A stretch of DNA of 64,000 bases from Halopelagius inordinatus (GTDB taxonomy: Archaea; Halobacteriota; Halobacteria; Halobacteriales; Haloferacaceae): contig NZ_FOOQ01000001.1 of NCBI RefSeq assembly GCF_900113245.1, positions 682,001-746,000 of the forward strand. Reading direction: 5' to 3'. The notes beneath the pieces were generated by a model. That model was given only the letters and a program-made list of their open reading frames with translations. It did no database searches and had not been told where the DNA came from. Positions 1 to 64,000 of this stretch are shown in pieces (the stretch's first letter is position 1; each line of letters begins with the position of its first letter). A program made the translations under genes and the position numbers.

Positions 1-351
1 TCGCATGTCCGTCGCGAGGTCGGTGTCGAAGTAGACGAGCACGTCGCCCGTCGCCGCCGCGAAGGCGTGTTCGAGTGCCCCGCCGCGACCCAGTCGTTCG
101 TCGCTGTGGAAGTGCCGGACGCGGGCGTCCTCGTCGGCCATTCGCTCTGCAATTTCGGGCGTTCGGTCCGAACAGCCGTCTTCGGCGACGATGACCTCGA
201 ACGCGTCGGCGGGGAGGAACCGAGAGAGCGCCGAAACTGTCGTCTCGACGGTCCGTTCGATAGTGTCCTCTTCGTTGTATGCAGGGAGGACGACGCTCAC
301 CTCGGCGGTTACGGAAGCGTCGACCGCGTCCCCTGCGGTCGGACGACTCAT
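1..351 (-). CDS. Family 2 glycosyltransferase (5' part only)
   Basis: Only the first 117 codons are present; the gene runs off the left edge. The N-terminal GT-A fold is clear. The first strand carries the motif VVLPAYNEE at about residues 20-28. VIVAEDGCSD follows at about residues 51-60. The metal/nucleotide-sugar DxD-type motif (YFDTD) lies close to the window edge. The family transfers a sugar from an activated donor; dolichyl-phosphate-mannose/glucose synthases look like this at the N terminus, so a role in protein N-glycosylation or lipid-linked sugar synthesis on the cytoplasmic face is likely. The acceptor cannot be told. The ATG at 351 lies about 30 nt downstream of a TATA-like box, which supports a leaderless start. 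Confidence 0.88.
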   Translation of the reverse strand, partial: MSRPTAGDAVDASVTAEVSVVLPAYNEEDTIERTVETTVSALSRFLPADAFEVIVAEDGCSDRTPEIAERMADEDARVRHFHSDERLGRGGALEHAFAAATGDVLVYFDTDLATDMR

Positions 352-377
352 TGCTCTGTCATGGCCCTCCCGCGGGT

Positions 378-387
378 ATGTATTTTC
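378..387 (-). promoter_or_regulatory. TATA-like box of the glycosyltransferase gene
   Basis: Read on the minus strand this is GAAAATACAT, centred about 30 nt upstream of the start codon at 351. That is the archaeal TATA position for a leaderless mRNA. The rest of 388-579 shows no further supported gene. Confidence 0.5.
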
Positions 388-579
388 TGTCTTCGTATCC
401 GGCGGATGAACCGGTGCACAAGCCCTGAATGTCTCGATTACGATACTGTTAGACGACCGTACCTGCTCCATACCGTCGTTCCCAACGTGGGGGTCGTCGG
501 GGCCGAAGAATCGCACGACGGAGGCGTGTTAAGCACTCGTACCAAACCCCTCATACCCTCCTACCGTCTTGCGAGAAGT

Positions 580-822
580 ATGAGCACCACCGCTTCTGCC
601 CCGACGACCGACCTCAGCGACAAACAGCGACGTATCCTGCGGTACCTCGAAACGAACGCGCCGGAGCAGATGTACTTCAAATCCCGCCTCATCGCCGAGG
701 ACCTCGGTCTGTCCGCGAAAGAGGTCGGCGCGAACATGCGAGCGCTTCTCTCCGACGAGTTCGACGTGACGGTCGAAAAGTGGGGCTACTCCTCGGGGAC
801 GACGTGGAAAGTGACCGTCTAA
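580..822 (+). CDS. Small winged-helix protein (DUF7123-like)
   Basis: This 80-residue protein belongs to a small haloarchaeal family I recall as DUF7123. Residues about 13-70 form a compact winged-helix: LSDKQRRILRYL is helix 1, and a LSAKEVGANMRAL recognition-helix region is followed by a short wing (KWGYSSGTTWKV). It is probably a DNA-binding regulator, but target and ligand are unknown. The ATG at 580 is chosen because the conserved family starts here; the open frame extends far upstream but that part looks non-coding. It stands alone between two minus-strand genes. Confidence 0.8.
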   Translation: MSTTASAPTTDLSDKQRRILRYLETNAPEQMYFKSRLIAEDLGLSAKEVGANMRALLSDEFDVTVEKWGYSSGTTWKVTV

Positions 823-973
823 GCCCACATTAACTGACCGTACCACCGCGATACGGCGAACCGCGCTCCGCCGTCGCGGGAATTTCGTCGTTCGTCGCCT
901 GTATATGCCAGCACCGTCGCTCTCGCGCGGACGCTCGTTTTTCGGATAATATCGGACGAAAGCGACGCCGCCG

Positions 974-1600
974 TCAGGGGTCGAACCGAATTATCTGTGC
1001 GGCGTCACCGGCGAACTCGGCGGCGTCGGGGCCGAACGAGTCCGCGTACCGGATGAGGAGGGTGATGAGCGTCTCGGGGCGACGCACGGCGTACCCGTTC
1101 TCGCGCGAGAGCAGACCGGCCTCGTCGAGTTCTCTCGCGTACGTGCTCACCGTCGCGCGCGACACGTCGAGGCGGTCTGCGAGGTCGGACCCCGTGGCGT
1201 CCGGGTCGCGGAGCAGTTCGATCACCATCCCGCGCGCCGTCGAACGACGCAGATAGCCGAGCGACGCCTGTTCGAACTCGCTGAACCGCCCGGTCGGGAA
1301 GAACCGTTTGTAGTCGCCGTCGCGCCGGGACTCGACGACGCCCTCTTCGAGGAGATGTCGCAGGTGATACTGCGTCTCACCGGTCCCTAGCTTCAGGTCG
1401 TCGCGAACTTTCGAGAAATGCGCACCCGGCGTCGCGGCCACGTATCCGACGATAGCGTCCCGCGCGTCGCTTCCGGATTCGGCCGGTTCGTCCCCACTTC
1501 CGTCGTCGTCTCCCAACCCGACGAGCGGCGTCGCGGCCCCGAACGCCGCGAACCGTCGCAGCGTGGCCCGTTTTTCTTCGTCCACCCCATTTTCTGCCAT
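974..1600 (-). CDS. Two-domain winged-helix transcriptional regulator
   Basis: This 208-residue cytoplasmic protein carries two winged-helix DNA-binding domains in tandem. The first spans about residues 45-100 (HFSKVRDDLKLGTGETQYHL, then a wing). The second spans about residues 120-165 (SDLADRLDVSRATVSTYARE, then a wing). A short N-terminal segment with an alanine/glycine run precedes them. It resembles haloarchaeal ArsR/MarR-like double-wHTH proteins that often control cell-surface or stress genes, but no ligand-binding domain is visible. The regulon is unknown. The ATG at 1600 is the only plausible start. Confidence 0.82.
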   Translation of the reverse strand: MAENGVDEEKRATLRRFAAFGAATPLVGLGDDDGSGDEPAESGSDARDAIVGYVAATPGAHFSKVRDDLKLGTGETQYHLRHLLEEGVVESRRDGDYKRFFPTGRFSEFEQASLGYLRRSTARGMVIELLRDPDATGSDLADRLDVSRATVSTYARELDEAGLLSRENGYAVRRPETLITLLIRYADSFGPDAAEFAGDAAQIIRFDP

Positions 1601-1693
1601 CTGTACTACCTGGAGTAGGGACGGTCGGGTGCAAAAGCGCTTCGCTCCGGTCGTAGTGAGGCGTTAATACGTTCCATTTCGTGACTTTCAGCC

Positions 1694-2914
1694 TTATTCG
1701 AGCTCTCGTTCGACCTCCGTGTCTTCGTCGGAGTCGGGATTCGCCGCCGCGTCCGCCCCGTCGTCGACGACTTCGTCGGAGTCGCGGATGTCCGCTTTGT
1801 CCTCCGCGTCCGCCTCGGTGATTATCTCGTCGGCGCTCTTTATATCGGGGTCGGAGCCCTCCTTTATCGCTTGGGCCTCCTGTTCGAGTTCTTCGACGTC
1901 CATCTCGGCGGCTTGGTCTATCTGGCCGAGAATCTCTTCGATGTCGTCTAAGCCGATGAGCTCTCGGGTTTCGGCGTCGAAGTCGAGGCTGTCGAGACCG
2001 GCCTGTTCTTGAACGTCGCTGTTGGAGAGCTGTCGGCCGTACCGGCCGAGAAGCGAGGTGAGTTCCTGCGGGAGGACGAACGTCGTCGACTCGCCCTGTC
2101 CGATGCTTTCGAGCGTCTCCATTCCCTTCTCGATTATCGCGCGTTCGCCCATCGACTCGGCGGACTTCGCGCGGAGGACGGTGGAGATGGCGTCACCCTG
2201 CGCTTCGAGAATCTGGCTCTGCTTTTCACCCTGCGCTCGGATGATGTTCGACTGCTTTTCACCTTCCGCCGTCTCGACGGCGGAGCGACGTTCACCCTGC
2301 GCTTCGAGGATCATCGCGCGGCGGCGGCGTTCCGCGGAGGTCTGTTGTTCCATCGCCTGTTGGACCTCTTGGGAGGGGTTGACTTCCCGGACTTCCACGC
2401 TCTCGACGCGAACGCCCCACTCGTCTGTGGGTTCGTCGAGCTCTTTCCGGATTCGCGCGTTTATCTCCTGTCGCTTGTTCAGCGTGTCGTCGAGTTCCAT
2501 GTCGCCGAGGACGGCCCGAAGCGTCGTCTGTGCCAGGTTCGAGACGGCTTTCTTGTAGTCGTCGACTTCGAGAAACGCCTTCTTCGCGTCCATCACCTTG
2601 ATGTAGACGACGGCGTCGGCGGTGACCGGCGAGTTGTCCCGCGTGATGGCTTCCTGACGCGGCACGTCGAGCGTCTGGGTCCGCATGTCGAAGGCGTACG
2701 TCCGCGACACGAACGGTGGGATGAAGCTGATACCGGGTTGGAGTAGTCGGCGGTACTCGCCGAACACCGTCAGCGCCTTCTTCTCGTACGCGTCGACGAT
2801 CTCCACCATCTGGTAGACGGTGACGACCGCCAGAAGGAGGACTAACAGTCCGACGAGGTACGAACCGAAACCGAGACCGAGACCGAACTGGAGTGTTACG
2901 AGGTCCAATACCAT
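1694..2914 (-). CDS. Stomatin/prohibitin-like SPFH membrane protein
   Basis: This 406-residue protein has one N-terminal membrane anchor at about residues 10-33. A complete SPFH/band-7 domain follows (about 35-200), including FIPPFVSRTYAFDMRTQTLD and the VRVESVEVREVNPSQEV region. A long helical stretch (about 185-265) is rich in repeated EGE/AQGEKQS units typical of stomatins. The C-terminal 80 residues are strongly acidic, as usual in haloarchaea. SPFH proteins oligomerise on membranes and organise microdomains or protease partners. The gene lies 93 nt downstream of a NfeD gene on the same strand, the classic stomatin/NfeD pairing. A TATA-like GGATAAG on the plus strand at 2938-2944 suggests it also has its own promoter. 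Confidence 0.93.
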   Translation of the reverse strand: MVLDLVTLQFGLGLGFGSYLVGLLVLLLAVVTVYQMVEIVDAYEKKALTVFGEYRRLLQPGISFIPPFVSRTYAFDMRTQTLDVPRQEAITRDNSPVTADAVVYIKVMDAKKAFLEVDDYKKAVSNLAQTTLRAVLGDMELDDTLNKRQEINARIRKELDEPTDEWGVRVESVEVREVNPSQEVQQAMEQQTSAERRRRAMILEAQGERRSAVETAEGEKQSNIIRAQGEKQSQILEAQGDAISTVLRAKSAESMGERAIIEKGMETLESIGQGESTTFVLPQELTSLLGRYGRQLSNSDVQEQAGLDSLDFDAETRELIGLDDIEEILGQIDQAAEMDVEELEQEAQAIKEGSDPDIKSADEIITEADAEDKADIRDSDEVVDDGADAAANPDSDEDTEVERELE

Positions 2915-3007
2915 ACCGGAGATTAGTGAGGTGTCCGGATAAGCGTTAGCCCGACCCCCCGACGACCGAACTGCGTGACGGGACCGGCTTTCGCGGGCGT
3001 CCGAGCG

Positions 3008-3598
3008 TCAGGTGCGTTCGGTTTCGGACTCGACGGCGGCGTCGTCGTCTCGGGCCGACCGAACTCGGTCCCGCGCCAGTTCGCGGTCTATCTCGTCTTG
3101 CGGCGCGTTGAGCGATTCGACCGTGACGACGTTTCCGCCGCCGGGGTCTACGATGATGACCTCCTCTCCTTCGGCTATCTCGCCGCTCACCGACCGCGCG
3201 GCGTAGTGAGGGTTGAACCCGCCGCCTTCGAGCAGTTTTATCTCGCCGTCCGTCGGCGTCACTCGCTCCGTCACGCGGCCGGTCTGCCCGCGGAGCGACC
3301 CCGAGTCCGACGTCTGGCCGGTTCCTTTCCCGCCGTAGAAGTCGAGTTCGCGGTAGCCGTAGAGCGCCAGACTCCCGAAGAGCAAGACGAGAACGCCGAG
3401 GACGACGGGTCCCGCGAACGGCCCGAGGACGAGTCCGACGAGTCCCGCCGCCAAGAGCGCGATGCCGAGGACGATAAAGTGCGCGCCGGGCGCGAGTGCC
3501 TCCGCGAGCGTGAGACCCAGTCCGGCCGTGACGAGGAGGAGCGGTAACGCCTCTGGGCCGATAGAGAACTGCAACAGCGAGAGCGACGACCCGAGCAT
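3008..3598 (-). CDS. NfeD family membrane protein
   Basis: This 196-residue protein has about three closely spaced membrane helices (residues about 5-80). A soluble OB-fold domain follows at about residues 95-160, with the NfeD signature GQTGRV, SVSGEIAEGEEVIIVD and VVTVESL. It is the short form without the ClpP-like serine protease domain. NfeD proteins work with neighbouring SPFH proteins; the next gene on this strand encodes such a partner. The C-terminal 35 residues are charged and probably disordered. The start is at 3598, with a TATA-like CTTAAT about 27 nt upstream (plus strand 3621-3630). Confidence 0.9.
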   Translation of the reverse strand: MLGSSLSLLQFSIGPEALPLLLVTAGLGLTLAEALAPGAHFIVLGIALLAAGLVGLVLGPFAGPVVLGVLVLLFGSLALYGYRELDFYGGKGTGQTSDSGSLRGQTGRVTERVTPTDGEIKLLEGGGFNPHYAARSVSGEIAEGEEVIIVDPGGGNVVTVESLNAPQDEIDRELARDRVRSARDDDAAVESETERT

Positions 3599-3620
3599 AC
3601 CGGACCTATGGAACGCTCAC

Positions 3621-3630
3621 GATTAAGGAT
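3621..3630 (-). promoter_or_regulatory. TATA-like box of the NfeD gene
   Basis: Minus-strand ATCCTTAATC lies 23-32 nt upstream of the ATG at 3598, fitting a leaderless or near-leaderless transcript covering nfeD and possibly the stomatin gene. Confidence 0.45.
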
Positions 3631-3651
3631 TTGCACGCCTGCGACGGTCCG

Positions 3652-4797
3652 CTACGGTTCGGTCGCGTCCGGGGCGACGGAGCTATCTCTCGTGAATCGG
3701 ACGCCCGGCCCGTCTCTCGACTGTACGAGGAGCGTCCCGCTTTGGGCGTCGGCGGGCACCGAAAACACCGTCCACACGTCGCGCGACTCGCCCGGCGCGA
3801 ACAGACCCCCGGCGGGGAACCCGGTCGCGTTCCGAAGCGGTTGGTAGCCGTACCGGTCGCCCGCCACTTCGAGCGCCAACTGGCTCTGTGACAACTGTTC
3901 GGGCGACTCGCCGACGTTCGTGACGTTCATCCGAACGACGACGAACGTCTCGTTCGGCGGCGCGTCGTAGGTGGTCCCGTTTATCGTGACGCTGTCCGTC
4001 GTCTTCGCGTTCCACCGCGCGTCGAGACTCGCGTTCGCGCCGGCCGTCGAGACGGCGGAGACCGCCGTCGATTCGTCGCCGCCGCCCGCCCCGGGGAGTC
4101 CGAGCATCCCCGCGACTGACCCCGCGGCGACCAACAGCAGTGCCGCGACGACCACGGAGAGGAGGGTCCGCGGCGACACCGGAAGCGCGTCGAGTCGCCC
4201 GCCACCGTCGCCGTCGTCGCCGTCGTCGTTCGCCCCGTCGGGTGGCGTCGGTCCGTCGGCGGCGTCGGAGTCGTCGGACCCGCCGCCGTACCCGCCGAGC
4301 CTGTTTCTGATTCGCGTCTGTATCTCGGCGGGGTCGAACGGTAGGGTGACGGGGAGCGTCTCGGGTACCGGGAGCCCGAGCGCTCTGAGTTTCGCGAGAA
4401 TCGGATCGAACGGACCGCCGCCCGTGTACTCGCGGAGGACGTGGTGGAACTCTCCCTCTTCGACGGTACCCTCCAGCGTGGACCGGTCGAGGAGGTGGAT
4501 TCCCTTCGCGTCGGCTATCTTCCGCGCCTCGTCCGCGTACGCGCCTTGGGTGGCGACGACGGCCACGTCCACGCCTTTCTTTCCGCAGAGCGTCACGAAC
4601 CGGCGGAGATGTTGCCCCGAGACGTGCGACTCCGTCGTCGGGAAGACGAAGAGCACGCCTCGCTTTCCGTCGCCGCGTTCGCCGATGATGAAGTACGTCC
4701 CGTTCGCTCGCTCTTGGACCGTCGTCTCCCATCCGCGTTCGCCCCAGAGGTCCGAGAGAAACGAGACGAACTCGTCCGGTTCGAGTTCGGGAATCAC
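3652..4797 (-). CDS. Membrane protein with degenerate Mrr-type nuclease fold and extracellular domain
   Basis: The 381 residues split into four parts. Residues 1-115 match the Mrr/restriction-endonuclease-like fold; the C-terminal half VATQGAYADEARKIADAKGI is characteristic. About 120-210 is a linker ending in an Asp/Gly-rich run. One membrane helix lies at about 215-240. A beta-sandwich resembling DUF4352/telokin-like domains (about 260-375) presumably faces outside. In active Mrr proteins a D...(E/Q)xK triad cuts DNA; here the expected QxK strand reads VLFVFP, so nuclease activity is unlikely. A role in sensing or binding is inferred, not shown. No methylase or restriction partner is nearby. 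Confidence 0.72.
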   Translation of the reverse strand: MIPELEPDEFVSFLSDLWGERGWETTVQERANGTYFIIGERGDGKRGVLFVFPTTESHVSGQHLRRFVTLCGKKGVDVAVVATQGAYADEARKIADAKGIHLLDRSTLEGTVEEGEFHHVLREYTGGGPFDPILAKLRALGLPVPETLPVTLPFDPAEIQTRIRNRLGGYGGGSDDSDAADGPTPPDGANDDGDDGDGGGRLDALPVSPRTLLSVVVAALLLVAAGSVAGMLGLPGAGGGDESTAVSAVSTAGANASLDARWNAKTTDSVTINGTTYDAPPNETFVVVRMNVTNVGESPEQLSQSQLALEVAGDRYGYQPLRNATGFPAGGLFAPGESRDVWTVFSVPADAQSGTLLVQSRDGPGVRFTRDSSVAPDATEP

Positions 4798-4894
4798 CGC
4801 GTCTCACCTCGAAGACGCGTCGCCCGGGCGGCGTGGGATGTCGCCTCGGCGGCGGTTCGTCGCGGGCGGGTCGGAGACTGAAAGTGGAGTGCGG

Positions 4895-6670
4895 TCATCT
4901 GGTGGACCTCCGTCGAGCGATGAGGAGTGCTGCGCCGAGGAACGCGAGTACGGGAATCGAGAGCGGAAGCGGAATACTCGACTCCGACGCCTCCGAGGGC
5001 CCCAACGGCGTATTCGTCAAAATCGGATACGGCGTCGCCGTCGGGTCCGGCGTCGGCGTGGCAGTCCGCGTCGGCGTCGGTGTCGCCGTCTCCGTCGGTG
5101 CCGCCGGGAAATCGACGTAAGCGGTGTCGTTCACCACGGAGTCGTTTCGGACGTAGGCGGTGTCGTTTCCGGCGTCGTACGACCCGTCGCCGTTTCTGTC
5201 GGCGACGAGTTCGGCGCGTATCGTCTGTGAGTCGTACAGGGGAACAGAGAGCGACGCGGAGACGTTCTCGTGGCGGCCCGGTTCGAGATAGTTCGACCAC
5301 CCCACGTCGGTGCCGCCCTCGTCGACGAGTCTGACGAACCCGCCCTCGGGAACCTCGGCGTACGCGACGTCCAGTTGCGGGTCGTCGCCGGGGTTTTGGT
5401 CGTCGAATCTGACGGTCGGGTCGGGTGCGACTATCGCGACCTCCTGCATCGTCTCGCCTTGGTGGTCGTCTACCCACATCGTCGCGTTCGCGCCGCGAGA
5501 GACGTCCCCGAGGTCGAACGACGCCTCGAACCGCCCGTCTCCGTCGACCGTCGCCCGCCGAATCTTGAGGAACGCGCTCGGGTCCGGCGAACGCATCCGT
5601 ACCTCGAACGTCGTGTTCGGCGCGCGGTTCGTCGTCCCGGACACGACGTACGTGTCGTTCTCCCACGAGTAGTGGACGCGGTCCGTCTCGGGGGCGAGAC
5701 TCGCCGTCGGGCGAACTATCCGGACGGGCGTCGTCGCCAGCACCCTCTCTCCGTCGTCGAGCGTGTTCGATTCCGTCAGCGTGAGTCGCGCTTCGTACCG
5801 ATTTCGCTCCGACTGCCGCGAGAGCGAGACGTTCGAGGTGTCCCAGACGGCGTATATCCGGTCGTTCTCGAAGTCGGGGTAGACGGTCACGTTCGCTCGC
5901 TTCGCGCCGCCCGAGGTTCCGTGCGCGAGATAGGACGTGGGCTCGCGGTTCGGCCCGGGAGCCGTCTGCGTGAAGTTCAGCTTCACGCCGTTTGCCGCGT
6001 CGTCGCCGCTCAGGTCCGCGGCGTTCAACGCCGTCTCCAGTCCCTGTTCTTCTATCTCGACCACCGCGTAATCGCCTTTCGCGACGGGTTCGCTCGCCGA
6101 GGCGATGCCGGTGAGAGGTCCGACGTCGGCGTTCCCGTCGCCGTCCGTCCCCACCTCGGAGGGGTCGAACTCGCCGGGCGCGACGAGGGTTCGTGCAGTC
6201 GTCTCCCCGCGCGGTTCGACGGTCAGCGTCGCGATGTCGCGTTCGTCGCCGCCGACGTCGACGCGCATGAGGTAGTCTGCGGGTTCGAGGGGCTTCTCCA
6301 GCGGTTCCGAGAGAAGCGTCGCGTCGCCGCCGGTGACGTAGGTGTCCGGGTCGGCGTCCGTCGCAGCGTACGTGTCGATACTCACCTCGTCCGTCCCGGA
6401 CCCGCCGAGCCGAATTCGGAGGTGGTAGCCGTAATCGGGGCCGCCGATAGTCACGTTCGCGGGACCGGAGTGACTGACGCTGAACGTCAGTTCGTCGCCG
6501 CGGGTGACCGTCACGTTGCCGTCGCCGAACGAACCGGAGGCGTCGTCGGCGGCGAAGGCAACTGACGTATCCGAACCGGTGGCTGTCGTGAGGGCGTCTG
6601 CCGGGACTGCTACCGCGGCGACGACGAGCATCGTCGCCACCGCCGTCGCGAGTATGTGTGTGCGTCTCAT
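4895..6670 (-). CDS. Secreted surface protein with C-terminal membrane anchor
   Basis: This 591-residue protein begins with a Sec-type signal peptide (about residues 1-27, MRRTHILATAVATMLVV then a PADA cleavage region). A long extracellular part made of beta-rich, acidic repeats follows (about 30-530). A Thr/Pro linker (about 530-560) with repeated TATPTPT units, likely O-glycosylated, leads to a final hydrophobic helix with a basic tail (AALLIARRRSTR). This is the architecture of haloarchaeal S-layer-associated proteins, similar to BGTF/DUF7827-type surface proteins; a perfect PGF-CTERM tripartite signal is not present. The inner ATG at 6670 is preferred over 6700 because it puts the Arg-Arg directly before the signal helix. 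Function is unknown. Confidence 0.83.
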   Translation of the reverse strand: MRRTHILATAVATMLVVAAVAVPADALTTATGSDTSVAFAADDASGSFGDGNVTVTRGDELTFSVSHSGPANVTIGGPDYGYHLRIRLGGSGTDEVSIDTYAATDADPDTYVTGGDATLLSEPLEKPLEPADYLMRVDVGGDERDIATLTVEPRGETTARTLVAPGEFDPSEVGTDGDGNADVGPLTGIASASEPVAKGDYAVVEIEEQGLETALNAADLSGDDAANGVKLNFTQTAPGPNREPTSYLAHGTSGGAKRANVTVYPDFENDRIYAVWDTSNVSLSRQSERNRYEARLTLTESNTLDDGERVLATTPVRIVRPTASLAPETDRVHYSWENDTYVVSGTTNRAPNTTFEVRMRSPDPSAFLKIRRATVDGDGRFEASFDLGDVSRGANATMWVDDHQGETMQEVAIVAPDPTVRFDDQNPGDDPQLDVAYAEVPEGGFVRLVDEGGTDVGWSNYLEPGRHENVSASLSVPLYDSQTIRAELVADRNGDGSYDAGNDTAYVRNDSVVNDTAYVDFPAAPTETATPTPTRTATPTPDPTATPYPILTNTPLGPSEASESSIPLPLSIPVLAFLGAALLIARRRSTR

Positions 6671-6810
6671 CGGAGTGGACGAAGCGGGAGCGTTACGCAT
6701 CTCTACCCGGCATCACCCATAAAAGACTACGGTCAGGTACTCAGAATTGATAACTCGGCGGCTCGGATTCGCTCCTCGCGGGGGCGTCGAGGCGTTCGGT
6801 CGCCGTCCGG

Positions 6811-7053
6811 TCAGACCGGGGAGACGGCCGTCAAGACGAGGGCGACGGTGCCGAGAGCCCCGAGGACGACGAAGAGGACGTTCTCGGGCGAGGGTCGCCC
6901 GGGCTCCAGCGGTTCGAGTCGGGGAGTCTCCGCTCCCTCCTCGTCGGACCAGAACAGACCGGCGGTGTCCTCGGTGGGCGTCGCGCCCGCCTCGGCCGTC
7001 CGGTCCGCGTCGTTCTCGCGGGCGGTGTCTGCGTCGTCGGGTCGGTCCATCAT
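6811..7053 (-). CDS. Small single-TM haloarchaeal protein (DUF7312-like)
   Basis: This 80-residue protein has an acidic, probably disordered N-terminal 50 residues and one C-terminal membrane helix (ENVLFVVLGALGTVALVLTA). The pattern fits a family I recall as DUF7312. Two adjacent ATGs (7053 and 7050) could serve as start. It lies 61 nt upstream of nothing on its own strand except the surface-protein gene further down, and directly downstream of pyruvate kinase. No function can be proposed. Confidence 0.7.
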   Translation of the reverse strand: MMDRPDDADTARENDADRTAEAGATPTEDTAGLFWSDEEGAETPRLEPLEPGRPSPENVLFVVLGALGTVALVLTAVSPV

Positions 7054-7114
7054 CGGACGGTAAGCGATACACCGGCAAATGCCTGCCGACCGGGAGGCGA
7101 ACGTCGTCCGCGCG

Positions 7115-8875
7115 TCAGCGGCGTCCTTCGGCGTCGTGTTCGATGACGTTGCCCTCGTAGACGACGCCGCGTTCGGCGTGAACCGTCACTTCGGTGCCCG
7201 CGACGACGCTCTCCGGGAGGGGAGCGCCCGATATCATCGGGATGTCGATTTCGCGCGCGACGAGTGCGGGGTAGCCCGTCATCCCCGGCCGCGCGTCGAT
7301 GATTCCGCCGAGGTTCTTCGCGTCGCCTTCGAACTCGGCGTCGAAGTCCGCGGGCAAGGCGAGAATCGACCCGTTCGGCACGTTCGTCAGGTCGCCGTCC
7401 GGGGCGAACGCGAGGGGTCCGGCGACGCGCCCGCCGACCACCTTCCGGCCGGTGGCGATGGCTTCGGCGGCGACGTGGACTTTGAGCATGTTCGTCGTGT
7501 TCGTCCCCTCCAGTTCGGTCATCATCCCCGAGAGGACGACGATGGTGTCGCCAGAAGACGCCACCTCCGTCTCGAGGGCGGCGTCCACGGCGTCGTCCAT
7601 TATCTCGTCGACGCCGTTGTGGTAGGGCGAGTACGTCGGAATGATGCCCCACGAGAGCGCGAGTTGGCGGCGAACGCGGTCGTTCGGCGTCGTCGCGATG
7701 ACCGGAACGCCCGGCCGGAACTTCGCCGTCTTCCGCGCGGTGTAGCCGGACTCGGAGGCCGCGACGATGGCGCTTGCGTCCACGTCGCGAGCGAGGTAGC
7801 GCGCGGACCGCGCGAGTGCCTCCGTCCGCGAGTTGTCCTCTGCGGTCGGGATGTGGCTCTCTTGGGTCTCGTCGTACTCCGGACTCGCCTCCACCTGCCG
7901 GACGATGCTGTCCATCGTCTCGACGACGCGGACGGGGTCGTCGCCGATGGCCGTCTCGCCCGAGAGCATCACCGCGTCGGTGCCGTCGAGGACGGCGTTT
8001 GCGACGTCGGAAGCCTCCGCGCGGGTCGGCCGCCGCGCGTGGACCATCGAGTCGAGCATCTCCGTCGCCGTGATGACGGGCGTGCCCGTCGCGTGACATT
8101 TCCGGATGATGCGCTTTTGGATGATGGGGACGTCCTCTAGCGGCATCTCGACGCCGAGGTCACCGCGGGCGACCATCACGCCGTACGCCGCCTCGATGAT
8201 CTCGTCTAAGTTCTCGACGGCCCCCGCGCGCTCTATCTTGGCGACGACGGGGATGTCCGCGCCGAGGTTCTCCAGTTCGTCGCTTATGGTATAGATGTCG
8301 TTTGCGGTGCGGACGAACGAGGCGGCGACGAAGTCGGCTTCCTTCTCCGCGGCGACTTCCAGTTCCCGCCGGTCGCCCTCGGTGATGAGGTCGATGTCGA
8401 GACTCACGCCGGGGACGTTCACGCCCTTGCGACCGCTGAGTTCGCCACCCGAGTCGATGTGCGCGACGACGGCCCCGTTCTCGATTCGCTCGACCGTCGC
8501 CTCGATTCGGCCGTCGTCGAGCAGAACCGTATCGCCCGCCTCCGCGGCGGCGATAGAGTACGACAGACCCACCTCTTCGGGCGTCGCGTCGTCGCCTTCG
8601 ACGAACCGGACCTCGGACCCCGTCTCCAGGTGGATGGGTTCGTCGAGGGGGGCGGTCCGAACCTCGGGCCCCTGCAGGTCGACCATCGCCGCGATCGGTT
8701 CCGTCGTCATCTCGTCCACGTCGCGGATGCGGTCTATGACCTCCGCGCGGTGTTCGGGCGTCCCGTGACTGGCGTTCAGTCGCCCGACGCTCATCCCGGC
8801 GTCGGCCAACGACCGAATCGTGGCTCGGTCGTCCGACGCTGGCCCCAGCGTACAGACGATTTTCGCGTTTCTCAT
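7115..8875 (-). CDS. pyk: Pyruvate kinase with C-terminal PEP-utiliser-like domain
   Basis: This 586-residue enzyme converts PEP + ADP to pyruvate + ATP, the last step of glycolysis. The barrel carries the expected motifs: MRNAKIVCTLGPAS at the start, NASHGTPEHR, VDLQGPEVRT, VAKIERAGAVENLDEI, MVARGDLGVEMP and ITATEMLDSM. After the regulatory C domain (ends about residue 475) a further 85-100 residues resemble the swivelling phosphohistidine domain of PEP-utilising enzymes; its motif reads MTGYPALVARE, with no His at the usual TSHA position. This extension is common in archaeal and Gram-positive pyruvate kinases. The ATG at 8875 is supported by a TATA-like box 22-29 nt upstream; the frame continues upstream without family similarity. 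Confidence 0.97.
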   Translation of the reverse strand: MRNAKIVCTLGPASDDRATIRSLADAGMSVGRLNASHGTPEHRAEVIDRIRDVDEMTTEPIAAMVDLQGPEVRTAPLDEPIHLETGSEVRFVEGDDATPEEVGLSYSIAAAEAGDTVLLDDGRIEATVERIENGAVVAHIDSGGELSGRKGVNVPGVSLDIDLITEGDRRELEVAAEKEADFVAASFVRTANDIYTISDELENLGADIPVVAKIERAGAVENLDEIIEAAYGVMVARGDLGVEMPLEDVPIIQKRIIRKCHATGTPVITATEMLDSMVHARRPTRAEASDVANAVLDGTDAVMLSGETAIGDDPVRVVETMDSIVRQVEASPEYDETQESHIPTAEDNSRTEALARSARYLARDVDASAIVAASESGYTARKTAKFRPGVPVIATTPNDRVRRQLALSWGIIPTYSPYHNGVDEIMDDAVDAALETEVASSGDTIVVLSGMMTELEGTNTTNMLKVHVAAEAIATGRKVVGGRVAGPLAFAPDGDLTNVPNGSILALPADFDAEFEGDAKNLGGIIDARPGMTGYPALVAREIDIPMISGAPLPESVVAGTEVTVHAERGVVYEGNVIEHDAEGRR

Positions 8876-8896
8876 GCGTCGTGTTACTCGCGAATA

Positions 8897-8904
8897 GATA
8901 AAAA
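8897..8904 (-). promoter_or_regulatory. TATA-like box of pyruvate kinase gene
   Basis: Minus-strand TTTTTATC ends 22 nt upstream of the pyk start. The remaining intergenic bases up to 9105 show no supported feature. Confidence 0.45.
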
Positions 8905-9105
8905 AGCCCGACGATGACGGCGTTCGAGTGAGACGCTCTCGCACGCCGCCTCGCGGACGGTAAGCGGCCGTCTCGCCGTCTCTCTCGGCGGGGAGATGCG
9001 CGCCCGCCCGAGACCGGGTGTCGGTCGGCGCGCCCCGTCCGTGCGCCCGGACTCGCAACTCGGTCAGACGAGACGGAGAAACGACCCGCGGAGACGGAGC
9101 CTCCG

Positions 9106-11181
9106 TTACTTGACTTTCGTGCCGGGCACCGCGTCTTCGTGGGTCGTCAACAGGTCGGCCTGTTCGCCCGCGGCGAGGACCATCCCGTTGGATTCGACGC
9201 CGAACAGTTCCGCTTTCTCCAGATTCGCCACGACGACGACTCTCGTTCCGGGCAGTTCCTCTAAGTCGTGAAGCTGTTTGATACCGGCGACTATCTGACG
9301 CTCCTCGACGCCGATATCGACGGTCAACTTCGCGAGTTTGTCCGCGTCCTCGATGCCCTCGGCGTCGACGATTTCGCCGACGCGGACGTCGAGTTCTTGG
9401 AACTCCTCGAAACTGATGCGGTCGTCCAGCAGGGGTTCGAATTCGTCGCTCACGTCGGTATCGCCTCGGTCGGACGCCTCGTCAGTTTCGGTTTCCCCTT
9501 CGTCCTCGCTGGCTTCGACGCGGGACTGAAGCTTCTCGTTGAGTTCCTCGACGCGTTCCTCGGGAATCTTCTCGAACAGTTCCGCGGGTTCGTCGAACGA
9601 GTCGGCGGGCGCGTCGAGTGCGGCGTCTACGTCGAGTTCGTGAACGTCGCCCGTCTCGTTGAGGTCGGCCCACAGCGTCTCGGCTTTCCCCGGCACGACG
9701 GGTTCGAAGAGGACGGCGACGGCCTTCGCAACCTGCACGCAGTCGCGGATGACCTGCGCCTTCTGCGCGTCGTCGTCGTCGAGTTTCCACGGTTCGTTTC
9801 GCTGGATGTACTCGTTGCCGAACTGCGCGAGTCGGACGGCGGCGTTGCCCGCCTCTCGGACCGAGTAGTCGTTGACGCCCGCGCGGAACTCCTCTATGGC
9901 CACTTCGATGCGGTCGCGAACCTCCTCGGAGAGAGGCGCGTCCGGCGTCCCCTCGAACTCGCGGTAGGCGAACAGCATCGACCGGTAGGCGAAGTTGCCG
10001 ACGGTGCCGACGAGTTCGTTGTTCACGCGTTCGCGGAAGCGGTCCCACGAGAAGTCCACGTCCTGTTGGAACCCGCCGTTCGTCGCGAGGTAGTACCGCA
10101 ACAGGTCGGGGTGAAAGCCCTCGTCTAGGTACTCGTCGGCCCAGACGGCGCGGTTCCGCGAGGTGGAAAAGCCCTTGCCGTTGAGCGTGATAAAGCCCGA
10201 CGCCATGACGGCGCGGGGTTCGACGAACCCCGCGGCGCGGAGCATCGCGGGCCAAAACACCGTGTGGTGTTGGATGATGTCGCGGCCGATGATGTGGGTT
10301 ATCTCTCCCTCGTCGCGCCACGCCGCCTCCCAGTCGAACGTCTCCGACCCGACGCGCTCTGTGTACTGCTTCGTAGACGAGATGTACTCTATCGGGGCGT
10401 CCACCCAGACGTAGAGGACCAGGTCGTTCGGGTTCTCTCCGGGGTAGTCGATGCCCCAGTCCATGTCGCGGGTGATACACCAGTCCTGCAGTTCGCCTTC
10501 GATCCACTCTCGGGGCTGGTTCTGGGCGTTCGGCGTGCCTTCGAGTCGGTCGATGAACTCTTGCAGGTACGACTGCAGTTCGGACACCTCGAAGAACTTG
10601 TGCGTGCGTTCGCGGTACTCGGCGGGGTTGCCCGTCAGCGTCGAGGCGGGGTCTTCTATCTCGCCGGGTTCGAGGTGACGGCCACAGCCTTCGTCGCACT
10701 CGTCGCCGCGGGCGTGTTCGCCGCAGTACGGGCAGGTTCCCTCGACGAACCGGTCCGGGAGCCACTGGTCGGCTTCGGGGTCGTAGGCGACCTGTATCTC
10801 CTTTTCGTAGACGTAGCCCTCGTCTTCGAGCGTTCGGACGATGTCCGTCGTCAGTTCGGTGTTCGTCTCGTCGTGGGTGTGGCCGTAGTTGTCGAACTCC
10901 ACCTCGAACTCGGGGAACGTCTCCTCGTACTTCTCGTGGTGTCGAAGCGCGAACTCCTCGGGCGTGACGCCCTCCTTTTCGGCGTTGACGGCGACGGGCG
11001 TGCCGTGCATGTCCGACCCGCTGACGAACGCCGTCTCCTGTCCGAGTTTGCGGAGCGACCGGCTGAAGATGTCGCCGCCGACGTACGTTCGGAGGTGTCC
11101 GATGTGCAGGTCACCGTTCGCGTACGGCAGCCCGCACGTCACCACCGCTGGCGCGTCCGTGGGAAAGTCCTCGTGGCTCAT
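9106..11181 (-). CDS. metG: Methionyl-tRNA synthetase
   Basis: This class I aminoacyl-tRNA synthetase of 691 residues charges tRNA-Met. The Rossmann domain opens with LPYANGDLHIGHL (the HIGH motif). A zinc-knuckle insertion carries CPYCG and a second cysteine pair (DECDEGCGRH) at about residues 145-165. The KMSKS-equivalent loop reads KGFSTSRNRAVW at about residue 340. The helical anticodon-binding domain spans roughly 385-545. An acidic linker leads to a C-terminal EMAPII-like tRNA-binding OB fold (about 590-691, starting FQELDVRVGEIVDAEG). The start MSHEDFP at 11181 is chosen because the conserved N terminus begins a few residues later; an upstream ATG would add ten unconserved residues. 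Confidence 0.98.
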   Translation of the reverse strand: MSHEDFPTDAPAVVTCGLPYANGDLHIGHLRTYVGGDIFSRSLRKLGQETAFVSGSDMHGTPVAVNAEKEGVTPEEFALRHHEKYEETFPEFEVEFDNYGHTHDETNTELTTDIVRTLEDEGYVYEKEIQVAYDPEADQWLPDRFVEGTCPYCGEHARGDECDEGCGRHLEPGEIEDPASTLTGNPAEYRERTHKFFEVSELQSYLQEFIDRLEGTPNAQNQPREWIEGELQDWCITRDMDWGIDYPGENPNDLVLYVWVDAPIEYISSTKQYTERVGSETFDWEAAWRDEGEITHIIGRDIIQHHTVFWPAMLRAAGFVEPRAVMASGFITLNGKGFSTSRNRAVWADEYLDEGFHPDLLRYYLATNGGFQQDVDFSWDRFRERVNNELVGTVGNFAYRSMLFAYREFEGTPDAPLSEEVRDRIEVAIEEFRAGVNDYSVREAGNAAVRLAQFGNEYIQRNEPWKLDDDDAQKAQVIRDCVQVAKAVAVLFEPVVPGKAETLWADLNETGDVHELDVDAALDAPADSFDEPAELFEKIPEERVEELNEKLQSRVEASEDEGETETDEASDRGDTDVSDEFEPLLDDRISFEEFQELDVRVGEIVDAEGIEDADKLAKLTVDIGVEERQIVAGIKQLHDLEELPGTRVVVVANLEKAELFGVESNGMVLAAGEQADLLTTHEDAVPGTKVK

Positions 11182-11319
11182 GTATCGTGTGTGGTTCGGG
11201 GGCGGGACCAAAATCCCGCTGGTTTCCGGAGCGTCGCGCGGGGGAAATCCCGAGTCCGCACCTCGGGGCCACCCGGTGCGACGGGTGCGAGCGAGACGAA
11301 AAGAAAAGCGACCGCCGAA

Positions 11320-11604
11320 TCAGGCGTTCGCCAACCGCGAGGACGACGGAATATCCGCGTCGTGGTCGCGGCAGATCTGCGCCGCACGTTCCTTCACGGC
11401 CGAGTCCGACGGAATCGCCTCCTCGTCGCGGACTTCGCCGGACACCCACCCGACTACCTCCTCGACGGCGCTCCCGCCGGCGATACTTTCGACTTCCTCC
11501 AACGTCTGTCGGTACGACCCCTCCGTGGTGTCGTCGTAGTTCTGCGTGCCGACGGTGTTCGCTATCGCCTCGCGAATCTGACCCATGCCTGTCTCTACGT
11601 TCAT
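11320..11604 (-). CDS. Small conserved haloarchaeal protein of unknown function
   Basis: This 94-residue soluble protein has no signal peptide or membrane helix. The sequence is helical: IREAIANTVG near the N terminus, then EEVESIAGGSAVEEVVGWV, and a C-terminal region with one Cys and one His (AAQICRDHDADI). I do not recognise the family. The start at 11604 is chosen over 11631 and 11586 because a minus-strand TATA-like ATTTATG (plus strand 11628-11635) is centred 28 nt upstream, as expected for a leaderless mRNA. It lies between metG and the VTT-domain gene on the same strand. Confidence 0.7.
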   Translation of the reverse strand: MNVETGMGQIREAIANTVGTQNYDDTTEGSYRQTLEEVESIAGGSAVEEVVGWVSGEVRDEEAIPSDSAVKERAAQICRDHDADIPSSSRLANA

Positions 11605-11627
11605 GTGGTGTGGGACGGCCCGGTGCG

Positions 11628-11635
11628 GCATAAAT
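11628..11635 (-). promoter_or_regulatory. TATA-like box
   Basis: The plus strand reads GCATAAAT (minus ATTTATGC), centred 28 nt upstream of the start at 11604. It decides which of three in-frame ATGs is used. Confidence 0.45.
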
Positions 11636-11653
11636 CCGCTCGCCGTTCGGAGT

Positions 11654-12265
11654 CTACAGCCATCCGATAGCGATGACCGCCTCGAAGCCGACGAGCGTGA
11701 TGACGAGGCGGCCGACGCTCCCGACGAACGTCGCGATAGCGAACTTCAGGTAGTCCTCTTCGAGAACCGAGAACGCGTAGATGGATAGCGTGTCGGGAAA
11801 GCCCGGGACGCAGAGCGCAAGCGCCAGTCCGGCGTACCCCCACGTCCGTGCGAGTTCGAGCGTCGTCTTCTCCGACCACTCGACGACGTCGAACCGGGAC
11901 CGACGAAGCGCGCGGACGATCGGTCCGGCCTCCTTCGCCTCCTGTCCGATGTGGAACGCGAAGACGCTTCCCGCGGCTTTCCCCACTCCGCTCACGAGGA
12001 TGATGACGGTCATCCGCTGCCAGTAGGTCAGCCCCATATCTATCGGCGCGAGGAGGACGACTTCGCTCACACCGGGAAGCGCAAAGGCGATGAGAAACGA
12101 GTACGCGAAGATGACGAGGAGTCCGAACCAGCCGCTCGCGCTCTTGACGACGTCGGATAACCAGCCGAAATCGGGCCAGAGACTCGTTCCCGTCGCCGCG
12201 AAGTCGGCTACGTGACCCGCGTGAACCGCCCCTTCGACGAGTACCTCGGCGGCGCTGAGAGACAC
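11654..12265 (-). CDS. VTT/SNARE-associated (DedA-like) membrane protein
   Basis: This 203-residue polytopic membrane protein has about four to five hydrophobic helices. It shows the VTT-domain pattern: re-entrant FALPGVSEVVLL near residue 70, VSGVGKAAGSVFAFHIG near residue 105, and LALCVPGFPDTLSIYAFSVL near residue 155. VTT/DedA proteins act as lipid scramblases or transporters that support envelope integrity; the substrate here is unknown. The start is a GTG at 12265 (MSLSAAEV). The open frame continues upstream, but that part is only the shadow of the mfnA gene, and a TTGTAAGT element sits near the -28 position of this GTG. Confidence 0.82.
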   Translation of the reverse strand: MSLSAAEVLVEGAVHAGHVADFAATGTSLWPDFGWLSDVVKSASGWFGLLVIFAYSFLIAFALPGVSEVVLLAPIDMGLTYWQRMTVIILVSGVGKAAGSVFAFHIGQEAKEAGPIVRALRRSRFDVVEWSEKTTLELARTWGYAGLALALCVPGFPDTLSIYAFSVLEEDYLKFAIATFVGSVGRLVITLVGFEAVIAIGWL

Positions 12266-12332
12266 GTTGGTTCCTTCTCCCAAACGAGACGTTGTAAGTC
12301 TTGAGATTTCGGGTCTGTGAGTGTGAGTCGCG

Positions 12333-13445
12333 TCACCGGGCGTCGCCGACGTCACCGGACAGAGAGCACGCCTCGGGGCCCGCGGCGTGGACCGCTTCGA
12401 CGTCCGCGAGGAAGGCGGTGAGCATCTCGCGGGTGACGTGCGGCATGCAGACGACGCGGAGTTCCCCGGACTCGGTGCGCGAGATTCGCCACCCCTCCTC
12501 GCGGAGGCGTTCGAAGACCGGTTCGGATATCGAGGCGGCGACGAGGGGGAGGTCCACGTCCGCCGTCTCGAACCCGCGTTCGCGGAGTTCCGCGGCGAAC
12601 CACGTCGCGAGTTCCGCGACCCGTTCGTACTCGCGGCGGTAGCCGTCGGGCCAGAGAGCGTCCATCGCCGCGGCGGCGGCGGCGACGCCCGCACCGCTTC
12701 GCGTCCCGGTGAGCGTCGCCTGCGACGTGGATTCGAGATACGGCGTATCGACAGCCAACGCGTCGAGTCCCGCGCGTTCGCGAAAGAGAACGCCGCCCGC
12801 GGGGACGGCGGCCCGCCCGGACTTGTGGGGGTCGATGGTCATCGAATCGACGGGCGCGTGCGCGAAACTCCACTCGTGGTCGGTGAACGGAAGGTAAAAG
12901 CCGCCCCACGCGGCGTCGACGTGGAGGAACGCGCCGGCGTCGTGAGCGACGGCGGCCAGTTCGGGAATCGGGTCGACGCGGCCGAACTCCGTGCTCCCGG
13001 CGACGCCGACGACGAGAACGGTGTCGTCGTCGACGGCGGCGTCCGCGGCGTCCACGTCCGCGCGGTGGTCGTCGTCTGTCGGCACGCGGCGGAGTTCGAC
13101 GCCGAGGACGTCCGCGGCTTTGGTAAACGAGAAATGCGCGCTCTCGGGGACGACGACGTTCGGGTCCTCGACGCGCAGGCGGTTGCGCGCCGACCGGACG
13201 GCTTGGACGTTGGCCTCCGTCCCGCCACTCGTGACGTAGCCGTGCGGGTCCGAGAGGTCGGCAATCTCGCCGAGCGTTTCGACCGCCCGGCGTTCGAGTC
13301 GAGCGACCTCTTGGTACGTCTCCGGGTCGCCCGGGTTCGTCGCGAGGAACCGCTCTGCGGCGTCCCGAGCCGCCGGGTGCGGTTCCGTGCACATCGACGA
13401 GAGGACGCGGCTGAACTCCTGCGGAGCGGCCCGCTGCATGGACAT
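12333..13445 (-). CDS. mfnA: L-aspartate/L-tyrosine decarboxylase MfnA
   Basis: This 370-residue PLP-dependent group II decarboxylase shows the internal-aldimine lysine in [13 protein letters not shown] at about residues 203-215. The upstream [10 protein letters not shown] strand contains the Asp that contacts the pyridine nitrogen. [19 protein letters not shown] at about residue 70 is the cofactor phosphate region. In haloarchaea, which lack methanofuran, MfnA is thought to make beta-alanine from aspartate for coenzyme A; in methanogens it makes tyramine. MSMQRAAP at 13445 or MQRAAP at 13439 may be the start; both lie about 25 nt downstream of a minus-strand CATAAAC TATA-like element. Confidence 0.92.
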
Positions 13446-13505
13446 CCCTTCCTCGCGGCGGCGTTTATGGATTCCGTTGTCTGTCCGGTCGAGCGTTCGG
13501 CCGAC

Positions 13506-14267
13506 TCAGACGACGCCGACGACGGAGAGATACGAGACGACGGCGAGCGTGGCGTTGTACGCGCCGTGGACTGCGACGGGGACGGCGAGGTTCTCCGTCG
13601 TCTCGTAGAGGCCACCGAGGACGAGAGAGACGGCGAAGATGGCAGCCAACGGGACGAGGAGTTCGACCGGGCGGTCGAACGAGACGTAGTTGAAGACGTG
13701 GACGGCCGCAAAGAGGACGCTCGCGACGCCGACGCTGGCGATGGGTCCGAACGCGCGACGCAGACGGCCCTGCACGACGCCGCGGAAGAACGCTTCCTCG
13801 GCGGGCGCGACGACCAGAAGCGAGAGCGGAACGAGGAGCAAAAGCGCCGCGGGGTCGGCCCCCGCGGCCGGTTCGAAGGCGCTGGAGACGGGACTGACCC
13901 CGGCGGCGTTCCCCGCGGCGAAGATTACCGTCGCGGCGACGACGGCGACGGCGGCCCCCGCGAGAGAGAGGCCGGTATCGCGCCGCGACGGGACCCGAAC
14001 CGGTACGGAAAGTTCTCTGAGATGGACGAACGCGATAGAGACGGCGAGGTACACCGCCTCCGTCGGAACGACTGCCGCGAGGAGAACCAGGGCGACGGAC
14101 GCCTCGCCCGGGGCGGCGGCGTCGGCCGCGAGAACGGAGACGACGACGACTGCTCCGGCGACGCCCGCGACGACGAGCGTCGTCGCGAACAGGGCGAGAA
14201 CGACCGCGAGGGCGACGACGGCGGGCCACGCCCCGCGGCGGGTCGGAGACGGGGAAAACGAAGACAT
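13506..14267 (-). CDS. CPBP-family intramembrane metalloprotease
   Basis: This 253-residue protein has about seven to eight membrane helices. The CPBP/Abi (Rce1-like) motif 1 is present as APAEEAFFRGVVQGRLRRAFG at about residues 155-175 (EExxxR). Motif 2 is FAAVHVFNY (FxxxH) at about residues 190-198, and NATLAVVSY is near the C terminus. These glutamates and histidines bind the catalytic zinc within the membrane. Substrates are unknown; archaeal members are linked to prenyl-protein-like cleavage or peptide immunity. The gene sits between mfnA and ppsA on the same strand but has its own spacing and no obvious functional link. Confidence 0.88.
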   Translation of the reverse strand: MSSFSPSPTRRGAWPAVVALAVVLALFATTLVVAGVAGAVVVVSVLAADAAAPGEASVALVLLAAVVPTEAVYLAVSIAFVHLRELSVPVRVPSRRDTGLSLAGAAVAVVAATVIFAAGNAAGVSPVSSAFEPAAGADPAALLLLVPLSLLVVAPAEEAFFRGVVQGRLRRAFGPIASVGVASVLFAAVHVFNYVSFDRPVELLVPLAAIFAVSLVLGGLYETTENLAVPVAVHGAYNATLAVVSYLSVVGVV

Positions 14268-14345
14268 GTGCGTGCTCGGTTCGGACGTACGGGCGAACGC
14301 GGAATAAAAGCGCGTGCGGGGGCGGACCCCGACTCGGTCACCGTC

Positions 14346-16676
14346 TCAGCGGACCGAATCGAGGATGAGACGCTGTTCGACGCGCTTTACCTCGTGTTGC
14401 ACGTCGCGAACGGCGTCGATGTTCGCCGAGATAGAGGAGACGCCTTTCTCGGCGAGGAACTGGACCATCTGCGGTTTCGACCCGGCCTGCCCGCAGATAC
14501 TCGTCTTCACGTCGAGTTCGCGGCAGGTCTCTATGGTGTCGCCGATGAGTTTCAGAACCGACGGGTGGAGTTCGTCGAAGCGGTCCGCGACGTTCTCGTT
14601 GTTGCGGTCCACGGCGAGGGTGTACTGCGTCAGGTCGTTCGTCCCGAACGAGGCGAAGTCGATGCCCGCGCCGGCCATATCCTCGATTCCGAGCGCCGAG
14701 GCGGGCGTCTCTACCATCACGCCCCACTGGCGCTTTTCGGGGTCGATTCCGGCCTCCTGCATGAGGTTCTTCGCGCGGTAGACGTCTTCGGCGTCGTTGA
14801 CGAGGGGGAACATTATCTCGACGTTGTCGTACCCCATCTCGTACATGCGACGGAACGCCTCCAGTTCGTATTTGAACACCTCGGGGGTGTCGAGCGAACG
14901 GCGGATGCCGCGGTAGCCGAGCATCGGGTTGTGTTCTTTGGGTTCGTCGTCGCCGCCCTCCAGTTGGCGGAACTCGTCGGTCGGCGCGTCGAGCGTTCGG
15001 ATGCGGACGGGCCGGGGGTAGAACTCCTCGGCGGCGGTTCGCATCCCCTCGACGAGTTGGTCGACGTAGGCGCGTTTCCCGTTGTCCGCGATGTACTTCG
15101 CCGGGGTCTTTCCCGTCGAGAGAATCATGTGTTCCATCCGGAGGAGTCCGACGCCGTCCGCGCCCGTCGCGGCGGCGCGTTCGGCCGCCTCGGGGATGGA
15201 GACGTTCACCTTCACCTCCGTCGCGGTCATCGGCTTGACCGGGGTCTTCGGGCGCGCGTCCTCTATGGGTTCGCGCTGAGCGTCTTTGGACTCGATGACG
15301 CCCTCTCTGACGGTGCCTTTGTCGCCGTCTATGGTGATGGGTTGGTCGTCTTCGAGTTGGCGCGTGGCCGACCCGGTGCCGACGACGGCGGGGACGCCGA
15401 GTTCCCGCGAGACGATGGCGGCGTGCGACGTCATGCCACCCTCGTCGGTCACGATGCCCGCCGCGCGCTTCATCGCGGGCACCATGTCCGGCATCGTCAT
15501 CTCGGTGACGATGATGTCGCCCTCGCCGACCTGGTCTAAGTGGTCGAGTTTCGTGACGATGCGCGCCTCGCCAGAGGCGATGCCGGGACTCGCGCCGAGT
15601 CCGCGAAACAGGACGTCGCCGTCGCCGTCGCCGTCGCCCGTCGTCTCCGCGCCGTTGTCGGCGGACGCCGCCATCTCGGCGGACCCGCCGTCGCCCGCGG
15701 CCTCCGATATCTGCGAGTCCTCTGTCTCACCGGACTCCGAGATGGTGGTGATGGGTCGCGACTGGAGCATGTAGATGTCGCCCTCGTAGACGGCCCACTC
15801 GACGTCCTGCGGTTCGCCGTAGTGGTCTTCGACGCGTTCGCCGAGTTCGACCAGTTCGGCTATCTCCTCGTCCGTGAGGACGCGCGCGTTCCGCCTGTCG
15901 TCTTCGACCGGGCGTTCGATGGTCTCGCCCGTCTCCTCGTCTTTCTCCATCATCACCTTCTTGTCGGCGATGGTGGCCGTCTCGACGGTCTTGCTGTCGC
16001 GGTCCACGACGTAGTTGTCCGGAGAGACGGTGCCGGACACCACCGCCTCGCCGAGGCCCCACGCCGCCTCGATGATGATGCGGGGTTCGCCAGTCGAGGG
16101 GTGCGACGTGAACATCACGCCCGATTTCTCGGCGGCGACCATCTCTTGGACGACCACGGCGATGTCCACCTCGTGGTGCGGGAAGTCCTTCCGATTGCGG
16201 TAGTAGATGGCGCGTTGAGAGAACAGCGACGCCCAACACTCCTTGACGCGTTCGACCAAGTCGTCTGCTTGGATGTTGAGGTACGTCTCCTGTTGTCCGG
16301 CGAAGGAGGCGTCCGGCAGGTCCTCGGCCGTCGCGGAGGACCGCACGGCGACGAAGGCGTCGTCGCCTATCTCCTCGTAGGCGGCGAGAATCTCCTCGCG
16401 CACCTCCTCGGGAACCGGCGTCTCTACGATGAGTTCGTGTGCGCGTTCGTGCGCCTCCTTCAACGCGGCGGAGTCCTCGTGGTCCACGTCGACGGCCTCG
16501 AATAGTTCCTCGTCGATACCGGCGTCCTCGATGAATGCCCGGTACGTTCCTGCGGTTACGACGAACCCCGGCGGGACGGGAAGCCCTGCCGATGTGAGTT
16601 CGCCGAGCGAAGCCGCCTTGCCACCGACCGTACCCAAATCGGAGGCGCGCACGTCGTCCAGCCAAACTACAGCCAT
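14346..16676 (-). CDS. ppsA: Phosphoenolpyruvate synthase
   Basis: This 776-residue enzyme makes PEP from pyruvate, ATP and water for gluconeogenesis. The N-terminal ATP-grasp domain (about 1-330) begins VGGKAASLGEL. The swivelling phosphohistidine domain carries GGMTSHAAIVSRELG near residue 430, where His is the phospho-acceptor. The C-terminal PEP/pyruvate TIM barrel (about 480-776) includes GADGVGLLRMEHM, FGTNDLTQ and the catalytic SICGQAGS. An acidic, Gly/Ala-rich insert precedes the swivelling domain. The ATG at 16676 (MAVVWLDD) is chosen because homology begins immediately; the upstream 23 codons lie across the promoter. It is the opposite reaction to the pyk gene 6 kb away. Confidence 0.97.
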   Translation of the reverse strand: MAVVWLDDVRASDLGTVGGKAASLGELTSAGLPVPPGFVVTAGTYRAFIEDAGIDEELFEAVDVDHEDSAALKEAHERAHELIVETPVPEEVREEILAAYEEIGDDAFVAVRSSATAEDLPDASFAGQQETYLNIQADDLVERVKECWASLFSQRAIYYRNRKDFPHHEVDIAVVVQEMVAAEKSGVMFTSHPSTGEPRIIIEAAWGLGEAVVSGTVSPDNYVVDRDSKTVETATIADKKVMMEKDEETGETIERPVEDDRRNARVLTDEEIAELVELGERVEDHYGEPQDVEWAVYEGDIYMLQSRPITTISESGETEDSQISEAAGDGGSAEMAASADNGAETTGDGDGDGDVLFRGLGASPGIASGEARIVTKLDHLDQVGEGDIIVTEMTMPDMVPAMKRAAGIVTDEGGMTSHAAIVSRELGVPAVVGTGSATRQLEDDQPITIDGDKGTVREGVIESKDAQREPIEDARPKTPVKPMTATEVKVNVSIPEAAERAAATGADGVGLLRMEHMILSTGKTPAKYIADNGKRAYVDQLVEGMRTAAEEFYPRPVRIRTLDAPTDEFRQLEGGDDEPKEHNPMLGYRGIRRSLDTPEVFKYELEAFRRMYEMGYDNVEIMFPLVNDAEDVYRAKNLMQEAGIDPEKRQWGVMVETPASALGIEDMAGAGIDFASFGTNDLTQYTLAVDRNNENVADRFDELHPSVLKLIGDTIETCRELDVKTSICGQAGSKPQMVQFLAEKGVSSISANIDAVRDVQHEVKRVEQRLILDSVR

Positions 16677-16701
16677 TAGCGTTTGTCCATCACTGCAAAT
16701 C

Positions 16702-16713
16702 GTAATAAGTACT
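16702..16713 (-). promoter_or_regulatory. TATA-like box of ppsA
   Basis: The minus strand reads ACTTATTACG, 27-36 nt upstream of the ppsA start codon. Confidence 0.4.
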
Positions 16714-16780
16714 TTCCGGACAACGCGAGGATGAATAAAATACAACTCGGGCGCGAGTACGTAAGCGGCCGCGGGGACGG

Positions 16781-17107
16781 CTACTCCCCTCTTCGTTCCG
16801 CACCGTGCGTCTCGCAGAGTATCTCGCCGGTTTCAGGGTCGAGATAAAACGGTTTGTCGGCGACTACTTCCGCGCCGCAGACGGCACAGCCGTCGTCGTG
16901 GCGGAGAAAGTACTTCCCCTCCGAGCGACCGGTCTCTAGCCGACCCGCGGCGACGGCGGGGCGGGTCAACCCTTCACCTATCTGCGTCCGGTCCGACGAG
17001 TCGGCCGCCTCGAATCGTATCGGTTGCACGGCGAGCGGTTGGCCCCGGAGGCAGTAACATCCATCGCGCGGGTGGCGGACGGTCGGCGCGACGGCGCGCC
17101 CGTGCAC
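16781..17107 (-). CDS. Possible small zinc-finger protein
   Basis: This 108-residue frame looks convincing only in its C-terminal half (from about residue 60). YFLRHDDGCAVCGAEV and GEILCETHG form a CxxC...CxxH zinc-knuckle. Its codons remain G/C-ending. The N-terminal half is Arg-rich and may not be translated, so the true start could be internal, for example a GTG. I do not recognise a named family. It lies divergently from the J-domain gene, with 47 nt between the two starts. Confidence 0.45.
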   Translation of the reverse strand: MHGRAVAPTVRHPRDGCYCLRGQPLAVQPIRFEAADSSDRTQIGEGLTRPAVAAGRLETGRSEGKYFLRHDDGCAVCGAEVVADKPFYLDPETGEILCETHGAERRGE

Positions 17108-17154
17108 CCTCGCTCCCCGAGAGTTTCTTTACGCTCGGTGACCTCCGTCTAGCC

Positions 17155-17760
17155 GTGCAATCGGACTGGGTGACTCTCGTTCCGCCGTGGCTCCTCCTCG
17201 GCGTTCTGGGAGGGCTCGCCGCTTCGCTCGTCGTCGCGGGGGTGTTCCTCGTCGGGGGGCGACTGTTTCCGGACGACCCGGTAGCGCGCGGCCCGCGAGT
17301 CGACGGCACGGGTCGCCGCCGGGTGGAGATTCGCGACTACCTCCGGACGATAGGCGAACCGTTCGTCGAAGACCACCCCATTCACGGGGAGACGGTCGCG
17401 TTCTACCTCCCGCAACGCGACGTGGCTCTCACCTTCGACGCGCAGGCGTACTTCCGACTCGAACGGGCGGGAACGTACACGGTCCTCTGCGAACACGAGA
17501 TGCCCGCGCACGGACTCGGACGGCGTCTCCCGTTCGAGGTGCCGACGTTCGACTCCGCGCCGCCCCGTGAGAATCCGATTCGGGCGTCGTTCGACCACCT
17601 CGGCGTGCCGACGACGGCGGACCCCGCGGAGGTAAAACGCGCCTACCGCGACAAGGTGAAAGAGGCCCACCCCGACCACGGCGGGTCGCAGTCGGAGTTC
17701 AAGGAGTTACAGGAGGCGTACGCGAAAGCGAGAGACCACGCCGAGGGGGCGACGGCCTGA
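17155..17760 (+). CDS. Membrane-anchored J-domain protein
   Basis: This 201-residue protein starts with one membrane helix (about residues 9-34). A beta-rich central domain (about 50-140) contains TVLCEHEMPAHG. The C-terminal J domain (about 145-195) has the essential HPD motif in VKEAHPDHGG, flanked by VKRAYRDK and FKELQEAY. The J domain should stimulate an Hsp70 ATPase (DnaK) at the membrane. No dnaK or grpE gene is near. The start is a GTG at 17155, with a TTTCTTTA element about 28 nt upstream. The C-terminal placement of the J domain on a membrane anchor is typical of haloarchaeal J-proteins, not of canonical DnaJ. Confidence 0.85.
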   Translation: MQSDWVTLVPPWLLLGVLGGLAASLVVAGVFLVGGRLFPDDPVARGPRVDGTGRRRVEIRDYLRTIGEPFVEDHPIHGETVAFYLPQRDVALTFDAQAYFRLERAGTYTVLCEHEMPAHGLGRRLPFEVPTFDSAPPRENPIRASFDHLGVPTTADPAEVKRAYRDKVKEAHPDHGGSQSEFKELQEAYAKARDHAEGATA

Positions 17761-17816
17761 GCGTTCGCTCTGCGGTCTCGGCGTTCCGGTCGAACGCCGA
17801 CACCGCCGCGGAGCGT

Positions 17817-18623
17817 TCAGTCCCCGGCGTCGGCTTCCACTCGCGCCGCCTCGGTGACTTCGTAGAGAGCGTCGCCGTCGCGGAGGGCGTCCGTCACCCT
17901 GCCGACGAGGTCCGCCGTCGCGACGACAGTCGCGTCCAGTCCGCGCGCGGCCGCCGCCGCGGCTACTTCCCCCGCCGCGAGGGTCGTCTCCGCCTCGACG
18001 TCCGCTTTCCGGAGTGCGACGACGGCTTCGACGCCCGCGGCGACGACGACGTCTGCGGCGTCGCAGGCGGTTTCGAGGGCCGAAAGCGCCACCGCGGAAC
18101 TTCCCCCGGACCGCGCGGGCGGTATCTGGACGACGGTCACTCTCCCGGGGCCGATTTCGATGACGCCTTCGAACCCCGTGATGCTCACGTCGTCGCCCGC
18201 CGCGGCGTCCGTCGTCGCGACGCCAGTCGCGGGGCCGGACGACCCGGGGGCGGCGTGGAGCAGTCCGTCGCGAAGCGACAGGGTCACCGTCTCGCCCGCC
18301 GACACGTCCTCGGCGGCGACGGCGGCGTCCTCTTGGACGCTCTCTAAGACGTCGTCCGTGACGTGGTCCGCGAACCGACGCAGGTCTTTGACCTCCTGAA
18401 ACAGCCAATCGACGCCCTCCTTCGTGACGCGGTAGCGCGACCGACCCTCCTTTTCGACGTAGTCGTCTTCGACCAGTTCGCGGATGTACTCGCTGACTGC
18501 CTGACTCGTCACGCCGACGGCGTCGGCTATCTCGCCTTGACTCACCGCCGGTTGTCGGTCGGCTATCTCGACGAGGATGCGGAGTCGAGTCGCCGTGCGC
18601 TTGTCTTCGAGGGCGCCGGTCAT
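17817..18623 (-). CDS. MarR-like HTH regulator with a C-terminal sensor domain (DUF7839-like)
   Basis: This 268-residue protein has an N-terminal winged helix (about 12-70; VSQGEIADAVGVTSQAVSEY then the wing KEGRSRYRVTKEG). A helix of about 20 residues leads to a C-terminal alpha/beta domain (about 100-268) with strands such as VIEIGPGRVTVVQI and DVVVAAGVEAVVAL. The C-terminal part resembles a ligand-sensing or nucleotide-binding domain I recall as DUF7839. The effector is unknown. The gene is divergent from the phosphoesterase gene, with 93 nt between them, so it may control that gene as well as itself. Confidence 0.8.
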   Translation of the reverse strand: MTGALEDKRTATRLRILVEIADRQPAVSQGEIADAVGVTSQAVSEYIRELVEDDYVEKEGRSRYRVTKEGVDWLFQEVKDLRRFADHVTDDVLESVQEDAAVAAEDVSAGETVTLSLRDGLLHAAPGSSGPATGVATTDAAAGDDVSITGFEGVIEIGPGRVTVVQIPPARSGGSSAVALSALETACDAADVVVAAGVEAVVALRKADVEAETTLAAGEVAAAAAARGLDATVVATADLVGRVTDALRDGDALYEVTEAARVEADAGD

Positions 18624-18716
18624 GCTCCGTCGGAGGAACCGCGCTGTAAAAAACCCACGTCACCGCACGCGGCGGCGAACGGCACGGCTTTGGGCGTCGC
18701 GCCCCTCGGACCCACC

Positions 18717-19421
18717 GTGTTCCAGGCGGCTTACCGCGACAGGGCGGCGTATCTCCCCTTCGCGGACGCCCTCGTGGTCGCCGACGTTCACGTGGGACGA
18801 GACGAGGCGTCCACGGTCGAGTTCCCACTCGGCGAACGCGCCGACCTGCGGGACCGACTCGCGGGGCACCTCGACGCCTGTTCTCCCGACACCGTCGTCT
18901 TCGCGGGCGACGTCCTCCACCAGTTCGGGTCGGCGACGACTCGCGCGCGAGACGGCGTCGCGGACCTGACGGCGGCGTGTCGCGAGGCGGGCGCGCGTCC
19001 GGTCTTCGTCCGGGGGAACCACGACACCGCACTCGACTCCGTCTTCGACGGGACCGTCCACGACGAGTACGTCCTCCGTACGACGACGGACGCGCGCGTC
19101 GTCGTCTGCCACGGGCACGAACGCCCGGAGACCGACGCGTCGCTGTACGTCGTCGGCCACGACCACCCCGCGATAACCATCGAGGGGACGCGCAGACCCT
19201 GCTTTCTCTACGGCGAGAGCGCGTTTCACGACGCGGACGTGCTGGTGCTTCCGGCGTTCAACCGACTCGCGCCGGGCGTCGTCGTGAACGGACTCCGGAC
19301 CCGAGACGTGCAGTCGCCCCTCGTCTGCGACATCGACGCGTTCCGGCCCGTCGTCTACGACGAGGGAACGGGCGAAGCGCTGACGTTCCCGCCTCTGGGC
19401 GAGTTCCGCCGGATGCTCTGA
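18717..19421 (+). CDS. Metallophosphoesterase (MJ0037-like)
   Basis: This 234-residue calcineurin-like phosphoesterase has all five metal-binding motifs in order: DVHVG at about residue 23, GDVLHQ at 66, GNHD at 103, the His in VVCHGHE at about 136, and GHDH at 149. Members of this archaeal/bacterial group hydrolyse phosphodiesters or nucleotides and are often found next to Lhr-type helicases, but no helicase is adjacent here. The start is taken as the GTG at 18717 (VFQAAYRDRAAYL) because the long open frame upstream overlaps the divergent regulator gene and is not conserved. The gene ends one base before the stop codon of the convergent oxidoreductase gene. Confidence 0.88.
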   Translation: MFQAAYRDRAAYLPFADALVVADVHVGRDEASTVEFPLGERADLRDRLAGHLDACSPDTVVFAGDVLHQFGSATTRARDGVADLTAACREAGARPVFVRGNHDTALDSVFDGTVHDEYVLRTTTDARVVVCHGHERPETDASLYVVGHDHPAITIEGTRRPCFLYGESAFHDADVLVLPAFNRLAPGVVVNGLRTRDVQSPLVCDIDAFRPVVYDEGTGEALTFPPLGEFRRML

Positions 19422-19422
19422 C

Positions 19423-20745
19423 TCAGAGGCGGAGGTCGTACGCGACGGCGTCGGCGGCCTCTCGACCGCTTCGCATCGCGCCCTGTATCGACGACCACGT
19501 CGTGTAGTCGCCCGCGAGGTACGTCCACCCGCCCGGCGCGCGCGCGTCGGGGAGTCGGTCGTGGACTCCCGGCGGTTGGTCGAACTGCGCGAACCTGATG
19601 CGGTCGGTCTGGACGGACTCGACGGGTCCGAACGACCGGTCCGGGTACCACGATTTCAACGTCCGTCTCGTGTCCGCGGCCAACTCCATCGCGCTTTTGT
19701 CCGCCGCCGCCGCGCCGAGGAACGTCGCAGAGAGCAGTTCGTAGTCGTCGGGCGCGTACTCCGGCGCTATCTTCGACATCGGCGCGACGGTGTTCGGCGC
19801 GTCGTTTTCGGCGTTCACGAGCAGTTTCCGCCCGGTGTCGAGGTCGGTTCCCGCCGGAACCCGATAGTACTGCGTCGTCGACGTCCGCGCGGTGGTCGGT
19901 ATCTCGTCGACGCCCGAGAGGCGAAGCGACTCCTTCGGGTCGGCGGCGACGACTGCGGCGTCGGCTTCCACCGTCTCCGCCGTCGTCCGCACGGTGACGC
20001 CGCCCTCGTGGTTCTCGACGGATTCGACGCCCGTTTCGAGGCGAATCTCCGCACCGGCCCGCCGCGCCTTCTCGGCGAGTTGTTCGGGAATCGCCTGCAT
20101 CCCCTCGGCGGGGACGCCGATTCGACCGTTCGAGAGCGCTTTGAACGTCGCCTCGAAGACGCGTTTCGAGGTGGAAAGCGACCTATCGAGCGTGATACCG
20201 CCGTAGAACGGCGCGACGAAGTTCTCGATGTAGTCCTCCGAAAAGCCCCACTCGCGGAGGTACTCTCGGATGCTCGTGTCCGGCCCTTCGAACAGTCGGC
20301 GCTCTGAGGCATCGCCGGACCGCGTCCGGCGGCCTGCCGAGGTTTCCTCGGCAATGTCGCCGACGTGTTGGCGGAGCGCGAGCGTTCGAACCTTGTCCGT
20401 GAGCGTCACCTCGTCGTTCCGCAGAGTCGCGAGAAGCGATTTCGGGTCGCGGATGGGGTCAGAGAGCGTCGAGCGTTCGCCGCGGCGGGCGATGACCGCT
20501 CCGGGGTCGAACTGCCTGAGGTCGAGTTCGTCCACGTCGAGTTCGCGCCGAACGGCCGGATAGCCGGTGAAGAGAACCTGAAACCCTCGGTCGAACGTGA
20601 ACCCGTCTCGCTTCTGGGTCCGAACTCGGCCGCCGACTTCGTGGCGTCGTTCGTACACTATCACGTCCGCACCCTCCTCGGCGAGGTGACGCGCCGCGAC
20701 GAGGCCTGCGAGGCCCGCGCCCGCGACGACGACGGTTTCGTCCAT
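19423..20745 (-). CDS. NAD(P)/FAD-dependent amine-oxidase-like oxidoreductase
   Basis: This 440-residue flavoprotein of the phytoene desaturase/protoporphyrinogen oxidase superfamily starts with the dinucleotide-binding fold VVVAGAGLAGLVAARHL, then YERRHEVGGRVRT. The C-terminal FAD motif is YLAGDYTTWSSIQGAMRSGREAA. The central region (about 90-380) is the substrate domain, with helical insertions. The closest functional classes are carotenoid desaturases and amine oxidases, but key substrate residues cannot be judged from the sequence alone. It is a single gene, convergent with the phosphoesterase and with no carotenoid genes beside it. Confidence 0.9.
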   Translation of the reverse strand: MDETVVVAGAGLAGLVAARHLAEEGADVIVYERRHEVGGRVRTQKRDGFTFDRGFQVLFTGYPAVRRELDVDELDLRQFDPGAVIARRGERSTLSDPIRDPKSLLATLRNDEVTLTDKVRTLALRQHVGDIAEETSAGRRTRSGDASERRLFEGPDTSIREYLREWGFSEDYIENFVAPFYGGITLDRSLSTSKRVFEATFKALSNGRIGVPAEGMQAIPEQLAEKARRAGAEIRLETGVESVENHEGGVTVRTTAETVEADAAVVAADPKESLRLSGVDEIPTTARTSTTQYYRVPAGTDLDTGRKLLVNAENDAPNTVAPMSKIAPEYAPDDYELLSATFLGAAAADKSAMELAADTRRTLKSWYPDRSFGPVESVQTDRIRFAQFDQPPGVHDRLPDARAPGGWTYLAGDYTTWSSIQGAMRSGREAADAVAYDLRL

Positions 20746-20876
20746 GTTCGGACCTTCTCGCGCACCGCACTAATGTACTGCGCGTAACAGGCATCCGGTG
20801 CGAGCCACCTTCGCGCGGCGCGAGGCCGAAAAGACGGAATGACTAGGAATTTGTCCGTCGGGCCGCAACGGCCGGT

Positions 20877-22052
20877 ATGGATACGAGCGAGGCGTTTCTG
20901 GGGTTGCGCTGCGCCGAGACCGGTGAGCGATACGACGCGAGTGCGACCGGCGAGAGCGACGCGGGCGCGCATCTCGACGCGGCGTACGACACGGACGCGG
21001 TCGAGTGGGGCGCGGGCGGGTTGACCGACAGACCGACCGGCACGATGTGGCGGTACGCCGACCTGCTACCGTTCTCGAACCCGCTCTCGGCCGACGAGGG
21101 CGGAACTCCGCTCGTCGAGACGTCGACGCTGGCCGAGGAACTCGGCGTCGGAACGCTCCGAATCAAAGACGAGAGTCGGAACCCGACCGGAACGGTGTTG
21201 GACCGGGGACTCTCGCCCGCCGTCACCGCCGCCCGGGAGAGCGACGCCGAACTCGTCGCCCTCGCGACGCCGGGCAACGCCGGTCAGTCGGCGGCGTCGT
21301 ACGCGGGGATGGCCGACCTGCGGTCGTACTCGTTCGTCCCCTCTCGAGCCCCGTTTCCGAACAAGGCGATGGTCAACGTCCACGGCGGGGAGATGCGCGT
21401 CGTCGGCGGCCGGTATCCCGACGCCGAGGAGGCCCTCCACGAGCAACTGCAGTCCGAGTGGCACACGCTCCAAGAGTTCGACAACCCGTACCGCCACGAC
21501 GGCATCAAGACGGCGGCGTTCGAGATAGCGGAGTCTCTCGGGTGGACGGTGCCGGACGCCGTCGTCGTCCCCGCGGGGACGGGCGAAGTCGTCGCGGGTG
21601 TGACGAAGGGCTTTCGCGAACTCCGCGAGGCGGGCGTCGTAGACGGCCTGCCGCCGGTGTACGCCGCGCAACCGTCCGGGTGCGCGCCCATCGTCACCGC
21701 GCACCGGCGCGACGCGGGCGACGTGGAACCGTGGTCTAACCCCGACACCATCGTCGGCGAACTGGAGATTCCCGACCCGAAGGGCGGGGCCGCCGCAGTC
21801 GCCGCCGTCTCCGAGACGGGCGGAGACGCTCTCGCCGTCGACGACGACGAGATTCTCGAAAGCGCCGTCGCCGCCGCCCAGAACGCGGGACTGGAAGTCG
21901 GCGCGGCGGGCGGTGCGGCCGTCGCCGCCGCGTGGCGACTCGCGGAGGACGGCGTCGTCGGTGCCGACGACGACGTGGTCGTTCTCAACACCGAATCCGG
22001 GACGAAGACGGCGGACATCCTCCGCAGTCACCTGATGGGGAAAGGCGTCTGA
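20877..22052 (+). CDS. Threonine-synthase-like PLP-fold protein lacking the catalytic lysine
   Basis: This 391-residue protein follows the threonine synthase layout. There is an N-terminal region (LRCAETGERYD), a substrate loop (KDESRNPTGTVLDRGL, about residues 98-113), ATPGNAGQSAASYAG, and a phosphate-binding turn PAGTGEVVAG with KGFREL. In genuine threonine synthases the loop reads NPTGSFKDRG and the Lys forms the Schiff base with PLP. Here that position is Leu (TGTVLDRG), read directly from the DNA. Normal catalysis is therefore unlikely; it may be a paralogue with a binding or regulatory role. Nothing else in the gene is broken and codon use is normal. No homoserine pathway gene is adjacent. 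Confidence 0.85.
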   Translation: MDTSEAFLGLRCAETGERYDASATGESDAGAHLDAAYDTDAVEWGAGGLTDRPTGTMWRYADLLPFSNPLSADEGGTPLVETSTLAEELGVGTLRIKDESRNPTGTVLDRGLSPAVTAARESDAELVALATPGNAGQSAASYAGMADLRSYSFVPSRAPFPNKAMVNVHGGEMRVVGGRYPDAEEALHEQLQSEWHTLQEFDNPYRHDGIKTAAFEIAESLGWTVPDAVVVPAGTGEVVAGVTKGFRELREAGVVDGLPPVYAAQPSGCAPIVTAHRRDAGDVEPWSNPDTIVGELEIPDPKGGAAAVAAVSETGGDALAVDDDEILESAVAAAQNAGLEVGAAGGAAVAAAWRLAEDGVVGADDDVVVLNTESGTKTADILRSHLMGKGV

Positions 22053-22108
22053 GAACTCCTCCGCGCCGGTGACGGTCGCCGAACTCCGACCGATTTCGAG
22101 CCCGAGGA

Positions 22109-22116
22109 TATTTATT
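22109..22116 (+). promoter_or_regulatory. TATA-like box of the DtxR-family regulator gene
   Basis: The AT-rich run TATTTATT is centred about 27 nt upstream of the ATG at 22139 and directly abuts the palindrome at 22117-22130. Confidence 0.55.
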
Positions 22117-22130
22117 TTAGACGGCTCTAA
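22117..22130 (+). promoter_or_regulatory. Palindromic operator of DtxR/MntR type
   Basis: TTAGA-CGGC-TCTAA is a perfect 5-bp inverted repeat around a 4-nt spacer, placed between the TATA-like box and the start codon. It resembles the TTAGG...CCTAA half-sites bound by DtxR-family repressors, and it precedes a DtxR-family gene, so autoregulation is likely. Confidence 0.55.
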
Positions 22131-22138
22131 TTCCAGCC

Positions 22139-22855
22139 ATGTTGAGCGACGTGATGGAGGACTATCTGAAGGCCATCTACCAGATTCAGGCCGAAAGCGG
22201 GCCGCCCGTCTCGACGTCCGCCATCGCCGACCACCTCGGGAAGACGCCGCCGACGGTCACGAGCATGCTCGGGAAGTTGTCGGACCGCGGACTCGTCCAC
22301 CGCGAGAAGTACAAGGGCGCAGAACTCACCGCGGAGGGCGAGACGGTGGCGCTGGAAGTGCTCCGTCACCACCGCCTCATCGAGGCGTACCTCGCGGAAC
22401 ATCTCGACTACTCGTGGAGCGAGGTCCACGACGAGGCCGACGCCCTCGAACACCACATCTCAGAGGAGTTCGAACGCCGCGTCGCCGAGGTTCTCGGGAA
22501 CCCGACGGTCGACCCGCACGGCGACCCGATTCCCTCGTCCGACCTGACTCCTCTCGAAGAGGAGGAGACGGTGCGACTCACCGACGTTACGGTCGGCGAG
22601 AGCGTCGTCGTCGCGCGCGTCAGCGACCGGAACGAAGCGGAGTTGGAGTATCTCGCGAACGCGGGCATCACTCCCGGAACGACAGTCGAGGTGACGGACG
22701 TCGCCCCGTTCGGTATGGTGACGGTGCGCGTCGCCGACGACGGGCGGCAACTCGCTGACGACGAACAGAGCCTCCCTGACGCCGTCGCGGCGTCGATTCA
22801 GGTACGGGCGACGAGCAACGCTGACGGCGACAGCGAGGAGGTACCCACGACGTGA
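22139..22855 (+). CDS. DtxR/MntR-family metal-dependent transcriptional regulator
   Basis: This 238-residue protein has the DtxR layout: winged helix (1-65), dimerisation/metal domain (66-140), linker, and a C-terminal FeoA/SH3-like domain (about 150-225). Candidate metal ligands follow the manganese sensor MntR closely: Asp8 in MEDYL, His77 in LRHHRL, and Asp101/Glu104/His105 in DALEHH. MntR's Glu11 is Lys here. The metal-bound form should bind DNA and repress or activate metal transport genes. A palindrome between TATA-like box and start suggests autoregulation. The stop overlaps the GTG start of the downstream GDT1-type transporter by 4 nt, so the two are co-translated; this points to manganese rather than iron. 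Confidence 0.92.
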   Translation: MLSDVMEDYLKAIYQIQAESGPPVSTSAIADHLGKTPPTVTSMLGKLSDRGLVHREKYKGAELTAEGETVALEVLRHHRLIEAYLAEHLDYSWSEVHDEADALEHHISEEFERRVAEVLGNPTVDPHGDPIPSSDLTPLEEEETVRLTDVTVGESVVVARVSDRNEAELEYLANAGITPGTTVEVTDVAPFGMVTVRVADDGRQLADDEQSLPDAVAASIQVRATSNADGDSEEVPTT

Positions 22856-23556
22856 CGGGGTACCTCGAGATACTCACCGTCGCGTTCGTCGCGCAGTTGC
22901 TGGTGTTGCCGGGCGAGAAAGTCCAGTTCATCATCGCCGGACTCTCGACGCGGTACAACCCCCTCGTCGTCGTCGCCGCCGCCGGGTCGGCGTTCGCCGG
23001 GTGGACGGCGCTCGAAGTCTGGTTCGGGCAGGCGCTACAGGACGCGTTCTCTCCGCTCGTCCTCGACGGCATCACCGCGATGCTTTTCATCACCTTCGCA
23101 GTCGTGTTGTTCCGGTCCGCGCCGGACCCCGGGACGACCCGACTCGATGCGGAGACGGACGGCGGGATGCAGGGCCTGACGAGCGAGATGGACCTACCGG
23201 CCCCGATAGAACGCCTCTCGGGCAGTTTCGGCGGATTCGTCCCCATCTTCACGATGATGGCCGCCGGCGAGTTCGGCGACAAGACCCAACTTATCACCAT
23301 CGGGCTAGCCGTCCAGTACGGTGCCACGTCGGCCATCTGGGTCGGCGAGATGCTCGCTATCATCCCGGTCAGCCTCGCGAACGCCTACTTCTTTCACACG
23401 TTCGCCCACCGGGTGGACATGCGGAAGGCGCACATCTTCAGCGCGGGTCTGTTCTTGTTCTTCGGACTCGACACCGTCCTCTCTATGGTGACCGGGTTCT
23501 CCGTCTGGGAGACGGTCATCGGCGCTGTCTCGGCCACCGTGACGGGCCTCGTCTGA
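22852..23556 (+). CDS. GDT1/TMEM165 (UPF0016) family cation transporter
   Basis: This 234-residue membrane protein consists of two homologous halves of about three helices each. The second half holds the canonical family motif ExGDKT (AAGEFGDKTQ, about residue 142). The first half has a changed version, LLVLPGEKVQ (about residue 18), in which the first Glu and the Thr are replaced and Asp is Glu. GDT1 proteins exchange Mn2+ or Ca2+ against protons; bacterial members (MneA/MneP-like) export manganese. Translation from the GTG at 22852 is coupled to the MntR-like gene by a GTGA overlap. A function in manganese homeostasis is inferred from this pairing. Confidence 0.9.
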   Translation: MTGYLEILTVAFVAQLLVLPGEKVQFIIAGLSTRYNPLVVVAAAGSAFAGWTALEVWFGQALQDAFSPLVLDGITAMLFITFAVVLFRSAPDPGTTRLDAETDGGMQGLTSEMDLPAPIERLSGSFGGFVPIFTMMAAGEFGDKTQLITIGLAVQYGATSAIWVGEMLAIIPVSLANAYFFHTFAHRVDMRKAHIFSAGLFLFFGLDTVLSMVTGFSVWETVIGAVSATVTGLV

Positions 23557-23700
23557 GCGCCGGAGAGGAGTCTCGTCTGCGACCCGGAGACGGCTCCCGT
23601 CCAGTCCTGTTCATTCGCGACCCGTTCTGTCTGTCCGAGTCCAGCCTCGTCCGGTTCGCCCCGTCTACGGACGACTGTCCACCGTTCCGTCTCCGTGTTC

Positions 23701-23710
23701 TTTTTATATA
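23701..23710 (+). promoter_or_regulatory. TATA box of the LysE-family gene
   Basis: TTTTTATATA is centred 26 nt upstream of the GTG at 23731, a strong archaeal core promoter. The interval 23557-23700 holds nothing else supported. Confidence 0.6.
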
Positions 23711-23730
23711 CCCTCGCGTAGGAATCGGAC

Positions 23731-24438
23731 GTGACGAGTCTCGCACCGTCTCTGTTCGCCGGCGTCGTCTTCGGTCTCGCCTTGGCCGCCCCGCCCGGTC
23801 CGATGAACGCGATAATCGCCGAGGAGAGCGTCGTCCGCGGCTGGGTCGCCGGGTTCAAAGCCGGACTCGGAGCGATGACGGCTGACGCTATCTTCTTCGT
23901 TCTCGCGGCACTCGGCGTCGTCGCGTTCGTCGAACGGTTCCCGACCGTTCGCGCGGTGATGGTCGGGACGGGAGGAATCCTCATGCTCTACTTCGCGTAC
24001 GGCGCGGCCCGAGACGTCCGGAGTTCGTTCCAGCCCGGGTCGCGGGACGGCCGAGAGGCCGAGACGGCGGCCGAATCGAGCGGGTCTACGGGGTTCCGAA
24101 AGGCGTTCGTCCTCGCGCTTACGAACCCCTACCAGATTCTCTTTTGGCTCACTATCGGCGTCGGACTGCTGAAACCCGGCACGCTCGACGTCCTCGCGGA
24201 GACGCCGTACGTCGGCGGCGAACTCGCCGGAACGCTCGTCGTCGAAACGGGGTCGCCCGCCCTCGTCGTCGGTTTCTTCGGCGGCATCTTCCTTTGGGTC
24301 ACGGGCTTTCCGGCGGCGCTCGTGGGCGCGGAACGGCGCGTGGACGCCTTCGCTCCCGTCGTCGCGGGCGTCAGCGCCGTCGTCCTCGCGGGGTTCGGCG
24401 TCCTCTTTCTCTCGCAGGCGGCCGGCGGACTGCTCTGA
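23731..24438 (+). CDS. LysE/RhtB-family translocator
   Basis: This 235-residue inner-membrane protein has about six helices. The N-terminal LysE signature is PPGPMNAIIAEESVVRGWVA, followed by GFKAGLGAMTADAIFFVLA. After a hydrophilic loop (about 95-125) a second signature, KAFVLALTNPYQILFW, begins the C-terminal half. The family exports basic or small neutral amino acids and related metabolites; the substrate is not predictable here. The start is a GTG at 23731, fixed by the TATA box 26 nt upstream. Confidence 0.9.
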   Translation: MTSLAPSLFAGVVFGLALAAPPGPMNAIIAEESVVRGWVAGFKAGLGAMTADAIFFVLAALGVVAFVERFPTVRAVMVGTGGILMLYFAYGAARDVRSSFQPGSRDGREAETAAESSGSTGFRKAFVLALTNPYQILFWLTIGVGLLKPGTLDVLAETPYVGGELAGTLVVETGSPALVVGFFGGIFLWVTGFPAALVGAERRVDAFAPVVAGVSAVVLAGFGVLFLSQAAGGLL

Positions 24439-24540
24439 TAGCCACCGCGTCGTCGTCCGGTCCGTCGTCTCCCCCTCTTTCACCGCCCGACGGTCGTCCG
24501 ACGAGAAAAGCGTATGAACCACCGCCAAAGAGAGGCAGGT

Positions 24541-25587
24541 ATGTTCGACAAATCGACGTGGATTCAGCTCCCGCGGAACGTCCTCGTGGGCCACGGGGTG
24601 GTGGACGAAATCGCCGGTGCCGTCGACGAACTCTATCTCACCGGTCGTCCGCTACTCGTTACGAGCCCCACGCCGAACGAAATCGCGGGCGACAGGGTTC
24701 GCGCGCAGTTCGACGACCCGGCCACCGTCACCATCTCGGAGGCGAGTTTCGACTCCGTCGAACGCGTCATAGAGGCCGGACGAGAGATGGACGCGGGCTT
24801 TCTCGTCGCCCTCGGCGGCGGCAAGGCCATCGACACCGCCAAGATGGCCTCCGACAGCCTCGACTGCGGGTTCATCTCCGTTCCGACGGCCGCCAGCCAC
24901 GACGGCATCGTCTCCGGGCGGTCGTCCATCCCGGAGGGCGACACCCGTCACTCCGTCGCCGCCGACCCGCCGCTTGCAGTCGTCGCGGACACGGCGATTC
25001 TCGCCGAGGCGCCGTGGGAACTCACCACCGCCGGGTGCGCGGACATCATCTCGAACTACACCGCGGTGAAAGACTGGCAACTCGCTCACCGCCTGAAGAA
25101 CGTCGAGTACTCCGAGTACTCGGGCGCGCTCTCGCAGATGACGGCCGAGATGCTCGTCGGCAACTCCGACTCTATCAAGAAGGGTCTCGAAGAGTCGGCG
25201 TGGGTGGTCGTGAAAGCGCTCGTCTCCTCGGGCGTCGCCATGTCCATCTCCGGTTCCTCGCGCCCCGCCTCCGGCGCGGAACATCTCTTCTCGCACCAAC
25301 TCGACCGACTCGTCCCGGGACGCGCCCTGCACGGTCACCAGGTCGGCGTCGGGTCCATCGTGACCGAGTACCTCCACAGCGGTGAACAGGGCGAGTGGCG
25401 CGACATCCGCGACGCTCTCGATACGATGGACGCGCCCACCACCGCCGCGGGCCTCGGTATCGAAGACGAGACGGTCATCGAGGCGCTGACCACCGCACAC
25501 ACCATCCGCGACCGGTACACCATCCTCGGCGACGGCGTCAGCGAGGACGCCGCGATAGAAGCCGCGACGTTTACCGGCGTTATCTAG
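24541..25587 (+). CDS. egsA: sn-Glycerol-1-phosphate dehydrogenase
   Basis: This 348-residue enzyme reduces dihydroxyacetone phosphate to sn-glycerol-1-phosphate with NAD(P)H, setting the stereochemistry of archaeal membrane lipids. It has the iron-containing-ADH-like fold: the nucleotide site VALGGGKAIDTAKMAS (about residues 95-110), SVPTAASHDGIVSGRSS, and metal-binding Asp/His residues in GCADIISNYTAVKDW, GSSRPASGAEHLFSHQLD and HGHQVGVGS. MFDKSTWIQLPR at 24541 is chosen; nine upstream codons are less conserved. It is followed by a hairpin repeat, which may act as the 3' end of the transcript. Confidence 0.97.
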   Translation: MFDKSTWIQLPRNVLVGHGVVDEIAGAVDELYLTGRPLLVTSPTPNEIAGDRVRAQFDDPATVTISEASFDSVERVIEAGREMDAGFLVALGGGKAIDTAKMASDSLDCGFISVPTAASHDGIVSGRSSIPEGDTRHSVAADPPLAVVADTAILAEAPWELTTAGCADIISNYTAVKDWQLAHRLKNVEYSEYSGALSQMTAEMLVGNSDSIKKGLEESAWVVVKALVSSGVAMSISGSSRPASGAEHLFSHQLDRLVPGRALHGHQVGVGSIVTEYLHSGEQGEWRDIRDALDTMDAPTTAAGLGIEDETVIEALTTAHTIRDRYTILGDGVSEDAAIEAATFTGVI

Positions 25588-25595
25588 AACTCCCA

Positions 25596-25701
25596 CCTTT
25601 TTCGAGGGGGTCCTCGCGCGCCTCCGGCGCGCTCGAACCCCCTCCAAAAACCTGGAGGGAAAAAGGCCGCGACTCGCTCGCTGACGCTCGCTCGCCGCGG
25701 T
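25596..25701 (+). repeat. Dispersed hairpin repeat, copy 1
   Basis: This intergenic element of about 106 nt sits immediately after egsA. It begins CCTTTTTCGAGGGGGT and contains a nested stem: outer arms GAGGGGGT/ACCCCCTC and inner arms GCGCGCC/GGCGCGC. The block AAAAACCTGGAGGGAA follows, and it ends with alternating CTCGCTCGCTGACGCTCGC. The same ends recur at 27616-27702 with a different, shorter loop. Position after two plus-strand genes suggests a terminator-associated intergenic repeat. The rest of 25588-25842 has no gene. Confidence 0.7.
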
Positions 25702-25842
25702 ACAGTGGGGGACTGCTTCCCGCCGCCACTCCGCAACCGCCACCGCACCGCCACAGCACCGCTACCGCACCGAACGGAATCGCGCCCCGAAACCCCGACC
25801 CAAACCCGAAGACGCAAGACGACTCCTTCCTAATCCGAACCA

Positions 25843-26469
25843 ATGGCTACCGCGAGCGCCGACAACCCGATAAAGGAACACCCCGCGGCGGTGACTGCGG
25901 TACTCTCCGTCGTGGGCTACGCCCTCGTCGTCGGCACCTTCCTCGGGTACGTCCCCGGAACCGTCTTCCCCGACCTGTCTCTGGCCGAGGTGAACCTCCT
26001 CTCGGACGCTATCGCCGCGGTGAACGCGCTGAACGTCCTCGTCATCGCCGCCGGATGGCGGTGGATTCGGCGCGACGACGTGAAGAAACACGCCGCCGCG
26101 ATGGTCGGGTCGTTCGCCCTCATCCTCGTTTTCCTCGTGATGTACCTCACGAAAATCGGCGGCGGCGGGACGAAGGAGTTCGTCGGCCCGGCGTTCGTCT
26201 ACTACCCGTACCTCGCGATGCTCGCGATACACATCGTCCTCTCCATCGTCGCGGTGCCCGTCGTCCTCTACGCACTCGTCCTCGGACTCACGCACTCGCC
26301 CGACGAACTGCGCCGCGACACTCCGCACCGCCGCGTGGGACGCATCGCCGCCGGGTCGTGGCTTCTCTCGCTCTCTCTCGGCGTCGTCACCTACCTGCTT
26401 TTGAACCACCTCTTCGGGTGGGAGTACGTCGCGTCCGCGGCGGCGGCCGCGGGTTCGATTCCGCTCTGA
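25843..26469 (+). CDS. DUF420 family membrane protein
   Basis: This 208-residue integral membrane protein has about five helices. DUF420 features include conserved histidines on helices (KEHPAAVTAVL near residue 12, KKHAAAMVGSF near residue 85, LAIHIVLS near residue 130). HRRVGRIAAGSWLLSLSLGVVTYLLL closes the protein. Members occur near haem-copper oxidase and cytochrome c assembly genes and may help respiratory complexes or haem handling. The first halocyanin gene lies 1.3 kb downstream, which fits a respiratory context, but no biochemical role is established. Confidence 0.88.
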   Translation: MATASADNPIKEHPAAVTAVLSVVGYALVVGTFLGYVPGTVFPDLSLAEVNLLSDAIAAVNALNVLVIAAGWRWIRRDDVKKHAAAMVGSFALILVFLVMYLTKIGGGGTKEFVGPAFVYYPYLAMLAIHIVLSIVAVPVVLYALVLGLTHSPDELRRDTPHRRVGRIAAGSWLLSLSLGVVTYLLLNHLFGWEYVASAAAAAGSIPL

Positions 26470-26521
26470 CCGCGCGCGACGACTCCGTTCGACGACCGAA
26501 TCCGACGCGGAAATGCTGAGG

Positions 26522-26530
26522 GTTTTTATC
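26522..26530 (+). promoter_or_regulatory. TATA-like box of the GT4 gene
   Basis: GTTTTTATC lies 23-31 nt upstream of the ATG at 26553, as for a leaderless transcript. Confidence 0.5.
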
Positions 26531-26552
26531 GGACGGACGCAAGCCGTGAGAC

Positions 26553-27611
26553 ATGCGAATCGCGTTCGTCTCGATGTACACCGAGCAACGTCGCAGAGAC
26601 GGTGCGACGAGACGGACGCGGCGGACGGCGGAACTCCTCGCCGCGGGCGGACACGACGTGACCGTCCTCTGTGCGCAGTGGTGGGACGGCGACGTGCCCG
26701 AGTTCGACCAGAACGACGTGACGTACGTCGCCGTCACCGAGACGCCCGCCGCGGGGTCGTTCGCCTCGAAACTCCCCTTCGCCCTCCGGCGCGCGAAGCC
26801 CGACGTTATCCACGCCGTCAACAGTCCGCCGTCGCACGTCACCGCGGCGAAGACGGCGGGGCGGTTCCTCCGGACGCCGGTGGTCGTCGACTGGTGGGCC
26901 GAACGCGAGGACGACTCGACGGGCGCGAGCAAGCGCGCCGCGCGCGCGGCGAAATACGTCGTCGCCCCCTCTCGGATGGTCAAGACGCACGTCCGCGAGT
27001 ACGGCGTCGCAGAGGAGTCGGTCCGCGTCGTCCCCGAGTTCATCGACTTCGAACTCGTCCGCGAGAGCGAAGTCGACTCCCGCGCGGACATGGTGTACGC
27101 CCGGGACATCGACGACCACGCGAACGTCGAGTCGTTCTTTCTCGCACTCGCGGAACTCAGAGACAAAGACTGGCGCGCCGCAGTCGTCGGCGACGGCCCG
27201 GAACTCGACGCCGCAAAGCAGACGGCCGCCGAACTCCGCATCGACGACCGAGTCGAGTTCCTCGGCGACCTGCCGCCCGAGGAGTTCGTCCCGGTGATGA
27301 AAGGCGCGCGCGTGTTCGCACAGACCGCCGCCGTCGAACCGTTCGCCACGAACCTGCTTTGGGCACTCGCCTGCGGGTGCGTCGGCATCGTCGAGTATCA
27401 GGCTCGGTCCAGCGCGCACGAACTCGTCGAGAACTGTTCGCGCGGCGTCCGCGTCACGAGTCCGCAGGAACTCGCGCGCGAGATTTCCGTGGCCGCCCAC
27501 GCCGACGACCTGACGGTCAACGAGGCGTTCGCGGAGTACGACCGCGCCGAGGTACTCGGGCGGTACGTCGACTGTTACACCGAGGCTATCGACGACTACG
27601 GATTCTTCTAA
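26553..27611 (+). CDS. Family 4-type glycosyltransferase (GT-B fold)
   Basis: This 352-residue protein has two Rossmann-like halves. The N-terminal half begins MRIAFVSMYTEQ and includes PDVIHAVNSP and VVDWWAERED. The C-terminal half carries VVGDGPELDAAKQTA, VEFLGDLPPEEFVPVM and a donor-site region FAQTAAVEPFATNLLWALACGC with the acidic residue of the EX7E-like motif. The second glutamate is in VGIVEYQARSSAHEL. It transfers a sugar from a nucleotide donor, probably to a lipid or surface glycan on the cytoplasmic side. It is a single gene with its own promoter and is followed by the second hairpin repeat. Confidence 0.88.
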   Translation: MRIAFVSMYTEQRRRDGATRRTRRTAELLAAGGHDVTVLCAQWWDGDVPEFDQNDVTYVAVTETPAAGSFASKLPFALRRAKPDVIHAVNSPPSHVTAAKTAGRFLRTPVVVDWWAEREDDSTGASKRAARAAKYVVAPSRMVKTHVREYGVAEESVRVVPEFIDFELVRESEVDSRADMVYARDIDDHANVESFFLALAELRDKDWRAAVVGDGPELDAAKQTAAELRIDDRVEFLGDLPPEEFVPVMKGARVFAQTAAVEPFATNLLWALACGCVGIVEYQARSSAHELVENCSRGVRVTSPQELAREISVAAHADDLTVNEAFAEYDRAEVLGRYVDCYTEAIDDYGFF

Positions 27612-27615
27612 CCCG

Positions 27616-27702
27616 CCTTTTTCGAGGGGGTGCTTCGCACCTCCCCGAAAAACCTGGAGGGAACAGATCGCGTCTCGCTCACTGACGCTCGCCCGCCGCG
27701 GT
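27616..27702 (+). repeat. Dispersed hairpin repeat, copy 2
   Basis: This shorter relative (about 87 nt) of the element at 25596-25701 begins five bases after the GT4 stop codon. It shares CCTTTTTCGAGGGGGT at the left end, AAAAACCTGGAGGGAA in the middle and CTGACGCTCGC-CGCCGCGGT at the right. The loop between the arms is different (GCTTCGCACC). The remaining bases to 27815 show no supported gene. Confidence 0.7.
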
Positions 27703-27815
27703 GCGGCAGAGGACCATACCGCCTCCGCACGGAGTCGCTCCCCTCTCGACGCGTCCGCGACGAGTCGAAAACCGAACTCTCGGACGCCGAAACGCCGCAG
27801 AAAGAGCGGAGTCGG

Positions 27816-28475
27816 TTACTCGTCTTCGAGGTCGTAGTCGCCGCCGTACTTCAGGAAGAAGAACGCGAGACCGAGCGTCGCGACCATCGCGAACGTCGTG
27901 GCGACACCGAGCGTCTTCGCGGAGTCGGGCACGGACGGGACGTTCGAGGGCGCGGGCGTCGAGATGGACTCGACGACGTCGATAGTGCCGAGCATGCCCG
28001 CGGACTCGTGAGGTTCACAGAGGTACTCGTAGGTGCCGAGAACCTCGAACGTGTAGCTGAACGAGAACCCCTCGTTCTCTATCGGTTCGTGGCCTCCCCA
28101 GTTCGCGTCCTCGGGTTGGCTCTGGGGGACGACGTTGTGATTGTCGGACCCCCAGACGAACTCGACGGTCGTCCCGGGGGTGATTTCCAGGGGTTCCTCG
28201 GTGCCGGGAGAGAACACGAGTTCCCCGTCCGGACCGACTTGGACGGTTTCGGTTCCGCCGCCACCGCCGCCACCGCTCTCGGACGTGCCGGTTCCGGTCC
28301 CTTCCCCGCCTCCGGCGGTGCCGGTTCCGGTGCTGGTTCCGGTCCCGTCGGCGGACTCCGTGCTCGTTCCTGTCTGCTGCGCCGCGGCGGTACCTGCCGC
28401 ACCTGCGACGGCCGCCGCCCCGGTTGCGGTCCGAAGGAAGGCGCGACGGGACATCTCCGCGTTGCCGTCAGTCAT
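27816..28475 (-). CDS. Halocyanin (Tat-exported blue copper protein), copy A
   Basis: This 219-residue protein carries a twin-arginine signal (SRRAFLRTATGAAAVAGAAG, about 9-28), a long Thr/Gly/Ser linker (about 33-75), and a plastocyanin-like domain (about 77-170). Copper ligands are visible: His in DNHNVVP, Cys and His in YLCEPHE, and Met in SAGMLG. A C-terminal membrane helix (about 188-208) anchors it on the outside. It should carry single electrons between the quinol-oxidising bc complex and a terminal oxidase. A second halocyanin at 45697-46365 shares a stretch of identical DNA. It is transcribed alone. Confidence 0.93.
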   Translation of the reverse strand: MTDGNAEMSRRAFLRTATGAAAVAGAAGTAAAQQTGTSTESADGTGTSTGTGTAGGGEGTGTGTSESGGGGGGGTETVQVGPDGELVFSPGTEEPLEITPGTTVEFVWGSDNHNVVPQSQPEDANWGGHEPIENEGFSFSYTFEVLGTYEYLCEPHESAGMLGTIDVVESISTPAPSNVPSVPDSAKTLGVATTFAMVATLGLAFFFLKYGGDYDLEDE

Positions 28476-28539
28476 AGTCGGGGCTTGGGAGTCGGCTGTA
28501 GTGAATACTTTGGTTTCTGGCTCGCAGAGAGCCGTGGAC

Positions 28540-29595
28540 TCAGTACGCGTAGTCGTGGTCGCCCGTCTCGCTCTCTACGAACGCGGTCAGAAGGTCGATG
28601 GTCGCGTCCACGTCCTCGACGTGTGCGCTCTCGGTGACGGTGTGGAGATAGCGCGTCGGAACCGAGAGCGCGCCGACCGGTTTCGCGCCGTGGGTGTTCT
28701 GAAAGCCCGCCGTGTCGGTGCCGCCCGCGGGGAGAATCTCCGATTGGTGCGGGATGTCGGCCTCCTCGGCCACCGAACGGAGGCGGCGGTGGACCTTCGG
28801 AGTCGTGATGACGCTGCCGTCTTTCAGCTTTATCGCCGTCCCCTCGCCGAGTTCGGTGACGTGGTCGCCCGCCTCGAACCCCGGCACGTCGTTCGCGACG
28901 GTCACGTCGAGTGCGATAGCGAGGTTGGGGTCGATATCGACCCCGAGGGCCTTCGCCCCGCGGAGTCCGACCTCCTCTTGGACCGTCGCTGCGAAGTGGA
29001 CGGTCACCTCGGGGTCCTCGATTCGCTCGGCCGCTTGGAGCATCGCGAACAGACAGACTCGGTCGTCGAGGGCCTTCCCCGTCACCACGTCGCCCATCTC
29101 TCTCGTCGTCTGGTCCATCGTCACCACGTCGCCGACGGTCACCGCCTCCTTCGCGTCGTCGCCGGAGAGGCCCACGTCCACGTGGACGTCCTCGACTTTC
29201 GGAGTCGCTTCCTTCTGTTCTTCGGAGAGGGTGTGCGGCGGCGGCGACCCGATGACGCCCGGCACGTCGCCGTCTTCGGTGTGGATGCGGACGCGTTGGG
29301 CCTTCAGGACGCGCGGGTCCCACCCGCCGAGGGCGTCGAGTTGGACGAACCCCTCGTCGGTGACGTGTCTCACCATGAACCCTATCTCGTCCATGTGGGC
29401 GGCGACGGCGACGGAGTAGTCGCCGTCGCCCGCTATCGTTCCGACGACGTTACCCATCGCGTCCGTGCGAATCTCGTCGACGCTCGACTCGAACTCCCGG
29501 CGTACCACCTCGCGGACCCTGTCTTCGTACCCGGGGACGCCGCTCGTCTCCGTCAGTTCCGCCAGAAGGTCGAAATCGAACTCGTAGTCGGCCAT
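28540..29595 (-). CDS. M42 family metallopeptidase (TET-like aminopeptidase)
   Basis: This 351-residue enzyme shows the M42 pattern: SGVPGYEDRVREVV at the N terminus, AAHMDEIGFMV with the first zinc His (about residue 66), ALDDRVCLFAMLQA with the bridging Asp (about residue 180), VQEEVGLRGA with the catalytic Glu pair (about residue 212), ALDVTVAND (about residue 235) and the final zinc His in RYLHTVTE near residue 320. Such peptidases form large tetrahedral complexes that trim peptides released by the proteasome. The PAN ATPase of that pathway is encoded elsewhere in this window. Start at 29595 with family-typical length. Confidence 0.95.
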   Translation of the reverse strand: MADYEFDFDLLAELTETSGVPGYEDRVREVVRREFESSVDEIRTDAMGNVVGTIAGDGDYSVAVAAHMDEIGFMVRHVTDEGFVQLDALGGWDPRVLKAQRVRIHTEDGDVPGVIGSPPPHTLSEEQKEATPKVEDVHVDVGLSGDDAKEAVTVGDVVTMDQTTREMGDVVTGKALDDRVCLFAMLQAAERIEDPEVTVHFAATVQEEVGLRGAKALGVDIDPNLAIALDVTVANDVPGFEAGDHVTELGEGTAIKLKDGSVITTPKVHRRLRSVAEEADIPHQSEILPAGGTDTAGFQNTHGAKPVGALSVPTRYLHTVTESAHVEDVDATIDLLTAFVESETGDHDYAY

Positions 29596-29703
29596 GCTCT
29601 CGCTTCCCGGCGGCGGCGCAAAAAGACTCGCGTCCCGGAAAACGGTAAACTAGTTTGCCGTGGTTCCGGAACGCTTTTGCGGCTCATGTGTCCATTGGGT
29701 GCC

Positions 29704-29967
29704 ATGGCAGATGCCGAAGCGGAACTCCGCTCCCAGTTTCGAGACGCGTTCGAAGGCGCCGACTTCCCCGTGAAAAACCAGATGGACCTCGTCCCCGCCC
29801 TCCCGAACGGGCCGGGCACCCGGTTCGAGGCCAACGACGGCGAAGTCAGTTTCACCGCCATGGAGATGGCGGCGAAACTCGGCGACCACCAGAGCTTCCC
29901 GTACCAAGACGCAGACACCCTCGTCGACGACATCATCGAGGGTCTGAAGGCCGAGGGGATGCTGTAG
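29704..29967 (+). CDS. MTH865-like small helical protein
   Basis: This 87-residue soluble protein matches the MTH865 family: an N-terminal helix (ELRSQFRDAFEGADFPVKNQMDL), then FEANDGEVSFTAMEMAAKLGD and a C-terminal helix ADTLVDDIIEGLKAEGML. The family has an EF-hand-like fold without calcium ligands and no known function. The open frame extends a long way upstream, but that part is the shadow of the M42 gene; MADAEAEL at 29704 is the natural start. Confidence 0.88.
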   Translation: MADAEAELRSQFRDAFEGADFPVKNQMDLVPALPNGPGTRFEANDGEVSFTAMEMAAKLGDHQSFPYQDADTLVDDIIEGLKAEGML

Positions 29968-30037
29968 CGCCCGAGTCGGAGTCGAATCGGCTCTCCCGAC
30001 CGAAAGAGATTCAACCGAGACTCGCGAGCCGTCGATA

Positions 30038-30292
30038 ATGACCACAGTGTTACTCGAACTACTCCCGGAACTCCTCGAACTACTGTTCTACGGCGCCGGT
30101 TCGGTCGGCCTGTCGGCAGTCGCGTTCTACGCGGAGTCGTTCGCCGTCGCGAGCGTCGAGAGCGGACAGCCGAAACTCGGCGCGTGGGCCGCCGTGATGG
30201 GCACGGTGGCGCTCTTTTTCGCGTATCTCTTGGCGACCGACAAGTTCCGCGCGAAACTGGGCGAGGTCAAAAACCAGTACCGCGGCTACTGA
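30038..30292 (+). CDS. Small two-TM haloarchaeal membrane protein
   Basis: This 84-residue protein has two hydrophobic helices (about 11-35 and 47-66) separated by a short polar loop (ESGQPKLG). It ends with a basic cytoplasmic tail (DKFRAKLGEVKNQYRGY). I recognise the pattern as conserved in haloarchaea, but it has no known role. It lies 60 nt upstream of the S9 peptidase gene on the same strand and could be co-transcribed. Confidence 0.75.
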   Translation: MTTVLLELLPELLELLFYGAGSVGLSAVAFYAESFAVASVESGQPKLGAWAAVMGTVALFFAYLLATDKFRAKLGEVKNQYRGY

Positions 30293-30352
30293 CCGCGGCC
30301 CCGAACTCTCACGACCCGAAACGTTTCCTCGTCGGCCCGCGGACTCACCGCC

Positions 30353-32152
30353 GTGCACGACATCGAACGGTATCTGAACGTCAGAAGCGCCTACGGCGCG
30401 TCGTTCGGCCCCGAGGGAGAACGGCTCTCGTTTCTCATGGACACGACGGGCGTGCCGCAGGTCTGGACTATCGACGAACCGGGCTCGTGGCCCGAACAGC
30501 GGACGTTCTACGACGAACGCGTCACGTTCGCCTCGTGGTCGCCCGAGCGTCCGGAACTCGTCTTCGGGATGGACGAGGGCGGCAACGAGCGTCAGCAGTT
30601 GTTCCGCTACGACCCCGACACAGGCGAGGTGACGGCTCTCACCGGGATGCCGGACGCCAAACACCGCTGGGGCGGGTGGAGTCACGACGGCGAGCGAATC
30701 GCGTTCACCTCGAATCGCCGCGACGAATCGGTTTTCGACGTCTACGTGCAGGGCCGCGCGGAGACGGGCGCGGAGGCGGAACTCCTCCACGAGGGCGACG
30801 GCTGGCTCACCCTCGGCGGGTGGTCGCCCGACGACGAGAGACTCCTCGTCTCGGAGGCGTACTCGAACTTCGACCAAGACGTCTCCGTCCTCGATGTCGA
30901 GTCGGGCGAGGTGACGCATCTCACGCCCCACGAGGGGACGGTTCGGTTCCAGAGCGCGTCGTGGAGTCCCGACGGAGAGAGCGTCTACCTCGTCTCGGAC
31001 CGACAAAGCGACACGCTCGACCTGTGGCGCGTCGACGTCGAGAGCGGCGAGTTCTCGCTCGTCGTCTCGGACGACGACTGGGAGATAGACGGCGTCGAAA
31101 TCGACCACGACACCCGGCGCGTCGTCTACTCGCGGAACGTCGACGGCTACACCGAACTGACCGTCGGCGAACTGACTGCGCCCGACAGAATCGACCCGTT
31201 CGCCGAACCGGATATCCCGCGCGGCGTCGCGGGCGGCGTCTCGTTCGACCCCGACGGAGAGCGGTTCGCGCTGACGGTGACGACGAGTAGCGACACGACC
31301 AACGTCTACGTCGTGGACGCGAAATCCGGCGCGGCCGAACGGTGGACGCGCGCGGCGACGGCGGGTATCCCGCGCGACTCGTTCGTCGAACCGGAACTCG
31401 TCCACTATCCCACGTTCGACGGGCGGAAGATTCCGGCGTTTTTCTCCCTGCCGCAGACTGATACCGGGGAGGGCGAGACGCCCGTCATCGTGGACATCCA
31501 CGGCGGCCCCGAGTCACAGCGTCGCCCCTCGTTCAACGCGGTGAAGCAGTACTTCCTCGCGCACGGGTACGCCGTCTTCGAACCGAACGTCCGCGGGTCT
31601 GCGGGGTACGGCAAGGCGTACGGCCACTTAGACGACGTCGAAAATTGGATGGACTCCGTCGCCGACGTCAAGGCGGCGGTGGAGTGGCTCTACGACCATC
31701 CCGCGGTAGACCCGGACAGACTCGTCGCCATGGGCGGGTCCTACGGCGGATTCATGGTTCTGGCCGCGATGACGGAGTACCCCGACCTGTGGGCCGCGGG
31801 CGTCGACATCGTCGGCATCGCGAACTTCGTCACGTTCCTCGAGAACACCGGTGAGTGGCGGCGGGAACTCCGAGAGGCCGAGTACGGGTCGCTCGCGGAG
31901 GACCGCGAGTTCCTCGAATCGATATCGCCGCTGAACAACGTCGAACGGATTCGCGCGCCGCTTTTCGTCCTGCACGGCGAGAACGACCCGCGCGTCCCCG
32001 TCTCGGAGGCGCACCAACTCGTCGCGGAGGCCGAAGACCACGTCCCGGTCCGAGAACTCGTCTTCGAAGACGAGGGCCACGGCTTCACGAAGTTGGAAAA
32101 TCGCGTGGAAGCGTACTCGCAGATAGTCGAGTTCCTCGACGAACACGTCTGA
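30353..32152 (+). CDS. S9 family serine peptidase (acylaminoacyl-peptidase/prolyl oligopeptidase type)
   Basis: This 599-residue protein has two parts. An N-terminal beta-propeller (about 1-340) contains repeated SWSPDGE/GWSPDDERLL-like blades. A C-terminal alpha/beta-hydrolase domain (about 350-599) carries VIVDIHGGPESQ (oxyanion region), the nucleophile in VAMGGSYGGFM (about residue 465), the Asp in GENDPRVPV (about residue 545) and the His in DEGHGFTKLEN (about residue 577). It should hydrolyse short peptides in the cytoplasm; no signal peptide is present. The start is a GTG at 30353 (VHDIERYLNV), which fits the family N terminus. Confidence 0.95.
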   Translation: MHDIERYLNVRSAYGASFGPEGERLSFLMDTTGVPQVWTIDEPGSWPEQRTFYDERVTFASWSPERPELVFGMDEGGNERQQLFRYDPDTGEVTALTGMPDAKHRWGGWSHDGERIAFTSNRRDESVFDVYVQGRAETGAEAELLHEGDGWLTLGGWSPDDERLLVSEAYSNFDQDVSVLDVESGEVTHLTPHEGTVRFQSASWSPDGESVYLVSDRQSDTLDLWRVDVESGEFSLVVSDDDWEIDGVEIDHDTRRVVYSRNVDGYTELTVGELTAPDRIDPFAEPDIPRGVAGGVSFDPDGERFALTVTTSSDTTNVYVVDAKSGAAERWTRAATAGIPRDSFVEPELVHYPTFDGRKIPAFFSLPQTDTGEGETPVIVDIHGGPESQRRPSFNAVKQYFLAHGYAVFEPNVRGSAGYGKAYGHLDDVENWMDSVADVKAAVEWLYDHPAVDPDRLVAMGGSYGGFMVLAAMTEYPDLWAAGVDIVGIANFVTFLENTGEWRRELREAEYGSLAEDREFLESISPLNNVERIRAPLFVLHGENDPRVPVSEAHQLVAEAEDHVPVRELVFEDEGHGFTKLENRVEAYSQIVEFLDEHV

Positions 32153-32221
32153 CTCGACGGCCGTCGATTCGCGTGCGGCCGCGAGAGCCAACCTCGGGCG
32201 GTCTCAGCCGTTCTAGTAGGG

Positions 32222-32246
32222 ATATTTAAGGAGGAGTAGGAAGGAG
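32222..32246 (+). promoter_or_regulatory. TATA-like box and Shine-Dalgarno-like site of the GAF/PAS gene
   Basis: ATATTTAA at 32222-32229 is a TATA-like box. AAGGAG at 32241-32246 lies 11 nt before the ATG at 32258. A ribosome binding site is unusual here because most genes in this window look leaderless; if the TATA box is used, the leader would be very short, so one of the two may be fortuitous. Confidence 0.35.
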
Positions 32247-32257
32247 ACGTAGCAGAA

Positions 32258-33475
32258 ATGGCCACTGGACCGAGCGACACCCGCGTGCTCGTCGTCACGA
32301 ACGAGTGCGACGACCCCCACGGGGCGTCCGATATCGCGTCCGTGCTGGCAGACCGGCTCCCGGGGCAGACGGTGGTGAAATGCGAGGCGACGGCCGCGGA
32401 GTACCTCGCGGAGTTGGGCCCGACGGTGGACTGCGTCGTCTCTCTCAGTAGCGACATCTCGCCGATACTGGAAGTCGCAGAGATGGACGCGGCGATACCG
32501 CTCGTCGTCTACGGCGACGATATCGTCTCGACCGACGTCGATGCGGTGATTCCCCGGACGGCCAGCGTCGACGACGTGGTCGCTCGGGTCGAAACCGAGG
32601 TATCGGAGAGCAGAGAGACGAACCGACTCGAAGAGGTAAACGCCAAGCTGACGGCGCTGTCGCGCTACGCAAAGGAGATAACCGGCTGTGAGACGGTTCA
32701 AGACGTCTGCAGTCGGACCATCGACGCGACGGTAGACGCGTTGGATTTCGACTACTCCATCCTCGCTCTCGTCGACGGCGACCAGATAGTTCCGTACGGG
32801 GCGACGATTCCGCCCGAGGAGCAACGCCCAATCGGTATCTCCGACGGTATCGCGGGTCGGACGCTCGAGATGGGGGAGTCACAGGTCGTCGACGACATGC
32901 AGTCCGACCCGGACGCGACGTTCAAACACCGCGGTTACCGCGCCGTGATGAGCGTGCCCATCAGTGACCGCGGGGTGTTGCAGGTGGTCTCAGAAGAGGA
33001 GGCCGGTGCGTACGACGACCGAGACGTCGAGTTCCTCGAAACCCTCGCGGGGTACACGAACGAGGCTCTCGCCCGCCTCGAACGAGAGACGGCGCTCAGA
33101 ACCGAACGGGACCGGTTTCACGCGCTCTTCGACGGCCTCTCGGCGCCGACCGCCTACGTCGAATCCGACGCGCCCGGCGACTACCGCGTCCGCGAGATAA
33201 ACGCCGCCTACGAGCGGACGTTCCCGAACGGTTCGGACGCGGTGGGCGCGTCGGTGTCGGAGGCGCTTCCGACGGAGAGAGAGCGCCGACTCGTCGAAGA
33301 CCAGTTGCGCGGCGAGACGCCGGTCCGAGAGAGCGTCGAGCGGACGGTCCGAACCGGCGAAGCGGAGACGCTCTCGGTGACGCTCGTCCCCGTCCAACAC
33401 GTCGGCCCCTCCGCGTCCGGGTTCCTCGTCTACCGCGGGCCCGAGGCACCCCTCGACGAATCGGCGACCGGATAA
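32258..33475 (+). CDS. GAF/PAS sensor protein without output domain
   Basis: The 405 residues fall into three domains. Residues about 8-115 look like a response-regulator receiver fold, but the phospho-acceptor strand reads VDCVVSLSSD, so phosphorylation is doubtful. A short coiled segment follows (EVNAKLTALSRYAKEI). Next is a GAF domain at about 145-280 (FDYSILALVDGDQIV, GISDGIAGRTLEMGE, SVPISDRGVLQVVS) and a PAS domain at about 290-395. No histidine kinase, HTH or cyclase domain follows, so it must act through partner proteins. Such stand-alone sensors are common in haloarchaea; the ligand is unknown. The methylmalonyl-CoA genes begin 51 nt downstream. Confidence 0.85.
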   Translation: MATGPSDTRVLVVTNECDDPHGASDIASVLADRLPGQTVVKCEATAAEYLAELGPTVDCVVSLSSDISPILEVAEMDAAIPLVVYGDDIVSTDVDAVIPRTASVDDVVARVETEVSESRETNRLEEVNAKLTALSRYAKEITGCETVQDVCSRTIDATVDALDFDYSILALVDGDQIVPYGATIPPEEQRPIGISDGIAGRTLEMGESQVVDDMQSDPDATFKHRGYRAVMSVPISDRGVLQVVSEEEAGAYDDRDVEFLETLAGYTNEALARLERETALRTERDRFHALFDGLSAPTAYVESDAPGDYRVREINAAYERTFPNGSDAVGASVSEALPTERERRLVEDQLRGETPVRESVERTVRTGEAETLSVTLVPVQHVGPSASGFLVYRGPEAPLDESATG

Positions 33476-33526
33476 TCCTCCTGAACGTCCGTTAGAGTCA
33501 AACGGAGCGCCGACGAAACGTAGCCC

Positions 33527-33958
33527 ATGAGCGCTGACGCAGAACGCGGCCACCAACAGCGAACCATCCGTTGTCTCATCGCGAAGGTCGGTCTGGACGG
33601 GCACGACCGGGGAGCGCACGTCATCTCCCGCGCCTTCAGAGACGCCGGATTCGAAGTCGTCTACTCGGGACTTCACCGGTCGCCCGACGAAATCGTTCAG
33701 GCGGCGGTCCAAGAGGACGTCGACGTTCTCGGCCTCTCTATCCTCTCGGGCGCGCACAACACGCTCGTCCCGAAGGTGATAGAGGGTCTCGAAGAGTACG
33801 GCGCGTTCGAGGATACGCTCATCCTCGTCGGCGGTATCATCCCCGACGAGGACCGTCCGAAACTGAAGGAGTTGGGCGTGGCGGCGGTGTTCGGCCCCGG
33901 CACCTCGATGAAAGAGACGATCGAGTTCGTGCGCGAGAACGCTCCCCGACGCGACTGA
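33527..33958 (+). CDS. mcmA2: Cobalamin-binding subunit of methylmalonyl-CoA mutase
   Basis: This 143-residue protein is the isolated B12-binding domain of methylmalonyl-CoA mutase. The histidine that coordinates cobalt is in KVGLDGHDRGAHVIS (DxHxxG, residue about 26). The SxL and GG motifs are in VLGLSILSGAHN and LILVGGIIP. With the separate catalytic subunit, which is not in this window, it interconverts succinyl-CoA and (R)-methylmalonyl-CoA, used in propionyl-CoA metabolism or the methylaspartate cycle. The stop codon shares one base with the start of the MeaB gene (TGATG), so the two form an operon. Confidence 0.95.
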   Translation: MSADAERGHQQRTIRCLIAKVGLDGHDRGAHVISRAFRDAGFEVVYSGLHRSPDEIVQAAVQEDVDVLGLSILSGAHNTLVPKVIEGLEEYGAFEDTLILVGGIIPDEDRPKLKELGVAAVFGPGTSMKETIEFVRENAPRRD

Positions 33959-35067
33959 TGAACCGAACCGACGACGGGCGCGAGGCGGGCGCAGACTCCG
34001 ACCTCGTGGACGAACTCCTCGCGGGGAGACACCGCGCACTCGCCAGAGTCATCACGAAGATAGAGAACCGCTCGCCGGGGTACAGAGCCCTCGTCTCGAA
34101 TCTGCACGCTCACACCGGCGAGGCGGACGTCATCGGCGTCACGGGAAGTCCGGGTGCGGGGAAATCGACGCTCGTGGACAAACTCGCGAAGGCGTACCGA
34201 GACGCCGGACTGACCGTCGGCGTCATCGCGGTGGACCCCTCCTCGCCGTACTCGGGGGGTGCGGTCCTCGGCGATAGAATCCGCATGGCGTCGAACGTCG
34301 GCGACATGGACGTGTTCTTCCGGTCTATGAGCGCCAGAGGCCAACTCGGCGGCCTCTCGACTGCGACGGCGGACGCGGTGAAAGCCCTCGACGCCTTCGG
34401 GAAGGACAAGGTGATAATCGAGACGGTCGGCGCGGGGCAAAACGAGGTTGACGTCGTCCGCACCGCGGACACGGTGACCGTCCTCGTCCAACCGGGAAGC
34501 GGCGACGACGTGCAGATGCTGAAAGCCGGCATCCTCGAAATCGGCGACGTGTTCGTCGTCAACAAAGCCGACATGGAGGGGACGCCCCGAACCGTCGCCG
34601 AACTGGAAGAGATGATTCACCTCCGGGACAACCCCGGCGCGAGACTCGATACGGGCCACCACGGGGACGGCGCGTTCGCGGGCGACGGCGCGCCGACCGC
34701 ACACGAGAGCGAAGACGACTCGGGGGCGGAGGCGGAGACGGACGAGTGGACGCCCGCCGTCGTCGAGACGGTGGCGACGACGGGCGACGGCGTCGCGGAA
34801 CTGGTGGAGACGCTCGACTCTCACGCGGCGTTTCTCGACCGGACGGGACTGCGCGCGGAGAAGCGCCAGACGAGGTACGCAGACGAGATACGCCAACTCC
34901 TGCGCAGCGACGCGAACGCCCTCGTAGAGGAGGAACTCCGACGCCACGGCGGCGCGGAGGCGTTGGCCGAACGCGTCGCCGAAAGAGAGACCGACCCCTA
35001 CGCCGTCGCGGAGAGCGTCCTCGAACCGCTTCGCGACTGCGTCGAGGCGCGACGCGAGGAGACGTAA
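33958..35067 (+). CDS. meaB: Methylmalonyl-CoA mutase-associated GTPase MeaB
   Basis: This 369-residue G3E-type GTPase protects and reloads the B12 cofactor of methylmalonyl-CoA mutase. The P-loop is GSPGAGKST (about residue 63). Switch motifs follow in VIAVDPSSPYSGG and RIRMASNVGDMDVFFRSM. IIETVGAGQNEVDV holds the Walker B/G3 region, and the base-recognition NKAD is near residue 202. An acidic insertion (about 235-265, with HHGDGAFAGDG) is not present in bacterial MeaB and is a typical haloarchaeal loop. The ATG overlaps the stop codon of mcmA2, which fixes both start and operon membership. Confidence 0.95.
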   Translation: MNRTDDGREAGADSDLVDELLAGRHRALARVITKIENRSPGYRALVSNLHAHTGEADVIGVTGSPGAGKSTLVDKLAKAYRDAGLTVGVIAVDPSSPYSGGAVLGDRIRMASNVGDMDVFFRSMSARGQLGGLSTATADAVKALDAFGKDKVIIETVGAGQNEVDVVRTADTVTVLVQPGSGDDVQMLKAGILEIGDVFVVNKADMEGTPRTVAELEEMIHLRDNPGARLDTGHHGDGAFAGDGAPTAHESEDDSGAEAETDEWTPAVVETVATTGDGVAELVETLDSHAAFLDRTGLRAEKRQTRYADEIRQLLRSDANALVEEELRRHGGAEALAERVAERETDPYAVAESVLEPLRDCVEARREET

Positions 35068-35142
35068 CCGACGCCGAACGTCGACTTCTCGGTACGGTTT
35101 AGCGTGACAATATAAGGACGTCGCACCCGTACGACCGTCCGT

Positions 35143-36072
35143 ATGAAGTTCCGAAACGCAGTCGGCGCAGTCGCCGCCGGTGTCGGCATCGTCGCCGTCG
35201 CGAACCGCGTCCTGTCGCGTCGGACGCCTTCTCTCGAACCCGCCCTGTCGGGGACCCAACGGACGTTCCGGTGGCGCGGCATCGACGTCCACTACACGGA
35301 GGCGGGCGAGGAATCGGCGCCCGACTTGGTTCTCCTGCACGGGATCAACGCCGCCGGGTCGTCCGGCGAGTTCCGCGAAATCTTCGAGACGCTCTCGGAG
35401 GACTACCACGTCGTCGCCCCCGACCTGCCCGGGTTCGGGATGTCGGACCGGCCGCCGCTTCGGTACTCGGCGGCGCTCTACGAGGACTTCGCGGCCGACT
35501 TCCTCGCCGCCTTCGAGAACCCGGCGGTCATCGCGTCGTCGCTGACCTCGGCGTACGTCGCGGCGGTGGCCGACGACGCGAACATCTCGCACCTGACGCT
35601 CGTCTGTCCGACGGCCCGCGGCGGACCCGACCCGACCGAGACGGTCCGCGAACTCCTCCGCGTTCCGGTGGTCGGCGAGGCGGTGTTCAACCTCTTGGGG
35701 TCGAAACCGTCGATTCGGTACTTCAACGCCGACCACGGCTACTACGACCCGGCGAAGGCGAGCGAAGAGTGGACCGAGTACGAGTGGCGAACCGCCCACC
35801 AACCGAACGCGCGGTTCGCCCCGGCGTCGTTCGTGAGCGGCTATCTCAACTCCGACGTGGACCTGAGCGAGACGCTCTCGGCGCTGGACGTACCGACGAC
35901 GCTCGTTTGGGGTCGAGAGGCCGACATCACGCCGCTTCGAGACGGGCGCGTCCTCGCGAACGAGGCGGACGCGAAACTCGTGGTCTTCGACGACACGAAA
36001 CTCCTCCCGCACGTCGAGTTTCCCGCGCAGTTCGTCCGCACCGTCCGCGAGGACCTGACGGTCCCCGTCTGA
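35143..36072 (+). CDS. Alpha/beta-fold hydrolase
   Basis: This 309-residue protein has the alpha/beta-hydrolase core: [16 protein letters not shown] (oxyanion HG), [13 protein letters not shown], a nucleophile elbow [13 protein letters not shown] at about residue 130, an acid near [13 protein letters not shown] and a final His in KLLPHVEFP. The nucleophile elbow departs from GxSxG (it reads ASSLT), as seen in related haloarchaeal proteins. The N-terminal 25 residues are hydrophobic with [20 protein letters not shown] and may attach the protein to the membrane. The substrate is unknown. It follows MeaB by 75 nt but looks independently transcribed. Confidence 0.87.
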
Positions 36073-36085
36073 GCCTCGGACCGTC

Positions 36086-36463
36086 TCAGGCCGGACGGAA
36101 CACGACTATCGATTCGCCCGTGTTCGGGTTCGGTTCGGTGTCGACCCGCACACTCCGACCGACCGTCGGTTCGGGTCTCTCGTCTCCGAGTCCGCCGAAG
36201 ACGCCGGTCAGTCGGACCGGGCCGAACGACGCGACGGCCGTGACGTACGGCGTCTCGCCCGCAAATTCCGGCCCGGCGACGTGAACCTCCGTGTACGTCT
36301 CTACGACGCCGTCCTCCGAGAGCGGTTCTTCCGTCAGGTCTCTCGCGCCGCAGTGCGGACACGTCCGTCGCGGCGGGAGCGACCCGTGACCCTCCGGACA
36401 GGCGAGGTAGTACCCGTCGTCGCCGAGGGCGGAGAGCCACTCGTCGAACCCCGAGTCGGTCAT
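36086..36463 (-). CDS. DUF35 OB-fold/zinc-ribbon acyl-CoA-associated protein
   Basis: This 125-residue protein has a rubredoxin-like zinc ribbon at the N terminus (CPEGHGSLPPRRTCPHCG, Cys at about 23, 36 and 39, with the fourth position occupied by a His-containing stretch). An OB fold follows (VVETYTEVHVAGPEF, PYVTAVASFGPVRLTGVF). DUF35 proteins bind acyl-CoA thiolases and help channel CoA intermediates. This one overlaps the stop codon of the thiolase gene by 4 nt (ATGA), so the two almost certainly form a complex. The long open frame continuing upstream is only a shadow of the thiolase. Confidence 0.93.
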   Translation of the reverse strand: MTDSGFDEWLSALGDDGYYLACPEGHGSLPPRRTCPHCGARDLTEEPLSEDGVVETYTEVHVAGPEFAGETPYVTAVASFGPVRLTGVFGGLGDERPEPTVGRSVRVDTEPNPNTGESIVVFRPA

Positions 36464-37626
36464 CCGCGCACCTCCAACACGTGGACGACTGCGCTGGCAA
36501 CCGTCCCGCCCGCGTTGTGGGTGACGCCGACGCGCGCGTCCGAGACGGCGTCGCTGTTGGGGTGGTCCCCGCGGAGGAGTCGCACCATCTCCGCCACCTG
36601 CGCGCCGCCCGTCGCCCCGACGGGGTGGCCCTTCGCCTTCAGGCCGCCGGAGAGGTTCACCGGGAGGCGGCCCTCGCGGGTCGTCTCCCCGCGCCGCGCC
36701 GCGCCGACTGCCTCGCCCTCGTCGTACAGGCCGAGACTCTCTAAGGCGAGCACTTCCGCGATGGTGAAACAGTCGTGGACTTCGGCCACGTCCACGTCCG
36801 CGGGCGTCCGCCCGGCGTCGTCGTACGCCTCCCGGGCGGCTTTCTCCGCGGCCGGTGTCCGGTTCAGATGCGTCCGGTCCTGAAGCGCGAGGTTGTCGCC
36901 GCCCTGTCCGGTTCCCGTCACGGCGACGGGCGCGTCCAGTCCGTGCTCGTCGGCGTACTCGCCGCTGACGAGGACGAGAGCGCTCGCGCCGTCGGTGATG
37001 GGACACGAGTCCATCAAATGAAGCGGGTCCGCGACGGGCGGACTGTCGAGGACGTCGGCGACGCTCACTTCGCGGCGGTACTGCGCGTACTCGTTTTCGA
37101 GGGCGTTCGCGTGGTTCTTGACGGCGACGTGGGCCAAATCCTCGCGCGCGCCGCCGAACTCCTCGAAGTACGCGCGGGCCATGAGGGCGTACGCGCCGGG
37201 GAACGTCATCCCCGCGCGCACCTCGAACAGTTCGTCCGCCGCGATGGCCAACGACTCGGTGACGGCGGCCGTATCGAGGTTGGTCATCCGCTCCATCCCC
37301 CCGGCGAGGAGGACGTCGTGTTCGCCCGAGCGGATTCCCCGCACCGCCTCGCGGACGGCGATACCCGAGGAGGCGCAGGCGGACTCGTGGCGCGTGGCGG
37401 GCGCGTCCAACCCGGCGGCTTCCGCGGCGAGAGGGCCTTGGTGACCCTGTCGCTCCGAGAGCGCACCCATGAAGTTCCCGTAGTGGACCGCCTCGAAGTC
37501 GTCGCGCGAAACACCGGCCTCGTCGCGGGCGGCGAGAGCGGCCTCCGCAAACAGGTCGCGGCCCGTTCGCTCTGGATGCCGACCGAACGGCGTGAGGCCG
37601 ACGCCCGCGATTCGAACGTCAGTCAT
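36460..37626 (-). CDS. Thiolase-family acetyl-CoA acetyltransferase (SCP-x type)
   Basis: This 388-residue thiolase has the nucleophilic Cys in HESACASSGIAVREAV (about residue 86), the active-site His in GHPVGATGGAQVAEM (about residue 337) and the C-terminal VTHNAGGTVASAVV, in which the usual CxG cysteine is replaced by HN. This change is typical of archaeal and SCP-x-like thiolases that work with DUF35 partners. It may condense acetyl-CoA to acetoacetyl-CoA or cleave 3-ketoacyl-CoA. It is the first gene of a two-gene operon with the DUF35 protein; no HMG-CoA synthase gene is adjacent. Confidence 0.93.
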   Translation of the reverse strand: MTDVRIAGVGLTPFGRHPERTGRDLFAEAALAARDEAGVSRDDFEAVHYGNFMGALSERQGHQGPLAAEAAGLDAPATRHESACASSGIAVREAVRGIRSGEHDVLLAGGMERMTNLDTAAVTESLAIAADELFEVRAGMTFPGAYALMARAYFEEFGGAREDLAHVAVKNHANALENEYAQYRREVSVADVLDSPPVADPLHLMDSCPITDGASALVLVSGEYADEHGLDAPVAVTGTGQGGDNLALQDRTHLNRTPAAEKAAREAYDDAGRTPADVDVAEVHDCFTIAEVLALESLGLYDEGEAVGAARRGETTREGRLPVNLSGGLKAKGHPVGATGGAQVAEMVRLLRGDHPNSDAVSDARVGVTHNAGGTVASAVVHVLEVRG

Positions 37627-37741
37627 GCGAAAAACTACGCCATAAATGATGTAAGAGTCTGCCGGTCACGGCGAACTGACACCCCGGCGCGTCTCGCGGA
37701 ACACCGTAACGGGTATTGGTCTCTCCGAGGGACGGAGATGC

Positions 37742-39049
37742 ATGACAACCTGGATCGCGGAGACGTTCACGAGCGACGCCGGATGGAACCACCTCCGTTC
37801 TCTCGTCGATATCGGCGACCGGATGGCGGGTCACCCCGGCGAGAGAGAGGCGATGGAACTGACCCGAGACGCCCTCTCTGCGGTCGGCGCGCGAGACGCA
37901 CGCATCGACGAGTTCGAGATTCAGGGCTGGTCTCGCGGCGACAGCGTCGTCCGCGCGGGCGAGACAGACCAAGAGTGCATCGCCCTCCCGCGGAGTCCCG
38001 CCGCCGACGCCTCCGGCGAGTTGGTGGACCTTGGGTACGGCCTCCCGGAGGACTTCGAGGCCGACCTCTCGGGCAAGGTGGTGATGGTCTCGTCTACGGT
38101 TCCGGACCACTACGAGCGGTTCATCCACCGACGCGAGAAGTACTACCACGCCGTCGAGGCGGGCGCGGCGGCGTTCGTCTTCCGAAACCACGTGGAGGGC
38201 TGTCTCCCCCCGACGGGGAGTGTCGGCACCGAGGCGTCGCCCATCGGCGACGTGCCCGCCGTCGGCGTCAGCAAGGAAGTCGGCGCGCGCCTCGCCCGCC
38301 GGTTCGAAGGCGAGGAGGTCACAGTCTCCGTGGACTGCGAGGCGTCCCCCGCAGAGAGCGGGAACGTCCACGCGGAACTCGGCCCCGACACCGACGAGGA
38401 GGTTCTCGTCACGAGTCACCTCGACGCCCACGACATCGCGGAGGGCGCGTTAGACAACGGCGCGGGGACGGCGATGGTCGTCGAGGTGGCGCGCGCACTC
38501 GCCGCCCGCGAGGACGAACTCGACACGCGCGTGCGGTTCGTCTGCTTCGGTGCCGAGGAGGTGGGTCTCGTGGGGTCGGCACACGAGGCAGACCGGATGG
38601 GCGACGACCGACAGCGGATCAAAGCGATACTGAACAACGACGGCGTCGTCGACGGCCGGACGCTCTCGTTTTACACCCACGGCTTCGACGCCTTGGACGA
38701 CGCCGTCGAGGCGGTGTCCGACCGGTTCGACCACCCGATGTCGACGGTTCCAGAACAGATGCCCCACAGCGACCACTGGCCCTTCGTCCAACACGGCGTC
38801 CCGGGCTACATGGCCGCGAGTGAGTCGGAGGGCCGCGGGCGCGGGTGGGGCCACACGTTCGCGGACACCATCGACAAACTCGAACCGCGGACGCTCCGCG
38901 AACAGGCTATCCTCCTGACCGAACTGACGGTCGAACTCGCCGCCGAGGAAACCGAGGTACCGCACAGACCTCCCGAAGACATCGCCGCCGCCCTCGAAGC
39001 CGAGGACCACGCCGAGGGGATGAAGATAACCGGCGACTGGCCGTACTGA
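37742..39049 (+). CDS. M28 family zinc peptidase
   Basis: This 435-residue protein has a protease-associated (PA) insertion at about 110-185 and the M28 zinc-peptidase core. Metal ligands appear in order: TSHLDAHDIAEGALDNGAGTA (His and Asp; about residues 223-240), RFVCFGAEEVGLVGS (Glu-Glu; about residues 266-276), ILNNDGV (Asp) and MPHSDHWPFV (His; about residue 340). The family removes amino acids from peptide N termini. No signal peptide is seen, so it is probably cytoplasmic. It is one of three peptidases (M42, S9, M28) within 10 kb. Confidence 0.93.
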   Translation: MTTWIAETFTSDAGWNHLRSLVDIGDRMAGHPGEREAMELTRDALSAVGARDARIDEFEIQGWSRGDSVVRAGETDQECIALPRSPAADASGELVDLGYGLPEDFEADLSGKVVMVSSTVPDHYERFIHRREKYYHAVEAGAAAFVFRNHVEGCLPPTGSVGTEASPIGDVPAVGVSKEVGARLARRFEGEEVTVSVDCEASPAESGNVHAELGPDTDEEVLVTSHLDAHDIAEGALDNGAGTAMVVEVARALAAREDELDTRVRFVCFGAEEVGLVGSAHEADRMGDDRQRIKAILNNDGVVDGRTLSFYTHGFDALDDAVEAVSDRFDHPMSTVPEQMPHSDHWPFVQHGVPGYMAASESEGRGRGWGHTFADTIDKLEPRTLREQAILLTELTVELAAEETEVPHRPPEDIAAALEAEDHAEGMKITGDWPY

Positions 39050-39115
39050 GTCGCCCCCGTCGAACCGCCGACTCTTTTACCGCGCCGCGGCGTATCCGCT
39101 GACGATGTCTCGCAG

Positions 39116-39877
39116 ATGCGAGCGGGGGCGTTCGTCGTCGACGGGGGACCGAGCGTGAGCGACGACACCGCACCGACAGTCGTCGTCCGCGGCGGGTCGA
39201 AAGCGGACGCCGTCGCAGACGCCGTCGCCGACGCGGGCGGCGTCGTCGCGGCGCGCGCCTCCGCCGACAACGCCGACAGCGCCGACGCCGTCTTCGCCGT
39301 CGGGGAGGCGGCGCTTCTCTCCGCTCTCGACGGCGAATCGACCGTCCCAGTCTTGCCTATCGACGCCGGATACGGTCGGTACTCTCTCAGCGGAGCGGAC
39401 GTCGGCCGGGCCGTAGAGGCCCTCAGCGCGGGCGAGGCGCGGACGGTTCGACACTCGGCCGTGGCCGTCCGCGTCGGCGACGCGACGGTCGGACGGGCGG
39501 TGACGGACGTGACGCTCATGACGAGCGAACCCGCTCGGATATCGGAGTACTCGGTCGGAGACGGCGTCGACGAGATAGATACGTTCCGCGCCGACGGCGT
39601 CGTCGCCGCGACACCGCTCGGGAGCGCCGGATACGCGCGCGCCGCCGGTGGCCCCGTCCTCGCGCCGCGAACCGGACTCTCCGTCGTTCCCATCGCTCCC
39701 TACGCGACGGACGTGGACTCGTGGGTGTTCGAACCGCCGGTTTCGCTCTCGGTCCGACGCGACGACGCGCCGGTTTCGCTCGTCCTCGACGGCGACGCCG
39801 TTCGCCGGGTTCCGCCGAACGTCCCGGTCGAACTCGACTTCGGGGCGTCGCTCTCTTTGCTTCGGATGTCGGTCTGA
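39116..39877 (+). CDS. NAD-kinase-like protein lacking the GGDG motif
   Basis: The C-terminal domain of this 253-residue protein is clearly that of NAD kinases: EIDTFRADGVVAATPLGSAG aligns with the TPTGSTAY signature, then ARAAGGPVL and VVPIAPYA. In the N-terminal domain the position of the diagnostic GGDGTLL reads VFAVGEAALLSAL, so the Asp essential for NAD phosphorylation is missing. It may be an inactive paralogue, a regulator or an enzyme with changed chemistry. The start at 39116 gives a plausible first strand; a GTG at 39155 is an alternative. A TTTTAC element lies about 40 nt upstream. Confidence 0.75.
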   Translation: MRAGAFVVDGGPSVSDDTAPTVVVRGGSKADAVADAVADAGGVVAARASADNADSADAVFAVGEAALLSALDGESTVPVLPIDAGYGRYSLSGADVGRAVEALSAGEARTVRHSAVAVRVGDATVGRAVTDVTLMTSEPARISEYSVGDGVDEIDTFRADGVVAATPLGSAGYARAAGGPVLAPRTGLSVVPIAPYATDVDSWVFEPPVSLSVRRDDAPVSLVLDGDAVRRVPPNVPVELDFGASLSLLRMSV

Positions 39878-40014
39878 CAGCCCGGACGCATCTTCGGGCG
39901 TCGCTTTTCGCGTCTCTGTCGAGTAGTCGCGGAGTCGAACGGCGTCGCTTTCGAGAACAGTCCGCTAGCGGGGTGAGCCGACGAGTCCCGCCCATGGTGG
40001 GCCGGGGTCGCCGT

Positions 40015-40461
40015 TCAGACGAGGAGGCCCCAGTAGTCGGCGACGAAGACGAAGAGCGCCTGGAACGCGGCGTACAGAAGCAGGAGGGCCGACGCGCCGA
40101 GCGCGGCTTTCGGCCGCTCCAGTTTCTCGCCGGTGCGGGCCTCGACGCGGCGGGACTCGTACTCGAAGAAGTCCGTGACCAACAGGCCGAGAGCGAGGAC
40201 GGACATCACCATCCCCCCGTGCGGTTCGACGAGCAAGAGCGCGAACGACGCGAGGACGAGCAACACGGTGGTCACGGTGTGCGGCAAGAACCGCGAGAGT
40301 TCCTCGTCGTCGTCGCCGTCTTCCGCTTGGTCGACGTGCCGTCGGTGCGCGAGAATCCGCGTCAGCATGTTGAGGAGGACGAGCCCCAAGATGACGTAGG
40401 TGATGACCGGCTCCAGCACCTCCAGTGCGTCGAGCGGGACAGCGAACTGTAGCGGTTGCAT
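40015..40461 (-). CDS. Four-TM haloarchaeal membrane protein (DUF7313-like)
   Basis: This 148-residue protein has four membrane helices (about 15-37, 60-80, 83-98, 120-142). A charged loop contains HRRHVDQAEDGDDDEEL, followed by LPHTVTTVLLVL. I recall this family as DUF7313, found in haloarchaea beside the cytochrome bc genes. It lies downstream of two further small membrane proteins on the same strand. A role in the assembly or function of the bc complex is inferred only from that neighbourhood. Confidence 0.72.
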   Translation of the reverse strand: MQPLQFAVPLDALEVLEPVITYVILGLVLLNMLTRILAHRRHVDQAEDGDDDEELSRFLPHTVTTVLLVLASFALLLVEPHGGMVMSVLALGLLVTDFFEYESRRVEARTGEKLERPKAALGASALLLLYAAFQALFVFVADYWGLLV

Positions 40462-40587
40462 ACTCCATTCTCGGTAGACGAGTCATTAGAGTTTTTCCAA
40501 TCACACCCGAACGCGGACGCGCCGAACGCGGTTCGGCGGGCGAGACGAGCACGTACCGAGACGAGCGAGAACGAAAGCGGGGGTGCG

Positions 40588-40863
40588 TTACTGCGCGCGA
40601 CGGTTGTCTATCGCCCGTTTGGCCTGCCGTCCGGCGGGGATGAGTACCCAGAACGTCAACGCGCCCAGGAGCGCGAACCAGAGGAACGCGTCCAAGAGGA
40701 TGACGCCGAGGGTGTCGAACAGCGTCGGCGACTCGACTTGGACCGGTTCGATGAGCTGTTTCGTGCTCTCGAAACTGCTCGTACGGTACCATCCCGCGAG
40801 GATCATCCACGCGAGACCCGCTCCGGTCAAGATACCGAGCCCCTTGATGAACTCGTCAGCCAT
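40588..40863 (-). CDS. Two-TM haloarchaeal membrane protein (DUF7314-like)
   Basis: This 91-residue protein has two helices (about 7-25 and 50-75). Between them lies an extracellular loop (RTSSFESTKQLIEPVQVESP), and a basic tail ends the protein (RQAKRAIDNRRAQ). Its ATG overlaps the end of the upstream gene (40856-40863), indicating an operon with the DUF7315-like protein. I recall the family as DUF7314 from cytochrome bc neighbourhoods. No function is known. Confidence 0.75.
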   Translation of the reverse strand: MADEFIKGLGILTGAGLAWMILAGWYRTSSFESTKQLIEPVQVESPTLFDTLGVILLDAFLWFALLGALTFWVLIPAGRQAKRAIDNRRAQ

Positions 40864-41245
40864 TGTTGTCTGAGTCTTCGTTGGCGTCCTCTTGAGACTT
40901 TCCCATTCCGCGGGCGCGGAATCTCGTTCCGAGCGTGTAGACGCCCGCCCCGAACCCGATGACGCCGAGGGCGACGACGGCCAGTACCGTACTCACGACG
41001 CCGTCGTCCACGGCGACGCCGACGGCCGACAGAGCCGCGTCGACTGCGCCGCCGAGGAAACTGACGTTCAGCGTCGCGGCGTCCAAGAGCATGAACCCGA
41101 ACACGACGCAGACGACGGCGATGAGCGTGGAAAACACCGTCACCGTCTTGTACAACCGCATCGGGACGACGACGTCGCGCCGCCCGTCGCGCGCCGTCGC
41201 CGAACCGGTCACAGAGTCGTCGCCGGTGCCGTCTCCGTCTGTCAT
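40856..41245 (-). CDS. Two-TM haloarchaeal membrane protein (DUF7315-like)
   Basis: This 129-residue protein has an acidic N-terminal tail (about 1-25), the conserved RRDVVVPMRLYKTVTVFSTL leading into helix 1 (about 30-55), a loop, and helix 2 (about 78-103), then a charged C terminus. I recall it as DUF7315, part of the bc-complex neighbourhood. The internal ATG at 41245 is chosen because the conserved protein starts with MTDGDG; the longer frame would add a non-conserved 21 residues. It heads the three-gene cluster 41245-40015. Confidence 0.75.
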   Translation of the reverse strand: MTDGDGTGDDSVTGSATARDGRRDVVVPMRLYKTVTVFSTLIAVVCVVFGFMLLDAATLNVSFLGGAVDAALSAVGVAVDDGVVSTVLAVVALGVIGFGAGVYTLGTRFRARGMGKSQEDANEDSDNNG

Positions 41246-41605
41246 CGACGAGAGTACGCAGAGGAGAGAAAAGGGCCTTTCCGTACGTCGCCGTCGGCTC
41301 TCCGACACTCGGTTAAACCCTTTGACAGAGGCCTTAACCGAACGAGAGGACTATGTTGAGTAGTTCCGAACTGAGCCCTCTCTCGCACGGGGTCTCTCAG
41401 GGCGTCTCTGGGCCGATTCCCCGACGCCGTCCGACGCGAGAGACGCCGCGCCGTCGGCTTTCGGTGACAGGCCCGGTCGAACGGTTCTCCGCGACCGGGA
41501 CGCCGCGGTCCGGATTTCGCCTCAGCGGTGCACCTCTCCGGTAGCGTGCGGTATCGCGTGGGTGCGGCGTGCGCAGAGGGGATGCCAGGAACGGGACGTC
41601 ATCTC
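41246..41605. other. Divergent intergenic region with an imperfect palindrome
   Basis: These 360 nt separate the DUF7315-like gene (left, minus) from the Nramp-like gene (right, plus). The only clear structure is an inverted repeat at 41310-41340 with 7-bp arms. Short frames inside (for example 41353-41544) are Arg/Pro-rich and unlike real proteins. No tRNA or conserved small gene was recognised. Confidence 0.5.
41310..41340 (+). promoter_or_regulatory. Inverted repeat, possible operator
   Basis: Arms CGGTTAA (41310-41316) and TTAACCG (41334-41340) are perfect complements, 17 nt apart, with further partial pairing inside. The site lies between two divergent promoters and could bind a dimeric regulator of either side, or form a hairpin. 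Confidence 0.4.
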
Positions 41606-42868
41606 ATGAGTATACGTCAAGCCGCGGTCCCGGACGTGTTGAGCGGTATAGTGCAGAAGTACGGCCTCGCGTTCGTGATGGTCGCCAGCTACTTCGGTTC
41701 CGGCTCCGTCTACATCGCGAGCCAAGCCGGCGTCACGCACGGCTACACGCTGTTGTGGGCCGTCGTCGGTGCCGCTCTACTGGGGTTCATGGCACAGGAC
41801 ATGAGCGCCCGATTGGGGATTCACGGCGAGTCGTTGATGGTGTTCGTCCGCCGGAGACTGGGACGGCCGATAGCGACGGCGATAGCGGTGTTTCTCTCTA
41901 TCGGGTGCGTCGCGTGGACGCTCGGATTGGTCGCCGCCGTCGGCGCGGGCATCTCCTTTCTGCTCGGCGGCGCAGTCGGGTGGCAACCCATCGCCGTCGT
42001 GACCACAGTCGCCGCGATAGCCGTCGGACTGTTGGACTACGACTCGGTGGAGAATCTGATGATCGGGATGATGCTCGCGCTGATGGTCGTCTACGTCGTC
42101 GTCGCCCTTCCGAGCGGTGCGGACCCGCGCGCGATTACGCTCGGCTTCCTGCCGACCGCGGACTCTCTCGGAACGCTGACGATGGCCGCGGGCATCCTCG
42201 GAACGACCGCGCTGTGGCCGAACTTCTTCTTGGAGTCGATTCTCGTCCACACCAAAGGGTGGACGAACAAGAGCGACATTCCGGACGTGCGCAGGGACCT
42301 CGCGGTCGGGTACGCCGTCGGTGGCGTCACGACCATCGCGATTCTCATCGCCGCGGCGGCGTTGCTGCGCCCCATGGGCTACACGTCGCTGAAGACGTTT
42401 ATCACGCCGGGGAGAGCGCTGGTCGAGGTGCTCGGAACGTGGGCGATGGTGCTTTTCATCGGCGGCGTCGTCGCCGCCGCGTTCAACAGCATCATCCCCA
42501 TCATGTGGACGCCCGCGTACATCGTTCCGCAGGCGGCCGGATACGACTCGCCGAGAGACTCCCGTCTGTTCACGATCATCTTCGCGGTCGGTACCGGAAT
42601 CGGCGTTCTGTCTCCGGTCGTGAGTTCGATCCTCGACCTCTCAGTGGTCGATATGGTGATTCTGTTCCCGATGTACAACGGCATCTTCTCGCTCCCTATC
42701 GCCGCGATTCTCCTGTTTTGGTCGGTCAACGACGGTGAAACGATGGGAGAGCACCGAAACGGCTGGAAGCTGAACGTCGTCAACGCGTCTCTCGTGTTGC
42801 TCGCCGTCGTGTTGGCGGCCCTGTCCGTCCGGGACTTCATCGGACTCATCTCGACGGGAGGCTTCTGA
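41606..42868 (+). CDS. Nramp-fold transporter with non-canonical metal site
   Basis: This protein of 420 residues has about eleven membrane helices and aligns with Nramp/MntH transporters along its length (LLWAVVGAALLGFMAQDMSARLGI after helix 1). In Nramp the TM1 motif DPGN and the TM6 motif MPH coordinate Mn2+/Fe2+. Here TM1 reads SYFGSGSVYIAS and TM6 reads ALWPNFFLES, so the Asp, Asn and Met ligands are all absent. The cargo may not be Mn2+ or Fe2+. A TauE/SafE-like exporter starts 7 nt after its stop, so the two are co-transcribed. ATG 41606 (MSIRQAAVPDVLS) is preferred to the GTG at 41528. Confidence 0.85.
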   Translation: MSIRQAAVPDVLSGIVQKYGLAFVMVASYFGSGSVYIASQAGVTHGYTLLWAVVGAALLGFMAQDMSARLGIHGESLMVFVRRRLGRPIATAIAVFLSIGCVAWTLGLVAAVGAGISFLLGGAVGWQPIAVVTTVAAIAVGLLDYDSVENLMIGMMLALMVVYVVVALPSGADPRAITLGFLPTADSLGTLTMAAGILGTTALWPNFFLESILVHTKGWTNKSDIPDVRRDLAVGYAVGGVTTIAILIAAAALLRPMGYTSLKTFITPGRALVEVLGTWAMVLFIGGVVAAAFNSIIPIMWTPAYIVPQAAGYDSPRDSRLFTIIFAVGTGIGVLSPVVSSILDLSVVDMVILFPMYNGIFSLPIAAILLFWSVNDGETMGEHRNGWKLNVVNASLVLLAVVLAALSVRDFIGLISTGGF

Positions 42869-42875
42869 GACCACA

Positions 42876-43652
42876 GTGATTCCCGGGGTGTCGACAGTTC
42901 TGTTGGCGGGTCTCGTCTGCATCGCCCTCGTCGCGGGCGTCGGAATCACGACGCTGGGTCCCGGCGGTATCTTCGTGACGGTGGCGCTGTACGCTCTCAC
43001 ACCGCTCCCGTCGGCGACAGTCGCCGGGACGGCCCACGCCACCTTCGTCGCGACGGGGATCGTCGGTACGCTCGTCTACGCTCGGTCGGGCGAACTCGTC
43101 GGCGAGGACGGGAGAGGTATGGCCGCGATACTGAGTGCGGCGAGCGTCGTCGGCGCACTCGCGGGCGCGTACCTCAACAGTTTCCTCTCGCGGGACCTGT
43201 TCGGCGTCCTCCTCGGCGTCGTCGCGTCCCTCACGGGCTGTCTCCTCCTGTATCGGCAGCGACGGGAGTTAGAGCCGGTCGTGACGCTCGACCCGGCGTC
43301 TCGGCGCGGGCAGGGAGCGCTCGGCGTCCTCGGCTTCGTGCTCGGCGTCGCGAGCGGCCTCGTCGGCGTCGGCGGGCCGGTGCTCGCGGTTCCCGCGCTC
43401 GTGGTCTTGGGCGTCCCGATGCTTCTGGCACTCGGCGTCGCGCAGGTGCAGTCGATATTCATCGCGGCGTTCGCCGCCGCGGGCTACGTCGCGCAGGGCG
43501 CGGTGTCGCTACCGCTCGTCGTTTTGCTCGGCGTCCCGCAGGTCGTCGGCGTCGTCGCCGGGTGGGCTATCGCCCACCGCATCGACCCCGGACGCCTGAA
43601 AGTCGCGCTGGGCGTCGTCCTGGTCGGCGTCGGGGTGTACCTCGTCGCGTAG
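42876..43652 (+). CDS. TauE/SafE family (sulfite exporter-like) membrane protein
   Basis: This 258-residue protein has about eight helices in two halves. Each begins with a glycine-rich family motif: ITTLGPGGIFVTVALYAL near residue 25 and GVASGLVGVGGPVLAVPALV near residue 155. The family moves small anions such as sulfite, sulfoacetate or other organosulfonates across the membrane; the substrate here is unknown. It starts with a GTG at 42876, 7 nt after the Nramp-like gene, forming a two-gene transport cassette placed opposite to the surrounding cytochrome bc genes. Confidence 0.88.
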   Translation: MIPGVSTVLLAGLVCIALVAGVGITTLGPGGIFVTVALYALTPLPSATVAGTAHATFVATGIVGTLVYARSGELVGEDGRGMAAILSAASVVGALAGAYLNSFLSRDLFGVLLGVVASLTGCLLLYRQRRELEPVVTLDPASRRGQGALGVLGFVLGVASGLVGVGGPVLAVPALVVLGVPMLLALGVAQVQSIFIAAFAAAGYVAQGAVSLPLVVLLGVPQVVGVVAGWAIAHRIDPGRLKVALGVVLVGVGVYLVA

Positions 43653-43728
43653 TGGGCCGTCGCCGCTGCTCGGAACCGTGAACGGACCGAACGAAAACGG
43701 TTCTCGACCGACGAAAAGAGTCTCCGCG

Positions 43729-44499
43729 TTACCGCGGCGGCCGGAGACGGTAGTAGCGTTTGTTGAGACCGTACATGTAGCCTTCTCGCATCGTCTTCAA
43801 CACCGCGTAGGTGAGGAAGAACGCGACGACGGGGAGGATGAACGTCAGGTCGAACAGCAGGTCGACGTTCATCGGCATGAGGTTCTTGATGGCCAGAATC
43901 GAGATGGTGAACGCAAAGACGACGCCGCCGACGCCGACGGCGGCCCAGAACGGCTGCTCGACGGGGCGGCGCGCGCTTCCCTTGTTGAGGAACGGCACCA
44001 TCGCGATGATACCGACGACGACGACGTTCGCGAGAACGCCGTACGTCCGGTCCGCGGTCAGTTTCTGGCCGCCGAGAATCGCCAACTCGGGGTTCAGCGG
44101 ACCGAGCTTCAACAGGCCGAACGACCAGTACAGATACCAGTCGGGCAGGATAATCGCCGGCGTGGAACTGGGGTTCGCTGGCGCGCCGATGTGCGGCGGC
44201 ATCGTCGCCGAGAGAAACAGGATGACCCCGACGAAGAAACTCGCGATAGAGAGGTTCCGGATTATCTCGTGGGGCCACGTCGGGAAGCCGAGCACGTCGC
44301 GTTCGACGTAGTCGGACTCCTGTCTGAGGTCCTGGTCCTCGCGGCGAGAGCGCTCGAAGTACTCGTACGTCAGTCGCGAGAGACCGTCTGTGCGTTTCTT
44401 GCGTTCGCTCCACGTCGGCGTCTCGTCGTCGGGCGCGACGATGCCCGTGCCGTCGGTGCGAACCTCTTTTTCGTCTGCGTCGGATTCGGTGTCGCTCAT
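43729..44499 (-). CDS. Cytochrome b, C-terminal part (subunit IV-like)
   Basis: This 256-residue protein has a long hydrophilic N terminus (about 75 residues), then membrane helices corresponding to the C-terminal half of cytochrome b. The quinol-oxidation-site motif PDWYLYWSFGLLK (PEWY-type) is at about residue 125. Three to four helices follow, ending in a basic tail. It completes the quinol-oxidising bc complex with the N-terminal part encoded just upstream (12 nt gap), as in b6f-type split cytochromes. It acts in the membrane, passing electrons from menaquinol toward a high-potential carrier, probably a halocyanin. Confidence 0.93.
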   Translation of the reverse strand: MSDTESDADEKEVRTDGTGIVAPDDETPTWSERKKRTDGLSRLTYEYFERSRREDQDLRQESDYVERDVLGFPTWPHEIIRNLSIASFFVGVILFLSATMPPHIGAPANPSSTPAIILPDWYLYWSFGLLKLGPLNPELAILGGQKLTADRTYGVLANVVVVGIIAMVPFLNKGSARRPVEQPFWAAVGVGGVVFAFTISILAIKNLMPMNVDLLFDLTFILPVVAFFLTYAVLKTMREGYMYGLNKRYYRLRPPR

Positions 44500-44511
44500 T
44501 GTTCTATTGTA

Positions 44512-45306
44512 TCAGTGCGGTTCCGCGATTCCCTGCACCCACACGATGCCGATGTGGATGGCGATGAGCGTCGTCACGACGAACGGGAGCAGGAACACGT
44601 GGATGATGTACATCCGTTGGAGTGTCGCTTGGCTCAGCGAGAACCCGCCGAACAGCAACTGTGCCGCCCACTCTCCGACGAGCGGGATGGACAGCGCCAT
44701 CTCGACGCCGATCTGACCCGCCCAGTACGCGAGTTGGTCCCACGGGAGCAGGTAGCCGGTGTACCCGAACACCATCGTCAGGCTGATGAGGATGATGCCG
44801 AGTATCCAGTTCAGTTCGCGGGGCTCTTTGTACGCGCCGGTGAAGTAGACGCGGAGCATGTGGAGGAACACCGCCGCCACCATCACCTGCGCGGACCACC
44901 GGTGGACCGAACGGAGCATGAAGCCGAACTGCAGTTCGGTCATGATGAACTCGATGGAACTGTACGCCGTCGTCGGGTCGCCCGTCGTCGCCGGGGAGTA
45001 GTAGAACCCGAGTAGCGCACCGCTTATCGCGGCCACGACGTACGCGAGCGTCGAGAACAGTCCCAGCGTGTACAGCGGGTACCAGTACCAGAACTTGTTG
45101 TCGAGGTCGTACTGCTCGGTGTGGCTCTTCGGCATCTGGAGGTTGACCCGGTAGTAGAGGGTCTCCATCATCTCCAGATAGTCCACGATGCGGAGTCGCT
45201 TGTCCATCCAGATGAGCGTCGTCAGGAACACCGACTCGACCGGAGTCAGGTCCTTCTTTTTCATCCAGTCTTTGTGGTCGTACTCGTCTTTTCGTTCTAG
45301 GCTCAT
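44512..45306 (-). CDS. Cytochrome b, N-terminal part (cytochrome b6-like)
   Basis: This 264-residue protein contains the four-helix haem-binding core. The two histidine pairs that hold the b haems are visible: RSVHRWSAQ and VFLHMLRVYFTGAYK on helix B, and MYIIHVFLLP and AIHIGIVW on helix D. GYTGYLLPWDQLAYWA matches the Qo-site cd1 region. The first 60 residues are hydrophilic and unusual for cytochrome b6, as in other haloarchaea. It forms the membrane core of the menaquinol-oxidising complex with the downstream C-terminal subunit. Three nt separate it from the small membrane protein gene upstream. Confidence 0.95.
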   Translation of the reverse strand: MSLERKDEYDHKDWMKKKDLTPVESVFLTTLIWMDKRLRIVDYLEMMETLYYRVNLQMPKSHTEQYDLDNKFWYWYPLYTLGLFSTLAYVVAAISGALLGFYYSPATTGDPTTAYSSIEFIMTELQFGFMLRSVHRWSAQVMVAAVFLHMLRVYFTGAYKEPRELNWILGIILISLTMVFGYTGYLLPWDQLAYWAGQIGVEMALSIPLVGEWAAQLLFGGFSLSQATLQRMYIIHVFLLPFVVTTLIAIHIGIVWVQGIAEPH

Positions 45307-45309
45307 GGT

Positions 45310-45696
45310 TTACTTCTTGTAGTACGGGTAGATGGCCCGCTTGACTTGGTCCCACGCACCCGTGGTGAAGGGGACGCCGTCTTCGTCCTCTTCTCGGATG
45401 TAGAGGTCCTCCCACTTGCGACGGCGCTTCTTGACGATCATCACGTCGGGGAGGAACTCCTTGCGGTACAACGCGAGGATGAACGCGAGGTCGACGAAGA
45501 TGACCGCGAGGATGCCGCCGAGGAACATGTTCCCGGTGTCGCTCAGGCCCCATCCGGAGATGAATCCGTAGCTGAACAGGAACACGAAGACGACTTCGAT
45601 GATGGTGAGGAGCACGATGCCGATAGCCGCGGCCGTGCTCTCTCGTGCCGGCTCGTACCGGTGGATATCCCCGTAGGTGCTTCCCGAGGAGGACAT
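45310..45696 (-). CDS. Two-TM protein of the bc operon (DUF7318-like)
   Basis: This 128-residue protein starts with a short hydrophilic segment (YGDIHRYEPARE), has two membrane helices (about 24-50 and 58-78), and ends in a charged tail rich in Lys/Arg/Asp (KKRRRKWEDLYIREEDEDG). I recall the family as DUF7318, found only beside haloarchaeal cytochrome b genes. Its start follows the halocyanin stop with no intervening base, so it belongs to the operon. It is probably a small subunit of the complex. Confidence 0.78.
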   Translation of the reverse strand: MSSSGSTYGDIHRYEPARESTAAAIGIVLLTIIEVVFVFLFSYGFISGWGLSDTGNMFLGGILAVIFVDLAFILALYRKEFLPDVMIVKKRRRKWEDLYIREEDEDGVPFTTGAWDQVKRAIYPYYKK

Positions 45697-46365
45697 CTAT
45701 CCGTTCCTCCCCGTCCCCGTGTTCGGCGATTCGCCGTATTTCAGGATGTAGAACGTGAATATCACGGTGATGATGATCCCGAGTATCGTCGCCGTGCCGA
45801 CCCAGTGAGCCTGAATGGGAACGCCGAGTTCTTCGAGGTCCTTCTCGCCGCCGCCCTCGCCGCCGCCGGGGTTCTCGACGACCTCGATGGTGCCGATCAT
45901 GCCCGCGGACTCGTGGGGCTCACAGATGTACTCGTAGGTGCCGAGAACCTCGAACGTGTAGCTGAACGAGAACCCCTCGTTCTCTATCGGTTCGTGGCCT
46001 CCCCAGTTCGCGTCCTCGGGTTGGCTCTGGGGGACGACGTTGTGGTTATCCGAGTCCCAGACGAACTCGACAGTCGTTCCCGGTGCTATCTCCAGGGCTT
46101 CTTCGGTGCCGGGCTCGAAGACGAGCGAACCGCCGGGGCCGACGGTGACCGTCTCGGTTCCGCCGCCGCCTCCGCCGCCTCCGCCGCCGCTGGAGGTGCC
46201 AGTTCCGGTACCCGTCCCTTGCTCGGTTCCGGACGCCGTGCCGGTCCCACCAGCGGACGTCGTAGTGCCGTCCTCTTGTTGGGCGGCTGTCACGCCGGCG
46301 GTGGCAGACGCCGTCGCGGCCGCGGCAGGGACGCTTGCCGCTCTCAGAAAGTCCCGCCTTTTCAT
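45697..46365 (-). CDS. Halocyanin (Tat-exported, membrane-anchored), copy B, in the bc operon
   Basis: This 222-residue protein has a Tat signal (MKRRDFLRAASVPAAAATAS), a Thr/Gly/Ser linker ending in a run of glycines (about 40-72), and a plastocyanin-like domain (about 73-165) with ligands His (DNHNVVP), Cys/His (YICEPHE) and Met (AGMIGT). A C-terminal membrane helix follows (about 190-212). It is the probable electron acceptor of the adjacent cytochrome b. Its copper-site core shares 117 identical nucleotides with copy A at 27816-28475, while the signal peptide, linker and anchor differ. It is followed without gap by the DUF7318-like gene. Confidence 0.93.
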   Translation of the reverse strand: MKRRDFLRAASVPAAAATASATAGVTAAQQEDGTTTSAGGTGTASGTEQGTGTGTGTSSGGGGGGGGGGTETVTVGPGGSLVFEPGTEEALEIAPGTTVEFVWDSDNHNVVPQSQPEDANWGGHEPIENEGFSFSYTFEVLGTYEYICEPHESAGMIGTIEVVENPGGGEGGGEKDLEELGVPIQAHWVGTATILGIIITVIFTFYILKYGESPNTGTGRNG

Positions 46366-46434
46366 ACACGATTTTCTCAGGATGGAACGCGCTTAAACCC
46401 ACCGACTGCCGCCGCACCGCCCGATGCCGCCGGT

Positions 46435-47295
46435 TCAGCTACCCTCGGATTTGCCCTCTGCGGTGGCGTTGTCGTCGTCTCTTCGCGGTTCGACGCGCGG
46501 TGCACCCTCCTCGTCGAACGGGAGGAAATCCGGCCGCTCCCCGTGTTCGGCGCCGACCGCTCTGAGTCGGTTCCGGTACTCCTCTGCGCGGAACCGGTCC
46601 GAGAGGCGCGCGTTCGCCACCACGAGAAACAGGAAAAAGCCGATGACGAGAAAGACCCCCGCGAGGAGGGGCGCGAATATCGTGCCGACGGTGGGGAGAG
46701 CCGTCCCGAACAGCCCGTTCACCACGGGAAACAGGAGCCAAACGACGAGAAGGCCGACTCCGACGAGCATCTGCGCACCGGCGACTATCTGCAACATCAG
46801 GTTGCCGAACTCGCCGCTTCCCTCGGCCACGTCCACCGGTTGCGGGAGCGAGACGTCCTCCGGCGGGTCGTCCACTTCGTACTCCTCCATCGAACAGAGC
46901 GCGACTGTCGGTTTCACGTCGCGGAGAACGGTCCCTTCGCCCTCGATGCCTCCGTCGGGGTGAACGACGGCGTACCCCTCGTCGGAGTAGACGAGCAGTT
47001 GGTCCTCGCCGTCCCGTCGGATGCGTTCGATGACGGCGAACACCTCACGGTAGGCGATTCGGCTCCGCAGGTCCTTTTCGACGCGGTCCAGCAGGTCCCG
47101 CCCGGTTATCCACGTGTCGGGGTCGAACACCGCCTCCCACTCTTCGAGGGACATCTCCGCCATCTCCTCGGGGCCGAAGTCGTCGAAATCGTACTTCTCT
47201 TCGACCTCCCGGCGTAACGCTCGAAGCGACTCCTCGTCGCTCCCCTCCGAGTCCGGAGGCTGTTCGTCAACCCGTCCGTCCTCGGCGTCACTCAT
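46435..47295 (-). CDS. bc-operon membrane protein with charged N-terminal domain (DUF7319-like)
   Basis: This 286-residue protein has a hydrophilic N-terminal domain (about 1-165) with acidic stretches and a strand-rich region (QLLVYSDEGYAVVHPDGG, TVALCSMEEYEV). Two to three membrane helices follow (about 168-235; LVGVGLLVVWLLFPVV, IGFFLFLVVANARL), and then an acidic tail. I recall the family as DUF7319. It is the first gene of the minus-strand bc block, 69 nt before the halocyanin gene. Function is unknown. Confidence 0.78.
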   Translation of the reverse strand: MSDAEDGRVDEQPPDSEGSDEESLRALRREVEEKYDFDDFGPEEMAEMSLEEWEAVFDPDTWITGRDLLDRVEKDLRSRIAYREVFAVIERIRRDGEDQLLVYSDEGYAVVHPDGGIEGEGTVLRDVKPTVALCSMEEYEVDDPPEDVSLPQPVDVAEGSGEFGNLMLQIVAGAQMLVGVGLLVVWLLFPVVNGLFGTALPTVGTIFAPLLAGVFLVIGFFLFLVVANARLSDRFRAEEYRNRLRAVGAEHGERPDFLPFDEEGAPRVEPRRDDDNATAEGKSEGS

Positions 47296-47479
47296 TGGCT
47301 CGATGTCCGTCCCGAAGCCGCATAAGCGCCCCGACGTTCGTCCGAGCGGGGGTGAGCGCAGAGAGCGTCCGCTCGTCCCGGATATGCTCCGCTTTCGGGC
47401 GTTATCCGAGAGAGGCCCGACGATGCTGTTGTCCCCGCCGTAGACACAACGAGAGGACTCTGCTCGGACTCACAATTTG

Positions 47480-47487
47480 TTTATACT
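47480..47487 (+). promoter_or_regulatory. TATA box of the DUF7344-like regulator gene
   Basis: TTTATACT lies 23-30 nt upstream of the GTG at 47510. The interval 47296-47479 between this and the divergent bc operon shows no gene. Confidence 0.55.
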
Positions 47488-47509
47488 CCGTGGTGCCCCT
47501 ATGTAGGGT

Positions 47510-47890
47510 GTGAGCGATTCAACTTCGGGGGAGAACGACGAGTCGATGTCCGACTTCCGGGGGGCCTCCGAGACCCGACTCGACGTCCTGTTCGGTGTCC
47601 TCGCCAAGCGCCGCCGTCGAGTCGCCCTCCGCTGTCTCGTCGCGTACGACACTCCGATGACGTTAGCTGACCTCGCGGACGAAGTCGCGGTCCGAGAGCG
47701 GGAGGCGACGCTCGCTCAGATTCCCGCCGACGACGTGATGCAGGTGTATCTCTCGCTGTATCACGCTCACGTCCCCAAACTCGGCGACGCCGGCTTCGTG
47801 GAGTACTCTCAAGAACAGGACCTGGTCAGACTCACGGAAGAACCGGACCGTATCCGGCGACTACTCGACGCCGCGCCGACAGAGGAGTGA
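47510..47890 (+). CDS. DUF7344-type winged-helix protein
   Basis: This 126-residue protein has an N-terminal disordered tail, then a winged helix: RLDVLFGVLAKRRRRVALRC (helix 1), MTLADLADEVAVRE (helix 2) and the typical VYLSLYHAHVPKLGDAGFVEY. This last segment is the hallmark of the haloarchaeal DUF7344 regulators. It starts with GTG at 47510, about 26 nt after the TATA box, so it is leaderless. Its position, divergent from the cytochrome bc operon, makes it a candidate regulator of respiration genes; the signal is unknown. Confidence 0.85.
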   Translation: MSDSTSGENDESMSDFRGASETRLDVLFGVLAKRRRRVALRCLVAYDTPMTLADLADEVAVREREATLAQIPADDVMQVYLSLYHAHVPKLGDAGFVEYSQEQDLVRLTEEPDRIRRLLDAAPTEE

Positions 47891-47935
47891 CCGGCCGCCA
47901 GAGTAAGGTGTTCGACGCGTCCACATCGAACACTT

Positions 47936-48712
47936 ATGAGTAACCAACCGGACGCCGTCGAAGCGTTGGGGAACCTCGGCCTCACCGAGTACGAGGCGAG
48001 GTGTTTTGTCGCGCTCAGTCGCTTGAAGCAGGGGACCGCAAAAGAAGTGAGCCAACTCTCGGACGTCCCTCGCTCTCGGGTGTACGACACCGTAGACAGG
48101 CTTCACCAACGGGGACTGGTCGACGTCCAGCAGTCGGACCCCAGACAGTACCGGGCCATCTCGAAAGACGACGCGTTCGAGAAACTCGAGAGCGCGTTCC
48201 GCGCCAACGTCGAGGAGGCCGACGCGGCGTTGGAGAACGTCCGGTCCGCAGAACCCCAAGCCGAGCGAGGGATGTGGTCGATCGCGGACGAAGAACACGT
48301 CAACGACCGACTCGGAACGCTTCTCGACGACGCAGAGGACCACGTCCACATGCTCGTCGCCGACGAATCGGCCGTCCCCGAAGAGATAGTGGACCGACTC
48401 GTCGCGGCCACCGAACGCGGCGTGAACGTCGTCGTCGAAGTGGGGACCGACTCGCTCGAAGAGCGAATTCGGGCGGACGTCCCCGACGCCGACGTCACGT
48501 TGTTCGAGAGTCTCCGAGAGACGAACCCGGTCGTCAGCAAGTGGCCGGGCAAGTTGGCGATGGTGGACCGACAGGCGATACTCGCGAGCGGTCTCGAAAA
48601 CAGCGACCGACCGTTCGAACAGCAGGAGACGGCGGTGTGGACGAACGGCCACAACCACGGGTTCGCCGCGTGGACTCGGGAACTCCTCGACGACAGGTTA
48701 GCAGACTTCTAA
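47936..48712 (+). CDS. TrmB-family transcriptional regulator
   Basis: This 258-residue protein starts with the TrmB winged helix (about 8-75; LGLTEYEARCFVALSRLKQG, then DVPRSRVYDTVDRL and a wing). A coiled linker follows (about 78-105). The C-terminal phospholipase-D-like effector domain (about 110-255) includes VHMLVADESAVPEEIVDRL and KLAMVDRQAILASG. Most TrmB proteins bind sugars; this short type (about 260 residues) lacks the longer sugar-binding domain. It follows the DUF7344-like gene after 45 nt. Confidence 0.88.
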   Translation: MSNQPDAVEALGNLGLTEYEARCFVALSRLKQGTAKEVSQLSDVPRSRVYDTVDRLHQRGLVDVQQSDPRQYRAISKDDAFEKLESAFRANVEEADAALENVRSAEPQAERGMWSIADEEHVNDRLGTLLDDAEDHVHMLVADESAVPEEIVDRLVAATERGVNVVVEVGTDSLEERIRADVPDADVTLFESLRETNPVVSKWPGKLAMVDRQAILASGLENSDRPFEQQETAVWTNGHNHGFAAWTRELLDDRLADF

Positions 48713-48850
48713 CCGCCTTACTACCGGTACGCGACGTTCCCCCGAACTCGTCTCGTCTCCAGTTCTCCTCTCGTCCTCCGCGGCGGTAGTTCGCCCGCCG
48801 TCCGTCGGGTCGGAGTCGGACCATTTAGGCCGGACGGGAGTTAATCTCGT

Positions 48851-49333
48851 GTGATGGTATCCGAGACGGCCATCGCGACGGGCGCGGCCCTGATGGTCAC
48901 GGTCAGTTTTCCGTTCTATCTCTACGGCGCGTGGATAATGATAGACGCGGAGACGGTGACGTGGGGGGTGTTGATCTACCACCTGAAGTTCATCGTTCCG
49001 GGCCTCGTGTTGAACACGGTTCCGGTCGTCGCGTGGATGATTCCGCGTCTGTTCAAGCAGTTGGGCGGGTTGGCGGCCCTCCACGCGGTTCTCGGTCTCC
49101 AAGCGTACGCGCTCTTGGCGTTCGCCCTCACGGGTATCGTCCGAATCCTGCAGGTCAAACGACGGGCCGACCTCTACGACAACCCGGACCAAGACATCGA
49201 GTTAGACGACCTACACGAGAACATGGGCGCGTGGCGCGGCCGTCTCCGCGTCGGCGTCTTCGGATACGTGCTGTTTTGGATATTCGCGTGGGTGCTCGGT
49301 ATCTACCGGTACGCGACCGGCTATCTGTTCTGA
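48851..49333 (+). CDS. Four-TM haloarchaeal membrane protein (DUF7321-like)
   Basis: This 160-residue protein has four membrane helices (about 7-30, 38-65, 75-98, 130-155). It has a conserved loop with KRRADLYDNPDQDIELDDLH and an N-terminal histidine/lysine in IYHLKFIVPG. I recall the family as DUF7321 from the same bc-complex neighbourhoods. The start may be GTG 48851 or the adjacent ATG 48854. A CATTTAG TATA-like element lies 23-29 nt upstream of the GTG. The DNA glycosylase gene is convergent and ends 2 nt away. Confidence 0.78.
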   Translation: MMVSETAIATGAALMVTVSFPFYLYGAWIMIDAETVTWGVLIYHLKFIVPGLVLNTVPVVAWMIPRLFKQLGGLAALHAVLGLQAYALLAFALTGIVRILQVKRRADLYDNPDQDIELDDLHENMGAWRGRLRVGVFGYVLFWIFAWVLGIYRYATGYLF

Positions 49334-49334
49334 G

Positions 49335-50021
49335 TCAGGACCACGCCTCGCCGCTTGCGAGGTCGACGTCGCCGTCGAGTTTCGAGGAGGGGCAGATACC
49401 TTCGAGGACGCACTCGGCGCAGTCGGGGTTGCGCGCGGTGCAGGTCGCCCGGCCGTGACTGATGAACAGATGCGTGAGTTGCTGCCAGTCGTCCTCGGGG
49501 ACGAGAGGCATGAGGTCGGTCTCTATCTTCTCGGGTGCCGTCTCCTCCGTGATGCCGAGTCGCCGAGAGAGACGCTGGACGTGCGTATCGACGACGATTC
49601 CCTCGACGATGTCGTGGCCGTGTTGGAGGACGACGTTCGCCGTCTTCCGGCCGACGCCTTTCAGTTCGGTCAGTTCGTCCATCGTGTCCGGAACCTCGCC
49701 GCCGTGTTCGTCTCGTATCGTCCGGGCGGAACTGACGACGTAGTCGGCCTTGCTGTTGTGGTAGGTGATAGAGCCGATGTCTTCGGAGAGTTCGTCGACG
49801 TCGGCGTCGGCGTAGTCTTCGACCGTCTCGTACTTCTCGAAGAGATGTTCGGTCTCTTTGTTCACCCGTTCGTCGGTGCACTGCGCAGAGAGCATCACCG
49901 CGATGAGCAGTTCGAGGCGGTTCGAGAAGTTCAGCGAGATTGTGGTGTCGGGGTACTCCTCGTACAGACGGTCGAGTACCTCCAGAACCTGCGTCTCCCG
50001 TGAATCGAGGCGCGTTCCCAT
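49335..50021 (-). CDS. nth: Endonuclease III (DNA glycosylase/AP lyase)
   Basis: This 228-residue base-excision repair enzyme removes oxidised pyrimidines and nicks abasic sites. The helix-hairpin-helix is LKGVGRKTANVV with the catalytic Lys (about residue 121). The catalytic Asp is in VVDTHVQRLSRRLG (about residue 139). The C-terminal [4Fe-4S] cluster cysteines follow Cx6Cx2Cx5C (CTARNPDCAECVLEGIC). MLSAQCTDERVN is the family N-terminal motif. Family-typical length; transcribed alone. Its Fe-S cluster would depend on SUF proteins such as those at the right end of the window. Confidence 0.97.
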   Translation of the reverse strand: MGTRLDSRETQVLEVLDRLYEEYPDTTISLNFSNRLELLIAVMLSAQCTDERVNKETEHLFEKYETVEDYADADVDELSEDIGSITYHNSKADYVVSSARTIRDEHGGEVPDTMDELTELKGVGRKTANVVLQHGHDIVEGIVVDTHVQRLSRRLGITEETAPEKIETDLMPLVPEDDWQQLTHLFISHGRATCTARNPDCAECVLEGICPSSKLDGDVDLASGEAWS

Positions 50022-50102
50022 ACCCTCCGGTCGGACCGGGCGGTGTTGAGTGGTTCGGGTTCGGTCGCGAAGAGTAAAGTCACCGCGCGCGGAGACGGAC
50101 GT

Positions 50103-50249
50103 ATGGCAGAGACTGATTCGGAGGCGGGACGGGTCGACTCCGCGGCGTGGCGCGTCGGACTCGGGACGGGCGTCGGATACGGACTCGTCCTCGTCGGGAT
50201 GTTCCTCGCGCTTTTCGTCGTTCCGTACCTCCTGTTTACCGCGCTGTAG
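50103..50249 (+). CDS. Very small single-TM protein
   Basis: This 48-residue protein has a polar N terminus (AETDSEAGRVDSAAW) and one membrane helix (about 20-46; LVLVGMFLALFVVPYLLF). The start is the ATG at 50103, about 30 nt after an AGTAAAGT TATA-like element, although the frame is open further upstream. Similar tiny membrane proteins are common in haloarchaea. No function can be assigned. Confidence 0.6.
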   Translation: MAETDSEAGRVDSAAWRVGLGTGVGYGLVLVGMFLALFVVPYLLFTAL

Positions 50250-50296
50250 CGGTCGCTCGACGGTCGAAAAACGAGATAAATCCGGGAATCAGAGCG

Positions 50297-51517
50297 TCAG
50301 GCGAACGCTCGGGAGACGGCGTCGTCTTCCTCGGCTTCGGCCTCTATCTTCTCCCACGCTTCCACGAAGTCGGTCATGTATATCTCCGTGCGGTCGTCGC
50401 GGATGGCGAACATCCCCGCCTCGGTACAGACGGCTTTGATGTCCGCGCCGGAGGCGTCGGACGCCATCTCCGCGAGGGCCTCGAAGTCCACGTCGTCTGC
50501 GACGTTCATGTTGCGCGTGTGAATCTCGAAGATGATGGAGCGACCCTCCTCGTTCGGCTTGGGCACCTCGATGAGGCGGTCGAACCGACCGGGGCGGAGA
50601 ATCGCGGGGTCGAGCATGTCGAAGCGGTTCGTCGCCGCGATGATGCGAATCTCGCCGCGTTCGTCGAAGCCGTCCATCTCCGAGAGCAACTGCATCATCG
50701 TGCGCTGAACCTCGGCGTCGCCGGACGTCTTCGAGTCCGTCCGCTTCGAGGCGATGGCGTCTATCTCGTCGATGAAGATGACGGCGGGTTCGTTCTCGCG
50801 GGCCACCTCGAACAGGTCGCGAACGAGTTTCGCGCCCTCGCCGATGAACTTGTGAACGAGTTCCGACCCGGCCATCTTGATGAACGAGGCGTCGGTCTGG
50901 TTCGCGACTGCCTTCGCTAGCATCGTCTTGCCGGTGCCCGGCGGGCCGTAGAGGAGGACGCCCGACGGCGGGTCGATGCCGACCTGTTCGAACATCTCGG
51001 GGCGTTCGAGGGGCATCTCGACGGTCTCTCGGACTTCCTGCATCTGCTCTTCGAGGCCGCCGATGTCGGCGTAGGTGACGTCGGGGCTGTGTTCTACCTG
51101 CATGACGCGGGCCCGGACGTCCGTCTCGTTGTCCAGACGCTTGACGATAGAGAGCGAGTTGTTGACGGCGACGCGCGAGTCCGGTTCGAGTTCCTCGCGC
51201 ATCTCCTCGGTAACCTCCGTGACCGCCTCTTGGTTGTTGCCGTGCTGTTTGATTATGACGCCCTCGTCCGTTATCTCCTGGACGGTTGCGACGAACAGCG
51301 GCGACTGCTTCAGTTTCTTGTTCTCGTGTGTGAGACGTTCGAGTTTCTGCTGGAACTTGTTGTTCTCCGCGTTCGCGTCCAGCAGCTTATCTCGCATCTC
51401 TTCGTTCTGAGATTCGAGAATTTCGAGGCGCTCTTGGAGAGCCTTAATTTTCTCCTGCTGCGACGCCGCCTCCTCGTCGTACGGGAGTTCGACGTCGTCC
51501 ACAGTATCGGTCATCAT
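50297..51517 (-). CDS. pan: Proteasome-activating nucleotidase (AAA ATPase)
   Basis: This 406-residue regulatory ATPase of the 20S proteasome unfolds substrates. An N-terminal coiled coil (about 18-72) precedes an OB domain (about 75-150). The AAA module carries Walker A GPPGTGKTMLAKAVANQTD (about 195), Walker B FIDEIDAIASKR (about 250), RPGRFDR (Arg finger) and a C-terminal helical domain. The C-terminal tail ends in RAFA; the penultimate aromatic is Phe rather than the Tyr of a strict HbYX motif that opens the proteasome gate. The start may be either of two adjacent ATGs. Transcribed alone. Confidence 0.96.
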   Translation of the reverse strand: MMTDTVDDVELPYDEEAASQQEKIKALQERLEILESQNEEMRDKLLDANAENNKFQQKLERLTHENKKLKQSPLFVATVQEITDEGVIIKQHGNNQEAVTEVTEEMREELEPDSRVAVNNSLSIVKRLDNETDVRARVMQVEHSPDVTYADIGGLEEQMQEVRETVEMPLERPEMFEQVGIDPPSGVLLYGPPGTGKTMLAKAVANQTDASFIKMAGSELVHKFIGEGAKLVRDLFEVARENEPAVIFIDEIDAIASKRTDSKTSGDAEVQRTMMQLLSEMDGFDERGEIRIIAATNRFDMLDPAILRPGRFDRLIEVPKPNEEGRSIIFEIHTRNMNVADDVDFEALAEMASDASGADIKAVCTEAGMFAIRDDRTEIYMTDFVEAWEKIEAEAEEDDAVSRAFA

Positions 51518-51620
51518 CTGCCGTAGGTGGTCGCCTCATAAGAGGCTTCGGGTTACCCGGGCTTCTCGCCGGGTTGAGCGCCGCTTCAGCCCTTTCGCCA
51601 GGGAGGTCGCCCCCACCGTT

Positions 51621-51660
51621 TAATATTCGCTTGAGTAATATTTTGATACAGCAAATATTA
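51621..51660 (+). promoter_or_regulatory. AT-rich repeat cluster upstream of a small HTH gene
   Basis: TAATATT occurs at 51621-51627 and 51636-51642, and its reverse complement AATATTA at 51654-51660. The last copy sits about 30-36 nt before the ATG at 51690 and may be the TATA box itself. Three regularly placed copies in an otherwise GC-rich region suggest operator sites, probably for autoregulation. Confidence 0.45.
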
Positions 51661-51689
51661 TTACCCTACATCCGCGAGTAGGTAGTAGA

Positions 51690-51953
51690 ATGAGCACCAC
51701 CGAGGCAGTCGCCGCAGACGAAGGGACCACGGACCGATGGAACCCGATACGGGAGATGCCCCCGAGTGCGAAACTGGTGGCGAAGGTTCTCGACTACAAC
51801 GACACGATGACGCAGAGTCAAATCGCCGAGGAGACGCTCTTGCCGCCGCGGACTGTCCGATACGCCCTCTCTCGACTGGAGGACGCCGACGCCGTCGACT
51901 CGCGGTTCTCTTTCTCCGATGCGCGCAAGCGGCTCTACACGCTGAACATTTAA
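51690..51953 (+). CDS. Small MarR-like helix-turn-helix protein
   Basis: This 87-residue protein consists of a short tail and one winged helix: PPSAKLVAKVLDYND, then MTQSQIAEETLLPPRTVRYALSRLED (helix-turn-helix) and a wing (DSRFSFSDARKRLYTL). It is probably a dimeric transcription factor. The AT-rich repeat cluster directly upstream is a likely binding site. It is followed after 25 nt by the small gene preceding mre11. Confidence 0.85.
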   Translation: MSTTEAVAADEGTTDRWNPIREMPPSAKLVAKVLDYNDTMTQSQIAEETLLPPRTVRYALSRLEDADAVDSRFSFSDARKRLYTLNI

Positions 51954-51978
51954 ACCGAATACCGAGGCCATTCGCCTC

Positions 51979-52341
51979 GTGACCGAAACGCACGCTCCCG
52001 GCGGGATTCGGAACGCACTCAGTCGACTCGCGGACGGTACCGCCCCGCGGCGAGAGGCGGCGTACGAGACGACCATCGACGAGGCGGCCGACTGCGTGTC
52101 GTCCGCGCGCGACGCCGCGGCGTTCGTCGCGGCCGGAGGCGAAGGCCGCCTCGCGCGCGCCGTGGCGGACGCCGACGCCGCGGGCGACGAGAGGGCGGCC
52201 GAACGCGGCCGGCGAACGCTCGCCGCCCTCAGGAGACTCCGGTCTGCGGCCCGCGGCGAGAACGTCGGAGGCGCCGCGGACCAGTTTCACTCCGGTCACG
52301 GAACGGTTTTACCGGGCGCTGGCCAACCTCGGGACAGATGA
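51979..52341 (+). CDS. Small helical protein coupled to mre11
   Basis: This 120-residue, Ala/Arg-rich helical protein has no recognised domain. The N-terminal part is GGIRNALSRLADGTAPRREA; the middle has repeated helices (DEAADCVSSARDAAAFVAAGG, AARGLRRSAARGEN-like). It starts with GTG at 51979. Its stop overlaps the ATG of mre11 by 4 nt, so the two are translationally coupled and may function together in DNA repair. This is inference from position only; the C-terminal 25 residues overlap the mre11 promoter region and are poorly constrained. Confidence 0.65.
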   Translation: MTETHAPGGIRNALSRLADGTAPRREAAYETTIDEAADCVSSARDAAAFVAAGGEGRLARAVADADAAGDERAAERGRRTLAALRRLRSAARGENVGGAADQFHSGHGTVLPGAGQPRDR

Positions 52342-53729
52342 CACGGGTGATACACACCGGCGACACCCACATCGGGTACAAGCAGTACCACTCGCCGGAA
52401 CGCCGCCGCGACTTCTTAGACGCCTTCGAGCAAGTGGTCGACCACGCCGTCGAAGACGGCGTAGACGCCGTCGTCCACGCGGGCGACCTGTTCCACGACA
52501 GGCGGCCCGAACTCCGCGACTTGCTCGGGACGCTCTCCGCACTCCGCCGTCTCGACGAGGCGGACGTCCCGTTTTTGGCCGTCGTCGGGAACCACGAGTC
52601 GACGCGGGGCGGACAGTGGTTGGACCTCTTCGAGAGCCTCGGACTCGCGGAACGACTCGGACGCGAACCCAGAGTGGTCGGCGATACCGCCTTCTACGGA
52701 CTCGACCACGTCCCGAAGTCGCGGCGCGACGACCTGACGTACGACTTCGACCCGAGCGACGCCGAACACGCCGCCCTCGTCGCGCACGGACTGTTCACCC
52801 CGTTCGCGCACGCGAACTGGGAGACGGAGACGTTCCTCTCCGCGTCGAACGTCGCGTTCGATGCCGTCTTGCTGGGCGACAACCACGCGCCGGGCACAGA
52901 GGAGGTAAACGACGCATGGGTCACCTACTGCGGGTCCACGGAACGCGCGAGTGCGAGCGAGGAACCCGGACGCGGGTACAACATCGTCTCGTTCGACGGC
53001 GAGGTGGACATCCGCCGGAAGTCGCTCGACACCCGCCCGTTCCGCTTCGTCTCGGTCGAACTCAAGGACGGAGAGGGCGTCGAACGCGTCCGCGAACAGG
53101 TCCGCCAACACGACCTGACGGACGCCGTCGTCGTCGTCGAGGTGACGGGCGAGGGCGACCCGGTCACGCCCGCCTCGATAGAGGAGTTCGCCACCGACCG
53201 CGGCGCACTCATCGCGCGCGTGACCGACCGGCGCGAACTGGAGACGGAGTCGTCCGCGGACGTCTCCTTTGCGGACCCCGACGACGCCGTCCGAGAGCGA
53301 GTGTCCGACCTCGGCCTCTCGACTGCCGCCCTCGACGTGGACGAGACGATTCGCGCGAGCAAGACGCCCGACTCGAAGGTGCGACAGGAGGTGAAGACGC
53401 GCGTCTCCGCCCTCGTCGACGACGGCGACCTGTCGGCGTTCCGGGCGGCGGAGGCGGACGACGCCGGCCCGACGGCGAACGAAACCGACGGGGGGACGAC
53501 CGAGGCGACGGACGCCGAATCGACCGCCGAGGAAGGTGACGCCGTCGCCGACGCGACGACCACGCCGACGGCGGACTCCGCGAACGGAAGTACCGCGGTG
53601 ACGACGGAGGCCACCGCCGCCGAGGCGGACGAGAACGCGGATCCCGACGGGGACACAGAGGACGGCCCGGCCCCGGACGCGGCCCCCGACGCGGAGACGA
53701 ACGGCCAGTTCACCATGGAGGATTTCTAG
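52338..53729 (+). CDS. mre11: DNA double-strand break repair nuclease Mre11
   Basis: This 463-residue protein shows all nuclease motifs: GDTHIGYKQYH near residue 9, AGDLFHDRRPE near 50, VVGNHES near 83, the His in LVAHGLFTPF near 153, and GDNHAPG near 181. Mn2+-dependent nuclease activity processes DNA ends with Rad50. The capping domain spans about 235-330. The last 90 residues are a low-complexity Thr/Glu/Asp/Ala-rich linker ending in the short conserved QFTMEDF tail. Rad50 starts immediately after the stop codon with no gap. The start overlaps the upstream small gene. Confidence 0.96.
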   Translation: MTRVIHTGDTHIGYKQYHSPERRRDFLDAFEQVVDHAVEDGVDAVVHAGDLFHDRRPELRDLLGTLSALRRLDEADVPFLAVVGNHESTRGGQWLDLFESLGLAERLGREPRVVGDTAFYGLDHVPKSRRDDLTYDFDPSDAEHAALVAHGLFTPFAHANWETETFLSASNVAFDAVLLGDNHAPGTEEVNDAWVTYCGSTERASASEEPGRGYNIVSFDGEVDIRRKSLDTRPFRFVSVELKDGEGVERVREQVRQHDLTDAVVVVEVTGEGDPVTPASIEEFATDRGALIARVTDRRELETESSADVSFADPDDAVRERVSDLGLSTAALDVDETIRASKTPDSKVRQEVKTRVSALVDDGDLSAFRAAEADDAGPTANETDGGTTEATDAESTAEEGDAVADATTTPTADSANGSTAVTTEATAAEADENADPDGDTEDGPAPDAAPDAETNGQFTMEDF

Positions 53730-56414
53730 ATGCGGTTCGACCGAATCAGACTGCGGAACTTCAAACCGTACGCCGATACCGACCTCGACCTCTCGGACGG
53801 CGTGACGGTCATCCACGGGTTGAACGGGAGCGGAAAGTCCTCGCTGTTGGAAGCGTGTTTCTTCGCGCTCTACGGCGCGCGCGCCCTCGACGAGACGCTC
53901 GGCGACGTGATGACGACGGGCGAAGACGAGACTGAGATAGAACTGTGGTTCACCCACGAGGGCGAGGAGTACCACATCGAACGCCGCCTGCGTCGGTCCG
54001 GCGACCGGGTGCAGACGGCCACTTGCACTCTCGAAGGCCCGGACGTCACCGCCGACGGCGCACGAGACGTGCGCGCGCACGTCAAGTCACTCCTCCGGAT
54101 GGACGCGGAGGCGTTCGTCAACTGCGCGTACGTTCGGCAGGGCGAGGTGAACAAACTCATCAACGCGACGCCGGGGCAGAGACAGGACATGATAGACGAC
54201 CTGCTCCAACTCGGCAAACTGGAGGAGTACCGCGAACGCGCCGGACAGGCGCGTCTCGGCATCGAGGACGTCCTCGGCGAGAAACGCGGTGCGCTGTCGA
54301 AACTCGACTCTCAGATAGAGGCGAAAGAGGAGGCGGGCCTCCACGACCGACTGAACGCGTTGGAGACGGAACTCACGGAGGTCGAATCCGACATCGAACG
54401 CTTCGAGGAGAACCGCGAACGCGCCCGAGAGACCCACGAGGAGAACGACCGAATCCTCTCGGAGTACGAGGAGAGACGCGAGAAACTCGACGCTCTCGAA
54501 TCGGACATCTCGGACCTCAGAGAATCTATCGCCTCGGACGAACGGAAACGCGACGAGTTGCGCGAGGAGGTGCGAGACGCCCGCGACAGAATCGAGACGC
54601 TCGATTCGAATCTCGACGAGAAGCGCGACGCCGCGGGCCTCGACGCCGCAGACGAAGAGACGGTCGCCGCCCGCCGCGAGGAGGTTCGCGCGCGCGAAGA
54701 CGAGGTACGCGAGGAGTTGACCGAGACGCGAAAACGCGAGACGATGCTGTCGAATCAGGCGGAGAAACTCTCCGAACGCGCCGACGAACTCCGAGAACGC
54801 GCGGCGGAGAAACGGGCGCGGGCCGAGGAACTCGACGCCGAGGCGGAGACGGCAGAGTCCGACCTCGAAGAGCGGAAATCGAACCTCGCGGACCTCGAAT
54901 CCGAACTCGACGACCTGACGGACCGCTTCGAGGACGCCCCCGTCTCGGTCGGCGACGCGGCGGACCACAGAGAGTCGGTTCGGGCGGAACTCGACTCGGT
55001 GCGCGACGACGTCGCGGAGGCGTCGGCGGAACTGGAGGCCGTCCGCGACCGACTCGCGGACGCAGAGGAACTGCGAGACGCCGGCAAGTGCCCCGAGTGC
55101 GGACAACCCGTGGAGGACTCGCCGCACGTCGATTCGGTCGGCGAGTTCGAGGCGCGAATCGAGGAGTTGACAGAGACACTCGGCGACCTGCGCGAACGCA
55201 GAGAGACGCTTCAGGCGCGGGTCGAGGCGGCCGAACGCCTCGTCGAGACGGAGAACCGAATCGAGGAACTCCGCCGCAACCGGAGCCTCTTCGAAGAGCG
55301 TATCGACGACGCGCGAGAGAAAGCCGAATCCAAGCGAACGGAGGCGACGTCGAACCGCGAACGCGCCGAGGAACTCGACGCCGAGGCCGAAGAGAAACGC
55401 GAGGCGGCCGAGACCCAAGCCGACGCCGCCGCGGAGGTCGAATCGGAGGTGTCGGACCTCGAATCCGAACTCGAAGGCCTCGACGGAGAGCGAACCCGAC
55501 TCGACGCCGTCGAGGAACTCCGAGACGAGCGTTCGGACGCCGAAGACAGAATCGACCGCCTGCAGGAACGACGCGACGACATCGCGGACCGAAACGACGA
55601 ACGGCGCGAGTTCCTCGCCGAGAAGCGAGACCGGCGGAGCGAACTCGCGGACCAGGTGGACGAAAAGCGGGTCGAAGAGGCGAGAGAGAAACGCGAGAAC
55701 GCCGCCGAGTATCTGGAGAAAGTCGAGGTCAAACTGGAAGAACTCCGCGAGACGCGCGACGGTCTGCAGAACGACGTGGGCGGGGTCAAAGGCGAACTGA
55801 AGCAGTTAGAGGAACTGCGCGAGGACCGCGAGGAACTCGCGACGCGGGTGGACGCTCTCGAATCGGTCCACGAGGAGACAGAGGAGTTAGAGGCGATGTA
55901 TGGCGACTTGCGGGCCGAACTCCGCCGTCGGAACGTCGAGAGCCTCGAACGCATGCTGAACGAGACGTTCGACCTCGTCTACGGCAACGACGCCTACTCG
56001 CGCATCCGCCTCGACGGCGAGTACGAACTCACCGTCTTCCAGAAGGACGGCACCGCACTCGACCCCGAGCAACTCTCGGGCGGCGAACGTGCCCTGTTCA
56101 ACCTCTCGTTGCGGTGCGCCATCTACCGACTCCTCGCGGAGGGCATCGAGGGTGCCGCGCCGATGCCGCCGCTCATCCTCGACGAACCGACCGTCTTCCT
56201 GGATTCGGGCCACGTCTCGCGTCTCGTGGACCTCGTAGACGAGATGCGCGGACTCGGCGTCCGCCAGATAATCATCGTCAGCCACGACGACGAACTCGTC
56301 GGGGCCGCGGACGAACTCGTCACGGTGGAGAAAAATCCGACGACCAACCGGTCGTCCGTCCGCCACGAGGACGCCGCCGACCTGGCGGCCGCCGCGTCAC
56401 TCTCAGGCGACTGA
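53730..56414 (+). CDS. rad50: DNA double-strand break repair ATPase Rad50
   Basis: This 894-residue SMC-like protein has an N-terminal ABC half with Walker [15 protein letters not shown] (about residue 32) and Q-loop [11 protein letters not shown] (about residue 135). Two long coiled-coil arms (about 170-440 and 475-720) flank a zinc hook CPECGQP (Cys454 and Cys457) that links two molecules. The C-terminal half carries the signature [14 protein letters not shown] (about residue 775), Walker [13 protein letters not shown] and the D-loop/His switch VSHDDEL. It tethers and opens DNA ends with Mre11. The coiled coils are very Glu/Arg-rich, as expected in haloarchaea. Confidence 0.97.
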
Positions 56415-56447
56415 GCCACCGGTGTCTCGGCACCGGGGTTCGGTCCG

Positions 56448-56957
56448 CTACTCTTCTCTTTCGGCTTCGGTCGTCTTCGCCTCGGTCGTCTCGGGGTCGA
56501 ATCTGTCGTCTCCGTCGGCCGAGCGCGGACCGTCCGCCGTCGCGCGGAGGTGAGAGACGGCGTCGCGCGCCGTCTCCGTCGCGTCGTACCCGCGTTCGCC
56601 GTGGACGCGCGTCTCCGTCAGCAGTCCGGCGGCGCGAAACTCGCCGAGGAGGCCGTGGAGGTCCGACTCACAGAGGTCGTACGCGTCGAGGAGTTCCACG
56701 ACCGAAAGCGGGCCGCGGTCCGCCATCTCGACGAGGAGTCCGAGCGACCGGTCGCCGTGCGTCGCGGTCAGGACGCGTCGAACCGAGTCGGGAACCGCCG
56801 CCGCGGCCGTGACGAGCGGAGACGTCCCCTCGAACGTGAGTTCGTCGTTCGCGCGGTACTCTTCTCGGCCGGTTTCTGGGTCTCGCACTCGACTGGCCTC
56901 GCCGGAACGCTTCACGAGGAGGTAGCGTTTCCCGGCGGGGTCGCGAACCGTCTGCAT
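56448..56957 (-). CDS. Haloarchaeal winged-helix protein (DUF7346-like)
   Basis: This 169-residue protein has an N-terminal strand-rich part (TVRDPAGKRYLLVKRSGEASRVRDPETG, about 2-30), then a winged-helix region (about 60-130; PDSVRRVLTATHGDRSLGLL, LSVVELLDAYDLCESDLHGLLG, TETRVHGERGYDAT). It ends in an acidic tail. I recall this family as DUF7346, often beside the mre11-rad50 genes. The start MQTVRDPAG at 56957 is chosen as the conserved N terminus; nine more codons to 56984 are possible. It is convergent with rad50. Confidence 0.78.
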   Translation of the reverse strand: MQTVRDPAGKRYLLVKRSGEASRVRDPETGREEYRANDELTFEGTSPLVTAAAAVPDSVRRVLTATHGDRSLGLLVEMADRGPLSVVELLDAYDLCESDLHGLLGEFRAAGLLTETRVHGERGYDATETARDAVSHLRATADGPRSADGDDRFDPETTEAKTTEAEREE

Positions 56958-57056
56958 GGGCGAACGGAGGGGGGACTCGCTCAAAGGGGTTCCGCCCGAA
57001 ACGTCGACCGCCGCGTTTCGGAGAGCCGTACGGGCCGCCCTCGTTCGCTCGGGACA

Positions 57057-57848
57057 CTACCGCTTGTAGACGTCCGCTCGGATATCTTGGAACTCGTTTA
57101 TGAGTTCGGCGACGGCGTGGGTAATCGTCTCGAAGTAGTCTTCGCCGCGTTCTGCGGTGGCATCGCTCGGGTCACCCCAGACGCCGGATTCGCTCACGCG
57201 GTAGAACGACCCCTTCCCGATCAACAACGGATCGAGAAGCGCGGCCGGGTTCTCGATGTCGTCGGGCATATCCGGGTCGTCGACCTCGACCTCGTCCAAG
57301 TCGACGAGTCCCTCGTCGATGGCCATGACCGCGGCAGTCTCGCCGACGTTCGCGTGCCACCCGGCGTCGAAAGAGAGGTACTCCTCCATGTCGTCGCCGC
57401 TCAGTGCGTCCCAGTACGGGAACGCGTAGACGTACGCATCGTCCGATAGGTCGTGAGAAGCCCAATTAGCTCCGACTTTCGCCGCGTAGTCGTTAGTCAG
57501 GTGTCCGGAGACGAACACGACGTCCGTGAACCCGCTCTCGACCAGCGAGTAGGCGACGTCGCGGACGACGGTCGCCAGCGTTCGGTAGTTGAGGTACGTG
57601 ATCCCTCGATAGCCCGCATGCATGTCGGACGCGCCGTAGTTCATCGGCGGGCCGACGAGTGCGTCGACGTCCGCCGCGATTCGCTCGCAGATTTCGGTCG
57701 GGATGTACGCGTCGGTTCCCATCGCGAGGTGTTTGCCGTGCTGTTCGGTCGTCCCGAGCGGAATCAGCGCCGTCGGCGTCTCGGCGCTGTCTAAGTACGC
57801 TTCCACTTCGGGGTGACGCATCTGGTCGAGTCTCCGTTGCTCCGCCAT
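57057..57848 (-). CDS. Creatininase-family amidohydrolase
   Basis: This 263-residue protein of the creatinine amidohydrolase family shows the metal-binding motif LGTTEQHGKHLAMGTDAY (Glu35, His37, Asp46). The conserved His of NGHGGN is kept in VSGHLTNDYAA (about residue 120), though the glycines are replaced. The family Glu lies in HANVGETAAV (about residue 176). Relatives open cyclic amides (creatinine, pyrrolo-quinone or mycofactocin precursors, F420/riboflavin formamides such as ArfB); the substrate here is unknown. The start MAEQRRL at 57848 lies about 23-30 nt downstream of a TATA-like element that overlaps an inverted repeat. Confidence 0.88.
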   Translation of the reverse strand: MAEQRRLDQMRHPEVEAYLDSAETPTALIPLGTTEQHGKHLAMGTDAYIPTEICERIAADVDALVGPPMNYGASDMHAGYRGITYLNYRTLATVVRDVAYSLVESGFTDVVFVSGHLTNDYAAKVGANWASHDLSDDAYVYAFPYWDALSGDDMEEYLSFDAGWHANVGETAAVMAIDEGLVDLDEVEVDDPDMPDDIENPAALLDPLLIGKGSFYRVSESGVWGDPSDATAERGEDYFETITHAVAELINEFQDIRADVYKR

Positions 57849-57854
57849 GCGTGA

Positions 57855-57877
57855 TATATTGTACCACATGTAATATA
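57855..57877 (-). promoter_or_regulatory. Inverted repeat overlapping the creatininase promoter
   Basis: Arms TATATT (57855-57860) and AATATA (57872-57877) are perfect complements with an 11-nt spacer, and the right arm overlaps the minus-strand TATA-like element of the creatininase gene. This is an AT-rich island in GC-rich DNA and a good candidate for a dimeric repressor site. Confidence 0.45.
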
Positions 57878-58046
57878 AATTAGAGGATGGCCGAGCGCGT
57901 TGATAACTCTCCTCCGGAGAAACGGACGGACGCACGGTCAGAGATGGCGTCGAAACGGTACGCTGAACGGTCGAGTCAGCGGATTCGCGGTCGATACGCC
58001 GACAGAAACGAGAACGCGAATTCGACGGGAAGTTCGCGCCGCGGTG

Positions 58047-58235
58047 TCAGAGACAGTCCTTCAGTTCGAACGTCTGCGACGTTTCGACCCACGCGAGCGG
58101 ATTCTGCGGGTCGTAGAAGACGACCCCCTCGTCCACCTCGTAGGACTCGACGCCGTCGAGTCCGTTCGTCTCGCTGGGCCGCGACGCGGCGGCCTGCGAC
58201 CGATTCGTCCGCTCGGAATCTGCGTGGTCGGCCAT
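58047..58235 (-). CDS. Small haloarchaeal protein (DUF7331-like)
   Basis: This 62-residue protein has a polar N-terminal half and a conserved C-terminal part (GLDGVESYEVDEGVVFYDPQNPLAWVET) typical of a small haloarchaeal family I recall as DUF7331. The start at 58235 (MADHAD) is supported by a minus-strand TATA-like element (plus strand 58264-58271) about 30 nt upstream; the frame is open further upstream but not conserved. Function is unknown. It lies alone between the creatininase and polB genes. Confidence 0.72.
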   Translation of the reverse strand: MADHADSERTNRSQAAASRPSETNGLDGVESYEVDEGVVFYDPQNPLAWVETSQTFELKDCL

Positions 58236-58263
58236 TGTTCTACCCCATGGTAAGTCATGGCAC

Positions 58264-58271
58264 GGTATATG
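58264..58271 (-). promoter_or_regulatory. TATA-like box of the DUF7331-like gene
   Basis: GGTATATG on the plus strand (CATATACC on the minus strand) lies 29-36 nt upstream of the start at 58235. Confidence 0.45.
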
Positions 58272-58432
58272 TTTTGCGTCTAGGTTCACCGGGCCGTTCG
58301 GGTCCTCAATTTAGGATACTAGCGCCGCCTCGAGTCGATTTCGGGACGCGACTCGCACCGTTCTCCGCTGTCGCGAGCGTTCGTCGTCGGCGACTCCGAC
58401 GAATCAGCCGCGACGGCTGGCGAAAAGACGGG

Positions 58433-58440
58433 GTTTTTAG
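58433..58440 (+). promoter_or_regulatory. TATA-like box of polB
   Basis: GTTTTTAG lies 24-31 nt upstream of the ATG at 58464, consistent with a leaderless polB transcript. Confidence 0.5.
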
Positions 58441-58463
58441 CCGGCTACGCCGAACGACCGGGC

Positions 58464-61175
58464 ATGAAACAGGCAGGGCTCACGGACGACTTCGGCGGGG
58501 GTGACGGCGACGCCGACGGCGGCGACGCGCGCCCCGACGAGGAGGCCGCGTGGGTCGCGGGGGAGACGGGACAACACGTCTCCGAGGTCATCGACGCGGA
58601 AGACATCAAGTTCCCCGACGCGGATGGGACGGTCGAACTCGCCGTGACGCAGGTGGACTACACGGTCGAGGGGTCCGGGCGCACCGAGTACCCCGTCGTC
58701 CACCTGTTCGGTCGCGCGCCGGACAACGAGACGAAACACGTCCGCGTCCTCGGCTTCGAACCGTACTTCTACGCGCCGACCGAGACGCTCTCCGACGAGA
58801 AACTCGACAAGAGCGTCATCACGCGGACCGAGGACGGCTACGAGAGCATCCGCGGCGAGGAACTCACGAAGATATGCACCCGGACGCCGCGGGACGTGGG
58901 GCAGATTCGCGACGAGTTCGAGCATTTCGAGGCGGACATCCTCTTTCCGAACCGACTCCTCATCGACAAGGACATCCAAAGCGGCGTGCGCGTCCCCGCC
59001 CGAGAACTCGACGACGGGACGCTGCAGGTTCCGCACGACGAGGTGCGACCGGCGGACGTCGACGCCGACCTCAGGGTGAACACGTTCGACATCGAGGTGG
59101 ACGACCGGTCGGGGTTCCCAGAGGAGGGCGAAGAACCCATCGTCTGTCTCACCTCCCACGACAACTACCGCGACGAGTACATCGCGTGGTTGTACAACGC
59201 GCCGGAGGCGGGCGACGGCGTCGAAGCCCCGACCGACCTCGGCGACTACGAACCCCTCCAGTCGGACACCGACGTGGAGATACGCGCGTACGACCGCGAG
59301 GACGAGATGCTCCACGAGTTCGTCGAGTACATAGAGGAGACGGACCCGGACGTGCTGACGGGGTGGAACTTCGAGGACTTCGACATGCCGTACTTCCTCG
59401 ACCGGATGGAGCGGGTAGACCCCACCTCCGACTACGACTTGGACCCCGACAGACTCTCTCGCCTCGGCGAGGTGTGGCGAAGCGGATGGGGCGGCCCGGA
59501 CGTGAAGGGCCGCGTCGTGTTCGACCTGTTGTACGCCTACAAGCGCACGCAGTTCACCGAACTGGAGTCGTACCGACTCGACGCGGTGGGCGAACTCGAA
59601 CTCGACGTGGGCAAAGAGCGCTACTCCGGCAGCATCGGCGACCTGTGGGAACAGGAGCCTCGGCGACTGCTCGAATACAACGTCCGCGACGTGGAACTCT
59701 GCGTCGAGATAGACCGCAAACAGGACGTCGTCGCCTTCTGGGACGAAGTCCGGACGTTCGTCGGATGTAAACTCGAAGACGCGCCGACGCCGGGCGACAC
59801 CGTCGACATCTACGTCCTGCACAAGGTCCACGGCGAGTTCGCCCTCCCCTCGAAGGGCCAACAGGAGTCAGAAGAGTACGAGGGCGGGGCCGTCTTCGAC
59901 CCCATCACGGGCGTCAAAGAGAACGTCACCGTCCTCGACTTGAAGTCGCTGTACCCGATGTGCATGGTGACCATCAACGCCTCGCCGGAGACGAAGGTGG
60001 ACCCCGAGACGTACGACGGCGAGACGTTCCACGCGCCCAACGGGACGCACTTCCGGACCGAACCCGACGGCATCATCCGGGAGATGGTGGACGAACTCCT
60101 CACGGAACGCGAGGAGAAGAAACGCCTCCGCAACGACCACGACCCGGACTCCCCGGCGTACGAACAGTTCGACCGACAACAGGCCGCGGTGAAGGTCATC
60201 ATGAACTCGCTGTACGGCGTCCTCGGGTGGGACCGGTTCCGCCTCTACGACAAGGAGATGGGCGCGGCGGTGACCGCCACCGGGCGGGAGGTCATAAACT
60301 TCACAGACGAGAAGGCCAGCGAGATGGGCCACTCCGTGGCGTATGGAGATACTGATTCAGTTATGCTCGAACTCGGACCGGGCGTCTCGAAGGAGGAAGC
60401 CATCGAACAGTCCTTCGAGATAGAAGAGCGAATCAACGACGCCTACGACGAGTTCGCACGGGAGGAACTCGACGCCGAGGAGCACCGGTTCCAGATAGAG
60501 TTCGAGAAGCTCTACCGGCGATTCTTCCAGGCGGGCAAAAAGAAGCGGTACGCGGGCCACATCGTCTGGAAGGAGGGCAAAGACGTAGACGACATCGACA
60601 TCACCGGCTTCGAGTACAAGCGCTCGGACATCGCGCCCGTCACGAAGGAAGTGCAAAAGCGCGTCATCGAGATGATCGTCTACGGCGAGGACGACGGCGT
60701 GATCAAAGACTACGTCCACGACGTCATCGCCGACTTCGAGAAGGGGAACCTACCGCTCGACGAAATCGGCATCCCCGGCGGCATCGGTAAGCGCCTCGAA
60801 GCCTACGAGACCGCGACGGCCCAGGTTCGCGGCGCGCAGTACGCGAACCTGCTTCTCGGGACGAATTTCGACCGCGGGTCGAAGCCGAAGCGCCTCTACC
60901 TCCGGAAGGTCCACCCCTCTTTCTTCCGGCGGATGGAGGCAGAAGAGGGGTTCGACCCGCAGAGAGACGACCTGTACAAGGCGTTCAAGCGCGACCCGGA
61001 CGTCATCTGCTTCGAGTACGAAGACCAGGTTCCGGAGGCCTTCGAGGTGGACTGGGACAAGATGCTCGACAAGACGCTGAAGGGCCCCATCGCGCGAATC
61101 ATCGAAGCGCTCGGGATGTCGTGGGACGAAGTGAAATCCGGACAGGAACAGACCGGACTCGGGAGTTTCACGTGA
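58464..61175 (+). CDS. polB: Replicative DNA polymerase, family B
   Basis: This 903-residue polymerase has the 3'-5' exonuclease motifs FDIEVDD (Exo I, about 210) and GWNFEDFDMPYF (Exo II, about 302). The polymerase motifs are DLKSLYPMCM (motif A, about 492), VIMNSLYGVLGW (motif B, about 580) and YGDTDSVMLE (motif C, residues 627-636). A KKKRYAG lysine cluster follows at about 690. The protein is uninterrupted: no intein is present at any of the three sites used in related archaea. However, the codons of YGDTDSV (60342-60362) are all A/T-ending, unlike the rest of the gene. The N terminus is acidic and glycine-rich. Single gene with its own promoter. Confidence 0.97.
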   Translation: MKQAGLTDDFGGGDGDADGGDARPDEEAAWVAGETGQHVSEVIDAEDIKFPDADGTVELAVTQVDYTVEGSGRTEYPVVHLFGRAPDNETKHVRVLGFEPYFYAPTETLSDEKLDKSVITRTEDGYESIRGEELTKICTRTPRDVGQIRDEFEHFEADILFPNRLLIDKDIQSGVRVPARELDDGTLQVPHDEVRPADVDADLRVNTFDIEVDDRSGFPEEGEEPIVCLTSHDNYRDEYIAWLYNAPEAGDGVEAPTDLGDYEPLQSDTDVEIRAYDREDEMLHEFVEYIEETDPDVLTGWNFEDFDMPYFLDRMERVDPTSDYDLDPDRLSRLGEVWRSGWGGPDVKGRVVFDLLYAYKRTQFTELESYRLDAVGELELDVGKERYSGSIGDLWEQEPRRLLEYNVRDVELCVEIDRKQDVVAFWDEVRTFVGCKLEDAPTPGDTVDIYVLHKVHGEFALPSKGQQESEEYEGGAVFDPITGVKENVTVLDLKSLYPMCMVTINASPETKVDPETYDGETFHAPNGTHFRTEPDGIIREMVDELLTEREEKKRLRNDHDPDSPAYEQFDRQQAAVKVIMNSLYGVLGWDRFRLYDKEMGAAVTATGREVINFTDEKASEMGHSVAYGDTDSVMLELGPGVSKEEAIEQSFEIEERINDAYDEFAREELDAEEHRFQIEFEKLYRRFFQAGKKKRYAGHIVWKEGKDVDDIDITGFEYKRSDIAPVTKEVQKRVIEMIVYGEDDGVIKDYVHDVIADFEKGNLPLDEIGIPGGIGKRLEAYETATAQVRGAQYANLLLGTNFDRGSKPKRLYLRKVHPSFFRRMEAEEGFDPQRDDLYKAFKRDPDVICFEYEDQVPEAFEVDWDKMLDKTLKGPIARIIEALGMSWDEVKSGQEQTGLGSFT

Positions 61176-61273
61176 ACCGAACGGGGTCTCGTCGGCGGCA
61201 CTGAGCGGTCGGAGTTCGGTTCACCGAAACCCGGACACGCGTCCGACCGTCCGCCGCTACTTTCGCGAAACGC

Positions 61274-61284
61274 AAATTAATTTT
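61274..61284 (+). promoter_or_regulatory. AT-rich promoter element upstream of sufC
   Basis: AAATTAATTTT is a TATA-like element about 90 nt before sufC, so the operon probably has a leader of about 60-65 nt. A short inverted repeat (ATGGG at 61323-61327, CCCAT at 61336-61340) lies within that leader. Otherwise 61176-61368 is empty. Confidence 0.45.
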
Positions 61285-61368
61285 CTCTCGAACAAAGCGT
61301 CTGCCGTGAATGCGTAACCATTATGGGCGGGAGTACCCATCGTTTCAGTACGAGGCAACGAGACAACA

Positions 61369-62286
61369 ATGGCAACACTGGAAATCAAGAACCTCCACGC
61401 GCGAGTCGCGGAGGAGGACGGTGAGCAGATCCTTCGTGGCGTCGACTTGGAAGTCAAATCGGGCGAGATTCACGCTCTCATGGGCCCCAACGGGTCCGGG
61501 AAGTCGACCACCGCGAAGATCATCGCGGGACACCCCGCCTACGAGGTGACGGAGGGTGAGATTCTTCTCCATCTGAGCGAAGACGAGTTCGGCGACGACT
61601 TCGACATCCCCGAGGACAAACAGACGTGGAGTCTCCTCGAACTGGAACCGAACGAGCGCGCGGCGCTCGGTATCTTCCTCGGCTTCCAGTACCCCGCCGA
61701 AATCGAGGGCGTCACGATGACGAACTTCCTCCGAACGGCCCTCAACGCGAAGATAGAGGAGCGCGAAGAACTGTTCGAAGACGACGAGGAAGCCGAGACC
61801 GACGACGACGAAGAAGAGTCCGGCTACGAGACGTCGCCGATGGAAGGCCCCGCGGACGAGGGCGACGTCGGCGTCGCCGAGTTCCAGCAGATCCTCAAAG
61901 AGAAGATGGAACTGCTCGACATGGACGAGAAGTTCATGCAGCGGTACCTCAACGCCGGTTTCTCCGGCGGCGAGAAAAAGCAGAACGAAGTGCTTCAGGC
62001 CGCCATCCTCGAACCGTCGCTCGCGGTTCTCGACGAGATCGACTCCGGTCTCGACATCGACCGCCTGCAGGACGTCTCGAAGGGAATCAACGCCCTCCGC
62101 GACGAGCAGGGGACCGGCATCCTTCAGATCACCCACTATCAGCGTATCCTCGACTACGTCGAACCCGACCACGTCCACATCATGCTGGACGGCGAAATCG
62201 CGAAATCCGGCGGTGCTGACCTCGCAGAGCAGCTCGAAGACGAGGGGTACGACTGGGTCCGCGAAGAAGTGTACGGGACAGCCTGA
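61369..62286 (+). CDS. sufC: Fe-S cluster assembly ATPase SufC
   Basis: This 305-residue ABC ATPase powers the SufBCD scaffold that builds iron-sulfur clusters. Walker A is MGPNGSGKSTTAKII (about residue 41), the Q-loop FLGFQYP lies at about 103, the signature FSGGEKKQNEVLQAA at about 204 and Walker B VLDEIDSGLDID at about 224, followed by the His switch ITHYQR. An acidic haloarchaeal insert (about 135-165) adds to the usual 250 residues. It is the first gene of a sufCBD operon; SufB follows 31 nt downstream. Confidence 0.97.
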   Translation: MATLEIKNLHARVAEEDGEQILRGVDLEVKSGEIHALMGPNGSGKSTTAKIIAGHPAYEVTEGEILLHLSEDEFGDDFDIPEDKQTWSLLELEPNERAALGIFLGFQYPAEIEGVTMTNFLRTALNAKIEEREELFEDDEEAETDDDEEESGYETSPMEGPADEGDVGVAEFQQILKEKMELLDMDEKFMQRYLNAGFSGGEKKQNEVLQAAILEPSLAVLDEIDSGLDIDRLQDVSKGINALRDEQGTGILQITHYQRILDYVEPDHVHIMLDGEIAKSGGADLAEQLEDEGYDWVREEVYGTA

Positions 62287-62317
62287 TAAGGCCAGCCACC
62301 AAGGTACTACTAAGAAA

Positions 62318-63748
62318 ATGAGTTCCGATCAAGATCACCTCAAAGACACAGACACGGAGGCTCGATTCGAGTTCAAGAAGGAGCAGAGTTCCTCCTTCCA
62401 AGCCGAAAAGGGTCTCACGGAGGAGACCATCCGGGTCATCTCCGAGGACAAAGACGAACCCGAGTGGATGCTCCAGCGACGCCTCCGCGCGCTGAAGCAT
62501 TTCCAGGAGATGCCGATGCCGACGGACTGGCCCGGCCAGCCCGACCTCTCGGAAGTCGACGTCAACGAAATAATCCCGTATATCCGGCCGGACGTCGAGA
62601 CGCGCGGCAGCGTCGACGACTGGACGGAACTGCCAGACGAGATAAAGGACACCTTCGACAAACTGGGCATCCCGGAAGCCGAGAAGAACGCCCTCTCGGG
62701 CGTCGGCGCTCAGTACGAGTCCGAAGTCGTCTACCAGAACATGCAGGAGCGCTGGCAGGACAAGGGCGTCGTCTTCATGAACATGGACCAAGCGGTCCAA
62801 GAGCACGAAGACATCGTCAAGGAGTACTTCATGACGAAGTGCGTCCCCCCGAGCGACAACAAGTTCGCGGCGCTTCACGGCGCAATCTGGTCCGGCGGGT
62901 CGTTCGTCTACGTCCCGGAAGACACGACGGTCGACATGCCGGTTCAGGCGTACTTCCGCATGAACTCCGAAGGGATGGGCCAGTTCGAGCACACCCTCAT
63001 CGTCGCAGAAGAGGGTTCGGAGGTCCACTACATCGAAGGCTGTTCCGCGCCGAAGTACTCGGCGTTCAACCTCCACTCCGGCGGCGTCGAAGTGTTCGTC
63101 GGCGAGGACGCTCACGTCCAGTACTCGACCGTGCAGAACTGGTCGAAGAACACGTACAACCTCAACACGAAGCGCGCAATCGTCGAGAAGAACGGCCGCA
63201 TGGAGTGGATTTCGGGCTCGATGGGCTCGAAGGCAACCATGCTCTACCCCGCGACGATACTGAAGGGTCGCGGCGCGTCGGACAACCACATCACCATCGC
63301 CTTCGCTGGCGAGGGCCAAAACATCGACACCGGCGCGAAGGTGTACCACAACGCCCCCGAGACGAAGTCGACGATCGAGTCGAAGTCCATCTCGAAGGAC
63401 GGCGGCCGCACGAACTACCGCGGCCTCGTCCACATCTCGCAGGGCGCGCGCGACTCCTCGACCGCGGTCGAGTGTGACGCGCTGATGTTCGACAACGAGT
63501 CCACGTCGGACACGATGCCGTACATGGAGATAAACGAGTCCACCGTCGACGTCGCCCACGAGGCGACCGTCGGCAAAATCGGCGACGAGGACGTGTTCTA
63601 CCTCCAGTCGCGCGGACTCGACGACGACGACGCAAAGCAGATGATCGTCTCGGGCTTCATCGAGCCCATCACGGAGGAACTGCCCATCGAGTACGCGGTC
63701 GAACTCAACCGCTTGGTCGAACTGGAGATGGAGGGTAGTCTCGGATAA
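62318..63748 (+). CDS. sufB: Fe-S cluster assembly scaffold SufB
   Basis: This 476-residue scaffold has an N-terminal helical part (EETIRVISEDKDEPEWMLQRRL), a beta-helix core (about 190-430) with EGCSAPKYSAFNLHSGGVEV, SRGASDNHITIAFAGEGQ-like repeats and GGRTNYRGLVHISQGARDSS, and a helical end with LPIEYAVELNRLVELE. It assembles [4Fe-4S] clusters with SufC and SufD. The start MSSDQDHLKD at 62318 is chosen because homologues begin here; the open frame from 62213 overlaps sufC. SufD begins one base after the stop. No SufS/SufE gene is in view. Confidence 0.97.
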   Translation: MSSDQDHLKDTDTEARFEFKKEQSSSFQAEKGLTEETIRVISEDKDEPEWMLQRRLRALKHFQEMPMPTDWPGQPDLSEVDVNEIIPYIRPDVETRGSVDDWTELPDEIKDTFDKLGIPEAEKNALSGVGAQYESEVVYQNMQERWQDKGVVFMNMDQAVQEHEDIVKEYFMTKCVPPSDNKFAALHGAIWSGGSFVYVPEDTTVDMPVQAYFRMNSEGMGQFEHTLIVAEEGSEVHYIEGCSAPKYSAFNLHSGGVEVFVGEDAHVQYSTVQNWSKNTYNLNTKRAIVEKNGRMEWISGSMGSKATMLYPATILKGRGASDNHITIAFAGEGQNIDTGAKVYHNAPETKSTIESKSISKDGGRTNYRGLVHISQGARDSSTAVECDALMFDNESTSDTMPYMEINESTVDVAHEATVGKIGDEDVFYLQSRGLDDDDAKQMIVSGFIEPITEELPIEYAVELNRLVELEMEGSLG

Positions 63749-63749
63749 C

Positions 63750-64000
63750 ATGAGTGCGCAGTTACCAGCGAACCTCTCTGAGGAGACGGTACGAACGATT
63801 TCGGAGGACCGCGACGAGCCCGAGTGGCTCCTGGAGACGCGACTCGACGCACTCGAAGCGCTCGAAGAGGTCGACCTGCCGGACGTCATCCACACGCCCG
63901 GCCGCCGGTGGACGAACCTCGAAGCGCTCGACTTCGAGAGCCTCGTCGACCCGCTGAACCAGTCGGACACGACCGAACGCGTCACGGCGGAGGGCGTCGA
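63750..64000 (+). CDS. sufD: Fe-S cluster assembly protein SufD (5' part only)
   Basis: Only the first 83 codons are present. The N-terminal stretch NLSEETVRTISEDRDEPEWL is clearly related to that of SufB just upstream, as expected because SufB and SufD are paralogues. The start at 63750 lies one base after the SufB stop codon. The gene runs off the right edge. Confidence 0.92.
   Translation, partial: MSAQLPANLSEETVRTISEDRDEPEWLLETRLDALEALEEVDLPDVIHTPGRRWTNLEALDFESLVDPLNQSDTTERVTAEGV

Follow-up and report, generated by a model that had tools for sequence, protein, structure and literature searches.

How does a gene in which only 12.4% of codons end in A or T come to carry seven consecutive A/T-ending codons, and why do these lie at its catalytic motif C? 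The question is raised by polB, the family B DNA polymerase gene of Halopelagius inordinatus, for which the initial annotation offered two answers: a scar of a past intein, left by co-conversion of flanking DNA from an AT-rich donor, or a segment that reduces cleavage by the homing endonuclease. Here we follow both through intein-free and intein-bearing relatives. The window denotes the whole stretch of DNA that was analysed (64,000 nucleotides), to which all positions refer, and A/T3 denotes the use of A/T-ending codons.

Results

The gene and its patch lie in the window as follows.

58464..61175, plus strand: polB, an uninterrupted open reading frame (ORF) for a family B DNA polymerase of 903 aa, with the Pfam domains DNA_pol_B and DNA_pol_B_exo1
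60342..60362, plus strand: the A/T-ending patch, codons 627-633 (YGDTDSV), TAT GGA GAT ACT GAT TCA GTT

The sequence and its gene-wide background bear out the patch as it was first described. The longest A/T-ending run elsewhere in polB is 3, in agreement with the annotation's view that the patch is the only one of its kind in the gene, and motif A (about codons 492-498) and motif B (577-585) hold zero A/T-ending codons, as expected from its description of the other catalytic motifs as G/C-ending. For a genomic background we used 20 loci of 20 kb together with the 64-kb window; in the 240 GC3-rich ORFs that these supplied from the same genome (92,467 codons) there were two runs of at least seven A/T-ending codons, the polB patch included. 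The one other run starts at codon 2-3 of its ORF, in the usual start region, which leaves the patch as the sole internal seven-codon run in about 92,000 codons sampled from the genome. Similar patches, which might have proved frequent in other genes, are thus rare there. Nor are the same codons universal in haloarchaeal polB: at the patch positions intein-free relatives have from 0/7 to 6/7 A/T-ending codons, and the congener G001 has 0/7. By exact match the 21-base string occurs once in the genome, and it was absent from the other matches of 197 relatives, from elsewhere among the matches listed for 391 genomes of the class, and from IMG/VR viral contigs. Because such runs are so rare in this genome and the string was seen in none of these collections, the patch is real and beyond chance.

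The patch reaches from 9 bases before to 12 bases after the polB-c insertion point, YGD^TDS, where the insertion lies in intein-bearing relatives, confirming motif C as an intein position. All four intein sites of polB are vacant in this gene.

60350..60351, plus strand: vacant polB-c insertion point, codons 629/630, YGD^TDS, placed from Halobellus clavatus and other intein-bearing relatives
60204..60212, plus strand: vacant polB-b site, about codons 581-583, KVIMN^SLYG, with G/C-ending codons here
59943..59951, plus strand: vacant polB-a site, about codons 494-496, without island or mosaic peak
59367..59372, plus strand: vacant polB-d site, about codon 302, where relatives show a peak of mosaic haplotypes and also a few A/T3 islands

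Matches to the polB-c intein were found in 60 of 391 genomes of the class. A search of the H. inordinatus genome found none, and the only congener sampled, G001, is also empty at this site. The DP2 gene of H. inordinatus (L250, G000:C1:56200-62200) carries an intein at pol-IIa, KRRN^C, and the lineage is therefore exposed to homing. Elsewhere in polB, the polB-a site (codons 494-496) is occupied by an intein in several relatives, yet shows neither island nor mosaic peak, and A/T3 runs and a mosaic peak are seen near polB-d (codon about 302) in relatives L048 and L076, weaker than at polB-c.

To place the patch among its relatives, we modelled the probability of an A/T-ending codon from the amino acid and from the background of the gene concerned. 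The 78 intein-free polB genes used are the best matches to H. inordinatus polB and come from genomes that are not phylogenetically independent; in them the corrected A/T3 excess reached its gene-wide maximum at codons 620-638, that is at polB-c, where the residual in a seven-codon window was 0.21 (SD 0.05). The next internal peak fell at polB-b, the first codons also being high, as is usual, and motif A (polB-a) showed no excess in these 78 genes. A/T islands in the GC-rich intein-free polB genes were placed in a similar manner: 26 of 58 lay within 15 codons of polB-c, against about 2 expected, with 9 others near polB-b, 5 near polB-d and 0 near polB-a. Their spread among genomes was uneven (variance ratio of 2.5 against a mean of 1.04), and the A/T3 excess correlated with local divergence (rho 0.32, P=0.008). 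Two further genes gave peaks at their own intein sites, intein-free MCM (n=17) at the cdc21-a site, GDPGTGK^S, and intein-free DP2 (n=17) around the pol-IIa site, over a wider zone. The vacant MCM-a site of H. inordinatus itself lacks a strong island. The patch in Halopelagius polB is an extreme case of this class-wide pattern.

The same regions have a mosaic ancestry. Among intein-free polB genes, the correlation between third-position and gene-wide distances was weakest around polB-b and polB-c (0.22-0.25, against a mean of 0.55), and divergence between close relatives was highest there. In a mosaic scan blind to the intein sites, which scores the best local match over the best global relative in 140 windows, the top 14 windows all lay at polB-c, polB-d and polB-b, a result that argues for the import of tracts over private mutation. 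Near-identical tracts (at least 95% over 60 bp) common to distant genomes were not seen at the polB-c site. A link of the A/T3 islands and the local mosaicism in polB, MCM and DP2 to intein history is well supported.

Comparison with the nearest relatives delimits two segments in H. inordinatus.

60330..60362, plus strand: tract in which every codon, 623-633, is unlike the congener G001 in pairwise comparison, with a sharp right edge at codon 634
60294..60374, plus strand: 81-bp query segment, closer to Halogeometricum than to the congener by identity comparison

Gene-wide, polB of G001 shares 94% aa and 91% nt identity with that of H. inordinatus and differs in 18% of synonymous codons; beyond the right edge of the tract, codons 634-644 are identical in the two genes except for 638. 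Over the 81-bp segment, two genomes that we name Halogeometricum from identical motif strings in named records are 84% and 83% identical to the query and the congener 77%, whereas over codons 31-600 the congener is closest (92.5%, against 87.3% and 86.3% for Halogeometricum). Serine 624 is common to this gene and Halogeometricum and is not found in the congener. By a nearest-match measure the ancestry conflict in this genome is modest, at 81% versus 78% local identity. The best local matches belong to Halogeometricum, and one of these alleles is intein-bearing; in the limited sample no donor with the exact string was found. The tract conflicts in ancestry with the rest of the gene and coincides with the point where a homing element inserts (-9 to +12 bp), both of which are marks of a homing-associated co-conversion tract.

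A further mark of such tracts appears when empty and occupied alleles are compared. In close empty-empty pairs, which come mostly from Halorubrum, 49% of synonymous codons differ within +/-12 codons of polB-c against 10% nearby, and in close occupied-occupied pairs the figures are 15% and 14% (bootstrap by genome, P(EE<=OO)=0.001 for local synonymous divergence). The flanks of intein-bearing alleles are therefore homogenised relative to those of empty ones (0.15 versus 0.49), with the exception of the empty Haloferax alleles L026 and L100, whose flanks match occupied alleles. A/T3 is 0.28 in the inteins themselves and 0.12 in their hosts, and in 51 of 51 alleles the intein has the higher value. 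In GC-rich hosts the core of occupied alleles has at most 4/7 A/T-ending codons, so plain copying from one of the sampled intein-bearing alleles does not explain the extreme patch; the simple model of a scar, which would have the A/T patch in occupied alleles, was rejected, since these alleles fall short of it. In three relatives (L158, L159 and L160), probably Haloquadratum, polB has an intein of the same family, and about 60% of the gene's codons end in A or T; these are possible A/T-rich donors.

Discussion

We favour, with a probability of about 0.6, the reading that the patch is the footprint of repeated homing-associated gene conversion of flanking DNA at polB-c, and we infer that the haplotype was replaced as a result of endonuclease cuts and that a polB-c intein was once present in this lineage or in its donor. 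Once the homing endonuclease of an invading intein had cut the empty allele, repair would copy in the intein and, along with it, some tens of bases of the coding sequence that flanks it in the donor. As the intein is gained and lost over many rounds, or as other alleles in circulation convert the site, roughly +/-12 codons there would be replaced repeatedly, so that intein-free alleles would end with foreign, often A/T-richer synonymous haplotypes. The haplotype now present in this genome is the most A/T-rich found and is related to Halogeometricum-type alleles; A/T-richer donors could account for the A/T bias, as could partial selection for codons that resist the endonuclease. Homing by gene conversion is experimentally established for haloarchaeal polB (PMC3024317), and co-conversion of a flanking residue, a proline, was inferred for MCM (PMC10643990). 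Several results count against conversion, namely the missing donor with the string, the ceiling of 4/7 A/T-ending codons in the core of occupied alleles from GC-rich hosts, the polB-a site without island or mosaic peak, the flanks of L026 and L100, the modest local conflict and the lack of a strong island at the MCM-a site of this genome. The first of the two original answers is partly supported, in that co-conversion of a foreign flank is the best single account of the islands, the mosaicism and the tract conflict; a search for an AT-rich donor of the string found none. More tentatively, and at odds that we place below even, vacant haloarchaeal intein sites may be hotspots of recombination and codon diversification; the A/T-rich mosaic islands there, about 25 to 50 codons long, would then be a record of repeated intein gain and loss, and in part a synonymous immunity against the homing endonuclease.

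The second answer, that of evasion, survives as a weaker alternative. It supposes a target site synonymously recoded for resistance to the endonuclease; alleles that depart from the common G/C-ending form would be cut less often and would stay empty. From -9 to +12 bp, the patch covers about one LAGLIDADG footprint, and in a GC3-rich genome escape would show as A/T-ending codons without an AT-rich donor. Moreover, cores with at least 5/7 A/T-ending codons occur in 7/80 empty and 0/52 occupied alleles, A/T3 at -4 to -1 is 0.34 in empty versus 0.22 in occupied alleles (one-sided P=0.02), and diverged resistant target alleles are known for the WHO elements of yeast (PMC7282813). Across the whole core, however, A/T3 does not differ significantly between empty and occupied alleles, and a pure evasion model was rejected on this count. 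The divergent zone of about +/-12 codons exceeds the footprint and includes amino-acid changes, occupied alleles are synonymously diverse too, at larger distances, and the mosaic signal indicates imported tracts, not private mutations. In haloarchaea, MCM endonucleases cut sites whose differences are mostly synonymous (PMC10643990), and single synonymous substitutions are reported to be tolerated (PMC3024317). Recoding for resistance is on balance an unlikely origin of the patch.

Codon choice could also be selected for host function, for example through slower translation or weaker RNA structure at a catalytic motif. Within +/-12 codons A/T3 is raised in both allele classes over a background of about 0.10: in occupied alleles it is 0.16-0.28, in empty ones 0.18-0.34 (0.28-0.34, save for 0.18 at +1 to +4). 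Part of the elevation could therefore be locus-intrinsic. The islands are nevertheless patchy between genomes and not uniform, close occupied pairs are not divergent, mosaic ancestry at three intein sites is not predicted, and neither motif A nor the Walker A motifs of the control genes Rad50 and SufC show an A/T3 excess. Selection on codons at catalytic motifs was rejected on these negative Walker A controls, and we regard a host function as very improbable. Mutagenic repair, in which single strands exposed by recurrent cuts undergo more C-to-T mutation near the break, would also place the excess around the cut site and favour A/T, but the strand asymmetry predicted of such resection and deamination (T excess on the left, A excess on the right) was absent at 4/4 sites tested, leading us to reject it, and the best local matches, which are to other taxa, speak for import; mutagenic repair, too, is highly implausible. 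Ordinary codon-use drift at a short conserved motif would fit a 7/7 count confined to a single genome, with related Halogeometricum genomes reaching up to 5/7, but is scarcely credible for the sole internal seven-codon run sampled, in a tract where 11/11 consecutive codons differ from the congener, at the position of the class-wide peak.

Footprints of the kind expected from conversion at polB-c have counterparts elsewhere. The co-conversion tract of the group I intron in plant mitochondrial cox1 (PMC3192709) likewise is a short flank with donor differences that are mostly synonymous and at third positions, and its retention after putative intron loss has been described (PMC3192709). Here, by contrast, the elements are inteins of an archaeal chromosome, both flanks are affected, and the footprint is found in many intein-free alleles and several genes, with an A/T composition signature. 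Work on intein homing in haloarchaeal polB and mcm concerns the same genes, intein families and gene-conversion mechanism, and the portions of it considered here make no mention of codon islands or of mosaic haplotypes at vacant sites (PMC3024317, PMC10643990). In yeast, repeated homing of WHO elements replaces the 3' end of FBA1, an essential gene, and the sequence left behind is resistant and specific to the allele, as may have happened here, although there the element lies beside the gene and no intein is involved (PMC7282813). Conversion tracts in the WHO experiments were asymmetrical, extending 106-306 bp on one side and 5-14 bp on the other (PMC7282813).

Whether an intein is present or absent tells only where the homing cycle stands today. 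Should a readable footprint persist at vacant sites, intein-free genomes would allow earlier invasions and losses to be inferred, natural conversion tracts could be measured for length, and the frequency of intein loss, a long-standing question, would become testable. A caution also follows, in that short haplotype conflicts and odd codons in replication genes can stem from homing and not from selection on the protein.

Two minor observations concern polB in other relatives. Five-codon A/T-ending runs occur at about codons 530-555 in L037, L044, L055, L079 and L080, where no intein site was found. Relative G039 has two different YGDTDSVM sites (G039:C1:277571-277594 and G039:C4:64015-64038) and therefore probably carries two polB genes.
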